Source: Candidatus Latescibacterota bacterium
GTDB lineage: Bacteria; Latescibacterota; UBA2968; UBA8231
Length of the DNA stretch: 44,364 nt
NCBI GenBank assembly: GCA_007571365.1
Contig: RKRN01000092.1
Coordinates: 1 to 44,364 of the forward strand
Direction: 5' to 3'
Of this stretch, positions 1-44,364 are shown piece after piece. Numbering within the stretch: position 1 is the stretch's first letter; the number at the start of each line of letters is the position of its first letter. A program made the position numbers and the translations under genes. The notes beneath the pieces are model-generated. The model ran no database searches, was not told the origin of the DNA, and saw nothing but the letters and a program-made list of their open reading frames with translations.

Positions 1-1
1 C

Positions 2-823
2 TCCATCCTCCCACCACCCACCCTACAAGAGGCTCTCGCCACCACCAAGATCCATTCGGTCGCCGGTATCCTGCCTCCGGGCCAAGCCCTCGTCGCCACC
101 CGGCCCTTCCGCGCCCCGCACCACACCATCTCGGACGCGGGCCTCATCGGCGGCGGTGCGTACCCGCGCCCGGGCGAGGTGTCGCTCTCCCATCACGGCG
201 TACTCTTCTTAGACGAGCTGCCCGAGTTTCGCCGCAATGTCGTCGAAGCCTTGCGTCAGCCGCTTGAAGACCGCGCTGTCACCATCACGCGGGCGCAGAT
301 CGCACTCGCCTATCCAGCGGATTTTACCCTCGTCGCGGCGATGAATCCCTGCCCTTGCGGATACCTTGCGGATACCCACCGCACCTGCGCCTGCTCTCCG
401 GCCGCCATTCGCCGCTATCGCACGCGCATTTCCGGGCCGCTCCTGGACCGCATCGACATCCACATCGAAGTGCCAGCCCTCGCCTACGACGACTTGGCCA
501 ACAAGCAAAACGGCGAGGACTCAGCGCACATCCGCCAGCGCGTCAACGCCGCTCGCCAGCGGCAACTCGACCGCTTTGCTGGCGAGCTATTCTGCAACGC
601 CCAGATGAGCACGCGGCACATCCGTCGCCACTGCTCGCTCGATGACGCCGGGCAAGTTCTCCTCGAAAAAGCTATGACCCGCCTCGGCCTGTCGGCCCGC
701 GCCTATGACCGCATCCTCAAAGTCGCCCGCACTATCGCCGACTTGGCCGACGCCCCGATCCAATCGCAGCATATAGCAGAGGCCATACAATATCGGGCCT
801 TGGATCGCAGCGGCCTCTTGTAG
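2..823 (+). CDS. comM: ComM/YifB-family Mg-chelatase-like AAA+ ATPase, C-terminal part (5' end outside window)
   Basis: This is the C-terminal ~273 residues of a ComM/YifB protein; the reading frame is open to the first base of the window, so the gene starts upstream. Family hallmarks seen: the [20 protein letters not shown] block, then [20 protein letters not shown] (Walker B) and the MNPCPCGY segment with its cysteine pairs, then the C-terminal Mg_chelatase_C helical region ending in YRALDR. A GTG at 179 lies inside the Walker B block and is not a start. ComM is a hexameric branch-migration helicase that helps integrate single-stranded DNA during natural transformation; this role is known from the family. 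Nothing looks degraded in the part that is visible. Confidence 0.93.
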
Positions 824-859
824 CTAGCGGCCGCATACCCAATGTAGCGCATTGCGTTT

Positions 860-897
860 CCGCGCTTCATATTCTGGTGAAAACGCGGCGAATTTTT
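860..897 (+). terminator. candidate hairpin terminator after comM
   Basis: The arms CCGCG-c-TTCA (860-869) and TGAA-aa-CGCGG (878-888) can pair around an 8-base loop, and a run of five T follows at 893-897. It lies between the comM stop and the start of the methylase gene. The stem has a small internal mismatch, so termination efficiency is uncertain. Confidence 0.4.
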
Positions 898-910
898 ACG
901 GGAGTCGTAC

Positions 911-3682
911 ATGGCGAATCTGCGCGAAGAAACCCTGAACACCTATCTGGCGACCCTGCTCGACCAGTACGACGGCATTCGTGCGACCCCTGAAATACGC
1001 GACGGCAGCGAAGCGATTGACATCGCGGTCACGCACAGCAATGCGACTGCTGCCATACCTATCTTCATAGAAGCTAAAATCGGCGACTCGGCGGCCAATC
1101 GCCGCAAAGCAGCCCAACAGGCGCGTTCGCGCTTATCGCCCGCCTCTCAGGCCCTAGCTTGGGGGCTTTGCTACCCAACGGACCTGCGGGACGGATCGCG
1201 CTCGGCGCAAGTTACGCAAAGAGCACTCGCCGCAGCTCACATTGCCTTCGCGCCGGTGCCACTCGTCGACGCAACCATCACGTGGCGCGAAGGCACGGTA
1301 GCCGACTTGGCCAACACCCTCCTAAACACCGATTTGTCGCAAGAGCGCGTGGCCGATGCCATTGAGTACACCGTGCGCCAAGTAGCGGCCTTGCTCTTTG
1401 AGGCCGGATGTGCGTCGGCCTTGGCCGACGCGCTGGCCCTGCCGAAAACAACCAAGGATCTGCGGGCGGCCACTCTCATTGCCGCGCTGGTGCTTTCCAA
1501 CGCGGCTTTGCTCCACCACCGCCTGCGGTTGGTGGACCACCTGCGGTATGTCCTGCCCCTTAAAGACGCGCTGAAGAAGCCGCCGATCTTGGGCCAAGAA
1601 GACAAGGCAGCAAAGGCAATTCGCCAGGCTTGGGAAGACATTCTCGACATCGACTACTATCCCGTCTTTGCCCCTGCCCTAGCGGTCTTGAACAAGGTGC
1701 TGGACCAGGCGGAAGCGCAGGCCGCGGTTCGCGTGATTGCCCAAAATGCGGTGGTCTATGCCGACGAACTCGCGTCGCTGCGCTTTGACCACGCTGGCCC
1801 GCTGTATCACCGGCTGCTCGCATCGGCCAAATACGACGGCTCGTTTTACACCAACAACGTCTCGGCCTTGCTGCTGGCCCGGCTCGCGCTCAGCGAGAAG
1901 GCAGTGGATTGGGGCGACGCCTCGGCCATTGCCAAGCTGAAGGTGATCGATCCGGCCTGTGGCACCGGGACGTTGCTGATGGCGGCCATGCACACCATGC
2001 GCGACCGCCACGAGCAGACGGCCGCTGCCGAAACCGACCTGTTGCATCTGACGCTGGTGGAAGACGTGCTGTATGGCCTCGACATCAACCGCCACGGCAT
2101 TCAACTAGCGGCCTGTAACCTGACGCTGGGCAATCCGCGGGTGGATTATTCGCGCATGAACCTATTTACCATGCGGCACGGGCCACAGGCCGATGGCGTT
2201 GCTAAGGCCGGTTCGGTGGATATTTTGGCCACGGCAAAGGATGAAACCGACCTCGCCAGCCTTACGTCGCCGCTGCCGACGGCGGAAGGGCTGGGGGCCG
2301 AACAGGTTGAATTGAGTGTCGGGCGCAACGGCTCGCTCGCCGGGCAGTTCGACCTGGTCATTATGAATCCGCCGTTCACGCGCAACGACATCCGCAACCG
2401 CCAGTACGATAGCCACAACCGCCGGGCGGTCCAAGAGCGCGAGATTCAGATCGCCCAATTCGTCAGAATACGCGGCGACGAACTGGCTTTTAGGGCGATT
2501 GATCAGACTAGTGTTAGAACGTTCTTTTCGCCTCTAGCAGATGTACTGTTGAAGAGCGACAGAGCCATCCTAGCAGAAGTTGTCCCGACGACCGCGCTGA
2601 CTAGTGCATCGGGCATTAATGAACGGAAATTCCTCGCCGACCGTTTCCAAATCGACACCATCATCACCAGCCACGACCCTAGGCGCATCAACTTCTCCGA
2701 GAACACGAGTATTCACGAATCCCTGCTGCTCGCCCGGCGCCCCGGTGAAGAGCGCAAGCCAACGCGGTTCATTTCGCTCGCCCGGATGCCGCGAGACGCC
2801 CACGAAGCCATTCTGCTGTCGGACTTAATCAATGGGGGGAAGCCGCTCGACAATTGGGGAACGGAACATGCGTGGCCGTGGCCGCGCATCCGCGAAGGCG
2901 ACTGGAATGCCGCGCAGTTTTACGACGGTGCGCTAGCCGATGCGATCTACGACCTCGCCGCACTCGCGGGCACGTGGCTCAGGCCGGCGGGCGAACTTTG
3001 CCATATCGAACCAGAAGGCCGAAGAGTCCGCGATGCCTTTCTGCGCGACCAGTCGCCGACTGCGCCTTGGACTGCGCCCATTCTCTGGGATCACGAGACG
3101 AGTGTTTGCGTTTGCATGGACGCTAAAGCGGATGTCGTCGGTACGCCCAAACCCCGCAAAGAAAGCTATGCTCGCTTTCTGACGGGAAAAGCCAGTCGGC
3201 TGCTCATCGCCAATCGGTTGAGAACGAACACGGTACGCACAGCGGCGTGTTATGCGAAAGAACCGCTACTTGGTTCCGCGTGGTGTCCAGTGCGGCCCAT
3301 AGGACCGAATCCCGTTTTAGAACAGGCGTTATGCGCTTGGTGGAATTCTACGCCCGGGAGCCTCACCCTGCTGCATTGTCGCGCCAAAGCCCTTGACTAC
3401 CCGCGATACGCCCTCAACTCACTCCGTTCCCTGCTCATTCCCGATCCGCACCACGTCGATGTGTCGCCGCTCGCCGAGGCTTTCGAGCAGACGCGCTCGC
3501 AAACGCTGTTGCCGTGGCCGCAGATGGCCGAGTGCCCTGTACGCGCCGTTCTCGACCAAGCCGCTGCTCGCGTCTTGCGTATGAATGGCCGCATCATGGC
3601 CGATTGGCGCGAGCGCATCGCCGCCGAGCCGACGGTGTCCGGGGGGGTTGTAGGTGAGAGCGGACGAAAAGGTGGGAAGTGA
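911..3682 (+). CDS. single-chain type IIG-like restriction endonuclease / N6-adenine DNA methyltransferase
   Basis: A 923-residue protein combining nuclease and methylase parts. Near the N-terminus (residues ~26-58) D37 followed by E54-A-K56 fits a PD-(D/E)xK nuclease core. SAM-binding motif I (DPACGTGT) is near residue 346 and the catalytic NPPF motif IV near 486, the order of gamma-class N6-adenine methylases. The last ~200 residues probably hold the target-recognition domain. No separate specificity or restriction subunit is adjacent, so this should act alone as a type IIG (BREX PglX-like or methylase-only roles are less likely because no partner genes are present). The ATG has a good GGGAG ribosome site 7 bases upstream. 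Recognition sequence cannot be told from the sequence. The frame is intact. Confidence 0.8.
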   Translation: MANLREETLNTYLATLLDQYDGIRATPEIRDGSEAIDIAVTHSNATAAIPIFIEAKIGDSAANRRKAAQQARSRLSPASQALAWGLCYPTDLRDGSRSAQVTQRALAAAHIAFAPVPLVDATITWREGTVADLANTLLNTDLSQERVADAIEYTVRQVAALLFEAGCASALADALALPKTTKDLRAATLIAALVLSNAALLHHRLRLVDHLRYVLPLKDALKKPPILGQEDKAAKAIRQAWEDILDIDYYPVFAPALAVLNKVLDQAEAQAAVRVIAQNAVVYADELASLRFDHAGPLYHRLLASAKYDGSFYTNNVSALLLARLALSEKAVDWGDASAIAKLKVIDPACGTGTLLMAAMHTMRDRHEQTAAAETDLLHLTLVEDVLYGLDINRHGIQLAACNLTLGNPRVDYSRMNLFTMRHGPQADGVAKAGSVDILATAKDETDLASLTSPLPTAEGLGAEQVELSVGRNGSLAGQFDLVIMNPPFTRNDIRNRQYDSHNRRAVQEREIQIAQFVRIRGDELAFRAIDQTSVRTFFSPLADVLLKSDRAILAEVVPTTALTSASGINERKFLADRFQIDTIITSHDPRRINFSENTSIHESLLLARRPGEERKPTRFISLARMPRDAHEAILLSDLINGGKPLDNWGTEHAWPWPRIREGDWNAAQFYDGALADAIYDLAALAGTWLRPAGELCHIEPEGRRVRDAFLRDQSPTAPWTAPILWDHETSVCVCMDAKADVVGTPKPRKESYARFLTGKASRLLIANRLRTNTVRTAACYAKEPLLGSAWCPVRPIGPNPVLEQALCAWWNSTPGSLTLLHCRAKALDYPRYALNSLRSLLIPDPHHVDVSPLAEAFEQTRSQTLLPWPQMAECPVRAVLDQAAARVLRMNGRIMADWRERIAAEPTVSGGVVGESGRKGGK

Positions 3683-3787
3683 GATCACATCCCTCGTCCT
3701 TTTTGCTCGGCATGAATGTCTGTGAATTCACTTGGCCGTTTATGATCCAGTTCCGATTGACCTGCCGATGCAGTAGCGTGTCGTCGT

Positions 3788-4444
3788 TCATTGCCCCTTT
3801 TGCCCTTGCTTGTTCTCTATTTCCAAAGCCAGCCATTCCCAATCTTCGCTCGTGCTTAAATTCAGTTGCCGTTCTTGATCGTCGTCGGAATTTAGGTCGA
3901 AGCGCAACCACTCTCCGCTGTGAGTATCAAGATCAACTTCGAGTATTATTACGCGATTTTTAATGGCCCATTCCATACGGACGCCGCCATCTTCGGTGGG
4001 ATAGGTGTGCGGAAGAGGTAATTCACCGGGATAACGAGCACCGAATGCGGCCGACAACCAAGCCAAGCCCACATGGCTGGGCGCGATGCCACTCCCCTAC
4101 AACCAGCCGTCCTCCATTTCCCTGAACTCGGCTAGCCGCGCCGCCACATCCAGCCGATCCAACAGACGGATGTGATCGACCGAGTCCAACTTACGCAGGC
4201 GGTTCTGCCAGTCGTACCATCCAGCCCCTTGAACGAGTACGCGCCGCCCATCCTCGCGCCCCTTGAACGCTTCGACGACCGTCGCCAAATGCCCTTTAGC
4301 AATGGGGGCAGACACCTTGTCGCCATATATCGGCTGCAACTCAAACGTCCTCTTTTTTTGGTCGCTACCACATACCGCGCCGCGGAGGGAAACCTCAATA
4401 CGCCGTTCCCGCACGAGGGGACGCAGTTGTTCTATGCTCGACAT
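3788..4444 (-). pseudogene. uncharacterised ~218-residue protein interrupted by an in-frame amber codon
   Basis: One continuous frame runs from the ATG at 4444 (AAAGGAT ribosome site upstream) to the TGA at 3788, broken only by a TAG at 4097-4099. The N-terminal part is 115 residues and ends EDGWL; directly after the TAG, in the same frame, come GSGIAPSH and then GLAWLSAAFGARYPGELPLP and a C-terminal part rich in acidic residues. The text on both sides reads as one protein, since EDGWL followed by a glycine-rich turn and LPLPH-YPT-GGV-EW is a pattern I recall from uncharacterised bacterial proteins; no function is known to me. A GTG at 4072 could restart translation of 94 residues. Either a point nonsense mutation, a sequencing error or stop readthrough explains it. 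It converges on the type IIG gene. Confidence 0.7.
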
Positions 4445-4560
4445 TGTACTATCCTTTCGGGAAGAGACAACCTCAGCGTAAGAAACACCTAGACCCCGGT
4501 CAACCTACTATAGCACCATTCGTTCAATAGCCGTTCCCCACCTCTAAAAAGGAAACAACC

Positions 4561-5490
4561 ATGGCCCCTAGTCCTGATTCGCGCATTCCTTGGTACACTC
4601 CCGTCGGCGCGGTAGCCAGCGAAAAACACACCCCAGACCAACCTCACCAAGGCAAGGTGCTGGCCGCCGTTCAAGCCCACGCCGACGATATTCCCCTCTT
4701 CTGCGCCGGCCTCGTTGCCAAACTCATCGCCGAAGGCTACACCGCCTATTTGATCCAGACCACCAACGACGAGAAATGCGGACCGGGAACAATGGGCGAA
4801 ACCATCCTCCAAAACGAGCGCGAAGTCGAAGTGCTGGCCGGGGCTTTGGGCTTCAAACAGGTCATCCACCTCGGCTACCGCAATCACTTCCTCGACGAAG
4901 CCGCCCCCACCGAGCTGCGGGCGCGGTTGGTCTTTCTAATTCGCGCCCTCAAAATCGACACCATCACCACCTTCAGCCCCTGGGGCCATTGGGAGGAAAA
5001 CCCGGATCACTACGTCACCGGCCAAGCCGTCGAAGCGGCCCGCTGGATGGCCGGCATGAGCAAGGACTACCCCGAACAACTAGCCTGCGGTATGCAGCCT
5101 CATTCGGCCCAAGACCTCTACTACTGGACCTGCCGCCCTGGTCAGCCCTACAACACGGTCGTCGATATAGCACCCCATCTCGACGCCAAGGTCGCCGCCA
5201 TGAGTGCCAACAAGGCCCAAGGGCCAGCCGGTGCCCACGGCCGTCGCCTCAAAGAACGGCTGGCGCGGCAGGGCAAGTATCTGCCCGCCTTGGGCACCGA
5301 CGACGAGGAAGCCGACCGCCAGTACATCCGCCTCTTTGGCTTGCAAGAGTACCAGCGCATCGGCGAGCCCTATGGCTTGTCCTACGCCGAGGCGTTCTAC
5401 TATATGCCGCCCGGCGGCACCTTTACCGGCGCGATGAGCGCAGCGGAGATCGAGTGCTACATCGCAGAACACGCCGAGGACTTGGGCTGA
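4561..5490 (+). CDS. PIG-L family (LmbE-like) deacetylase
   Basis: A 309-residue member of the PIG-L/LmbE zinc-dependent deacetylases, which remove N-acetyl groups from GlcNAc-type or related substrates. The N-terminal metal motif normally reads AHPDD; here it reads AHADD (residues 39-43), keeping the His and both Asp but replacing the Pro. The second metal-site histidine lies in ENPDHYVTG near residue 149. The core of the domain spans residues ~32-200; the C-terminal ~100 residues are an extension. The ATG has an AAGGAAAC ribosome site. No neighbouring gene points to the substrate. Cytoplasmic, as no signal peptide is seen. Confidence 0.85.
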   Translation: MAPSPDSRIPWYTPVGAVASEKHTPDQPHQGKVLAAVQAHADDIPLFCAGLVAKLIAEGYTAYLIQTTNDEKCGPGTMGETILQNEREVEVLAGALGFKQVIHLGYRNHFLDEAAPTELRARLVFLIRALKIDTITTFSPWGHWEENPDHYVTGQAVEAARWMAGMSKDYPEQLACGMQPHSAQDLYYWTCRPGQPYNTVVDIAPHLDAKVAAMSANKAQGPAGAHGRRLKERLARQGKYLPALGTDDEEADRQYIRLFGLQEYQRIGEPYGLSYAEAFYYMPPGGTFTGAMSAAEIECYIAEHAEDLG

Positions 5491-5539
5491 CAGCAGCTCA
5501 GCACAGCAATGACACGTTGGCTCAAACCTAATTCACTGC

Positions 5540-5591
5540 TTGACATCTATTTTTGATCGCACACGTTATGGGTACACTTTGAGGGGGAATT
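5540..5591 (+). promoter_or_regulatory. candidate promoter and ribosome site for the vapB-vapC locus
   Basis: A perfect -35 hexamer TTGACA lies at 5540-5545. The best -10 choices downstream (GTTATG at 5565-5570 with 19 bases spacing, or TATGGG at 5567) are weak and the spacing is long. A GAGGGGG ribosome site at 5581-5587 precedes the antitoxin ATG. Confidence 0.4.
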
Positions 5592-5836
5592 ATGAAAGCA
5601 TCTATTCTCGACTTAAGACGACGCATGAAAGAGGTTTTGCTCGCGCTCGACCGCAACGAATCGGTCACCATTTTTCATCGCGGCAAGGAAAAGCCATCCT
5701 GTCTCCTAGCCGACAGCGAACAAACAAATCTGTAAAAGACCACGAGGCTTTTGGAATGTGGCAGGACAGAAAAGATATGCTGGATATCGATGCTTATATC
5801 CGCAATTTACGCAAAGGCCGCTTGAATGATTTTTGA
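5592..5836 (+). pseudogene. VapB/Phd-type antitoxin with a one-base frameshift
   Basis: The ATG at 5592 opens MKASILDLRRRMKEVLLALD...HRGKEK, a Phd/YefM/VapB-type N-terminus, but this frame stops at 5733-5735 with unrelated residues. From about 5690 the antitoxin continues in the -1 frame as AILSPS...VKDHEAFGMWQD...YIRNLRKGRLNDF, ending at a TGA at 5834-5836. Restoring one A to the run of four A at 5689-5692 would rejoin the two parts into one ~81-residue antitoxin. The C-terminal WQDRKDM-IDAYIRNLRKGR part is the typical toxin-wrapping tail. The stop overlaps the start of the following toxin by 11 bases, the usual layout of such pairs. As read, no full antitoxin can be made. Confidence 0.75.
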
Positions 5837-6204
5837 TACCGATGTTGTAATATGGGTTTTCAGGGGCCACGAAGGGGCTGCAAACCTCGTTGAAAGTATC
5901 GCTGACCGTCAGATATCAATTATTACGTATATGGAATTTATCCAAGGTGCGAGAAATCGGCAGGAATTAAAAAAGATCAAGGATTTTCTTACGGATCTCG
6001 CCTTTCAGACCATGCCTCTCACTGAAAATATCGGCCACTGAGCGGCTGTATTATATGAAAGAATACACCATCGAGACAGCACTGTATCTGGCCGCTGCCT
6101 TGATTGCCGCAACAGCTATTGAACATCATCTAACACTTTGTACCGCCACTAGAAAACACTACCGGGCAATCAACGACCTCAATCTAAAAATCTTTCGGCC
6201 CTGA
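5826..6204 (+). pseudogene. VapC PIN-domain RNase toxin with a one-base frameshift
   Basis: The N-terminal 71 residues begin MIFDTDVVIWVFRG, where D4 and D6 mark the PIN active site, followed by TYMEFIQGARN with the second acidic residue. The frame then hits TGA at 6039-6041. In the +1 frame the rest of the domain follows without a gap: ATERLYYMKEYTIETALYLA, then AALIAATAIEHHLTLCTATR and a terminal NLKIFRP before a TGA at 6202-6204. Removing one A from the run of four at 6025-6028 restores a ~125-residue VapC. One catalytic acidic position after the break seems to be Ala (LAAALIAATA where DALIAATA is usual), so the protein may have been inactive even before the shift. VapC toxins cleave tRNA or rRNA. 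Confidence 0.75.
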
Positions 6205-6228
6205 CGCTGAGATTGGGGAGAAACCGCG

Positions 6229-7113
6229 ATGAAACTCACGACCCAACAGATCGCAGAATTCAACACCCGCGGCGTCATCATCGCCCGCGAGGCACTTACC
6301 CACGGCGACTTGCAGCCGGTGATCGACGAGCTATCCGCGTGGATCGACGCCCGGGCGCAAGCACTACGCGCAGAGGGCAAAATAGCGGACTTGCACGAAG
6401 ACGCCCCGTTTGCCACGCGCTACGGCTTGCTGTTCAAACAGTGCCCTGAAATCGGGCGCGGCATGGACATCATGCACTATCGCGGGCGGGCGGTGTTCGC
6501 ATTGCTCCGCAACGAAAACTTGCTCGACCTGCTCGAGTCGCTGCTGGGTCCCGAGCTGATTTGCAACCCTATCCAGCACTTGCGAGCCAAGCCACCGCAG
6601 GCTTATGAAAACCGCGAAGGCCCTTCTTTCCACAACGCGCCTTGGCACCAAGACGCCGGCGTGATGATGCCGGAAGCCGAAGGCTCTGACGTGGTCACCT
6701 GCTGGTTGCCTTTGGCCGAAGCCACGGTAGAGACTGGCTGCATGGAGGTCTTGCCCGGCCTCGTCGAGACCGGCTATCTCCGGCATTTGGCGGCCGGCGG
6801 CACCACCATCGCCCCGGAGGCCATGCCCCAAGTTACGCCCCTTCCCTTGGAGTGCGAGCGCGGCGACGTGGTGCTGATGAGCCGCTTCACGCCCCATCGC
6901 TCCACCCCCAATTACTCCGACCAGTGCCGTTGGTCGCTCGATCTGCGCTACCAACCCAGCGGCCAGCACACCGGCCGCACCGGCCACCCCGACTTTGTGG
7001 TGCGCTCCCGCCGCGACCCGTCCAGCGAGCTGACCGACTACGAGGAATGGTGCCGCCTGTGGATCGACGCCTTTGAGAATCCTCGCGGCGTTGTCGCGCA
7101 TCGCGGCGAGTAG
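6229..7113 (+). CDS. phytanoyl-CoA dioxygenase (PhyH) family protein 1
   Basis: A 294-residue Fe(II)/2-oxoglutarate-dependent oxygenase of the PhyH family. The iron-binding H-x-D is in APWHQDAG near residues 140-142, the distal His in FTPHRSTPNYS near residue 222, and the 2-oxoglutarate-binding Arg follows in WSLDLRYQPSG. The ATG is preceded by GGGGAG. The RPHGRT-like C-terminus and the GxMEVLPG jelly-roll segment are also present. Substrate is unknown; family members hydroxylate many small molecules. It stands alone, not in an obvious operon. Confidence 0.85.
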   Translation: MKLTTQQIAEFNTRGVIIAREALTHGDLQPVIDELSAWIDARAQALRAEGKIADLHEDAPFATRYGLLFKQCPEIGRGMDIMHYRGRAVFALLRNENLLDLLESLLGPELICNPIQHLRAKPPQAYENREGPSFHNAPWHQDAGVMMPEAEGSDVVTCWLPLAEATVETGCMEVLPGLVETGYLRHLAAGGTTIAPEAMPQVTPLPLECERGDVVLMSRFTPHRSTPNYSDQCRWSLDLRYQPSGQHTGRTGHPDFVVRSRRDPSSELTDYEEWCRLWIDAFENPRGVVAHRGE

Positions 7114-7192
7114 ATTCCCGCCGCTTGACCAAGTAGGCGGATTGCATTAACTCACTCTGAGTTGCCAACGCGAACCGAAAGACAGGTGCAAA

Positions 7193-7243
7193 GTGGACCT
7201 AGACGAAATGCTGCGCGATGTAGATCTAGACGAAATGCTGCGC
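7193..7243 (+). repeat. 27-base tandem duplication at the start of the acyltransferase gene
   Basis: Units 7193-7216 and 7220-7243 are 24 bases long and differ at only two positions, separated by GAT. Each encodes (V)DLDEMLR. The duplication repeats the start region and could move the functional start. Confidence 0.85.
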
Positions 7244-9133
7244 CTCTACGACGAGGCGGCTGAGGAGCTGATGCAAGTCGCCATCAGCGACGGCCACTTT
7301 GCCGACCACGACCCAAGCGAAATAACTTGGCCGGTGGGCAGCGACCTCAACGCGCTCATGCGCCGCGCCGAACTGATCGGCACCATTCACGAGGGCATCC
7401 CCCCGCTGCGCGACCAGCGTTTGCAAGAGGCTTATGACCACTACGAGCGCGTCGGTCCGGCCTACCACCGGGCAAACCGCCTCTATCTAACAACGCGCCA
7501 GCTCTTTATCGAACGCGGGCGCGGCACCGCACTCGACTTCCACGCGCTCTACCAATCGGTTTATCTGCATGCCCTAGGCCGCGACAACCCCTACACCCTC
7601 GACGAAGGCGAAGCCGCCCTCGTCAAGCTGCGGGTCGCCCGCGTACCGCTGTCCCACGCCCACGCTGTCGCCGAGAAGCTGCAAGCCGGTGCGGCGCAAA
7701 AAGAGCCCGCGACCGATTCGGCCGACGATCTGCGCTTGGCCGAGCACTACACCTGCGAAGTCGACGGAGTGCGCCACGCCGGGACGCTGCGCGACCTGCT
7801 TAGCGAGGTGGCTGAGCGCGTCGTCGATTACCTCGCCGCTGGCGAGCACCTCGCCATCCGCTTCAATACCTATAGCAACTTCATCTACCTCGGCATCTCC
7901 GTGTGGAAGGCCATCACGGACGCCGAAGTTCTCTTGGCTCGCCTTGAGGGACGGGCGCACACCCAATGGCACCAAAAATTGTGCAAGCTGGTCCTGTTGG
8001 GTAAGGGCATGCTACTCAAGTTCCTCCAAGCCCACTCCGAAGACCCCGCCCAAATCAAGCCGAAGGAATTTTGGTACGGCCAAGAGTATAGCTACCTGAC
8101 CCGCGACATGATCGACCTGACGCGCCGCTTAGTCAGCTACGTCAACCGACTAGCGAGCCGAGTGCGCGGGGAAGTCGAGTTGGTGGTCCTGCCCCCGCTG
8201 CTCGCCGGCAAGGCCAAGGGCCGCTTTCTCGAATACCAGCACGTCGGGCGACGCCAGACCCTTGGCTGGTGGAACCGGCGAGCGCGTCTCTTTCAGTGGG
8301 CTTTTCTCTACTATCGCACTGGCAAGAAAAAAATGAAACTCCTAGCGGCTCAGCTCCCGGAAGCGGAGCGTCTCAAAGCCGCTAGCGCCCAAAGCAGCGA
8401 ATGGGGGCGTAAGTCGCTGGACATTTTCGGCATTGAATTGACCGTAAGTGCCGACCCGATCTTCGCCGCCAGTGCTCGCGATCTCAACCTAGCCAACAAG
8501 CAGAAGAAAGTCCTTTTTCTGCCCACGCATCGCAGCCTCTTCGACCATCCGGTGATGAGCACCTTGATTCACGACCCCCGCTTCCTCGAACTGATGGGCT
8601 GGCGCGAACTCCCCACGCCGGTGAGCCTAGCTCGCGCCCGACTCACCGAACCCGCAACCTTGCGCATTGGCGGGCACTCTTTTTCGCTGATTGGCTTTAC
8701 CACCGAGGAAGTTGATCACATAATGGAGGCCGTCGACGGGCACGTCATTATGACCCGCTCGGCCGACACGAAAAATCCCACGCGCCGCTTTGCCGAGCTC
8801 CTCGCGGAGCGGCCGGGCATCGTCTATGGCGAGGGCACCACCGCCGCCTTTGAGCATCAGTGCCTACCCATGCAGCACGCGCTCTTTGCTTATCTGCCGC
8901 CCGACGTAATCATCGTGCCGCTAGCTTTTCGCGGCCTCCATTCCCTGTGGCCCAAGTGCCCGCGCGGCAACCTCAACATCGGCAGCGGACGGGTCGAAGT
9001 GGTAGTATGCCCGCCCATGCTCGGCGAAACCACGCTTCTACCGCGCAAGCGCGCCCTACGCACACAGCTAGAGCCGGCAACGCTCTTCCAAGCCGTCCAT
9101 ATCGCTCGGCTTTTCAATCCGTTGCCCACTTAG
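7193..9133 (+). CDS. PlsC-like acyltransferase with long N-terminal region
   Basis: A 646-residue protein. Residues ~430-610 form a PlsC/AGPAT-type glycerophosphate acyltransferase domain: the HX4D catalytic block is THRSLFDH (H near 445), followed by VYGEGTTAAFEH and VIIVPLAFRG. Known family members transfer acyl groups to lysophosphatidate or related lipids at the membrane. The N-terminal ~400 residues are not recognised; they are acidic and helical without clear membrane spans. Start choice is uncertain: the GTG at 7193 has an AGG ribosome site, but an imperfect tandem repeat in the first 17 codons offers in-frame ATGs at 7208 and 7235. Confidence 0.7.
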   Translation: MDLDEMLRDVDLDEMLRLYDEAAEELMQVAISDGHFADHDPSEITWPVGSDLNALMRRAELIGTIHEGIPPLRDQRLQEAYDHYERVGPAYHRANRLYLTTRQLFIERGRGTALDFHALYQSVYLHALGRDNPYTLDEGEAALVKLRVARVPLSHAHAVAEKLQAGAAQKEPATDSADDLRLAEHYTCEVDGVRHAGTLRDLLSEVAERVVDYLAAGEHLAIRFNTYSNFIYLGISVWKAITDAEVLLARLEGRAHTQWHQKLCKLVLLGKGMLLKFLQAHSEDPAQIKPKEFWYGQEYSYLTRDMIDLTRRLVSYVNRLASRVRGEVELVVLPPLLAGKAKGRFLEYQHVGRRQTLGWWNRRARLFQWAFLYYRTGKKKMKLLAAQLPEAERLKAASAQSSEWGRKSLDIFGIELTVSADPIFAASARDLNLANKQKKVLFLPTHRSLFDHPVMSTLIHDPRFLELMGWRELPTPVSLARARLTEPATLRIGGHSFSLIGFTTEEVDHIMEAVDGHVIMTRSADTKNPTRRFAELLAERPGIVYGEGTTAAFEHQCLPMQHALFAYLPPDVIIVPLAFRGLHSLWPKCPRGNLNIGSGRVEVVVCPPMLGETTLLPRKRALRTQLEPATLFQAVHIARLFNPLPT

Positions 9134-9184
9134 ATTGGCCGGGCTAAGGCAGTAAATGGAGTTAAAAAAACGGAGATCGCGGCT

Positions 9185-9748
9185 ATGAATGCAGTGTCCC
9201 TACAACCTCATCTATGGACGCGGGAAGAATATCAGAAAATGGTATCCGCCGGCGTTTTTCATCCAGAGGACCGACTTGAACTGATCAACGGGGAAATCCT
9301 CGAAATGACACCACAAAGCAAGGCCCACGCTACAGCAGTCTGCCTAGTCTATGAAGCCTTGGTATCAGTATATGCCCGAGGCTTTACCGTGCGCATCCAA
9401 GTCCCCATGGCCTTGGGAGCGTCGTCTGAGCCTGAACCGGATGTCGCCGTCGTCCGCGGCCGACCACGCGATTACCTCGCGTGCCATCCGACGACTGCTG
9501 CGCTAGTCGTTGAAGTCTCGGATTCCTCACTGAGATACGATCGGGAACACAAGAAGGGGTTGTATGCCGCCAGCGGTACTCCCGAATACTGGATCCTCAA
9601 TCTGGTAGATTACTGCCTAGAGGTACATAGAGATCCGGACCCAGAACTGGGAACCTATCGGTCCTGCACAGTACTGACCCGCAACTCTATGGTCTCCCCA
9701 CTCGCCCACCCCGACGCCTCCATCTTAGTCGCCGACCTGCTTCCCTAG
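9185..9748 (+). CDS. Uma2 family (DUF820) endonuclease-like protein
   Basis: A 187-residue Uma2/DUF820 protein with the PD-(D/E)xK fold. Visible markers: TREEYQKM and LELINGEI near the N-terminus, PEPDVAVV (D86), VVEVSDSSLRYDREHKKGLYA (E110, K123) and PEYWILNL. All predicted catalytic residues are kept. These proteins are common in multicopy in some phyla; their biological role is not settled. Convergent with the following helicase fusion. The ATG has a weak GGAG upstream. Confidence 0.85.
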   Translation: MNAVSLQPHLWTREEYQKMVSAGVFHPEDRLELINGEILEMTPQSKAHATAVCLVYEALVSVYARGFTVRIQVPMALGASSEPEPDVAVVRGRPRDYLACHPTTAALVVEVSDSSLRYDREHKKGLYAASGTPEYWILNLVDYCLEVHRDPDPELGTYRSCTVLTRNSMVSPLAHPDASILVADLLP

Positions 9749-9756
9749 CCCGCGCA

Positions 9757-9783
9757 CGGCTCGAGAAATACCGCGCAGAGCCG
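9757..9783. terminator. candidate hairpin between convergent genes
   Basis: CGGCTC (9757-9762) and GAGCCG (9778-9783) form a perfect 6-base stem with a 15-base loop in the short gap between the Uma2 gene and the helicase gene, which converge here. An A/T-rich stretch (TATTTAAAAAA) lies 9790-9800. It could serve both strands. Confidence 0.3.
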
Positions 9784-9795
9784 CGCCTACTCTAT

Positions 9796-12700
9796 TTAAA
9801 AAAGCGACAACTGCTCAGCTCCGCGTCGGCGCGGCATGGCCGCCGCCTCGCGCACGAGCAACTGAGCGGGGATCTCTTCTACAAACGGCGATAGCGCGCA
9901 CGGCACTCGCTCGCCATAGCGCTGGCGGCTGCACGCCCGCAGCAACACTAGCTCCTCCTCGGCTCGCGTCATGCCCACGTAAAAGAGCCGCCGCTCCTCG
10001 GCGAGGTCGGCGTCCCGCTCGCGCAAGGGGACCAGTCCGTCCTCCACGCCGCAGATGAATACCACCGGAAACTCCAAGCCCTTGGCCGCGTGTAAGGTCA
10101 TCAACGCAACGGCTTCCGCGCCTGAAAGGCCGCCCCGCTCCTCGTAGTCGGCCTCCGCGCCTAAGAGCACGGTCTCCAAGAGCTGCTCAAGTGCTCCGGT
10201 CGCGTCCCCTACTCGGGCCAAGTGCTCCAAGTTTTCGTCCTCCGGGTCGCCGAAGTCGGCCTGCCAGCGGCGCACCCAAGTACCCGCTCCTTGTTGGGCG
10301 GCCCAGCGCCTGTACTCTGCTACCCGCGCCTCTAACGCCTCGACTTGCTCCTGCGCGGCGGCCGACAGTTCCCCCCGCCGCACTTGGCGCAAAATATGCG
10401 GTTCCGCGCCTATGGCCTCTAGGGCCTGCCAGCGGCGCACGGCCTCTTGCGAGATTACAGCGTAGCGGGCAAACGCCAACGCGGCCCGCACAGCCGGCGC
10501 TTGTAGAAAGCCCTTCTGCCCGACGAGTCGGTAGGGCAGGCCCTCCTTGCGGAAGCACTCTTCCAGCACTTGGCCCTGGCGACCTGTGCGGAAGAGCACG
10601 GCAAAGTCGGCGAAACTGCGCGTACCCTCGGCACCAGCATCGGTTTGCACCATATCCGTGCCGCCGACCATGCGGGCAATCTCCCGCACCACCGCAATGC
10701 CCTCGGCCGTCTCGCTCTGCACCTCAATTAGGCGAATTCTTTCCTTCGCCGGACGCACGGCTGCAAGCTCAATGGCCGTGCGCTCTGGATTGTGGCTGAC
10801 AACGGCCGCGGCGGCTTCGACAATATGGCCCTGTGAGCGGTAGTTCGCGCCTAGATGGAAGAGCTGCGTGTCTGAGAAGTGCTCGTGCAAGTGGGCGAAG
10901 TAAGCGGGCGAAGCACCGCGGAAGCTATAGATCGCCTGATCCGGGTCGCCAATGGCCATCAGGCCCGTACCTTCCCCCGCGAACTGGCGGACCAATCTAT
11001 ACTGGGCGGCGTTGAGGTCTTGGAATTCGTCGATTAGCAGATAGGAAAACCGCGCTCGCATCTGTTCCCGCACGGCGGCATCTGCTTCTAAAAGGCGCAG
11101 TAGATTCAACAGAATGTCGTCGTAGTCGCAGGCCCCGGACTCGTGGAGGGCCGCCTGATAGGCGCGGTAATGCGGTCGCCACTCCGCGGCTACCTCATCC
11201 GGCTCTTGCGCGGCGGCCTTGGCCAGCGAGATGGCTTGGCGGGCGGCGGCCACCGGGCCCGTCAAACCAGCTTCTACCAATACCCCCTCCAGCAACCGCT
11301 GCGCTTCCACCTCGTCGAGCACCAGCTTGGGCGCACAGCCCCATTCCCGCAACAGCGACAACGCCAAGCGGTGGAAGGTCCCCACCTGCATCGCGCCCAA
11401 CCCGGACTCACCACCCAACAACGCGCTCAGCCGCTGACGCATTTGTCCGGCCGCCCGCCGGGTAAAGGTAATGGCCACGATCTGCCCGGGGTCCACGCCG
11501 CTTGCGACCAGCCGGGCAATGCGCTGCGTCAGCACCCGGGTTTTGCCCGACCCCGGCCCAGCCACGACGACTAAAGGCCCTCCAGCGGCCTCTTCGACCT
11601 GCCGCTGTGTGGCGTCGCTCGCATCGGCGTCCGCCGCCACTGGTGCGATGCTAGCGGCTCTTGGCCGCGTTGGCCGCGGCACCGCTGCCTCTGCTGTCTT
11701 CGTCGCGGTCCCTGCTCCCAAGTCGAACAACGCACCCTGCCCTTTCAAGCGCGCCCGCTCCTCCTCGCTAAACACGCTGATTACGCCGTACTCCCCATCG
11801 TGGCCCGGGTAGATTTCGACTTCGCCGCTGCGCATCCGGCGTACGCCCTCGGCCACCAACGGCCCCGCGCAACCCTCAATCGCCTCGAGTCCAGCGCGGC
11901 GCAAGACTTCGAGCTCCGGGCCGATCTCGGCCAAGAGCCGATCGTACACAGCGCGGACTTTTTTGCTCTTAGGACCAACGCCAACCGCGGCGCCGATCAC
12001 TTCGTCAAGCGGGATCAAGTATTCGTACGGCGGAGCCACATCCGGGCGAAATCCCTCCGGGCGGTCCGCCAGTTTTTCCACCCGGTGCAAAACCCCTACC
12101 GTCAGCTTGCGACCGCACACCGGACAGATTCCCGCCGCGGCCAGCGTCTGCGCCGGTTTGTAGCACACCGCGCATTTGCGGTGGCCATCGTAGTGGTATT
12201 TGCCTTCTTCGGGGTAGAACTCCAAGGTGCCCAAAAAGCGCGTGGGGTCGCGGTCTTTGAGTGCCGCGTAGATGCCCGGGTACGAGCACTCGGTATCAAA
12301 GCACGTAGCTTCGCGCGCCAGTTTTTGCGGGGAGTGGGCGTCGGAATTAGATACGATTGCATAGCGGTCGAGGGCCGACAGCCGCCAGTTCATCGGCGGA
12401 TCTGAGGACAGGCCGGTCTCTACGGCGAAGATGTGCGACAGCAAATCCCCGTAGCACTCCTCCAACGAGTCAAAACCCGACGAGGCCCCCAAAACGGCAA
12501 AGTGCGGCGTCCATATATGGGCCGGGATGAAGAGCACGTTCTCATCGGCTTCGAGACAAACGTCTAAAAGGTCGCGGCTGTCTAGCCCCAAGATGGGCCG
12601 ACCGTCGGAGTGCAAGTTGCCAATGGCACCGAGGCGACGGTTGAGCCGAGCGACGGCTTCGAGGGTGGGCAAGATGACGACGTGGTGAATTTTGCGGGTC

Positions 12701-13008
12701 TTATCGCCCTTCTTGTAGATGGTGCTTATTTCCACCGAAAGCATGAAGCGCACGGCGCGCCGGCAGTGCTCGGGCAACGCTTGTTCCACAACGGCGCGAC
12801 GGCCGGGTTCGAGCTGATATAGCCCCTCCTCTGCTGGCTCAAGCTCCTCAGATAGTTCGGCAAACCACGCTGGATGCGTGTAGTCGCCCGTGCCGACCAC
12901 GTCGACGCCCTTGAGTGCCGACCACTTGTGCAAGTTGGAAGGGTTGAGTTCGCGGCTGGTCGCCCGCGCAAAACGCGAGTGGAGATGCACGTCGATTATG
13001 AACTGCAT
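9796..13008 (-). CDS. fusion of EndoQ/TIGR00375-type PHP nuclease with UvrD/Rep helicase
   Basis: A ~1070-residue fusion. Residues 1-~400 are a PHP-fold domain of the TIGR00375/endonuclease Q type: IIDVHLHSRFARATS with metal-binding HLH, then VVGTGDYTHPAWF, SNSDAHSP, and a four-Cys zinc ribbon (CAVC...CPVC) near 278-300. Archaeal EndoQ nicks DNA 5' to deaminated bases. Residues ~450-1070 are an SF1A helicase: GPGSGKTRVLTQRI (Walker A), LLIDEFQDLNAAQYR, GDPDQAIYSFRGA, TLHAAKGLEFPVV and FYVGMTRAEEELVLL. I prefer the ATG at 13008 (AGGA 7 bases upstream, starts MQFIIDVH) to the one at 13071. Likely role: nick at a lesion followed by unwinding; this is inference from the fusion. Confidence 0.85.
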   Translation of the reverse strand: MQFIIDVHLHSRFARATSRELNPSNLHKWSALKGVDVVGTGDYTHPAWFAELSEELEPAEEGLYQLEPGRRAVVEQALPEHCRRAVRFMLSVEISTIYKKGDKTRKIHHVVILPTLEAVARLNRRLGAIGNLHSDGRPILGLDSRDLLDVCLEADENVLFIPAHIWTPHFAVLGASSGFDSLEECYGDLLSHIFAVETGLSSDPPMNWRLSALDRYAIVSNSDAHSPQKLAREATCFDTECSYPGIYAALKDRDPTRFLGTLEFYPEEGKYHYDGHRKCAVCYKPAQTLAAAGICPVCGRKLTVGVLHRVEKLADRPEGFRPDVAPPYEYLIPLDEVIGAAVGVGPKSKKVRAVYDRLLAEIGPELEVLRRAGLEAIEGCAGPLVAEGVRRMRSGEVEIYPGHDGEYGVISVFSEEERARLKGQGALFDLGAGTATKTAEAAVPRPTRPRAASIAPVAADADASDATQRQVEEAAGGPLVVVAGPGSGKTRVLTQRIARLVASGVDPGQIVAITFTRRAAGQMRQRLSALLGGESGLGAMQVGTFHRLALSLLREWGCAPKLVLDEVEAQRLLEGVLVEAGLTGPVAAARQAISLAKAAAQEPDEVAAEWRPHYRAYQAALHESGACDYDDILLNLLRLLEADAAVREQMRARFSYLLIDEFQDLNAAQYRLVRQFAGEGTGLMAIGDPDQAIYSFRGASPAYFAHLHEHFSDTQLFHLGANYRSQGHIVEAAAAVVSHNPERTAIELAAVRPAKERIRLIEVQSETAEGIAVVREIARMVGGTDMVQTDAGAEGTRSFADFAVLFRTGRQGQVLEECFRKEGLPYRLVGQKGFLQAPAVRAALAFARYAVISQEAVRRWQALEAIGAEPHILRQVRRGELSAAAQEQVEALEARVAEYRRWAAQQGAGTWVRRWQADFGDPEDENLEHLARVGDATGALEQLLETVLLGAEADYEERGGLSGAEAVALMTLHAAKGLEFPVVFICGVEDGLVPLRERDADLAEERRLFYVGMTRAEEELVLLRACSRQRYGERVPCALSPFVEEIPAQLLVREAAAMPRRRGAEQLSLF

Positions 13009-13259
13009 ATTTGGTCCTGGCGTTGGAAGGTAATAATAGAGGTTTGCTGATTGCTCGCGTTGCCGGGCCATAGTATACTAGAATATCCTATCGCCGACAG
13101 CCAGACTTAGAGTCCAGCAAAACCGAGGGCGCGATGCTTGGGAACGTGGGCGTCTCGCTCGCGCAGCCGGGCGTACTCGTATCGGCTGTTAGGGACTTTA
13201 GGTGATGCTTTCTAGCAGGCCGTGGTTTGATCCGCTAGTGCGTCAACAGCCGAGAGCGG
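13009..13259. other. divergent intergenic region between helicase fusion and ImmA/IrrE gene
   Basis: No gene is supported here. A perfect 10-base palindrome TAGTATACTA lies at 13071-13080, 63 bases upstream of the preferred helicase start, and might be an operator or part of a promoter. Open frames upstream of the ImmA ATG lack family resemblance. Confidence 0.4.
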
Positions 13260-13328
13260 AAGATTTCAGTGAAGGTAGTAGACATCTTCGGCAACCACAC
13301 TGTTCCGATTGTGGAGGTAGCATTATGA
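13260..13328 (+). pseudogene. possible C-terminal remnant of a lost upstream gene
   Basis: In the frame ending at TGA 13326-13328 the last 22 codons read KISVKVVDIFGNHTVPIVEV and AL. This resembles the conserved extreme C-terminus (VKVIDIFGNDT-IVEV) I recall from some site-specific DNA methyltransferases or other large defence proteins. The frame is closed by a TAG at 13236. The TGA overlaps the ATG of the ImmA gene as ATGA, the signature of translational coupling, which suggests a former operon partner whose upstream part is gone. Assignment to a family is tentative. Confidence 0.4.
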
Positions 13329-14500
13329 GTGGGCCTATTTCCGTCAATCCCCAAGTCTTGTACTGGGCGCGTACCAGTTTGGGACTCTCGCAGGAAGAAG
13401 TCGCTCAGAGTATCAATAAGAAGGTTAGAGAAATTGATGCTTGGGAACGCGGCGAGGCGTCTCCAACATATATTCAGTTGGAAAAGCTGGCATACAAGAT
13501 CTATAAACGCCCTATCGCATTGTTCTTCTTTCCCGAAGTGCCGGAAGAGGAAATCATAGAGCAGGAATTTCGCACCTTGCCGGAGGAAGAACTGCTGCGT
13601 CTCTCGCCATGGATTCGTTACCTACTCCGCAAGGCAAGAGTACTACAACTCAATCTTGCCGAACTGTATGGCGGTGTGAATCCGGCAAAACGCCGGATAC
13701 TGCAAGATCTTGATTTTGCTCCCTCTGTGGCCGCTGCCGATATGGCCGAGCAAGTCCGTACCTATCTGGGCATTGATCTCGCTCAACAACAGGAATGGAA
13801 AAATACAGAGGATGCTCTCAAGCATTGGCGAGAAGTGCTAGAGGAATGCGGAATTTTTGTTTTCAAGGACACCTTCAAGAAGAAAGGTACAGGCGATAGT
13901 TCTTTTGCTGGTTTCTGCTTGTACGACCCAGATTTTCCGATAATCTACGTCAACAACAACAACGCTAAATCTCGTCAGATCTTTACCTTGTTCCACGAAC
14001 TGGCGCATCTTCTGATGCACACTGGCGGGATCGATACTCGGCAGGACAACTACATTGCGCGTATGACTGGCGACAATAGACGCATAGAAGTGCTCTGCAA
14101 TCTACTTGCCGCTGAGTTTCTGGTCCCCTCCCGTGATTTCGAAGAGCGTTCGGCTGGTGTTTCTATTGACGATCGCGCTATTGAAAATTGGGCTAGTCTG
14201 TACTGCGTTAGTAGAGAAACTATTTTGCGCCGCCTGCTTGACCAAGGACGAGTGAGCCGACAGTATTACGAACAGAAGGTACAACAATGGTCAAAGAAGC
14301 AAACGGGAATTAGAGGTACAGGCGGTGATTACTATCGGACCAAGGGAACGTATCTGGGTGAACGGTACATTGAAATGGTGTTTAGCCATTACCACCAAAG
14401 GCGTATTTCGGTGGAGCAAGCCGCTGATTATCTAGACGCACGGGCGAAGAACGTTCCTAGAATTGGAGAGTGGCTCTTCAATCAGGGAACAAGGACATGA
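13325..14500 (+). CDS. XRE-family HTH / ImmA-IrrE metallopeptidase regulator
   Basis: A 391-residue protein with an N-terminal XRE helix-turn-helix (residues ~11-60, LSQEEVAQSINKKVREIDAW) and a central COG2856/DUF955 zinc-peptidase domain whose metal motif is HELAH at residues 224-228. ImmA/IrrE proteins cleave or relieve repressors in mobile elements and stress systems. The ATG at 13325 follows a strong GGAGG; a longer open frame to 13202 lacks family resemblance. Its stop overlaps the next gene's ATG as ATGA. The pair with a DUF4411 PIN protein is a layout I associate with predicted toxin-antitoxin modules. Base composition is visibly AT-richer than the flanking genes, consistent with transfer. 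Confidence 0.88.
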   Translation: MSGPISVNPQVLYWARTSLGLSQEEVAQSINKKVREIDAWERGEASPTYIQLEKLAYKIYKRPIALFFFPEVPEEEIIEQEFRTLPEEELLRLSPWIRYLLRKARVLQLNLAELYGGVNPAKRRILQDLDFAPSVAAADMAEQVRTYLGIDLAQQQEWKNTEDALKHWREVLEECGIFVFKDTFKKKGTGDSSFAGFCLYDPDFPIIYVNNNNAKSRQIFTLFHELAHLLMHTGGIDTRQDNYIARMTGDNRRIEVLCNLLAAEFLVPSRDFEERSAGVSIDDRAIENWASLYCVSRETILRRLLDQGRVSRQYYEQKVQQWSKKQTGIRGTGGDYYRTKGTYLGERYIEMVFSHYHQRRISVEQAADYLDARAKNVPRIGEWLFNQGTRT

Positions 14501-14972
14501 CAATCTATGTGTTCGACAGCGGCCACTGATTGATCTTTTTCGCCACTATTATCGCGAGTGCTTTCCCTCTTTGTGGGAAGCATTTGACTTGATGGTTACA
14601 GAAGGTCGAATTACCTCGACGCGTGAAGTATTTAACGAACTGGAATCACACGACGATGACTTGGCGGCTTGGTGTAAGGAGAATAGGCAGCAAGTATTTA
14701 TAACGCCAAATGCGGAGGAGTTGGCGTTCGTAAGCGAGATTTTTGCAGTCAAGCACTTTCAGGCGATGATTCGCAAGAAGGAGCACCTTCAGGGAGGCCC
14801 TATTGCTGATCCGTTTGTCGTTGCGCGAGCAAAGTGTTTAGAAAATGGTTGCGTTGTAACGACCGAAAAATATAGTCCCAATGCGGCGAAAATTCCGAAC
14901 GTTTGTGAGCATTTTGAGATCGATTGTATTAATCTCGAAGAATTCATGGAACGGGAGAAATGGCGTTTTTAA
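14497..14972 (+). pseudogene. DUF4411 PIN-like protein with early one-base frameshift
   Basis: The coupled ATG at 14497 opens MTIYVFDSGH and stops at TGA 14527-14529. Adding one C at the CC of 14523-14524 turns this into MTIYVFDSGPLIDLFRHYY and joins the long frame that ends at 14972: ITSTREVFNELESHDDDLAA, then GGPIADPFVVARAKCLENGC and VVTTEKYSPNAAKIPNVCEH. These are the conserved DUF4411 (PIN fold) blocks; the first catalytic Asp (D7) lies before the break. A full protein would have ~158 residues. As read the putative toxin cannot be produced, while its ImmA partner is intact. Confidence 0.75.
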
Positions 14973-14982
14973 AACCCTGAAC

Positions 14983-15879
14983 CTAATCCCGCTCAACCCA
15001 GTTGGCGACCACAATCCCCACAGCCACCAACCCCATGCTAGCTAGCAGATAAGGCGATATAGCCTCGGCCAAAAGCGCGGCGCTCAACAGCACTCCCACC
15101 ACCGGCGTGGCAAAGCCGAAGCCTCCCAAGCGACCCGGCGAGTGGTGCTGAAGCAGAAAGACGAGGATGATAAAACACAGCCCGGCAACGACGATGCCTT
15201 GGTAGAGCACGCCAGCGACTACCGGGCCGGTTAGGACGTACTCGGCTTCGGATTCTAAGAGCACACTCCAAGCGGCAAACAAGGGCAGGCTCAGCACGGC
15301 CTGCCAGAACAGCACCTGATAGGGGTTAAGCCCTTGCACCAATCGCTTAATCACCACCTGCCGCAGGCCCAACAACAAACCGCTCGCGGCTACCATTGCA
15401 TCGCCGAGCAGGTACTGCGTCTCAGCCAGCACCAGCGACTCCCAAAACAGCAACACCACGCCGAAAAACGAAATGACCAAGCCAAACCACTGCGCCCAGC
15501 CCAAGCGGTCGCCGACGAACAAGTGGGCAAAGAGCGCGGTGAAGAAGGGGTAGATGTTGACCACCACCCCCGAGCGGCTGGCCGTGGTGTATTGAGTACC
15601 GGCGTTCAAAAGCCATATTTGCAGCGCGAAAAGCAAGGCCAAGCCGCCCAACCCCTTCCATTCGCTGCGGGGTACGCGCAGCCGAATACCAGCAAAAAGT
15701 GCCCCGATCCATACGGTCAGGGCACCTAGTGCAAAGCGCAAGCCAGCCATCGCCGCCGGTGGCACTCCGTCGAGCCCCACCTTGATCGCCACCGGATTGC
15801 CGCCCCACAGCACCGCGGTTACAATGGCCAGAGTACCGGCCTTTAGCCCGATGGCCTCATTGCGGATTTCGGTGGCCAA
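14983..15879 (-). CDS. EamA (DMT superfamily) transporter
   Basis: A 298-residue integral membrane protein with about ten hydrophobic helices in two EamA repeats, with the first marked by AVLWGGNPVAIKVGLDGVPP. DMT exporters of this type move amino acids, nucleotide precursors or other small metabolites; the substrate is unknown. The TTG start at 15879 follows the upstream cyclophilin stop by one base, so translation is probably coupled. It is the last gene of a likely five-gene minus-strand transcription unit that begins at the PHP hydrolase (20771). Confidence 0.85.
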   Translation of the reverse strand: MATEIRNEAIGLKAGTLAIVTAVLWGGNPVAIKVGLDGVPPAAMAGLRFALGALTVWIGALFAGIRLRVPRSEWKGLGGLALLFALQIWLLNAGTQYTTASRSGVVVNIYPFFTALFAHLFVGDRLGWAQWFGLVISFFGVVLLFWESLVLAETQYLLGDAMVAASGLLLGLRQVVIKRLVQGLNPYQVLFWQAVLSLPLFAAWSVLLESEAEYVLTGPVVAGVLYQGIVVAGLCFIILVFLLQHHSPGRLGGFGFATPVVGVLLSAALLAEAISPYLLASMGLVAVGIVVANWVERD

Positions 15880-15880
15880 T

Positions 15881-16522
15881 TTAGTCGATGATCTCGGCCT
15901 TGGCGATATAGTCTAGGTTGGGAAAGTTTTCTTCGAGGTAGGCGTTGCCCTTCATGGCGATCTGCCCTTGGGAAGGCTGCTGGCCGTATTCGGCGTTGAT
16001 CGCATCAACCACCTCCATGCCTTCTACGACTTCGCCGAAGGGCGCAAACCCCATGCCGTCGAGATTGGCGTTGTCTCCCAAGTTGATAAAGAGCTGGGTC
16101 GTGCGCGTATTGGGCTGATTGGTTTTGGCGTACGTGATCCTCCCACGTGTGTTGCTTTGCTTGACCGGGTCGTCGAGGATATGGGCGCGGTGCCAGGCTT
16201 GGTTCAGCTTTGGATTGCCGCTTAGCCCCCACTGCACCACAAAGTTCGGCACCACGCGGAAAAAGCGCTGCCCGTCGTAAAAACCGTTGCGAACCAAGTT
16301 GTAGAACCGGTCAGCACCCAGCGGCGCCCAATCGCGCGTCACTTGGATGATCACCGGACCGGCACTGGTCTCTAAATGCACTGAGAATTCGTCGGGAGCC
16401 TGCTCGTTAAAGGCTTCGCCTGTAGGATCCATTAATACCTCCTTATTTGCTTCCCCACCTTGGCCGCCGGTTCCACAGCCGAAAGCCCAAAGTACGATGA
16501 TTAGTAGTGCGCTCCGCTTCAT
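15881..16522 (-). CDS. secreted cyclophilin-type peptidyl-prolyl isomerase, probable lipoprotein
   Basis: A 213-residue cyclophilin: TSAGPVIIQVTRDWAPLGAD, FYDGQRFFRVVPNFVVQWG, then the QLFINLGDNANLDGMGFAPF block and GEVVEGMEVVDAI. These include the family's RFFR and FAPFG positions. The N-terminus MKRSALLIIVLWAFGC looks like a lipoprotein signal with a loose lipobox (AFGC, Cys16), placing it on the outer face of a membrane. It catalyses proline cis-trans isomerisation in folding of exported proteins. A purine-rich ribosome site is weak. Gaps to neighbours are 37 bases upstream and 1 base downstream. Confidence 0.85.
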   Translation of the reverse strand: MKRSALLIIVLWAFGCGTGGQGGEANKEVLMDPTGEAFNEQAPDEFSVHLETSAGPVIIQVTRDWAPLGADRFYNLVRNGFYDGQRFFRVVPNFVVQWGLSGNPKLNQAWHRAHILDDPVKQSNTRGRITYAKTNQPNTRTTQLFINLGDNANLDGMGFAPFGEVVEGMEVVDAINAEYGQQPSQGQIAMKGNAYLEENFPNLDYIAKAEIID

Positions 16523-16559
16523 TTTTAATGCCTTTTTGCTGGGTGTGTTTGTTGAGAAG

Positions 16560-18797
16560 CTATAGCCCGTTCACGGCTGCGACGAGGGCTTCAGCCGTGA
16601 TACCGAAGTGCGCCCACGTCTCCAGATGGCCTTCTGACGGGGCCGTAGTCGGGTCGGTAATGCCGATGTGCGCCGCTGGAATGCCCAAGCCACTGGCGAC
16701 GCCTGCCACCAGCCCGGCGAAACCGCGTACGCCGGTGTTGGCTGCGCCGATCAGACCATCTTCGATGGTTACCATGCCCTTGGGATAGCGGCTTACGAGG
16801 CTTTCGAGGATGCCGGCCGGCAGCGGCAACCCGTTGATTATATGCACATCCACCGCGCCTTTGAGCTGTTCGGCTACCTCGCCAGCGAGGAAAGCTGGCG
16901 CACCAAAAGCTAAGATCGCCCGCTCGGCTCCAGCGTAGGTGCGATAGGCCGTCAGCGGTTCCCAAGCGTCGCCCGCCTCCCACAGCGGCCCCGAACCGTC
17001 TTGCTTTGCGAGGATGGGTAGGGAGTCGCGCGGGATGCCGATGATGTGCCCGCCGTAGTGCGCCGCCGTATCGCAGACCGCCAAAAACGCCGCCCGCGCA
17101 TCGGCTGGCCCGTAGAAGCGATGCAGATAGGGCAAATAGCTCAAGCCGACGTTGACCCACTCCAAGCCCCAACCCGAAAAGTGATCGCGCCCGGTGCAGG
17201 CCCCCACGTGCGAGACGTGGAAGGCGACGTTGAGGCCCTCGTTGACGCCGGTGAGGTTGCGCTGATAGCGCCAGACGTCAAAGCCCTCGCGGGCAATGCC
17301 CTCGTAAAAGGCGGCAAAAGTCGAGACCACATTGAGCTGCGGTCCTAGCCCGCTCATCGCCAATCCGTCGGTGATTAGACAAGCGGCTTGCTCCTCAATG
17401 CTCATCTCGAACTGGTGATCGGCGGCTAAGAAACCGCGGGCCTTCGCCAGCTTAGTCGAGGGGTCAAGATCGCAGCTAACGACGAACATGTCGTTGGGAA
17501 AATGCGCGGCCACCGCTGCATACGCAGCCTCGGACCCGGCGCGCGGGCTTTCGCGGTCCCCGACCGCGGGTAAGCTGACCTTTTCCCGCACATCTTCGGG
17601 CAGAACCAAGTTGCGGCTACCGGGGGCAGGCCTGGCTCGAGTCTCGACTTGGCGCTTCTCGTCTTGGCGCAGCGTCGCCAAAGCCTGATTCGCCGCCGCT
17701 GTCTTTTGGAACATTGGGTTGCTCAGCACTTGCGCGGCGTCGCGGCCCTTCATGTGGCCGTCGTGATGCCCTTCGCCGCCGGGGAGCTTGTTGACCAAGA
17801 AGAGGCACTCGAGCATCGGCACTACGTCGCGGTAGCTCATTAGCGAGCCGGGGACCCAAGCGCGGGTGCTGAGATCGACGCCGTGCGCGGCGGCGAACGC
17901 CGCGACCTCGGAACCAATGCCCAAGCGTTGGCCAAAGTCGCCGAGTTGCTCGTGCGTTCCCGTGGGATAGATCAGCGCGGGCCGACCCTGCTGCGCCAGT
18001 TTGTAGCCTTCGACATAGGCTTCGTAGAGCACCGCGGCGGCGTGCAGAGACTCAATCTCGATGACTTCCACGCCCATCGCCGCGACAATCGGGCGCGGGT
18101 CTTTGTCCATAATGCCCTCGGTCGCTCCCGAAAGCTGGATGCCGTTGCGGTGCATGACGAAGGTGATGGGTGCTCGGTGGACGGCTGCGCCGTTGAAGCC
18201 GTTGAGGGCTTGGCCTGAGATGTAGCCGGCGTCGCCGCAGTGGCAAACGACCCAGCCACCTGCGCCGCACTTGGCCCGCTTGCCGAGGGCTTGACCCACA
18301 GCCACCGGGATCATCACCCCCAAGCGCCCGCCGTTGAGTTGGGTGCCGCCCGGCAGCCAAGACACGTGCCCGGGAGCGTCGAGCCCGCGGCGAAAACCCT
18401 TGACGACCAGCTCCTCGTCGATAAAGCCCAACGCCGCCAAGGCCGCGTAGTAACCCACAGAGGTGTGGGCGTGTTCGATGGTGTATTCGATGCGTTCGTA
18501 GTCGGTGACAGCCAGAGTCAGCAAGAGCGGCGGAATTAGCTCCAGCCCTCCGCCGAGATGATCCAACTCGCCGATTTCGGCCAGCGAGGCCAGCGAGCGA
18601 ATCGCGATCGCGGCCGCTTCGATCTGCAAGCCCTCTAAGGCGGCGATCTGCTCTTGGTGCAGTGCTTGCTGTTGGCCGATATCTACGGTGAGCGGCAAGA
18701 CCTCAGAATGCACTTTCTCGCCCAAGTAGCGCACGCCGCTCAACAGCTCTTTATTGCGCTGCTGCTGGCCTGCTTGCGCCGCTTCGATTCCCCGCAT
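16560..18797 (-). CDS. transketolase-like thiamine-diphosphate enzyme of unknown substrate
   Basis: A 745-residue protein with the two transketolase halves in one chain. The N-terminal half has CHCGDAGYISGQALNGFN, the place of the ThDP/Mg-binding GDG motif, here GDA; HTSVGYYAALAALG precedes it. The central domain carries the ThDP-activating glutamate in SIEEQAACLITDGLA (~490), and the C-terminal domain has VDVHIINGLPLPAG. It differs from canonical transketolase and DXS in several motifs, so the donor and acceptor are unknown. Start ATG has GGGAG 10 bases upstream. Its neighbours (2-hydroxyacid dehydrogenase, PHP hydrolase, exporter) suggest a dedicated small-molecule pathway rather than the pentose-phosphate route. 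Confidence 0.75.
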   Translation of the reverse strand: MRGIEAAQAGQQQRNKELLSGVRYLGEKVHSEVLPLTVDIGQQQALHQEQIAALEGLQIEAAAIAIRSLASLAEIGELDHLGGGLELIPPLLLTLAVTDYERIEYTIEHAHTSVGYYAALAALGFIDEELVVKGFRRGLDAPGHVSWLPGGTQLNGGRLGVMIPVAVGQALGKRAKCGAGGWVVCHCGDAGYISGQALNGFNGAAVHRAPITFVMHRNGIQLSGATEGIMDKDPRPIVAAMGVEVIEIESLHAAAVLYEAYVEGYKLAQQGRPALIYPTGTHEQLGDFGQRLGIGSEVAAFAAAHGVDLSTRAWVPGSLMSYRDVVPMLECLFLVNKLPGGEGHHDGHMKGRDAAQVLSNPMFQKTAAANQALATLRQDEKRQVETRARPAPGSRNLVLPEDVREKVSLPAVGDRESPRAGSEAAYAAVAAHFPNDMFVVSCDLDPSTKLAKARGFLAADHQFEMSIEEQAACLITDGLAMSGLGPQLNVVSTFAAFYEGIAREGFDVWRYQRNLTGVNEGLNVAFHVSHVGACTGRDHFSGWGLEWVNVGLSYLPYLHRFYGPADARAAFLAVCDTAAHYGGHIIGIPRDSLPILAKQDGSGPLWEAGDAWEPLTAYRTYAGAERAILAFGAPAFLAGEVAEQLKGAVDVHIINGLPLPAGILESLVSRYPKGMVTIEDGLIGAANTGVRGFAGLVAGVASGLGIPAAHIGITDPTTAPSEGHLETWAHFGITAEALVAAVNGL

Positions 18798-18877
18798 GTA
18801 AAACTACTCCCTAAGTGGGTATTTTCAGTTGAGTGGAAGGATTGTAACAGTATAAACCCAGCACTGAATGCGAGCAA

Positions 18878-19888
18878 TTAACGCGGCTTGAACTGCACGG
18901 CCAATTTCTCGGCCCACGCTTTGTTCGCGTCGATCGTGCGCCCGGCGTTGTGCGGCGTATGCACCACGTTGTGCCGCCCCAGCAGTGGATCGTCTAGGGG
19001 CAGCGGCTCTTGGTCCCAGACATCCGCTGCTAGGCTGAGTTGGTCAGCCAGCACTCGCCGCCGGATTGCGTCGGTATCGCATATTCTGGCTCGGGTCACC
19101 AGCACCACCAGACAGCCTTTGGGCAGCGCGTCAATGTGCTTGGCCTCGACTAAGCCGCACGTCGATTCGGTGAGCGGCACCATGGGCGCGAACACTTCAG
19201 CATCGGCGACTAGCTGCTCCAAGTGGTACTCGCGCCGCGACCCGGCCCGGTGAAAGCACGGCTCGGTGGCAAACGGATCCCAAGCTGCCACCTCGGCTCC
19301 CAGCATCGACGCGAAGCTGGCGTAGCGGCTGGCGATATTGCCGGCTCCGACGATCCGCACCCGCTTGCCGCACAGCGTACCGTTGGCAAAGGCCGGGTCG
19401 TCGCCAAACTGGTGGCCGCGCCCTCCGGGCCGACCTTGGCCCTCGGGCGGCTCGTAGTCCCAAGGTGCTTGACTGTCGATAATTTCTCGGTGCAACTGTG
19501 GAATGCGCCGCAGCCCGCACAGCGTCAAGGCCAAGCCAAATTCCGCCACGGTCTGCGACCAAAACCCCTCGCTCGGATGGTCGTACACCGCGACGCCAGC
19601 CGCGGCCAGATATTCGCTACAGCCCTCGCCTAGCCGCCGGCCATAAGACCCTTGAAAGGTCGCCTCCTGCAAGGCCGTAAAAAGTCGCAGACACGTCAGA
19701 CTCACTGGCACTCCTAGCGTGGCCAACCGCACCACGCGGCTCGGCTGTTCAACCACCTCGCCCAAGGGCCGCTCGTCGCCGTGCGCTAGGCGCACAAAGT
19801 CCGCTTCGGGCCACAGGGTGCGGAAGTGATCGGCGGCAAAGGGCCAAACTCCGTCAAAGTCTGGATGAACGACGATCAAATCGCCCAT
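18878..19888 (-). CDS. D-isomer-specific 2-hydroxyacid dehydrogenase family protein
   Basis: A ~336-residue NAD(P)-dependent dehydrogenase. The Rossmann motif is VRIVGAGNIASRYASF, followed by an acidic NAD-ribose residue in AAWDPF. The catalytic triad is present: Arg in VLVTRARICD, Glu in VWDQEPLPLDDPLL, and His in VVHTPHNAGR. It interconverts 2-oxo and 2-hydroxy acids; exact substrate unknown. I chose the ATG at 19888, which begins MGDLIVVHPDFDG and lies one base from the upstream PHP gene's stop, over an in-frame start at 19957 inside that gene. Confidence 0.85.
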   Translation of the reverse strand: MGDLIVVHPDFDGVWPFAADHFRTLWPEADFVRLAHGDERPLGEVVEQPSRVVRLATLGVPVSLTCLRLFTALQEATFQGSYGRRLGEGCSEYLAAAGVAVYDHPSEGFWSQTVAEFGLALTLCGLRRIPQLHREIIDSQAPWDYEPPEGQGRPGGRGHQFGDDPAFANGTLCGKRVRIVGAGNIASRYASFASMLGAEVAAWDPFATEPCFHRAGSRREYHLEQLVADAEVFAPMVPLTESTCGLVEAKHIDALPKGCLVVLVTRARICDTDAIRRRVLADQLSLAADVWDQEPLPLDDPLLGRHNVVHTPHNAGRTIDANKAWAEKLAVQFKPR

Positions 19889-19889
19889 G

Positions 19890-20771
19890 TCATTCGCCTT
19901 CCGCGCAAAAAAACGGCTGCGTCCACGCAAACGCCTCGCCGGCCCCCCAACACTCAAAGCGCACGTATCCCGCCCGCGCCGGCACTTCTACTTCAATTTC
20001 CCGCCCATCGGCCACGGCTATCCGCTTCGCGCCGGCGCACAAGGCCACGATCCGCGCCGCATTCTCGGTCTCAAGCCAAATCCGATTTCCCTCAACTTGG
20101 ATCTGGCTGATAACGACTCCTGTCGAGGCGTAAAAGCGACCGACGCGCAGGGCTTCCACCACGCCGCTAGCCGTCTCCTCCTCCACGTAGGCCACGTTCC
20201 ACCCCAACCCCACATCGCCCTTGGCCGCGTGGCTGTCGTCGTTGGCAAACCCCCACAGGCGTCTTCCCGCACTCAGCAGCATGTCCCAGCGATTCGTCGC
20301 GTAGGGGCTACCCTCCAAGCGGCTGATCACGCCGTTGTAGATCTCTAAGCCCACGTAGCTTTTGCAGGCCTGCAAAAGCTCCTGCGGACAGTGATTGAAA
20401 TGGCCGCGCCAGTTGGGGTGATTGAAAAGGACGAACCCTCCGCCCGCTTCGTCGACCTCGTCGATTACCTGTTGTCGGTCTACATGGGGTGCGACCCACG
20501 CCGTGGCCCCGACGTGCAAAACGTGCGGGCCGTTGGCTGTAATTTCGTTGCCCGGCACCAAAATCATCCCTTGGGCGTCGTATTGCTCGTAGTCCTCTAA
20601 GGATGTGTGGATGTCGTGATCAGAGATCGCCAAGAAGCCGTAGCCGCGGCCGGCATAGTCGTCAATTACCGCTTGGTGGTCGCGCTCGCCATCGCTGGCA
20701 GTGGTGTGCGCGTGCAGGTTGCCGACTAGCCAGCGTCCGCCGCGCAAATTCTGATAGGGATGTTCGATCAT
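19890..20771 (-). CDS. PHP-domain (CehA/McbA-like) metallohydrolase
   Basis: A 293-residue PHP-fold protein: GNLHAHTTASDGERD (first metal-binding HxH), FLAISDHDIHTS, NEITANGPHVLHVGA, FNHPNWRGHFN and FANDDSHAAKGD with the expected His/Asp ligands. Such proteins hydrolyse phosphoester or other bonds with bound metals. No helicase or polymerase part is attached. It heads the minus-strand operon that runs through the hydroxyacid dehydrogenase, transketolase-like enzyme, cyclophilin and EamA transporter. The ATG has AAGGAGAAA 6 bases upstream. Substrate is unknown. Confidence 0.85.
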   Translation of the reverse strand: MIEHPYQNLRGGRWLVGNLHAHTTASDGERDHQAVIDDYAGRGYGFLAISDHDIHTSLEDYEQYDAQGMILVPGNEITANGPHVLHVGATAWVAPHVDRQQVIDEVDEAGGGFVLFNHPNWRGHFNHCPQELLQACKSYVGLEIYNGVISRLEGSPYATNRWDMLLSAGRRLWGFANDDSHAAKGDVGLGWNVAYVEEETASGVVEALRVGRFYASTGVVISQIQVEGNRIWLETENAARIVALCAGAKRIAVADGREIEVEVPARAGYVRFECWGAGEAFAWTQPFFCAEGE

Positions 20772-20896
20772 GGGTTTCTCCTTGGTTGGAAAGCGGCCTC
20801 AAAATACGGGAGCATCCTGCAGGCGACAAGGGAAGCGGAGTTGACGCGGAAAGTACGTGGCCCTTTAATACAGACCCGTACAGCAACAAATTTTAA

Positions 20897-21018
20897 GAAC
20901 CCATACTGATGTTACGCCCCTTGTGGTTGTCCTTTTTGAGATCCCGCTGGCTGAACGCGCCGTGTAGTTGGCATCCACAAGGGACGCCTCGACATAGAGT
21001 AACGTCAGGAACCCATAC
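20897..21018. mobile_element. candidate MITE-like element with 10-base direct repeats
   Basis: Identical 10-base direct repeats GAACCCATAC (20897-20906 and 21009-21018) flank a ~102-base segment that starts TGATGTTAC and ends GTAACGTCA (8/9 inverted), as expected for a small transposon-like insertion with target duplication. Further in, CCCTTGTGG (20918-20926) and CCACAAGGG (20975-20983) are a perfect 9-base inverted pair. No transposase is present. The terminal decamer GTAACGTCAG recurs at 24258-24267, without a recognisable partner end. Confidence 0.5.
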
Positions 21019-21045
21019 ATAATTAAAATTCGCCATAGGTTCCCG

Positions 21046-22200
21046 ATGAAAATCACCGATATCCGTACGCTCTCACTATCGCGCCCCCACGAACCCGAAC
21101 GCCAGTGGTACAGTGCCACCTTCCACGTGCCCAAGGCCGACTGCTCAATTTGCATCATCGAAACCGACGAGGGCTTGCAGGGCATCGCCGAGCCTTGCGC
21201 GTACGGCGTACCGCCCACTATCGCCGCTCGCATCGAAGAGCTCAAGCCCAGTCTCATCGGCCGCGACCCCCGCGACAAAGACCTGACGCCGCACAACGAA
21301 GCCGTGCGCACCAACGACATTGCCAACGCCGGCCTCAACTGCGCGCTGTGGGATCTGCACGGCAAGATCGCCGGCAAACCCACCGCCGAGCTGCTCTGTA
21401 CATCCGGGCAAGCCCCCCGGCACCGCCTCCGCCTCTACGCTTCTTCGGGCGTGTGCTACGACTGGGACGATCATCCCGAATCCGTCGTCGAAGAGGCCAT
21501 CGGCTACGCTGAAGAAGGTTTTACCGCCTACAAGATGCGCCTGGGCACCCACTGGGCTTGGTCGGGCGTCACCGTCAATCGCTTTCTCAAAATAGCGCAC
21601 CAAGTCCACGAAGCCGTGGGGACGCGCATGGACCTAGCCCTCGACGGCAATTGTCGTCTCTCCATGGAGGAAGCACGGCCCATTGCCGCGGCCCTTGACG
21701 AGATGGGCTGGGCTTGGTTTGAAGAGCCGGTTGAGCGCGTGCCCGCAGACTACGCCCGGCTCAACGAGGCCGTCTCCATCCCCATCACCGGCGGCGAGCC
21801 TTTTACCACGTGGGCGCAGTTTGAGCCTTTTATGGAAGCGGGGGGCTTCGGCATCGTCCAACCCGACGCTGGCGTCTGCGGCATCGACCTCTGCCTAGAG
21901 GTCGGCCACAAAGCCCACTCTGAGTACGGCGGCATACCCCTGATCCCGCACAACTGGCACAATGGCCTGATGACCATGGCCAACGCCCACATGGTTGCGG
22001 CACTGCCCGACCCGCGCCTCGTCGAGCTAAACATGAAGCAGGGGCCGCTACAGTGGGAGATTCTGCGGGAGAAGCCGCTTATTGAAGACGGCCACCTGAC
22101 GCTGCCCGACGCCCCGGGCTTCGGCGTCGAACTAGCCGACGACCTCGAAGCGCGCTTCCCGTACATCGAAGGCTCTTGGGGCAACCCCGTCCAGCGCTGA
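21046..22200 (+). CDS. mandelate racemase/muconate lactonizing enzyme (enolase superfamily) protein
   Basis: A 384-residue enolase-superfamily enzyme. Mg ligands: D in LALDGNCRLS (~199), E in WAWFEEPV (~226) and E in ITGGEPF (~251). The base on the second barrel strand reads YKMR (K~163, R~165), i.e. K-x-R rather than the usual K-x-K, and a His sits in PHNWHNG (~302). These enzymes abstract the proton next to a carboxylate, often to dehydrate sugar acids; the exact subgroup is not clear from the motifs. It lies 6 bases upstream of a PhyH gene and is probably the first gene of a three-gene operon with PhyH and RmlA. Confidence 0.85.
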   Translation: MKITDIRTLSLSRPHEPERQWYSATFHVPKADCSICIIETDEGLQGIAEPCAYGVPPTIAARIEELKPSLIGRDPRDKDLTPHNEAVRTNDIANAGLNCALWDLHGKIAGKPTAELLCTSGQAPRHRLRLYASSGVCYDWDDHPESVVEEAIGYAEEGFTAYKMRLGTHWAWSGVTVNRFLKIAHQVHEAVGTRMDLALDGNCRLSMEEARPIAAALDEMGWAWFEEPVERVPADYARLNEAVSIPITGGEPFTTWAQFEPFMEAGGFGIVQPDAGVCGIDLCLEVGHKAHSEYGGIPLIPHNWHNGLMTMANAHMVAALPDPRLVELNMKQGPLQWEILREKPLIEDGHLTLPDAPGFGVELADDLEARFPYIEGSWGNPVQR

Positions 22201-22206
22201 AGATTT

Positions 22207-23049
22207 ATGGTCACCGACCTCGAAAATTATCTCTTCGACCTGCGCGGCTACCTGCACTTAGCGGGGGCTCTTACCGCCGCCGAAGTCAAAGACCTCAACG
22301 ACTGCCTCGACGCCATCCCGCCGCTGGTGCCGGGCGACTGGTACGGCCACGTCCACGCCCATACCTATGGCACGATTGACGGGCTCAACTTGCAGCAGAT
22401 CTACGAGGCCGGCGAGCCTTTTGAGCGGATGATTGACCATCCTGCTTGGATCGAAAAAGTCAAGCACTTCGTCGGCGGCGAGGGCACGTTCGACTACGCC
22501 CACGGGCCGCTGTTCATCGACGAAAACTTTGCCAACTTCCGCCTGCCCGGGGAGGCCATCGGCCTGCACTCTGGCGGCTATCCGCCCATCATGCGCAACC
22601 AATTCCGCTACCACGGCGGGCGTTACATGTGCGGCCAGATCAACATCCTCGTCGCGCTCACGGACATCGGCCCGGGCGACGGCGGCACCATGCTGATCCC
22701 CGGCAGCCACAAGTCCAACTTCGCGCATCCCGACTTAGACCGGCATCGCATGAAGCCCGAAGGGGCCACGGTTGAAGGCATCGCCGGCGCGGTCGAGTGC
22801 CAGATGACCAAGGGCGATGCTCTGCTCTTCGTCGACGGCCTCTCGCACGGCTCGGCCCGGCGCCAAAACGAGGGCACGCGCCGGATTTTCGTCTATCGCT
22901 ACGGCCCTTCTTGGGGCAACTTCCGCCACGGCTACCATCCCTCGGACGAGCTGTTGGCGCGCCTAACGCCCGAGCGGCGGCAGATCGTCTGGCCGCAGAG
23001 GCCCCGCCCCCAAGGGCCGCAAAAAAAGGCTACTGAGTACATCCCATGA
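22207..23049 (+). CDS. phytanoyl-CoA dioxygenase (PhyH) family protein 2
   Basis: A 280-residue PhyH-type Fe(II)/2-oxoglutarate oxygenase. Jelly-roll segments seen are IGLHSGGYPP, GDGGTMLIPGSHKSNF, and VDGLSHGSARRQNEGTRR, with the distal His and 2-oxoglutarate-binding Arg in the last. The expected H-x-D is less clear: LHSGG shows H followed by S-G rather than D, so iron binding may differ. Its stop overlaps the rmlA start as ATGA. No strong ribosome site precedes the ATG at 22207; coupling to the upstream enzyme is likely. Substrate unknown, but context implies a sugar- or sugar-acid-type pathway. Confidence 0.75.
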   Translation: MVTDLENYLFDLRGYLHLAGALTAAEVKDLNDCLDAIPPLVPGDWYGHVHAHTYGTIDGLNLQQIYEAGEPFERMIDHPAWIEKVKHFVGGEGTFDYAHGPLFIDENFANFRLPGEAIGLHSGGYPPIMRNQFRYHGGRYMCGQINILVALTDIGPGDGGTMLIPGSHKSNFAHPDLDRHRMKPEGATVEGIAGAVECQMTKGDALLFVDGLSHGSARRQNEGTRRIFVYRYGPSWGNFRHGYHPSDELLARLTPERRQIVWPQRPRPQGPQKKATEYIP

Positions 23050-23927
23050 AGGGCATCATCCTCGCCGGCGGCCAAGGCACGCGCCTCTATCCTTTGACCG
23101 TATCGGTCTCCAAGCAGATCCTGCCAGTCTTCGACAAGCCGATGATTTACTACCCGCTCTCAGTGCTCATGCTGGCCGACATCCGCGAGGTTCTCATCAT
23201 CTCCAGCCCGGAGCACATCGACCTCTATCGCCAACTCTTCGGCGCCGGCGAGCGGCTGGGGCTGAGCATTAAATACGCGGTCCAAGACCGGCCGGCCGGC
23301 GTGGCCCACGCCTTTGTCGTGGGGGCCGACTTTGCTGGGCATGACCCCTGTGCCTTGATATTCGGCGACAACTTCCTCTACGGGCACGGCCTGACGGCGA
23401 TCCTACAGCGCGCCAGCCAACTACGAAGGGGGGGGTTGGTTTTTGCGTACTACGTGAGCGATCCCACGCGCTACGGAGTCGTCGAATTCGACGCCGCGGG
23501 CAGTGCCATCAGCATTGAAGAGAAGCCGCAAAACCCCAAGTCCAACTACGCGATCATCGGCCTTTACTTTTACGACGGGGAGGTCGTCGACATCGTCCGC
23601 GGGCTCAAACCCTCGGCCCGCGGCGAGCTGGAAATTACTGATGTCAACAACGAGTATCTGCGCCGCCGCCAGCTCCGGGTCGAGGTGTTGGGGCGGGGCT
23701 TTGCTTGGCTCGACACCGGCACCCACGAGAGCCTGCTAGAGGCCAGCGACTTCGTCCAAACCATTGAGCATCGGCAGGGGCTCAAAGTGGGCTGCGTCGA
23801 GGAAATAGCGTACCGCAAGGGCTACATTGGCGCGGAACAGCTCCTCCGCATCGCCAATTATTCCACCGACAATGCGTATTGCCTCTATCTGAAGCACCTC
23901 GTCGAACAGTCCGGGCCGACGTTTTAG
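23046..23927 (+). CDS. rmlA: glucose-1-phosphate thymidylyltransferase
   Basis: A 293-residue RmlA/RfbA: KGIILAGGQGTRLYPLTVSV (nucleotide-binding GGxGTRLxPxT), SKQILPVFDKPMIYYPLSVL, DRPAGVAHAFVVGADF and GDNFLYGHGL, then ELEITDVNNEYLRRRQLRVE, all typical. It makes dTDP-glucose from dTTP and glucose-1-phosphate, the first step toward dTDP-rhamnose and other deoxysugars. The usual partners rmlB, C and D are not in the window. Its start overlaps the PhyH stop (ATGA), so it is translated with the upstream oxygenase. Confidence 0.92.
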   Translation: MKGIILAGGQGTRLYPLTVSVSKQILPVFDKPMIYYPLSVLMLADIREVLIISSPEHIDLYRQLFGAGERLGLSIKYAVQDRPAGVAHAFVVGADFAGHDPCALIFGDNFLYGHGLTAILQRASQLRRGGLVFAYYVSDPTRYGVVEFDAAGSAISIEEKPQNPKSNYAIIGLYFYDGEVVDIVRGLKPSARGELEITDVNNEYLRRRQLRVEVLGRGFAWLDTGTHESLLEASDFVQTIEHRQGLKVGCVEEIAYRKGYIGAEQLLRIANYSTDNAYCLYLKHLVEQSGPTF

Positions 23928-24299
23928 TGCCTTTTGTTTCGTATGGGCAAATTCAAAGTGCTCGTGCTGTTTGTGGCGCGGCGGGATCAGCCTGAGCAAC
24001 AGGCTTGCGGAGAGCAGCGATTTATTGGCTATTCAGATATATACCTTATATTAAATCCAATGGTGTTCCTACTAGTTTCCTCGCGCAAAGACGGCCAAGA
24101 GTGGGCCGGTTATAAACAGCGATCAGCGCACTTTGGGACCGCTCTAGGCCGTCTTGCCTTGAGGGCATGGTGGGGCACCACCACCGCCGCTCGCACCGCC
24201 CTCAGCCGTAGCTTCCTTCGCAAGGGGATGGACAACTAGACCAGAACATGAATACGCGTAACGTCAGCTAAGTAGATAGGTAAGCTAAACTCGCTGGCC
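23928..24299. other. non-coding, structured intergenic region
   Basis: No convincing gene. Three inverted repeats are visible: AGCCTG/CAGGCT (23989-23994 / 24000-24005, 5-base loop), AAGACGGCC/GGCCGTCTT (24088-24096 / 24147-24155), and TGAGGGC/GCCCTCA (24160-24166 / 24198-24204). The first could end rmlA transcription, though no T-run follows. The other two could fold into a structured RNA or mark an old insertion. GTAACGTCAG at 24258-24267 matches an end of the MITE-like element at 20.9 kb. A 101-codon open frame here (23934-24239) has no recognisable family and is probably chance. Confidence 0.45.
24088..24155. repeat. perfect 9-base inverted repeat, possible stem-loop RNA
   Basis: AAGACGGCC at 24088-24096 pairs perfectly with GGCCGTCTT at 24147-24155 around a 50-base insert. 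A further hairpin (24160-24204) begins four bases later. It lies upstream of the truncated SDH protease gene and the OadGBA operon. Confidence 0.5.
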
Positions 24300-24587
24300 A
24301 TGAGACCCCTCGACGAATACATAAGACAACAACTCAATGACCATGCCGCCAGAATAGGCAAGGTTCTCAATGCCGATGTGATGGCAATCGCCAGTCCAAT
24401 TCTACCAGGCCTAGAAGTACGGGTTCGCCATGCAGTAGAACTGATTTCTCAACGTAACACTACTTTGGCAATTGTCCTCGAAACCAACGGTGGTATAGTT
24501 GAGGTCGTTGAGCGAATGGTTGACACTATTCGGAACTATTACGACGAGGTTGTCTTCATAGTTCCGAATAGAGCAATCGGAGTTTGA
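24300..24587 (+). pseudogene. N-terminal fragment of SDH-family (Clp-fold) serine protease
   Basis: Ninety-five residues match the N-terminal part of SDH-family ClpP/SppA-fold proteases: SPILPGLEVRVRHAVELIS, IVLETNGGIVEVVERMVDTI, NYYDEVVFIVPNRA. In intact relatives the nucleophile serine follows at once in NRAMSAGT; here the frame reads NRAIGV and stops. The catalytic serine and the C-terminal two thirds (usually another ~170 residues or more) are absent, and the next 88 bases do not contain them in any frame. It is therefore a truncated, non-functional gene. Small hairpins (GGCC/GGCC and TCCTCC/GGAGGA) lie at the break, 24596-24629. Confidence 0.7.
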
Positions 24588-24675
24588 CCTTCTTCGGCCC
24601 TTATAGGCCAATCCTCCTACAAGGGGAGGACACGGCTAAAATCAAGCTGAACGCCCTAAGCTACGGATAAATGTC

Positions 24676-24867
24676 ATGGCCAAACAGACCAGCAAACCTC
24701 TAGAAAAAGCCGAGATTCTTAAGATCAACCCGAAAGTTGATCCCGTCCTAGTGGAGCAGCACGAGAAGCTATATTCCGAATTGCATCGGCTAGGTTTAAA
24801 TACTAGGCCCAAGTTCAATCTCAAGCCGCCACTAGGCGGGGATCGCCTGAGCCTCTTCAACGAATAG
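24676..24867 (+). CDS. small conserved protein, probable companion of SDH-family protease
   Basis: A 63-residue charged protein ending RPKFNLKPPLGGDRLSLFNE. The layout ILKINPKVDP...L..L.RLG....PKFNL.PPLGGDR resembles a small protein I associate with SDH-family protease loci, and it follows the truncated protease fragment here. The frame looks intact but the ribosome site is poor. Function unknown. The remaining gene could be a left-over of the broken pair. Confidence 0.55.
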   Translation: MAKQTSKPLEKAEILKINPKVDPVLVEQHEKLYSELHRLGLNTRPKFNLKPPLGGDRLSLFNE

Positions 24868-24894
24868 ACTACGCCGTCACTTAGATATGAAGAC

Positions 24895-25146
24895 ATGAAC
24901 CAACTCGCACCCGACAATCCTCTCGCCCAGGGGCTCGACCTAGCCTTTGTGGGCATGAGCATCGTCTTCACCGCCTTGGTGTTGGTCAGCGTTTTTATCG
25001 CCGTCTTGCCGCGCATTCTCGCCGCGATCCATCCCTATATTCCCCCGGCCCAACTCCACACGCAGAGTCAGAGCAAAGAAACCGACGCAACCGCCATCGC
25101 CGCGGCCATCGGCTTCGCCCTGCACAAACGCCGCCAAAACGACTAA
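24895..25146 (+). CDS. oadG: OadG-family gamma subunit of sodium-pump decarboxylase
   Basis: An 83-residue protein with one membrane span (~residues 17-45, LAFVGMSIVFTALVLVSVFI) and a polar C-terminal tail. This is the size and design of OadG, the small anchor that holds the carboxyltransferase to the beta subunit and helps bind Zn. It lies 6 bases upstream of oadB, giving the classic G-B-A-type order. Confidence 0.85.
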   Translation: MNQLAPDNPLAQGLDLAFVGMSIVFTALVLVSVFIAVLPRILAAIHPYIPPAQLHTQSQSKETDATAIAAAIGFALHKRRQND

Positions 25147-25152
25147 CCGGCC

Positions 25153-26280
25153 ATGGAAATTCTCCTCGAATTCCTCACGACCACGGCCGTGGCCAATATG
25201 TCGGGCGGCAATCTGCTGATGCTCGTTATTGGCGCGATCTTCATATCTCTGGCCATCCGCAAGGACTACGAGCCGCTGCTGCTGTTGCCGATTGGCTTTG
25301 GCTGCATCGTCGGCAATCTCCCGTCTATCTCCAGCATGGCCATCGGCGTGTACGATAAGGGCAGTGTACTCTACTACATCTATTTCGGTGTCAGCCAAGG
25401 CATTTTCCCGCCGCTGATCTTTCTCGGCATCGGCGCGATGACCGACTTCTCGACCATGCTCTCCAACCCGCGGTTGGTACTGCTAGGCGCAGCCGCGCAG
25501 ACGGGCATTTTCCTGACCTTGATCGGCGCACTCCATTTGGGTTTTACTCCGGCCGAGGCCGGAGCCATCGGCATCATTGGCGGAGCCGACGGGCCAACGG
25601 CGATATTTCTGTCGGCTAAGCTGGCCCCCCACCTGCTCGGAGCTATCGCCATCGCCGCGTATTCCTACATGGCTCTCGTGCCGGTTATTCAGCCGCCGGT
25701 GATGAAACTTTTGACCACGCGCAAGGAGCGGCTCATTCGCATGAAGCCCCCGCGCGAGGTCTCGCAGCGCGAAAAGATCATCTTTCCCATCGCCGCCTTC
25801 CTCATCTGTGCGCTCCTCGCCCCAGGTGCTATCGGGCTACTCGGCATGCTGTTTTTCGGCAATCTGCTCAAAGAAAGCGGCGTCACCGAGCGCTTGGCCC
25901 AGACCGCCCGTACCTCAATGGTCGATATCGTCACTATCCTCCTCGGGTTTTCGGTCGGCTGCTCAACCCAAGCTCAGACTTTTCTCACGCCGCAGTCGGT
26001 GCTCATCTTCAGCCTCGGTGCCCTGTCCTTTGCCATTGCCACGGCCAGCGGCGTGCTCTTTGCCAAGTTTTTGAACCTCTTCACCAAAGACAAAATCAAC
26101 CCCCTCGTCGGCGCGGCCGGGGTTTCGGCCGTGCCCGACTCGGCCCGTGTGGTGCAGATGATGGGCCAGCGCGAAGACCCCAATAATTACCTGCTGATGC
26201 ACGCGATGGCCCCCAATGTAGCCGGGGTCATCGGCTCAGCCGTGGGTGCCGGCGTCTTGTGGTCGGTGTTGGTGGGATAG
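25153..26280 (+). CDS. oadB: sodium ion-translocating decarboxylase beta subunit
   Basis: A 375-residue very hydrophobic protein with about nine membrane spans. Family blocks are clear: GFGCIVGNLPSISSMAIGVY, PPLIFLGIGAMTDFSTML, GIIGGADGPTAIFLSAKLAP (the conserved Asp-bearing Na+ site), VSAVPDSARVVQMMGQ and LLMHAMAPNVAGVIGSA. It decarboxylates carboxybiotin and couples this to Na+ export. Genes oadG and oadA flank it. The whole set may use oxaloacetate, malonate, methylmalonyl- or glutaconyl-CoA; oxaloacetate is the default assignment for this subunit. Confidence 0.92.
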   Translation: MEILLEFLTTTAVANMSGGNLLMLVIGAIFISLAIRKDYEPLLLLPIGFGCIVGNLPSISSMAIGVYDKGSVLYYIYFGVSQGIFPPLIFLGIGAMTDFSTMLSNPRLVLLGAAAQTGIFLTLIGALHLGFTPAEAGAIGIIGGADGPTAIFLSAKLAPHLLGAIAIAAYSYMALVPVIQPPVMKLLTTRKERLIRMKPPREVSQREKIIFPIAAFLICALLAPGAIGLLGMLFFGNLLKESGVTERLAQTARTSMVDIVTILLGFSVGCSTQAQTFLTPQSVLIFSLGALSFAIATASGVLFAKFLNLFTKDKINPLVGAAGVSAVPDSARVVQMMGQREDPNNYLLMHAMAPNVAGVIGSAVGAGVLWSVLVG

Positions 26281-26297
26281 ACAACGAGGATGCGACC

Positions 26298-28100
26298 GTG
26301 AGTAAGAAGAAAATTCGCTTCATGTGTACCGCCTTCCGCGATGGCTTCCAGTCGGTCTATGGGGCGCGTGTTTTCACGTCCGATTTTCTGCCGGCTGTCG
26401 CTGCGGCCAAGGAAGCTGGCATCGACTATTTCGAGGCCGGCGGCGGGGCCTGTTTCCAGTCGTTTTACTTCTACTGCGGTGAAGACGCCTTTGCCGCGAT
26501 GGACGCCTTTCGCGCCACAGTCGGCCCAGACGCCGACTTGCAGACCTTAGCGCGGGGCGTCAACGTGGTCGGCCTCGAATCGCAGCCGAGCGACATCATC
26601 AAGCTGCACGCCGAACTCTTCAAGAAGCACGGCATCACCACCATTCGCAATTTTGACGCGCTTAACGACGTCGACAACCTCATCTACTCGGGGCAGTGCA
26701 TTGTCGATGCCGGGCTCAAGCACCAAGTCTGTGTTACCCTGATGGAACTGCCGCCGGGCTGCGCTGGTGCCCACGACGCGGCCTTCTACACCAAGACCTT
26801 GCGCCAGATCCTAGACGCCGGCATCCCATATGACGCGGTCTGCTTTAAGGATGCCTCGGGCACGGCCGTGCCCGCCAAAGTCTATGAGACCATCGCCGAG
26901 GCGCGGCGCATGCTACCCGAAGACACCTTCATCCACTTCCACACGCACGAAACAGCCGGTATCGGCGTCAGCGCCAACATGGCCGCCCTCAACGCCGGGG
27001 CCGACGCCATCGACTTGTCTATGGCTCCCTGCTCCGGCGGCACCTGCCAGCCCGACATCATCGTCATGTGGCACGCGCTGCGCGGCTCCGACTACGATCT
27101 CGACGTCAACATCGACAAAATCCGCGACGCCGAGGAAGTCTTCAAGGAGCGCATGGCCGATTATTTTCTGCCACCCGAAGCCGTGGCTGTGGAGCCGATG
27201 ATTCCCTGGAGCCCCATGCCCGGCGGCGCACTGACGGCCAATACCCAGATGCTGCGCGACAACGGCATCATGGACAAGTACCCGGATATGATCAAGGCCA
27301 TGCGCGAAGTAGTAGAAAAGGGCGGGTTTGGCACCTCGGTGACGCCGGTCTCGCAATTTTACTTTCAGCAGGCTTTCAACAACGTCATGTTCGGCCCGTG
27401 GGAGCGGATCGCCGCGCCCTACGGCCAGATGGTCTTGGGCTACTTCGGCAAGACGCCGGTCGCGCCCGACCCTTCGGTCGTCGAGATAGCCGCCCAACAG
27501 CTCGGGCTAGCGCCAACGACCCAAAAACCGCTCGAGCGCAACGACGCCGACCCAAACAAGGGCGTCGAGCCGGCCCGCAAACAGCTGCGGGAAGCTGGCC
27601 TCGCCGAGACGGACGAAAACATTTTTATCGTCGCCACCTGCCAAGACAAGGGCCTCGCCTTCCTCAAGGGAGAAGGCGAAATCGGCGTACGCAAGGTGGA
27701 AAGAGCGCAAAAAGAAGCGGTCTCGACTGACGGCCCAGCGCACTATGCGATCACGGTGGATGGCCGCCGCTACGCCGTAGCCATTGACGGCGACACGGCC
27801 ACCGTGGACGGCCGCCGCTTCCAAGTCAGCTTGGAGCAATCGACCGATGTGACAGCTCCTTCCTCACCGGCTCCCAAAGCTGACAGCGGCACGCCAGTGC
27901 AAGCCCAGATGCCCGGGAAAGTAATCCGCCACCTCGTCCAAGTCGGCGATCGCGTAGAAGCGGGCGACGGGATCATAGTGCTTGAAGCTATGAAGATGGA
28001 AATGCCGGTAACGGCCCCGGTCAAAGGCACGGTCGCCGACATCTTGGTCCATGCCGGGGATCAGGTGGCCGACGGACAGGTACTAGCGCACATTAGCTGA
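26298..28100 (+). CDS. oadA: biotin-dependent carboxyltransferase (oxaloacetate decarboxylase alpha-like)
   Basis: A 600-residue alpha subunit. The HMGL-like carboxyltransferase barrel (residues ~5-270) has TAFRDGFQS at the metal site (canonical D-x-x-R-D--QS) and the HFHTHETAG metal motif; a PYC/OadA conserved domain follows to ~460; the C-terminal biotinyl domain has EAMKMEMPV with biotinyl-Lys near 566. I prefer the GTG at 26298 (GAGG 8 bases upstream) to an in-frame start at 26259 that overlaps oadB. Some positions differ from classic OadA (GTCQPD for GTSQP), so the substrate could be another beta-keto acid. It needs a biotin ligase, which lies at 29260-29964. Confidence 0.88.
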   Translation: MSKKKIRFMCTAFRDGFQSVYGARVFTSDFLPAVAAAKEAGIDYFEAGGGACFQSFYFYCGEDAFAAMDAFRATVGPDADLQTLARGVNVVGLESQPSDIIKLHAELFKKHGITTIRNFDALNDVDNLIYSGQCIVDAGLKHQVCVTLMELPPGCAGAHDAAFYTKTLRQILDAGIPYDAVCFKDASGTAVPAKVYETIAEARRMLPEDTFIHFHTHETAGIGVSANMAALNAGADAIDLSMAPCSGGTCQPDIIVMWHALRGSDYDLDVNIDKIRDAEEVFKERMADYFLPPEAVAVEPMIPWSPMPGGALTANTQMLRDNGIMDKYPDMIKAMREVVEKGGFGTSVTPVSQFYFQQAFNNVMFGPWERIAAPYGQMVLGYFGKTPVAPDPSVVEIAAQQLGLAPTTQKPLERNDADPNKGVEPARKQLREAGLAETDENIFIVATCQDKGLAFLKGEGEIGVRKVERAQKEAVSTDGPAHYAITVDGRRYAVAIDGDTATVDGRRFQVSLEQSTDVTAPSSPAPKADSGTPVQAQMPGKVIRHLVQVGDRVEAGDGIIVLEAMKMEMPVTAPVKGTVADILVHAGDQVADGQVLAHIS

Positions 28101-28121
28101 CGACTACTCCACAGCAGACCA

Positions 28122-28177
28122 AACCCGCTTCCCATGCCCTCACATCGCCGGTGCCAGTCCTAGGCACTAAGCGGGTT
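28122..28177. terminator. nested hairpin between convergent oadA and toxin-antitoxin genes
   Basis: AACCCGCTT (28122-28130) pairs perfectly with AAGCGGGTT (28169-28177), and inside it GTGCC (28151-28155) pairs with GGCAC (28163-28167). It lies exactly between the end of oadA and the end of the antitoxin gene, on opposite strands, so a bidirectional terminator is the simplest reading. No T-run is present, so a structured RNA or old recombination site remains possible. Confidence 0.45.
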
Positions 28178-28181
28178 CGAC

Positions 28182-28373
28182 TTAATCGGTCTCAGCCGGC
28201 GGCTCCATCTTCTGGTCAGCCGAACGACGGGAGGGCAACCTGATATACTGTCGGTCGCTGGCCTGCTCTTGCGCCTTGAGATCCTTGACGATCAAATCCA
28301 AGTCGTAGCTGAACCGTTCTGCATGTTTCTGTCTAATGCGTCGCACTTCGGCGACGAGGGGATCCTCTTTCAT
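28182..28373 (-). CDS. small antitoxin-like partner of PIN toxin
   Basis: A 63-residue charged protein starting MKEDPLVAEVRRIRQKHAER and continuing DLDLIVKDLKAQE. This pattern, P-V-EVRRIR...F.YDLD.I..DLK.QE, is the small protein I know to sit directly after PIN toxins of this kind, and it probably neutralises it. Its ATG overlaps the toxin stop as ATGA, so the two are translationally coupled with the toxin first. Intact. Confidence 0.7.
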   Translation of the reverse strand: MKEDPLVAEVRRIRQKHAERFSYDLDLIVKDLKAQEQASDRQYIRLPSRRSADQKMEPPAETD

Positions 28374-28867
28374 GGCTCATCCTCCAAAAGTTCCTCCGGT
28401 GTACAGATGATCGCCGGCTCATATCCTTTATCTCGACAGAATGCCTCGATTCGCGCTCTCGCGCCTGCGCCGACTAAGTGGCGATAGTTCCACGTCATCA
28501 GATACGTACAGCGATTGACAACTGCGACCGCAACGTGCAAGGCATCCTCAAGAGAAGTCTTAGGAATTGCTGCATTCTCTACCAAAGCACGCGCCAAGGC
28601 TGTCGCGTCTGGGGTGATTTCAAGTAACTCCACACTTTGCAGTATGTCCAGTCTGCGCTGAGCTACCTGCACATCACCTCCACCTGCCTCTTGGAGCACG
28701 AGTTGCGAAGCAACAACTCGGAAGTCCTGTCTTCTATACTCCCACCATTCTTGGGTCGATTGCTGATGGCCCGCTACGACTACATCGCGGCTTGGCTTGG
28801 CCGCGAGATAACTCACCACCGTCGTCTCCAAGTAAACGACGGATAGACTAGACAACTTGCTATTCAC
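28370..28867 (-). CDS. PIN-domain toxin (VapC family), intact
   Basis: A ~165-residue PIN protein: VVYLETTVVSYLAAKPSRD (the first acidic site is E in YLETT), then VVAGHQQSTQEWWEYRR, VASQLVLQEAGGGD, SLEDALHVAVAVV and YLMTWNYRHLVGA. PIN toxins cleave RNA. The frame is open far upstream to 28972, but upstream residues have no family resemblance. I prefer the GTG at 28867 because GGAG lies 6-7 bases before it; TTG at 28855 is the other option. The gene starts 12 bases after the stop of a truncated aspartyl-protease gene. Confidence 0.75.
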   Translation of the reverse strand: MNSKLSSLSVVYLETTVVSYLAAKPSRDVVVAGHQQSTQEWWEYRRQDFRVVASQLVLQEAGGGDVQVAQRRLDILQSVELLEITPDATALARALVENAAIPKTSLEDALHVAVAVVNRCTYLMTWNYRHLVGAGARARIEAFCRDKGYEPAIICTPEELLEDEP

Positions 28868-28878
28868 GATGCGCTCCG

Positions 28879-29028
28879 CTAGTCTTTTGGCATGAGGCTG
28901 ATAGTTTCGAGATGCTGCCTTGGGACGCGGCAATCCGTCGCGCCCGTATCGGCCAGAAACAGCCCGTCCCAACTACGGTGCGGCGCAGCCAGATTGCGAA
29001 TGGTTACGGTGATATGCGTGGCTCTCAT
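28879..29028 (-). pseudogene. N-terminal fragment of retropepsin-like aspartyl protease
   Basis: Starting at the ATG at 29028 (AAGGAA ribosome site 6 bases upstream), 49 residues begin MRATHITVTIRNLAAP and carry FLADTGATDCRVPRQHLE, the DTGA active-site loop of bacterial retropepsin-like proteases, then stop at a TAG at 28879-28881 after LMPKD. Relatives are 110-130 residues long and continue past a conserved PKG-x-Y-x-L stretch. The second half is missing; the sequence after the stop belongs to the toxin gene. Truncation by insertion of the toxin-antitoxin pair is a natural reading. Confidence 0.7.
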
Positions 29029-29067
29029 GTCCGTTCCTTTTTTGCGATCTCGCAGGCTTTCTCCCCG

Positions 29068-29256
29068 CTACTCGTTAGAACTTCCAAGACGAACGCCTAG
29101 CACGTCAACTGTTCCTTCTTGGTTGGCATGGGTTGCTGCCTGTATAACGATCCAACAATCCCCCTGCTCCTGCGACTCCTCGTCCGGCACCTGTACCACT
29201 GGCAGCCCAAGCTCCGCGACAACAACCAACCCATCCGGACAGGCGTTGGTACGCAT
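29068..29256 (-). CDS. hypothetical 62-residue protein
   Basis: An ATG 3 bases after the biotin ligase stop opens a 62-codon frame (MRTNACPDGLVVVAELGLPV and onwards) that ends 39 bases before the aspartyl-protease fragment. It has no recognisable domain or signal sequence and no clear ribosome site beyond the coupling to birA. It may be a chance frame. Confidence 0.25.
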   Translation of the reverse strand: MRTNACPDGLVVVAELGLPVVQVPDEESQEQGDCWIVIQAATHANQEGTVDVLGVRLGSSNE

Positions 29257-29259
29257 AAT

Positions 29260-29964
29260 CTAAGCCACCTCCCCGGTCCACACCTCACACCGCGTCCCGT
29301 CGTCTTCGCGCAGCAGCATTTGCCCGGCCGAGCCAAAGCCCAGCACCACGCCCGTGCGCCCGCCGACGGCGATGTACTGGCCCAGGTTGACGCAGCGAGC
29401 TTCCCACGCCGCACTCAGTGCCGCAAAGCCGCCTTTTTCCCAACGCCCGATCCACGCCTGCAAATGCACCAGCAACTCGTCCAATGCCCGCTCGACATCG
29501 CGCTCGGTGCCCGTCTCAATCCGCAAAGAGGTAGCGGGCTGGCCGATGGAAGCCGCCTCGTCGGCATCCATGTTGACGTTGAGGCCGATTCCAAGGACAA
29601 CCCCCCCACAACGCTCGGCCAAAATGCCGCAGATCTTGCGGCCGCCCACGAGCACATCGTTGGGCCACTTGGTCTGCGCCGCCAAGCCATTTTCCTCTAA
29701 ATAGGCCACCACGCCCAAGGCGGCGGACTGTGGCAGCGATAGGAACTGCAACGGCGACGCCTCGCTCCGCAACAGCGCGGAAAAGGTCAGGTTGCGGCCG
29801 GGCCGGGTGAACCACCGCCGCTCGTAGCGGCCCCGACCAGCGGTCTGAGAACGAGCGGCGAGCACGAAGCCATCGGGCAGGTTCCGGCCCGCACGCAGCC
29901 ACTCAACCAAGGTCGTATTGGTCGAGAGCAATTCGTCGTGCCACTGGGGTTTTTGGAGTTGCAT
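29260..29964 (-). CDS. birA: biotin--[acetyl-CoA-carboxylase] ligase
   Basis: A 234-residue biotin protein ligase without the N-terminal DNA-binding part: TAGRGRYERRWFTRPGRNLT (biotinyl-AMP loop), TKWPNDVLVGGRKICGILAE and GIGLNVNMD are diagnostic. It attaches biotin to the lysine of carrier domains, such as that of OadA encoded 1.2 kb away. The ATG at 29964 fits the family start; a longer open frame upstream (to 30243) runs through the divergent intergenic region and lacks similarity. No ribosome site is seen, so it may be translated from a leaderless message. Confidence 0.88.
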   Translation of the reverse strand: MQLQKPQWHDELLSTNTTLVEWLRAGRNLPDGFVLAARSQTAGRGRYERRWFTRPGRNLTFSALLRSEASPLQFLSLPQSAALGVVAYLEENGLAAQTKWPNDVLVGGRKICGILAERCGGVVLGIGLNVNMDADEAASIGQPATSLRIETGTERDVERALDELLVHLQAWIGRWEKGGFAALSAAWEARCVNLGQYIAVGGRTGVVLGFGSAGQMLLREDDGTRCEVWTGEVA

Positions 29965-30103
29965 CGTTTTAATGTTAATATATGGACGAAGGCCAAACGC
30001 CGGGAAAGCTCGCCTTTGACCATGAGATGTTCCTCTTGGTACTCTCGTATAAGTCCCCTTCGAGCCGATCTCATGATGGCTCTTAGCTATCGGAGACAAT
30101 TTT

Positions 30104-31483
30104 ATGTCTGTTTCTAGACGCCAATTCCTCAAAAGTGCGGCAGCCGTTTCCATCGGCTTTGCCGGCCTCCACCGCCACCTCGCTTGGGGCGCTCCAGCAC
30201 TGAAAAATAGCTTTGGGCCGCTCGTGCCCGATCCCGGAGGCATCCTCGACCTGCCCGAGGGATTTAGCTATCGGGTTCTCGCACGTGCCGGCGAACTCAT
30301 GGACGACAGCCTGCGGTTGCCGGGCGCAGCCGATGGGATGGCTGCCTTCCCCGGGCCAGAGGGCCGCGTCGTTTTGGTGTGCAACCACGAGCTAAGCCCC
30401 GGGTCGAAGGAAGTCGGTGCCTTTGGCGACGACAACGAAAACTTGGGCAAACTGCCCAAAGAAGATCTGTACGATTGGGGCCAAGGCCAGATGCCGTCCT
30501 TGGGCGGCACCACGAACATCGTGTACAACGCGCAAACCGGCGCAGTGGAGCGGAAATTTCTCAGCTTGGCTGGCACAGTGCGCAACTGCGCTGGCGGGCC
30601 GACCCCTTGGCATAGCTGGATTAGCTGCGAAGAGACAACCCAACGGGTCGAAGGGCCGATCGAAAAAGACCACGGCTACAACTTCGAGGTCCCCGCTACC
30701 GCAGAAATCCGCCGCGCCGCGCCAGTGCCGCTCAAGGCCATGGGGCGCTTCAGTCACGAGGCCATCGCCGTAGATCCCCGCTCGGGAATCGTCTATCAGA
30801 CCGAAGATACCGGCGACAGCTTGATCTACCGCTACATCCCCGACGCACCGGGCAAACTAATAGCTGGGCGGCTGCAAGCCTTAGCCGTAATCGACCATCC
30901 CGGCTTGGACACCCGCAACTGGGACGAAGTGCTGGTGCCCCCTGGCGAGCCGCTCGCCGTGCGCTGGGTCGATATAGAAGACGTCGAGTCGCCGAACAAC
31001 GACTTGCGCATTCAAGGGTTTGAAGGCAAGGGCTGCGCCCGTTTTGCCCGCGGCGAGGGCATGTGGTACGGCCGCGAAGCGATTTACTTTGCATGCACCA
31101 GTGGCGGTCGCAAAAAGAAGGGGCAGATCTTCCGCTATCAGCCTAGCCCGCACGAGGGCACGGCCGATGAGAGCAAGGCACCGGGGACGCTCGAACTGTT
31201 CGTCGAGCCGAACGACGGCGACCTAGTTGACAATGCCGATAACCTCACGGTCTCGCCTTTTGGCGACTTGATCGTCTGCGAGGACGGTAGCGGGGAAAAC
31301 AACCTCGTCGGCGTAACGCCCGCCGGGCAGATCTACCGCTTCGGGCACAACCGCATGAACAATTCCGAATTCGCTGGCGCAACCTTCTCGCCCGACGGCC
31401 AAGTGCTCTTCGTCAATATCCAGCATCCCGGCACCACGTTGGCCATCTACGGCCCTTGGGATCAGCGGCGATCTGACGGTTAG
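30104..31483 (+). CDS. PhoX-family (DUF839) phosphatase, Tat-exported
   Basis: A 459-residue protein starting MSVSRRQFLKSAAAVSIGFA, a twin-arginine signal, so it is exported folded. The body carries PhoX/DUF839 beta-propeller features: PLVPDPGGILDLPEGFSYRV, VCNHELSPGS, GTVRNCAGGPTPWHSWISCE, FSHEAIAVDPRSGIVYQTED, and DNADNLTVSPFGDLIVCEDG. PhoX enzymes are Ca/Fe-dependent phosphomonoesterases. The active-site Cys and acidic residues appear intact. Transcribed away from birA; it ends at a clear terminator at 31532. Confidence 0.85.
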   Translation: MSVSRRQFLKSAAAVSIGFAGLHRHLAWGAPALKNSFGPLVPDPGGILDLPEGFSYRVLARAGELMDDSLRLPGAADGMAAFPGPEGRVVLVCNHELSPGSKEVGAFGDDNENLGKLPKEDLYDWGQGQMPSLGGTTNIVYNAQTGAVERKFLSLAGTVRNCAGGPTPWHSWISCEETTQRVEGPIEKDHGYNFEVPATAEIRRAAPVPLKAMGRFSHEAIAVDPRSGIVYQTEDTGDSLIYRYIPDAPGKLIAGRLQALAVIDHPGLDTRNWDEVLVPPGEPLAVRWVDIEDVESPNNDLRIQGFEGKGCARFARGEGMWYGREAIYFACTSGGRKKKGQIFRYQPSPHEGTADESKAPGTLELFVEPNDGDLVDNADNLTVSPFGDLIVCEDGSGENNLVGVTPAGQIYRFGHNRMNNSEFAGATFSPDGQVLFVNIQHPGTTLAIYGPWDQRRSDG

Positions 31484-31531
31484 CTCTTCAAGCCCGTAAG
31501 AATTCTTCGTCCCGAGTCCGGTAAGCGATAC

Positions 31532-31563
31532 AGTGCTGTGTAGTATTCTGCACAGCACTTTTT
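31532..31563 (+). terminator. rho-independent terminator after the PhoX-family gene
   Basis: A perfect 9-base stem AGTGCTGTG (31532-31540) / CACAGCACT (31551-31559) with a 10-base loop is followed at once by a run of five T. This is the best terminator in the window. Confidence 0.9.
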
Positions 31564-31677
31564 GCGTACGCGCTTGTTTTCTCTGGCGATTGGGCTGGTA
31601 CGCCAATTGCAGGAGTCTTAGACCGACTTATATTTTTTGCTCCGCGAAATGCTGTCACGCCGATCCAAACCTCTCAA

Positions 31678-33612
31678 ATGACCGATTATAAAAACGTCCT
31701 CTTTCTCAGCGACGCCGCCTCTCTCAAGCCGCCCCCAGCCGTCCTCAACAGCGCACTGGCCCGACTCGGTTTTGAGCGTTTTATGCCCGGCCAACGCGAA
31801 GCCATCGAAGCCCTGCTCGCCAATGGTCGCCTGCTTTTGGTCGCCCCTACCGGCGGCGGCAAGAGCTTGACCTACCAACTACCCGCAGCCCTCCTGCCGG
31901 GCACGGCCTTAGTGGTTTCGCCGCTCATCGCCCTGATGAACGATCAAGTCCAAGCACTACAGCGGCGCGGGCTCGCCGCCACGTACCTGTCCTCCACGCT
32001 CGACAGCGACGAGTTGCGCCGCCGCATGCACGGGGTGGCCCAAGGCCAGTACAAGCTGGTCTATGCCGCGCCCGAGCGGCTGACCTTCTCTGGCTTTCGC
32101 GCCCTCCTGAGCCAGATCAAATGCTCGCTCATTGCCGTGGACGAAGCCCACTGCATCAGCGAGTGGGGCCACGACTTCCGGCCTGAGTACTTGCAAATTG
32201 GCGAACTGGTCCGCGAGTTGCCCGATTGTCGGGTCCTCGCCTGTACCGCCACAGCCACGCCAGTGGTGCGCGACGAAATCCTCGAACGCCTCGGGCTGCC
32301 GAGCGACACTCCACAGCTAGTCCGCGGCTTTGCCCGGCCCAACCTCTCGCTGCGAGTCGCCGAAATCAACAGTGCCGCTGAGCGACGACGGCAAATCGAC
32401 GCCCTGCTAGCCGAAGCCCTTGGTGCGCCCAACCAAAGGCCCAGTACCGCCATCGTCTATGCCCCTACCCGCAAGAGCACCGAGGAAGAAGCCGCCCGCC
32501 TCCAAGAGGCTGGCTGGCGAGTGGCCGCTTATCACGCGGGTATGGCCGGGGCGGATCGCGACGCCGTTCAGCGCACCTTTATGCAAGACCAAATCCAAAT
32601 CGTGGTGGCGACCAATGCCTTTGGCATGGGCATCGACCGCGCCGACGTGAGTGCCATCGCCCATCTGGCACCGCCCAGTTCGATTGAAGCGTACTACCAA
32701 GAAGTAGGCCGGGCCGGGCGCGGCGGCCAAGACGCCTACTGCCTGCTGCTGGTCTCGCCCGGCGACATGGCACTGCGACGGCACCTAATCGAAAGCGATG
32801 CCAACGGCCGCGCCCCCGACCAAGCGGTGGTCCAGCACAAGTGGAATCTCTTTCTGGAACTGATGCGCTGGAGTGAGGGCGGCTCCTGTCGCCACGACGC
32901 GATCCTGCGCTACTTCGGCGACGAGGAGGAAACGCTCTCGGGCTGCGGTCGCTGTGATGTCTGTCGCAGCCTCGCCCATGCTGAGACGAGCGACGCCCCA
33001 GAAGTTGCCACCACGGTGCGCAAAGCCCTGTGCGCGGTCGCCCGTCTGCACGGACGCTACGGCATCCAAATGGCGGCCAAGCTCCTGCGCGGCACCAAAG
33101 ACGCCCGCCTTGCTCGCGATGGTCTAGATCGGACTCCCACCTTTGGCATCCTCAAAGACCATTCTGAGCGGTGGCTTTTGCAGCTTTTGCGCCGGCTGGT
33201 CACGGCCGGTTGGGTCGATTTCTTTGGTGGCGAGCGGCCGGTCGTGGTTCTTACAGAAGAAGGACGCCAAGTCATTCACGCCGAGCGGCCGGTGCGCCTG
33301 CTGCTGCCGCCGAAGTCGGCTTCGCTCCCGGCCGTCCGCACCGCACACGTCCGTCCTCGCATCCTCGACTCTGGCGTGGAATTCGACGAAAACGCTCAAG
33401 CCCTCTTTGATGCGCTGCGCCACTACCGCATGACGATGGCCCGCGCCGAAAACGTTCCGCCCTACGTCATCGCCAGCGACCGCACACTCCGCGATATTGT
33501 CCTGCTGCGGCCTGCCAACCTCGAAGAGCTCAAGCTGGCGCACGGCATTGGCCCGGCCAAGGCCGAAAAATACGGCGATGGCCTGCTGGCTGTCGTTCAA
33601 CAGGCCGCCTAA
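31678..33612 (+). CDS. recQ: RecQ family ATP-dependent DNA helicase
   Basis: A 644-residue 3'-5' DNA helicase. FMPGQREAIEALLANGR and APTGGGKSLTYQLPA (Walker A, ~55), VDEAHCISEWGHDFRPEYLQ (DEAH and motif IIa, ~154), FGMGIDRADVSAIAHLAPPS, EVGRAGRGGQDAYC (motif VI), a C-x-n-C-x2-C zinc cluster (CRHDAIL...CGRCDVC, ~403-430), an RQC winged helix and a C-terminal HRDC domain (NLEELKLAHGIGPAKAEKYG) are all present. It resolves recombination and fork structures. The start at 31678 has no clear ribosome site. Confidence 0.93.
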   Translation: MTDYKNVLFLSDAASLKPPPAVLNSALARLGFERFMPGQREAIEALLANGRLLLVAPTGGGKSLTYQLPAALLPGTALVVSPLIALMNDQVQALQRRGLAATYLSSTLDSDELRRRMHGVAQGQYKLVYAAPERLTFSGFRALLSQIKCSLIAVDEAHCISEWGHDFRPEYLQIGELVRELPDCRVLACTATATPVVRDEILERLGLPSDTPQLVRGFARPNLSLRVAEINSAAERRRQIDALLAEALGAPNQRPSTAIVYAPTRKSTEEEAARLQEAGWRVAAYHAGMAGADRDAVQRTFMQDQIQIVVATNAFGMGIDRADVSAIAHLAPPSSIEAYYQEVGRAGRGGQDAYCLLLVSPGDMALRRHLIESDANGRAPDQAVVQHKWNLFLELMRWSEGGSCRHDAILRYFGDEEETLSGCGRCDVCRSLAHAETSDAPEVATTVRKALCAVARLHGRYGIQMAAKLLRGTKDARLARDGLDRTPTFGILKDHSERWLLQLLRRLVTAGWVDFFGGERPVVVLTEEGRQVIHAERPVRLLLPPKSASLPAVRTAHVRPRILDSGVEFDENAQALFDALRHYRMTMARAENVPPYVIASDRTLRDIVLLRPANLEELKLAHGIGPAKAEKYGDGLLAVVQQAA

Positions 33613-33743
33613 CCGGGGAAGAAACCAACAGGCCGGTTCCGGTTGTACCAAGCCGCGCTTAAAAATGAGCTTTTGAAGGTGTGGAGGTTAGTTTTGCCCG
33701 GGACGATTGAAGCGTGGACGATGCCAAGTGCAGCCCTACGCCT

Positions 33744-34760
33744 CTATTTGGCAGGCACTTGACGATGCCGGTTCTTGACGTCGCCCCAAGTAGTGCGCTC
33801 TACTGAGGTAGATGCAGGTGAAGGGGGAGAACCCAACAGGCGAAAGTCGACAAAGTAGTCAGCATCAAACCAGACATGGTTGCTACCCGACAACGTACTT
33901 TGGATTTCACTATAGCTGCTTACGTTCGGCTCGTCGAAGTCCATCATAGTCACTTCAAGGCCCATAACTTGCCCCTCGCGCAACTCGGAGGGCAGGCTGA
34001 ACTCAGGACCGCGAATATCGAGGCTATCAAAGGGCGTGACGAAAAACTCAAGCACCGAGTAGTTGAGATTCTCTCTCACTATACCACCTATACCACCCAC
34101 CGCCGCATAGGGTGCGTCTTCGGCCCAGTCCTTAGTAAAACCCTCTTCCTCTGTTTGGGCTATTGGTAAAAACAAGGTAGGGCCTCGGTCTCTGGTCGAC
34201 AGAGATACTACATACTCTTGAGCATGAGTGTAGGAATGAAAAATATGTGGAATGCATTCTAAGGTGAGACCTCTTTGGATCGCTTCCGCTACTGACAAAG
34301 CGCAATCACCACCGGGCAACCCCCACGAATAACGTCCACCGGAGTGGTCCGCGTCAATGTTGAGGTAGATGCCGTCGGACCGAGTAGAGCGCTCCCTATC
34401 AGCCACTACGTGGACATCGTCGTAGCGTTCCATGGCCGCATACACGCGCGGTGGAGAGGGCGTCCAACCCAGATAGACCTCTACTTGCAAGTCTTCGGCG
34501 TTGTGGCCGGAAGCTGTTGTTTCCGTACCTGCGGGAATAAAATCGGCCTCAGTCAGCGTTGGTTCGCTCAACAAGCTACGCCATTCTTCAATGCTGCCGT
34601 CGTGTATGTTTGGAAGCTGATCGGGCGGTAATTGATACAGAGGGAAAATCACACTACCGTGGTGCCCCGCCGCATGATTCGCCGGGAGAAATGACACGAA
34701 GATAATGAACAGCGCTGGCAACATTTTGATCGCCTGCCGACAAGAGATAACAGAGGCCAT
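33744..34760 (-). CDS. secreted uncharacterised protein
   Basis: A 338-residue exported protein; MASVISCRQAIKMLPALFII then FVSFLPANHAAGHHG forms a signal peptide. The mature part has an N-terminal INDGSIEEW-like motif (IHDGSIEEWRSLL) and VYLGWTPSPPRVYAAMERYD and is acidic; the IHDGSI-W-YLGW-PPRVY pattern recalls CBM9-like or related carbohydrate-binding secreted proteins, but I cannot name the family. An internal ATG at 34724 with AGG upstream is an alternative start. It begins one base after the stop of the metalloprotease and is probably cotranscribed. AT-richer than the chromosome around it. Confidence 0.65.
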   Translation of the reverse strand: MASVISCRQAIKMLPALFIIFVSFLPANHAAGHHGSVIFPLYQLPPDQLPNIHDGSIEEWRSLLSEPTLTEADFIPAGTETTASGHNAEDLQVEVYLGWTPSPPRVYAAMERYDDVHVVADRERSTRSDGIYLNIDADHSGGRYSWGLPGGDCALSVAEAIQRGLTLECIPHIFHSYTHAQEYVVSLSTRDRGPTLFLPIAQTEEEGFTKDWAEDAPYAAVGGIGGIVRENLNYSVLEFFVTPFDSLDIRGPEFSLPSELREGQVMGLEVTMMDFDEPNVSSYSEIQSTLSGSNHVWFDADYFVDFRLLGSPPSPASTSVERTTWGDVKNRHRQVPAK

Positions 34761-34761
34761 A

Positions 34762-35632
34762 CTATCGAACTAGGGTTATCTTTTTTGTCTTTTGGATATG
34801 TCCAACCTTTAAGTTAATAAAGTAAATGCCGGATGCTATGCCCACATCGTCCCCAGCCTTCCAGACAACTGAATGTTCACCTACTTCGTAGTATTGCTGA
34901 GTCACGATCTTATGCACGATCTGACCTATTTCATCGTATATGGCTATGCTGACCTCTGCACCTTGGTCCACATTGAAGGAGACTGTAGTCTCAGAATTAA
35001 ACGGGTTGGGAAACACGCTGAGCTCGTTATCCGGCGTTGGAGATTGCGCTGGTGTCACACTTTTTGGAGGTGTAGGTTCAGCTATGCCAACTGTAGAACC
35101 ATTGCCTTCAAAGCTCTTTACGGTCCCCGAAACCGAGTTACCATTGCCGTAGATTTCGTGGTAGGCGTCATTATCGTCTGCCGCTAAACTACGCAACGCT
35201 AATGTGGGATTCTCAGCGCAACTATTGCAGCTTGAACCCGGTTGCATGGTAGGGGCGAGATTGCAATTAGAAACACTATCCCCAGAATGATTGATCCCAA
35301 GTGTATGACCTAACTCATGGGTCACTATACTCTGGACATCATTTACTACGGTAGGGCATACATGTTGAGAAGTCGACCAAGAAAAAGTGTTGTTGAGAAA
35401 AATATCAGATTCGACGATCTCACCCCAATCCGGACTTGATTGATTCGCTATCTTGTTCAGAGTGGATCCTGCACGAGTGCCTAGTTCAGATATATACCCA
35501 AAAAAGATCGTATTAAAACCATCTTGATCCCCTGTCCGGCGATATAGAGAACGACCATGATTCTATCGGAGTAAGTGCAATCAGCAATATGGCTGAGAGA
35601 ATCAGTTTGTATAACGCGATTTTTTTCATCAT
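34762..35632 (-). pseudogene. secreted matrixin-like zinc metalloprotease with T9SS/FlgD-like tail, signal peptide out of frame
   Basis: The ATG at 35632 (AGGAGG 7 bases upstream) opens a signal peptide MMKKIALYKLILSAILLIAL that is soon lost: this frame stops at 35513-35515. The body continues in another frame, open from just after a TAG at 35563-35565: GDQDGFNTIFFGYISELGTR, then VTHELGHTLGINHSGD, the HExxHxxGxxH zinc site, and a Met-turn in APTMQPG. The C-terminal ~90 residues (ELSVFPNPFNSETTVSFNV...GIYFINLKVGHIQKTKKITL) are a FlgD-like/T9SS type A sorting domain. The first part of the catalytic fold before DGFNTIF also seems short, so an internal deletion with a frame change is likely. Operon mates are exported too. 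Confidence 0.7.
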
Positions 35633-35699
35633 CAAAATCCTCCTATTGGACAAGATAGAATGCTGAATACTTGTTTTATCGGTCAGCAAACGGAAAGGC

Positions 35700-36281
35700 T
35701 CACTCGGTGGACACATGACTCGAAATGAGCTTTTTGAGCGATCTCAGTTCAATTTGTTTGCTTGATGTTGATTCATCTTCAATACCCAAAACTGACTTCG
35801 ACATCGGCATATTTACCATTTCTTTTCCGCCTACTAGTTCTACTTGAAACTTGGCAAAGTGGTGATATCGCAAATTATAAGCAACCTCAGCTTCTGTTCT
35901 TCCAGGCCGATCAGATGGAGTGAGGAACAGCAAGACCCTCTCGCCGATAGTGAGATTGGGCATCCCGTCGTAAACGACACTGTAATTTTCTAATTCTCCA
36001 CCGAGAGTACGCAATGTATAGTTTTTAGCTAAATTCCCTTTGATACTCTCGGTAACTAATAGATCGTAGTAGGTAAAAACAATGTTGGATCTAAGCCCGT
36101 CGTCGGTGATGACGACAGATTCGCGACGGGACTCTTTAGAGAGAACTCGGCCTATGATAACATGTGAATTGTCTTTAACTAGCGTTTCGAGCATCGGCGC
36201 ACTCATCATACCTGCTCTTGAAATCGCCCCGGTAAAAACTACTAACGCCAAACACCCTACAAGTTCGGTTTTCCACGACAT
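35700..36281 (-). CDS. secreted uncharacterised protein upstream of metalloprotease
   Basis: A 193-residue exported protein with the signal peptide MSWKTELVGCLALVVFTGAI. The body has VIIGRVLSKESRRE, TYYDLLVTESIKGN and GERVLLFLTPSD, a pattern (I.G.V...S......T.....V...IKG......L..GG.......G.P....GE..LLFL) found in small secreted proteins encoded beside matrixin-like proteases. Function unknown. It is the first gene of the AT-richer secreted-protein cluster and lies 67 bases upstream of the protease start. Confidence 0.7.
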   Translation of the reverse strand: MSWKTELVGCLALVVFTGAISRAGMMSAPMLETLVKDNSHVIIGRVLSKESRRESVVITDDGLRSNIVFTYYDLLVTESIKGNLAKNYTLRTLGGELENYSVVYDGMPNLTIGERVLLFLTPSDRPGRTEAEVAYNLRYHHFAKFQVELVGGKEMVNMPMSKSVLGIEDESTSSKQIELRSLKKLISSHVSTE

Positions 36282-36371
36282 TTACTTATCTCCTCGTTAT
36301 GACTTTATTATGTATTGCGTTACAGGGCCGCCAAAATATATTATCGAAGAAATAGTGTCAAGAGATATTTT

Positions 36372-37343
36372 ATGACTACAATTCGCTGGGGTATCATTGG
36401 CTGCGGCGACGTCACAGAAGTAAAAAGTGGCCCCGCTCTTTATAAGGCTCGCAATTCCGAGTTAGTGGCGGTCATGCGCCGCAACGCGGACAAGGCCCGC
36501 GACTATGCCACACGCCACGGCGTACCCAAGTGGTACGACCAAGCCGACGCACTGATCAGCGACCCGGAGGTCAATGCGGTCTATATCGCAACGCCCCCCG
36601 ACACCCACGCTTATTATACTGCCCAAGTGGCCCGCGCCGGCAAACCTGTTTACGTCGAAAAGCCAATGGCGCGCAATCACGGCGAGTGCTTGGCCATGAT
36701 AGACGCCTGCCGCCGGGCCGGGGTGCCGCTTTTTGTCGCTTACTACCGGCGCGCCCTGCCCGCTTTTCTCAAGGTCCAGTCGCTGGTTGAGGAAGGGGCC
36801 ATCGGTGCAGTGCGCTTCGTCTCCATCGCGCTCTGCCAGCCCGCTTCAGAAGATCCGGCCGCTCTGCCTTGGCGCGTCGTTCCAGCCATCTCGGGCGGCG
36901 GCTATTTCTTCGACTTGGCCTCGCATCAGCTCGACTTCCTCGATTTTCTGCTCGGTCCCATCGTCCACGCCTCGGGCCACGCGACCAACCAAGCCGGGCT
37001 CTACCAAGCCGAAGACGCCGTTACCGCCAGCTTCGCCTTTGAGTCTGGTGCGCTCGGCGCAGGAGTTTGGAACTTCGCCGCCGACCAGCACTGCGACCGG
37101 ATCGAAATCGTCGGCGATAAGGGACGGATCGCCTTTTCTACGTTCGCCTTCATCCCGATCGAATGGACTACCAATGCCGGGACCCAAACCTTCGCCTTTG
37201 ACCCGCCCCCACACGTCCAGCAGCCTCTGCTCCAAACGGTAGTTAATGCCCTGTTGGGCCGCGGCGAATGCCCCAGCACCGGCGCAAGCGCCGCTCGCAC
37301 CAGCCGGGTCATGGACCAAATCGTTCACAATCATGCTGCCTAA
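36372..37343 (+). CDS. Gfo/Idh/MocA family oxidoreductase
   Basis: A 323-residue NAD(P)-dependent dehydrogenase: RWGIIGCGDVTEVKSGPALY (Rossmann GxGxxx), VYIATPPDTHAYYT, and VYVEKPMARNHGEC, the catalytic EKP motif. A C-terminal GFO_IDH_MocA_C-type barrel follows with GGGYFFDLASHQLDFLDFLL. These enzymes act on sugars, inositols and their acids; the substrate is unknown. I chose the ATG at 36372 (MTTIRWG) over the longer frame from 36315. It overlaps the next gene by 11 bases. Confidence 0.88.
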   Translation: MTTIRWGIIGCGDVTEVKSGPALYKARNSELVAVMRRNADKARDYATRHGVPKWYDQADALISDPEVNAVYIATPPDTHAYYTAQVARAGKPVYVEKPMARNHGECLAMIDACRRAGVPLFVAYYRRALPAFLKVQSLVEEGAIGAVRFVSIALCQPASEDPAALPWRVVPAISGGGYFFDLASHQLDFLDFLLGPIVHASGHATNQAGLYQAEDAVTASFAFESGALGAGVWNFAADQHCDRIEIVGDKGRIAFSTFAFIPIEWTTNAGTQTFAFDPPPHVQQPLLQTVVNALLGRGECPSTGASAARTSRVMDQIVHNHAA

Positions 37344-37791
37344 AAACCAAGTCCTCGAAGCATCAATGACCGTGCCCCTTGGGCGCGAGGAGGTCTTTGC
37401 CTTCTTCGCCGAAGCGCGGAACCTCGAGCGCATTACCCCGCCCGAATTGAGATTCCGCATCATCAGCCCCATTCCTATTGCGATTGCCGCAGATACCCTC
37501 ATCAACTACCGCCTCAGCCTTTTTGGCTTGTCCTTCACTTGGTGTTCGCTGATCTCGCACTGGGACCCACCCCACTCCTTTGTCGATGAGCAACTCAAGG
37601 GGCCTTATAGCTTTTGGCACCATACCCACACCTTCACTAAAACCAGCGAAGGGACCGAGATCGGCGATCGCGTCCTCTACCGTCTGCCGCTGTGGCCGCT
37701 GAGCGCAATCGGTCTGCCTTTAGTCAAGCTCCAGCTCAAACGCATTTTTGCCTATCGGCAGCAGGCGATTCGCAAACTATTGCTGCGCTAA
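37333..37791 (+). CDS. SRPBCC-family (START/PYR-like) protein
   Basis: A 152-residue SRPBCC protein, a hydrophobic-ligand-binding fold also found in polyketide cyclases. Visible: VPLGREEVFAFFAEARNLER, PPELRFRI, NYRLSLFGLSFTWCSLISHW and FVDEQLKGPYSFWHHTHTFT. The ATG at 37333 (MLPKNQVLEASM) is in the natural position and overlaps the Gfo/Idh end, so the two are translationally coupled. No catalytic residue can be assigned; the ligand is unknown. Confidence 0.8.
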   Translation: MLPKNQVLEASMTVPLGREEVFAFFAEARNLERITPPELRFRIISPIPIAIAADTLINYRLSLFGLSFTWCSLISHWDPPHSFVDEQLKGPYSFWHHTHTFTKTSEGTEIGDRVLYRLPLWPLSAIGLPLVKLQLKRIFAYRQQAIRKLLLR

Positions 37792-37850
37792 TGCCGGAGC
37801 TTTCGCGGCAAACTAACACCTTTCCCCGCCATTTTTGTCGTTCCAATCAG

Positions 37851-37860
37851 GCAACGTTGC
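37851..37860. promoter_or_regulatory. palindrome upstream of ammonium transporter gene
   Basis: GCAACGTTGC is a perfect 10-base palindrome 96 bases before the amt start. It may be an operator for nitrogen control, but no known regulator site can be matched with confidence. The preceding base context contains no clear sigma-54 promoter. Confidence 0.25.
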
Positions 37861-37955
37861 AATCAATACTTGGGCGAGGGCCTAAATTTTCTTATTCATA
37901 TAACTTCTTCCTGCACGTATTCCACTTCGTTTGGCGTAAAATAAGGGGGTTCGAC

Positions 37956-39248
37956 ATGCTAGTTCGCAGAAAGTGGGGCATCTTCGCCCTGCTAGCTCTT
38001 ATTCTCTTTTTATTTCCCAATGCTACCTTCGCCCAAGACAAGCTCGACACCGGCGACACGGCTTGGATTCTGATTTCCACCGGCTTGGTTCTCTTTATGA
38101 TGATCCCCGGCTTGGCCATGTTTTACGCCGGTTTAGTCCGCACTCGCAATGTGCTCTCGGTCTATATGCACTGCTTTGGGATTGTGGCCCTGATCACGGT
38201 CTTGTGGACCATTTTCGGGTATAGCTTGGCCTTTACGGCCAGCAATCCCTTTATCGGCAACCTGTCCAAATCCTTTCTCAGCGGCGTTACTGTAGATAGC
38301 CTTTCGGGCACCATCCCGGAATTGCTGTTCTTCGTCTTTCAGATGACGTTTGCCATCATCACCCCTGGGCTTTTCGTCGGTGCCTTTGCCGAGCGCATGA
38401 AGTTTTCGGCCGTGCTGTGGTTTAGTGGAGTGTGGTGCGTTTTGGTCTATCTGCCCATCACGCACATGGTCTGGGGAGAGGGCGGCTACTTGGGTGCGCT
38501 GGGCGTCTTTGACTTTGCCGGCGGCATCGTCGTTCACATTACCGCCGGGGCGGCCGCGTTGGTCGCTGCGATCCTCGTCGGCAAGCGCACCGGCTATCCC
38601 GAGCGGCCCATGCCCCCGCACAATATGACCATGAACCTCGTTGGCACGGCCATGCTGTGGGTGGGGTGGTTCGGCTTCAACGGCGGCAGCGCCTTGGCCG
38701 CGAATGGGCAGGCGGCTATGGCGGTGGTAGTCACCCAAATCTCGCCCAGCGTCGCGGCACTGACGTGGATCTTTATCGAATGGATCAAAAACGGCAAACC
38801 CAGTGCGCTCGGCTTTGCCACTGGTGCTATCGCCGGGCTAGCGGCCATCACTCCGGCCTCGGGCACGGTGGGGCCGCTTGGCGCTTTTGCCATCGGCTTG
38901 TGCTCCGGTGTCGTCGCCTATTGGGCCGCCACTTGGCTCAAGCGCACCTGCGGGTACGACGACGCACTCGACGTAGTGGGGGTTCACGGCTTCGGCGGTT
39001 TGGTCGGTGTTCTGCTGGTGTCCTTCTTCGCCTCGACCACCTTGGGCGGCACTGTCGAGGGCCTCAATATGGGCAAGCAGTTCGTCATCCAAGCCTTCGC
39101 CGCAGTCGGTGCAGCCGTTTACACTCTGATCGTCTCGTTTGTCATTCTCAAGGTCATCGACTTAGTCAGCGGCCTGCGCGTAGATGATGAAACTGAAGCC
39201 GATGGACTCGACTTGGGCGAGCATGGCGAAGTAGGATACGACCTGTAA
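37956..39248 (+). CDS. amtB: ammonium transporter (Amt/AmtB)
   Basis: A 430-residue channel with a cleavable signal peptide (FALLALILFLFPNATFAQ) and about eleven membrane spans. Diagnostic blocks: MFYAGLVRTRNVLSV, VFQMTFAIITPGLFVGAFAE, the signature DFAGGIVVHITAGAAALVAA with its pore His, and DVVGVHGFGGLVGVLL with the second pore His. It carries ammonium/ammonia into the cell. AAGGGGG 7 bases upstream supports the ATG at 37956; the longer open frame from 37692 overlaps the SRPBCC gene and is not used. No glnK is adjacent. Confidence 0.93.
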   Translation: MLVRRKWGIFALLALILFLFPNATFAQDKLDTGDTAWILISTGLVLFMMIPGLAMFYAGLVRTRNVLSVYMHCFGIVALITVLWTIFGYSLAFTASNPFIGNLSKSFLSGVTVDSLSGTIPELLFFVFQMTFAIITPGLFVGAFAERMKFSAVLWFSGVWCVLVYLPITHMVWGEGGYLGALGVFDFAGGIVVHITAGAAALVAAILVGKRTGYPERPMPPHNMTMNLVGTAMLWVGWFGFNGGSALAANGQAAMAVVVTQISPSVAALTWIFIEWIKNGKPSALGFATGAIAGLAAITPASGTVGPLGAFAIGLCSGVVAYWAATWLKRTCGYDDALDVVGVHGFGGLVGVLLVSFFASTTLGGTVEGLNMGKQFVIQAFAAVGAAVYTLIVSFVILKVIDLVSGLRVDDETEADGLDLGEHGEVGYDL

Positions 39249-39294
39249 TTTGCATTTGCGGCCCAATGGCTCGCCGCTTGGACGGGGAACTTCT

Positions 39295-40131
39295 ATGGAT
39301 GCTTCTTGCCTGCGGTACGCGTTGACCGAGGCCGAACGCCTAGCGTTCTGCCAGCGCGGCTACCTCGTCTTCGACGAGATGCTGCCTCCCGATGTGGTTG
39401 ACGCACTGGTGGAAGTCTCCGATCGGGTTGATGCCGCGGAACGCCAAAAGCGCGGTGTCGGGCCTTACGACCGGCTGACTGTCCGCGACATGATTTGGCG
39501 CGACGAGTGCTACCTAGCCTTGGTCGATTGGCCCCGGGCACTGCCCAAGATCTGGGGAACACTCGGCTGGAATATCCAGATTTACCACACGGTCCTCGCC
39601 TACAGTCCGGCCGCCGCGCCCGGCAACCTGCAAGTCAAGATGCAGGGCTGGCACCAAGACTCGGGCCGCGTCAACCACGAGATCGAGTCTAGCCCTCGGC
39701 CGCGAATCTCGGTCAAGATGGCTTACTTCCTTAGCGACTGTTCGGCCGCCGGGCGCGCCAATTTCTGGGTCGTGCCCGGTAGCCACCTGCTGGATGATAT
39801 CCCCAACGACGGCTCCTTTCCCCGCAACGCCGTCCCGGTGCTGGTGCCGCCGGGCGGTGCGGTACTCTTTGACCGCCGGATCTGGCACTCGGCCAGTTCC
39901 AACACCTCCGCCATCCCCCGCAAGGTGCTCTTCTACGGGTACTCGTATCGCTGGCTCCGCCCTCGCGACGACCAGACCGTCGAACACCTTTTTGAGCACT
40001 GTGATCCGATCCGCCGCCAGCTACTGGGCTACGCGCCGACCGGCGGCTACGGTTACACCTCGCCCACGGATGAGGATGTGCCACTGCGCGTCTTTCTGCG
40101 TCAACATCTCGGGGCTGAAGCCGCTGCCTAA
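39295..40131 (+). CDS. phytanoyl-CoA dioxygenase (PhyH) family protein 3
   Basis: A 278-residue PhyH-type oxygenase. H-x-D is in MQGWHQDSGRVNHE (~119-121), the distal His in DRRIWHSASSNTS and the 2-oxoglutarate Arg beyond, in SAIPRKVLFYGYSYRW. ATG at 39295 has GGGGAA upstream; an alternative start at 39250 adds 15 residues. Its stop (TAA) shares its last A with the ATG of an SDR gene, so the two are tightly coupled. Confidence 0.87.
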   Translation: MDASCLRYALTEAERLAFCQRGYLVFDEMLPPDVVDALVEVSDRVDAAERQKRGVGPYDRLTVRDMIWRDECYLALVDWPRALPKIWGTLGWNIQIYHTVLAYSPAAAPGNLQVKMQGWHQDSGRVNHEIESSPRPRISVKMAYFLSDCSAAGRANFWVVPGSHLLDDIPNDGSFPRNAVPVLVPPGGAVLFDRRIWHSASSNTSAIPRKVLFYGYSYRWLRPRDDQTVEHLFEHCDPIRRQLLGYAPTGGYGYTSPTDEDVPLRVFLRQHLGAEAAA

Positions 40132-41129
40132 TGCGGGCGTTGGTCACCGGCGGCACTGGCTTTGTCGGCGGGGCCTTAGTCCGCGCTCTCGTCGCAGGCG
40201 GTGCTTATGTCCGGGTGTTGGCGCGGGCCACTAGTCGGACCGAGACGCTGGAGGCACTAGGCGTCGAAATCGTCCGCGGCGACATCCTCGTCCGTCCGAG
40301 CATCGAAGCCGCACTCGCAGGCTGCGATACCCTCTTCCACACTGCGGCCCTCTACGACTTGTGGGGATTGGATGCGGCCGAACTCTTGGCCACTGAAACC
40401 GAAGGGACTGCCAACGCCATGGCGGCGGCGTTGGCAGTCGGCGTCGGTACGGTCGTCTATACCAGTACCGCCGCCTGCATCGGCGAGGCCCAAGGCCGCG
40501 TCGCCACCGAGACAACGGTTCATCGCGGCTACTTTCTCTCCAGTTATGAAAAGGCCAAATACGCGGCTGAGCAGGTGGCATTCGCGTATGCAGACAAAGG
40601 AGCACCACTCATCTGCGTCCAACCCGCTGCCATCTACGGTCCGGGCGACCGCAAGCCCACCGGGCGTTTTATCATCAACCTACTCAATGGTCGGGTCCCC
40701 GCGCTCTTTGCCGGTTGGGTGAGCTTGGTGTACATCGACGATGCGGCGCGAGGACACGTACTAGCGGCTGAAAACGGCCGCGTCGGGGAACGCTATATAC
40801 TCGCGGGTACGGTCGGCAAATTGACCAAACTCGGCCAACGGGTCTGTCGATTGGCCGGGCGCAGGTCGCCGCTGACCATTCCCGCTCCGCTGGCCGCGCC
40901 CTATGCCCTCGGCGGCGAGGCCCTGTCGCGCCTGACCCGCAGACCGCCGGTCTTGTCGTGGGAAACCTACCGCCTCACCGCACACGGCTTCCGCGCCAAC
41001 GGAAGCCGTGCCGCCGCTGAGCTGGGCCTAACCTACACCGACCCAGAGGAAGGGTTGACGCGGACGATCAATTGGTACTGGGAGCAGGGCTTGCTCAGAC
41101 GCCGACCGGCTTGTTTCCGCGATCCGTAA
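40131..41129 (+). CDS. NAD-dependent epimerase/dehydratase (extended SDR), HpnA-like
   Basis: A 332-residue extended SDR: MRALVTGGTGFVGGALVRAL (Rossmann GGTGFVG) and TVVYTSTAACIGEA before the S-Y-K site, with SSYEKAKYAAE containing the catalytic Tyr/Lys (YEKAK). The VTGGTGFVG...LFHTAALYDLWG layout resembles hopanoid-associated sugar epimerases (HpnA), but no hopanoid gene is nearby. It acts on a nucleotide-sugar or a sterol/isoprenoid-like substrate. Start overlaps the PhyH stop by one base (TAATG). Confidence 0.8.
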   Translation: MRALVTGGTGFVGGALVRALVAGGAYVRVLARATSRTETLEALGVEIVRGDILVRPSIEAALAGCDTLFHTAALYDLWGLDAAELLATETEGTANAMAAALAVGVGTVVYTSTAACIGEAQGRVATETTVHRGYFLSSYEKAKYAAEQVAFAYADKGAPLICVQPAAIYGPGDRKPTGRFIINLLNGRVPALFAGWVSLVYIDDAARGHVLAAENGRVGERYILAGTVGKLTKLGQRVCRLAGRRSPLTIPAPLAAPYALGGEALSRLTRRPPVLSWETYRLTAHGFRANGSRAAAELGLTYTDPEEGLTRTINWYWEQGLLRRRPACFRDP

Positions 41130-41179
41130 TCTGTCCAGATGAAAGCCGAACTGCCTCCGCGTCGGCCGCCAGATCCAGC

Positions 41180-41944
41180 TCAGCCCGCGGTAACCGGCTC
41201 GAACTGGCGCGCCACCACCCAATCGGGACGAGGATTCTCGACGCCGTTTGGCACGTTGTCGATGGCGGCGAAGGCGTAGATCAGACTGTAGCGCTGCGCG
41301 GGTGAGAAGTTGTGGTTCGAACCATGCACGATCCGGCAGTCGAAGAAACAGACGTCGCCGGCGTCGCCCTCAATCGCAATGATCATCGACTCATCGGTGA
41401 TGTGCTCGCTCAGCGCCTCCGGCGTGATGCACCACTGCTTGTAGCTGGTGGTGATCTCGTCGCTGTAGTGGTCCAGCACGCCCCAGCGATGCGAACCCTT
41501 CACCAGCACGATGCAGCCGTTGTTGCGCGTGTTCGGACCCAACATGACCAGCGCAGAGGCCAACCGATCGTCGACCCCGTCGTAGTGCCAGTAGCCGTAG
41601 TCCTGGTGCCAGAGCCACACAGTGCCTTCGAATGACTCCTTGTAGTTCAACTTGCTGTGGAAGACGTAGGCATCGCTTCCGAAGAGCTGCTTGATCGGCC
41701 CGGCGATCGGTGCCGAGCGGCACAGATCGCGGAACGGCGGCACATTGCGGTGCATGCAGAACACCGAGCGCACCGGGCCGCTCTTCTCGCGCACTACGTG
41801 TACCTCCGGCGGGTTGTCGGCCTGCTCAGACATCATCTCGTCGGCCGCCGTGCGCAATCGCTCAATCTGATCCGGTGGGACCAGTCCGCGCTGTACCAGA
41901 AACCCCTGCTCGCGATAGGTCGCCAATTGTCTTGCGCTCCACAT
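41180..41944 (-). CDS. phytanoyl-CoA dioxygenase (PhyH) family protein 4
   Basis: A 254-residue PhyH-type oxygenase with a very clear site: TVWLWHQDYGYWHYDG (H-x-D ~118-120), then GCIVLVKGSHRWG and RIVHGSNHNFSPAQRYSLIY (distal His and 2-oxoglutarate Arg). The core resembles ectoine hydroxylase-type enzymes, but no ectoine synthesis gene is in the window, so the substrate is not assigned. ATG at 41944 has AGGATGAGC upstream. It converges on the SDR gene and lies 40 bases downstream of the TPR-TlpA gene, possibly in one operon. Confidence 0.87.
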   Translation of the reverse strand: MWSARQLATYREQGFLVQRGLVPPDQIERLRTAADEMMSEQADNPPEVHVVREKSGPVRSVFCMHRNVPPFRDLCRSAPIAGPIKQLFGSDAYVFHSKLNYKESFEGTVWLWHQDYGYWHYDGVDDRLASALVMLGPNTRNNGCIVLVKGSHRWGVLDHYSDEITTSYKQWCITPEALSEHITDESMIIAIEGDAGDVCFFDCRIVHGSNHNFSPAQRYSLIYAFAAIDNVPNGVENPRPDWVVARQFEPVTAG

Positions 41945-41984
41945 GGTCGCTCATCCTCCCTACGGCTTAAAGTCAGATCAATCG

Positions 41985-44237
41985 TTAATGGCTCCCGTCG
42001 GCACCGCGCAGTGCCTCGACGCGCCATGCGAATTCTTCCTCCAGATGGGAGTCGCTCCCCCTGCTCCCCAGTTGGACAAACTGGATATAGCCGTCGCCAT
42101 CGACGAACCAAGTCGTGGGCCAACCTTTGATGTCGGCCGTCTGCACGTACCCGTCGTCCATCAGGACGGTAAAATCGTATTCGTGCTCTGCCATGTACTT
42201 ATCGACCTCGTCGTGCGACTTATCGTTGCTGATGGAGATCACTTCCACCTCGGGATCGTCAAGATAGCGCACGTGGAACTTCTGGTACTCGGGTAGCTCT
42301 GCGACGCAAGGGCCACACCAAGTTCCCCAGAAGTGAAGAACGGCGATCTTGCCGTCTAGCTCGGCGGAGTCGACCTGCTCTCCGTCGAGCTTGGGAAGGG
42401 TGAATGGTTCGTAGGTGCGGGCCGTATCGAGCCGTGATTCCAAAATCCGCTCGCGTCTTCGGGACCTTTCCCGCTCGCTAAACACGGCGAGATACTCGGC
42501 GAGCCCTTCGCGCGAGCCGTGCCGGCGTTCGTACAGTGCTTCTAGCGCCTCATGGCAGGGATTTTTGCGCCAGCTTCGGGCTTCAAGGCCGGCGATGTAG
42601 GACTCCTCGGCCTTGTCGAGCCAGTTGCTGACGGCCTCGGCGGCATCCTCAGTCCGCAAAACGACGGTCTTAGAGTCTCTCCCTTGAAGCACCGCCTCGG
42701 CCTCGGTCGCCATGTGCTCGAACACTTGGCCTAAATGATAGAGAGCACTAGTGTTGCTCTTCGAGAGCTCCAGTGCCTGCTCGATCTCGTTGCGGCCTTC
42801 CTCGACGCGACCTGCCTTGTAGCTGGCCCACCCGATGGCGTCGTGGACGAGGCTCAAGTAGTAGTTAAGGCGACCCTCTTCCCACTCTTCCTCTGCGGCC
42901 CTATTCATTATGACTTGTATGCCACTCCGAGCGAGTTCGGCCGCCTCTTCGGCGTATGGCGTGTGGTTGGCCATCGAGATAGGAGCTATGGCGTACGTTA
43001 GGCGCGGGTTGCCTCGCTCGGAGCGGACCAAGCCGCGAACCGCATCGGCGAGTTCCTCGGCCGGAACCGGCTCCATGGCTTCGAGGACCTCGAAGAGCGT
43101 TAGGTACGCCCGTTCGCGGAAGCTATCGTCGTAGAGGGGCTTTTCTAAGAACCGCGAGACCGCATCGCAGACGAGGCGGAGCTGGTCTTGGTACTCCTGC
43201 GAGTCCGCGCCATGCTCGCGCTTGATGCGGGCAAGCTCGGGCTGTAATCGTTGGTACTCTTGCTCGTAGGCCCACGACGCCTGTCTACTCTCGGGAGCCA
43301 GTGCCAGCAGCTTCGCCTTGAACTCCGCCGCTTTCTCTTCGTCCGCTAGGAAGTCGCCATAGACCGTGGCGAGCATGGTTAGACCGTGTACAGCTTCCGG
43401 CACGGCCTTCCGATATTCGGCAATGCCGGCCTCAATGGCGGGGCGTCGTTCCTCGGCGGGGAGCAGATCCGTCTCGTTGAGAATCTTCCAGTGCCAGTAG
43501 CGCACATCGGCGGAGCCCGGGGCGAGTCGCACCGCTTCTTCAATCATAGCGAGTGCCTCCTGCGGCTTATTGGCCCGGTGTAGATATTCTGCGGTGCGAC
43601 GGTAGCCGCTGACGTGGTCGGGCCAACGCTCGCGCAGCAGGGCCAAGGTAGCGAGGCTCGTGTCCGCATAGGCGGGATCCTCTAGTGCGTAACGGGCCCA
43701 GTGCTCAAGTTCCGCACGGGCATGGAGGACCTCGGGATGGTGGAGCGTCGCCTCATCCACAGAGTCCAGAAATGCTAGCCCCTCTTCCACGCTTTTAGAA
43801 AGCGCCTGAAGATGAGTCGCGGCGAACTCTGGATGGGGCAACAGCCGCCAAGCACGCAGGCTGGGCACCGCCGCCTCGGCATGTTTCCAGTCCGCCAGGA
43901 ACGCCAGTGCCTGTGCGTAGAGTCCCCACGGGTTATCCGGATCTCGTTCCAAGATCGCGTCGGCTTGCTCTTGGATTTCTTTATGCCCGTAGATCTGCCC
44001 GTGCAACTGACGCGCATAGAGCACCCGCAGTTCGGCGTCCTCGGGCGCACGGTTCAACCATTCTCGGGCGAATATGGCTCCCGCTTCGAACGACCACAGT
44101 CGATTGTGCTCGCGCAGCTTCGCTTTCGCCGCTTCCAACTCTTGGGGCGAGTGGCACTGCTCGGCCCAAGAGCTAGCACAGACCGCGAGACCAGCTAGGA
44201 AGCCGATGATTAAACGAATTGGAAATCGATTCGACAT
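41985..44237 (-). CDS. secreted TPR protein with C-terminal TlpA-like thioredoxin domain
   Basis: A ~750-residue exported protein. Signal peptide MSNRFPIRLIIGFLAGLAVC, then ~580 residues of TPR-like helical repeats (RAPEDAELRVLYARQLHGQI, PQEALAMIEEAVRLAPGSAD, EIEQALELSKSNTSALYHLG). Residues ~610-745 are a TlpA/thioredoxin domain: HFWGTWCGPCVAELPEYQKF (C-x-x-C) and KGWPTTWFVDGDG with the cis-Pro. It probably reduces periplasmic disulfides while the repeats bind partners. The ATG at 44237 has GGGAGG upstream and gives the signal peptide; an in-frame start at 44360 does not. Function inferred. Confidence 0.85.
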   Translation of the reverse strand: MSNRFPIRLIIGFLAGLAVCASSWAEQCHSPQELEAAKAKLREHNRLWSFEAGAIFAREWLNRAPEDAELRVLYARQLHGQIYGHKEIQEQADAILERDPDNPWGLYAQALAFLADWKHAEAAVPSLRAWRLLPHPEFAATHLQALSKSVEEGLAFLDSVDEATLHHPEVLHARAELEHWARYALEDPAYADTSLATLALLRERWPDHVSGYRRTAEYLHRANKPQEALAMIEEAVRLAPGSADVRYWHWKILNETDLLPAEERRPAIEAGIAEYRKAVPEAVHGLTMLATVYGDFLADEEKAAEFKAKLLALAPESRQASWAYEQEYQRLQPELARIKREHGADSQEYQDQLRLVCDAVSRFLEKPLYDDSFRERAYLTLFEVLEAMEPVPAEELADAVRGLVRSERGNPRLTYAIAPISMANHTPYAEEAAELARSGIQVIMNRAAEEEWEEGRLNYYLSLVHDAIGWASYKAGRVEEGRNEIEQALELSKSNTSALYHLGQVFEHMATEAEAVLQGRDSKTVVLRTEDAAEAVSNWLDKAEESYIAGLEARSWRKNPCHEALEALYERRHGSREGLAEYLAVFSERERSRRRERILESRLDTARTYEPFTLPKLDGEQVDSAELDGKIAVLHFWGTWCGPCVAELPEYQKFHVRYLDDPEVEVISISNDKSHDEVDKYMAEHEYDFTVLMDDGYVQTADIKGWPTTWFVDGDGYIQFVQLGSRGSDSHLEEEFAWRVEALRGADGSH

Positions 44238-44364
44238 GGGGTTCCTCCCTGTGATGTGTGCGAAATTACCGATAGAATTTTCACGGCGCAGAACCCGTTT
44301 GCAAAAACGCACGTCACGTAAGGTATCCAAATCCATGCCCTCAATACCCAGTTCGCGCACACTC

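Follow-up and report, generated by a model that had tools for sequence, protein, structure and literature searches.

An internal TAG codon in a truncated PDC-M32A gene of a Latescibacterota bacterium is very probably a nonsense mutation in a decaying defence-candidate operon

The stretch of DNA analyzed here, referred to below as the window (44,364 nucleotides; contig C226 of the genome), carries on its minus strand one frame that begins with ATG at 4444, ends with TGA at 3790–3788 and comprises 219 codons. Codon 116 is a TAG (4099–4097), and the feature at 3788–4444 therefore consists of 217 sense codons, this internal TAG and the final TGA at codon 219. The peptides EDGWL, GSGIAPSH, and GLAWLSAAFGARYP are all translated from this one frame, in which no further stop exists, and the clean one-codon break without a frameshift that was proposed by the initial annotation is thus borne out. 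The piece before the TAG (4100–4444) corresponds to 115 residues, and the piece after it (3788–4096) to 102 residues plus the TGA. A sequence that, judged by eye, resembles a Shine-Dalgarno motif, AAAGGA, lies ahead of the ATG at 4444, and GTG at 4072 is the first in-frame start-like codon after the TAG. ARAGORN found no tRNA genes in the window.

When the TAG is read as Q, the frame matches PDC-M32A (PADLOC model PDLC04574) with an E-value of 2.1e-63 over profile positions 170–372 of 376. Searched against Pfam and NCBIfam at E ≤ 0.001, the read-through frame gives no match. In a BLAST alignment with an intact relative, which comes from a genome of the same genus (G006), window residues 11–208 pair with residues 167–364 of 373, and, because only that part of the relative is aligned, ∼165 N-terminal residues are absent. 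By its sequence the frame belongs to PDC-M32A, but it falls short of the full length of ∼375 residues that includes the N-terminal part, and on this comparison it is classed as a remnant of the family and not as an intact member. A gene of the PIG-L family begins at 4561 on the strand opposite to the remnant. The idea of an internal deletion, by which the first M32A codons would have been joined to codon ∼167, was tested with shuffled sequences: window residues 2–12 faintly resemble the start of the family, a resemblance that 67 of 1000 shuffles equal (17 relatives), and when the same residues are compared with the sequence immediately ahead of the junction, they are equalled by 484 of 1000 shuffles.

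The stop codon of the remnant overlaps by 4 bases (ATGA) with the start of a PDC-M32B gene, of which ∼34 codons are left on the minus strand (3690–3791) and the rest is missing. The match starts at the ATG at 3791 and covers profile positions 1–34 of 123 with an E-value of 4.5e-10. The open frame continues past the matched part to 3594 and overlaps the end of the oppositely oriented methylase gene, and similarity to PDC-M32B stops at ∼3690, beside the convergent methylase stop at 3682; no full-length PDC-M32B lies directly downstream of the M32A of the window. In many related loci, a protein of ∼120–142 residues directly follows M32A (a cluster of 22 proteins), and those of these downstream proteins that were scanned are the PDC-M32B of PADLOC. 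An M32B piece is found in 27 of 32 related loci, in some of them partial (L083, L109, and L110), and in none of the other five; the stop context of M32A is ATGA or GTGA in 20 of the 27. With the N-terminus missing and M32B cut, the remnant has lost sequence at both ends, and the TAG adds a third lesion. The initial annotation had spoken of a single gene split by the codon, which holds in the sense of one ancestral frame but not in the sense of an otherwise whole gene. As a separate observation, the M32B beside the intact M32A of G006 (L083:7119–7577) keeps its first ∼36 residues, which are followed by a DUF433 domain, and PADLOC model PDLC04581 starts at residue 36 of the M32B of L088; with the window copy also ending after ∼34 residues, this hints that the first ∼35 residues of M32B are a separable module.

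The remnant converges with an adenine-type DNA methylase gene on the plus strand (911–3682), which matches N6_Mtase (PF02384) with an E-value of 3e-8 and gives weaker Eco57I and MmeI matches, just under or at the cut-off; the methylase is not counted as part of the M32 pair. The methylase and the remnant together make up an insert of ∼3.65 kb (∼875–4526) between a YifB-like gene and the PIG-L family gene. At the base level, the insert is absent from two relatives of the genus: similarity to the window breaks off at 874 and resumes at 4527 in G003, and the corresponding positions for G006 are 875 and 4535. The distance between the YifB-like and PIG-L genes, measured from BLAST ends, is 60, 97, 338, 342, and 436 bases in five genus relatives and ∼3.7 kb here; the gaps of 338, 342, and 436 bases seem, by eye, to hold a small other reading frame. 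In two more genomes the same site is occupied by other sequence containing long ORFs, ∼5.0 kb in G008 and ∼2.2 kb in G005. Since the relatives hold different sequence there, the site between the two genes is variable. The methylase and the M32 pair might have arrived in one event. A repeat search over 820–5600, aimed at the borders of a mobile element, returned five direct pairs and four inverted ones, and no pair could be placed at the edges of the insert. About 55 bases upstream of the ATG of the remnant (4469–4524) recur with 80–82% identity at C181:5131–5184 of G000 and C58:186426–186477 of G007, and represent an interspersed intergenic repeat or a shared element near the right edge of the insert. 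Beyond the insert, a PIN-domain (VapC-like) frame at 5826–6041 matches PF01850 over profile positions 1–63 of 120 with an E-value of 9.7e-6 and seems, by eye, to continue in another frame from ∼6037; an antitoxin-like frame upstream of it, at 5592, appears likewise by eye to change frame near 5735. Neither this piece nor the continuation of the PIN frame has a Pfam match at E ≤ 0.1, and we can only guess that 5592–6200 is a second small broken system adjoining the first and that its two unmatched pieces are to be read as VapB/VapC.

A pattern-based scan of genome contigs combined with alignment yielded 53 candidate stretches, of which 32 encode relatives of M32A; both patterns fall within the C-terminal domain (one immediately precedes the TAG), which biases the sample towards copies that hold that part. 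An earlier contig scan with the window frame alone as the query had returned 62 stretches and no confirmed relative. The column of the TAG is occupied by Asp in 18 relatives, Glu in 10, and Asn in 4, and by a stop in none. Homologues that ended at EDGWL would have made two genes natural; because all 32 relatives continue through the codon, that reading is rejected. The 115 residues before and the 102 residues after the TAG, searched separately, each match all of 22 full-length or nearly full-length relatives (E ≤ 1e-3) at adjacent positions, which upholds the view that the frame is coherent on both sides of the codon. This set omits 10 of the 32 that are broken or short (L102, L104, and L107–L114); contig ends truncate two of its members, and the rows of L096 and L103 are identical. 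Conservation was scored on columns shared by at least 90% of the 22: the part of the frame before the TAG retains 17 of 19 and the part after it 20 of 24, and 24 further conserved columns are gaps in the window sequence before the TAG.

A search of 60 neighbourhood genomes gave nine matches in seven genomes, including that of the window, and a class-level search of 47 genomes gave the same seven. Plasmids contain no match to the window frame at E ≤ 1e-5, and four plasmid records match a full-length relative at <60% identity; four loci in viral contigs match the C-terminal part. The 10 other genomes of the genus contain no near-identical second copy of the stretch, the best foreign match being 74% over 96 bases.

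TAG looks like an ordinary stop in this genome as far as it is assembled. The genome is a bin of 5.47 Mb in 344 contigs, with 91.7% completeness and 6.15% contamination. Among 31 window ORFs, hand-picked from the list of long ORFs and not all of them checked as genes, TAG ends 13, TGA 9, and TAA 9. In two of the 13 TAG-ended ORFs, >100 open codons follow the TAG; one such tail is the next gene, which encodes an Uma2-family protein. The other tail comes after a complete nucleotidyl transferase (PF00483, profile positions 1–243 of 245) and matches nothing in the 10 other genomes of the genus. The earlier statement that no other gene of the window contains an internal TAG was checked on these 13 ORFs alone. 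The genome has release factor 1, which scores 488.1 bits and so exceeds its cut-off of 423.25, so that neither sign of a recoded TAG, rarity as a terminator or loss of RF1, is seen. ARAGORN found no CUA anticodon among 43 tRNAs in this 91.7%-complete genome, and the set is itself incomplete, because it has no Ile-GAT and no Pro-TGG gene. The best score for pyrrolysyl-tRNA synthetase in the same incomplete genome is 25 bits against a cut-off of 178.15, with a profile that also gives a match in 13 of 14 control genomes and exceeds the cut-off in only one. Recoding, suppression, and pyrrolysine are thus unsupported by the TAG use, RF1, the tRNA set, and the PylS score of the incomplete genome, and the initial view that the genetic code is not recoded agrees with these results. 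A second release-factor match in another genome (L116; G000 C292:16148–17170) falls under the RF1 cut-off and contains one in-frame TGA, which fits release factor 2 and its programmed frameshift.

The possible consequence of the stop was considered on a structural model of the intact G006 relative, predicted from the 22-row alignment with a mean pLDDT of 89.5 and a pTM of 0.68, which contains a beta-rich middle domain. A sequence search for solved relatives of M32A gave none at E ≤ 1, and Foldseek with the M32A model gave none at E ≤ 0.001. VIA-align over the list from Foldseek placed 12 of 997 chains at Z ≥ 8, the best being SilF (Z 9.8, rmsd 2.1, 71 aligned residues); a replication protein A chain follows at Z 8.5, and aspartyl-tRNA synthetases and single-stranded-DNA-binding proteins match lower, at model residues 168–255. 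All of these we take to be OB folds, and the middle domain of M32A (model residues 168–255) is accordingly predicted to be OB-fold-like. Most of the VIA-align rows lie below Z 8, where the tool says that perhaps only a common arrangement is seen, and they mostly span residues 168–255, so the other two domains are barely tested by them. The TAG aligns to residue 272 of the model, in a predicted loop between helices 256–264 and 280–293 inside the C-terminal domain. Because of this position, a product ending at the TAG after 115 residues would retain the OB-like domain, but of the C-terminal domain it would have the first helix and little else, the remainder being encoded after the TAG; the fold of the piece is assigned here on the G006 relative (L083), not on the piece from the window.

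Taken as a whole, the TAG is very probably a nonsense mutation in an already damaged PDC-M32A copy of a decaying defence-candidate operon, and the nonsense mutation put forward initially as the default explanation is still the best reading, with no sign of recoding. The candidate pair PDC-M32A/B, of which A is the first gene, and the methylase sit between genes that are neighbours in Latescibacterota relatives. Neither the N-terminal domain of A nor the greater part of B is left in this copy, which also has the stop, and translation ending at the TAG would give no more than the OB-fold-like piece of 115 residues, with the C-terminal domain lost. How the losses followed one another, that function is gone, and that the base call is right are what we infer here. 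Against decay stand the lack of any other stop or frameshift in the frame, the start with its Shine-Dalgarno-like sequence, and the conserved columns kept on both sides of the TAG. Because the frame is open, the start intact, and the columns kept, the decay would be recent, and the gene may have had a functional short form until the TAG arose, as the surviving start near a domain boundary also suggests.

The same single-codon lesion, with the rest of the frame open and conserved columns kept on both sides, is what an assembly or sequencing error would leave in a metagenome-type bin of 344 contigs; the real population would then have a sense codon and make a short protein of 218 residues. We consider such an error unlikely, for the remnant is damaged at both ends besides the TAG and a stop is unsurprising there. 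Domain fission in progress is still less probable, and we give it little chance: the N-terminal domain would have been lost near its boundary, the TAG gained later, and the OB-fold-like piece of 115 residues, which has a start and a ribosome site of its own, would still be made and used as a short protein, for instance a regulator that binds nucleic acids alongside the adjacent methylase. The position of the surviving start, close to where the OB-fold-like domain (model residues 168–255) is predicted to begin, and the 17 of 19 conserved columns kept before the TAG are in keeping with this, and C-terminal-only relatives indicate that parts of M32A can occur alone. Nevertheless, the OB-like part alone is seen in none of the nine matches from the 60 neighbourhood genomes (the 32-locus scan, with both of its patterns in the C-terminal domain, does not bear on this point), and the post-TAG piece is about as conserved as the pre-TAG piece, which argues that the break is recent. 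Programmed readthrough or a recoded TAG, to which the open and conserved frame past the TAG might point, is extremely improbable because all 32 relatives have a sense codon at that column, TAG ends 13 of 31 window ORFs with RF1 present, and 43 tRNAs lack a CUA anticodon while PylS stays under its cut-off. A suppressor tRNA could lie in the missing part of the genome, since the bin is fragmentary and the tRNA set incomplete. With the nonsense mutation as the preferred reading, one possible case of stop-codon recoding in a Latescibacterota bacterium is removed, which matters little in itself.

PDC-M32 is a candidate for phage defence as listed by PADLOC. The name appears among PADLOC predictions in Sinorhizobium prophages (PMC12429752), and in the portions of the literature that our search reached it was met as PADLOC predictions, with no functional test found. 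The window resembles the system in that its frame matches the C-terminal ∼200 positions of A and overlaps by 4 bases with the start of an M32B gene downstream; it differs in that the N-terminal part of A and the bulk of B are absent and that its A carries the TAG. At L097, the only such locus that was checked with Pfam, the order is HsdM, M32A, M32B, HsdS, and HsdR, and the intact pair lies inside a type I restriction-modification-like operon. The intact M32A of G006 (L083:4130–5302) is located two genes downstream of a nucleotidyltransferase with a SMODS domain (PF18144), presumably an arrangement as in CBASS-type defence. Several M32A copies in this genome group are broken: the second copy in G006 (L102) is distributed across three frames with stops, including one TAG elsewhere in the frame, and L107 and L108 carry a stop in the upstream part. 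Among the 32 related loci, L104 and L110 are also divided between frames. Pseudogenes that combine a nonsense codon with truncations are ordinary in bacteria, and the remnant in the window, with one stop codon, truncated ends, and relatives elsewhere that lack the stop, resembles them and has nothing distinctive about it.
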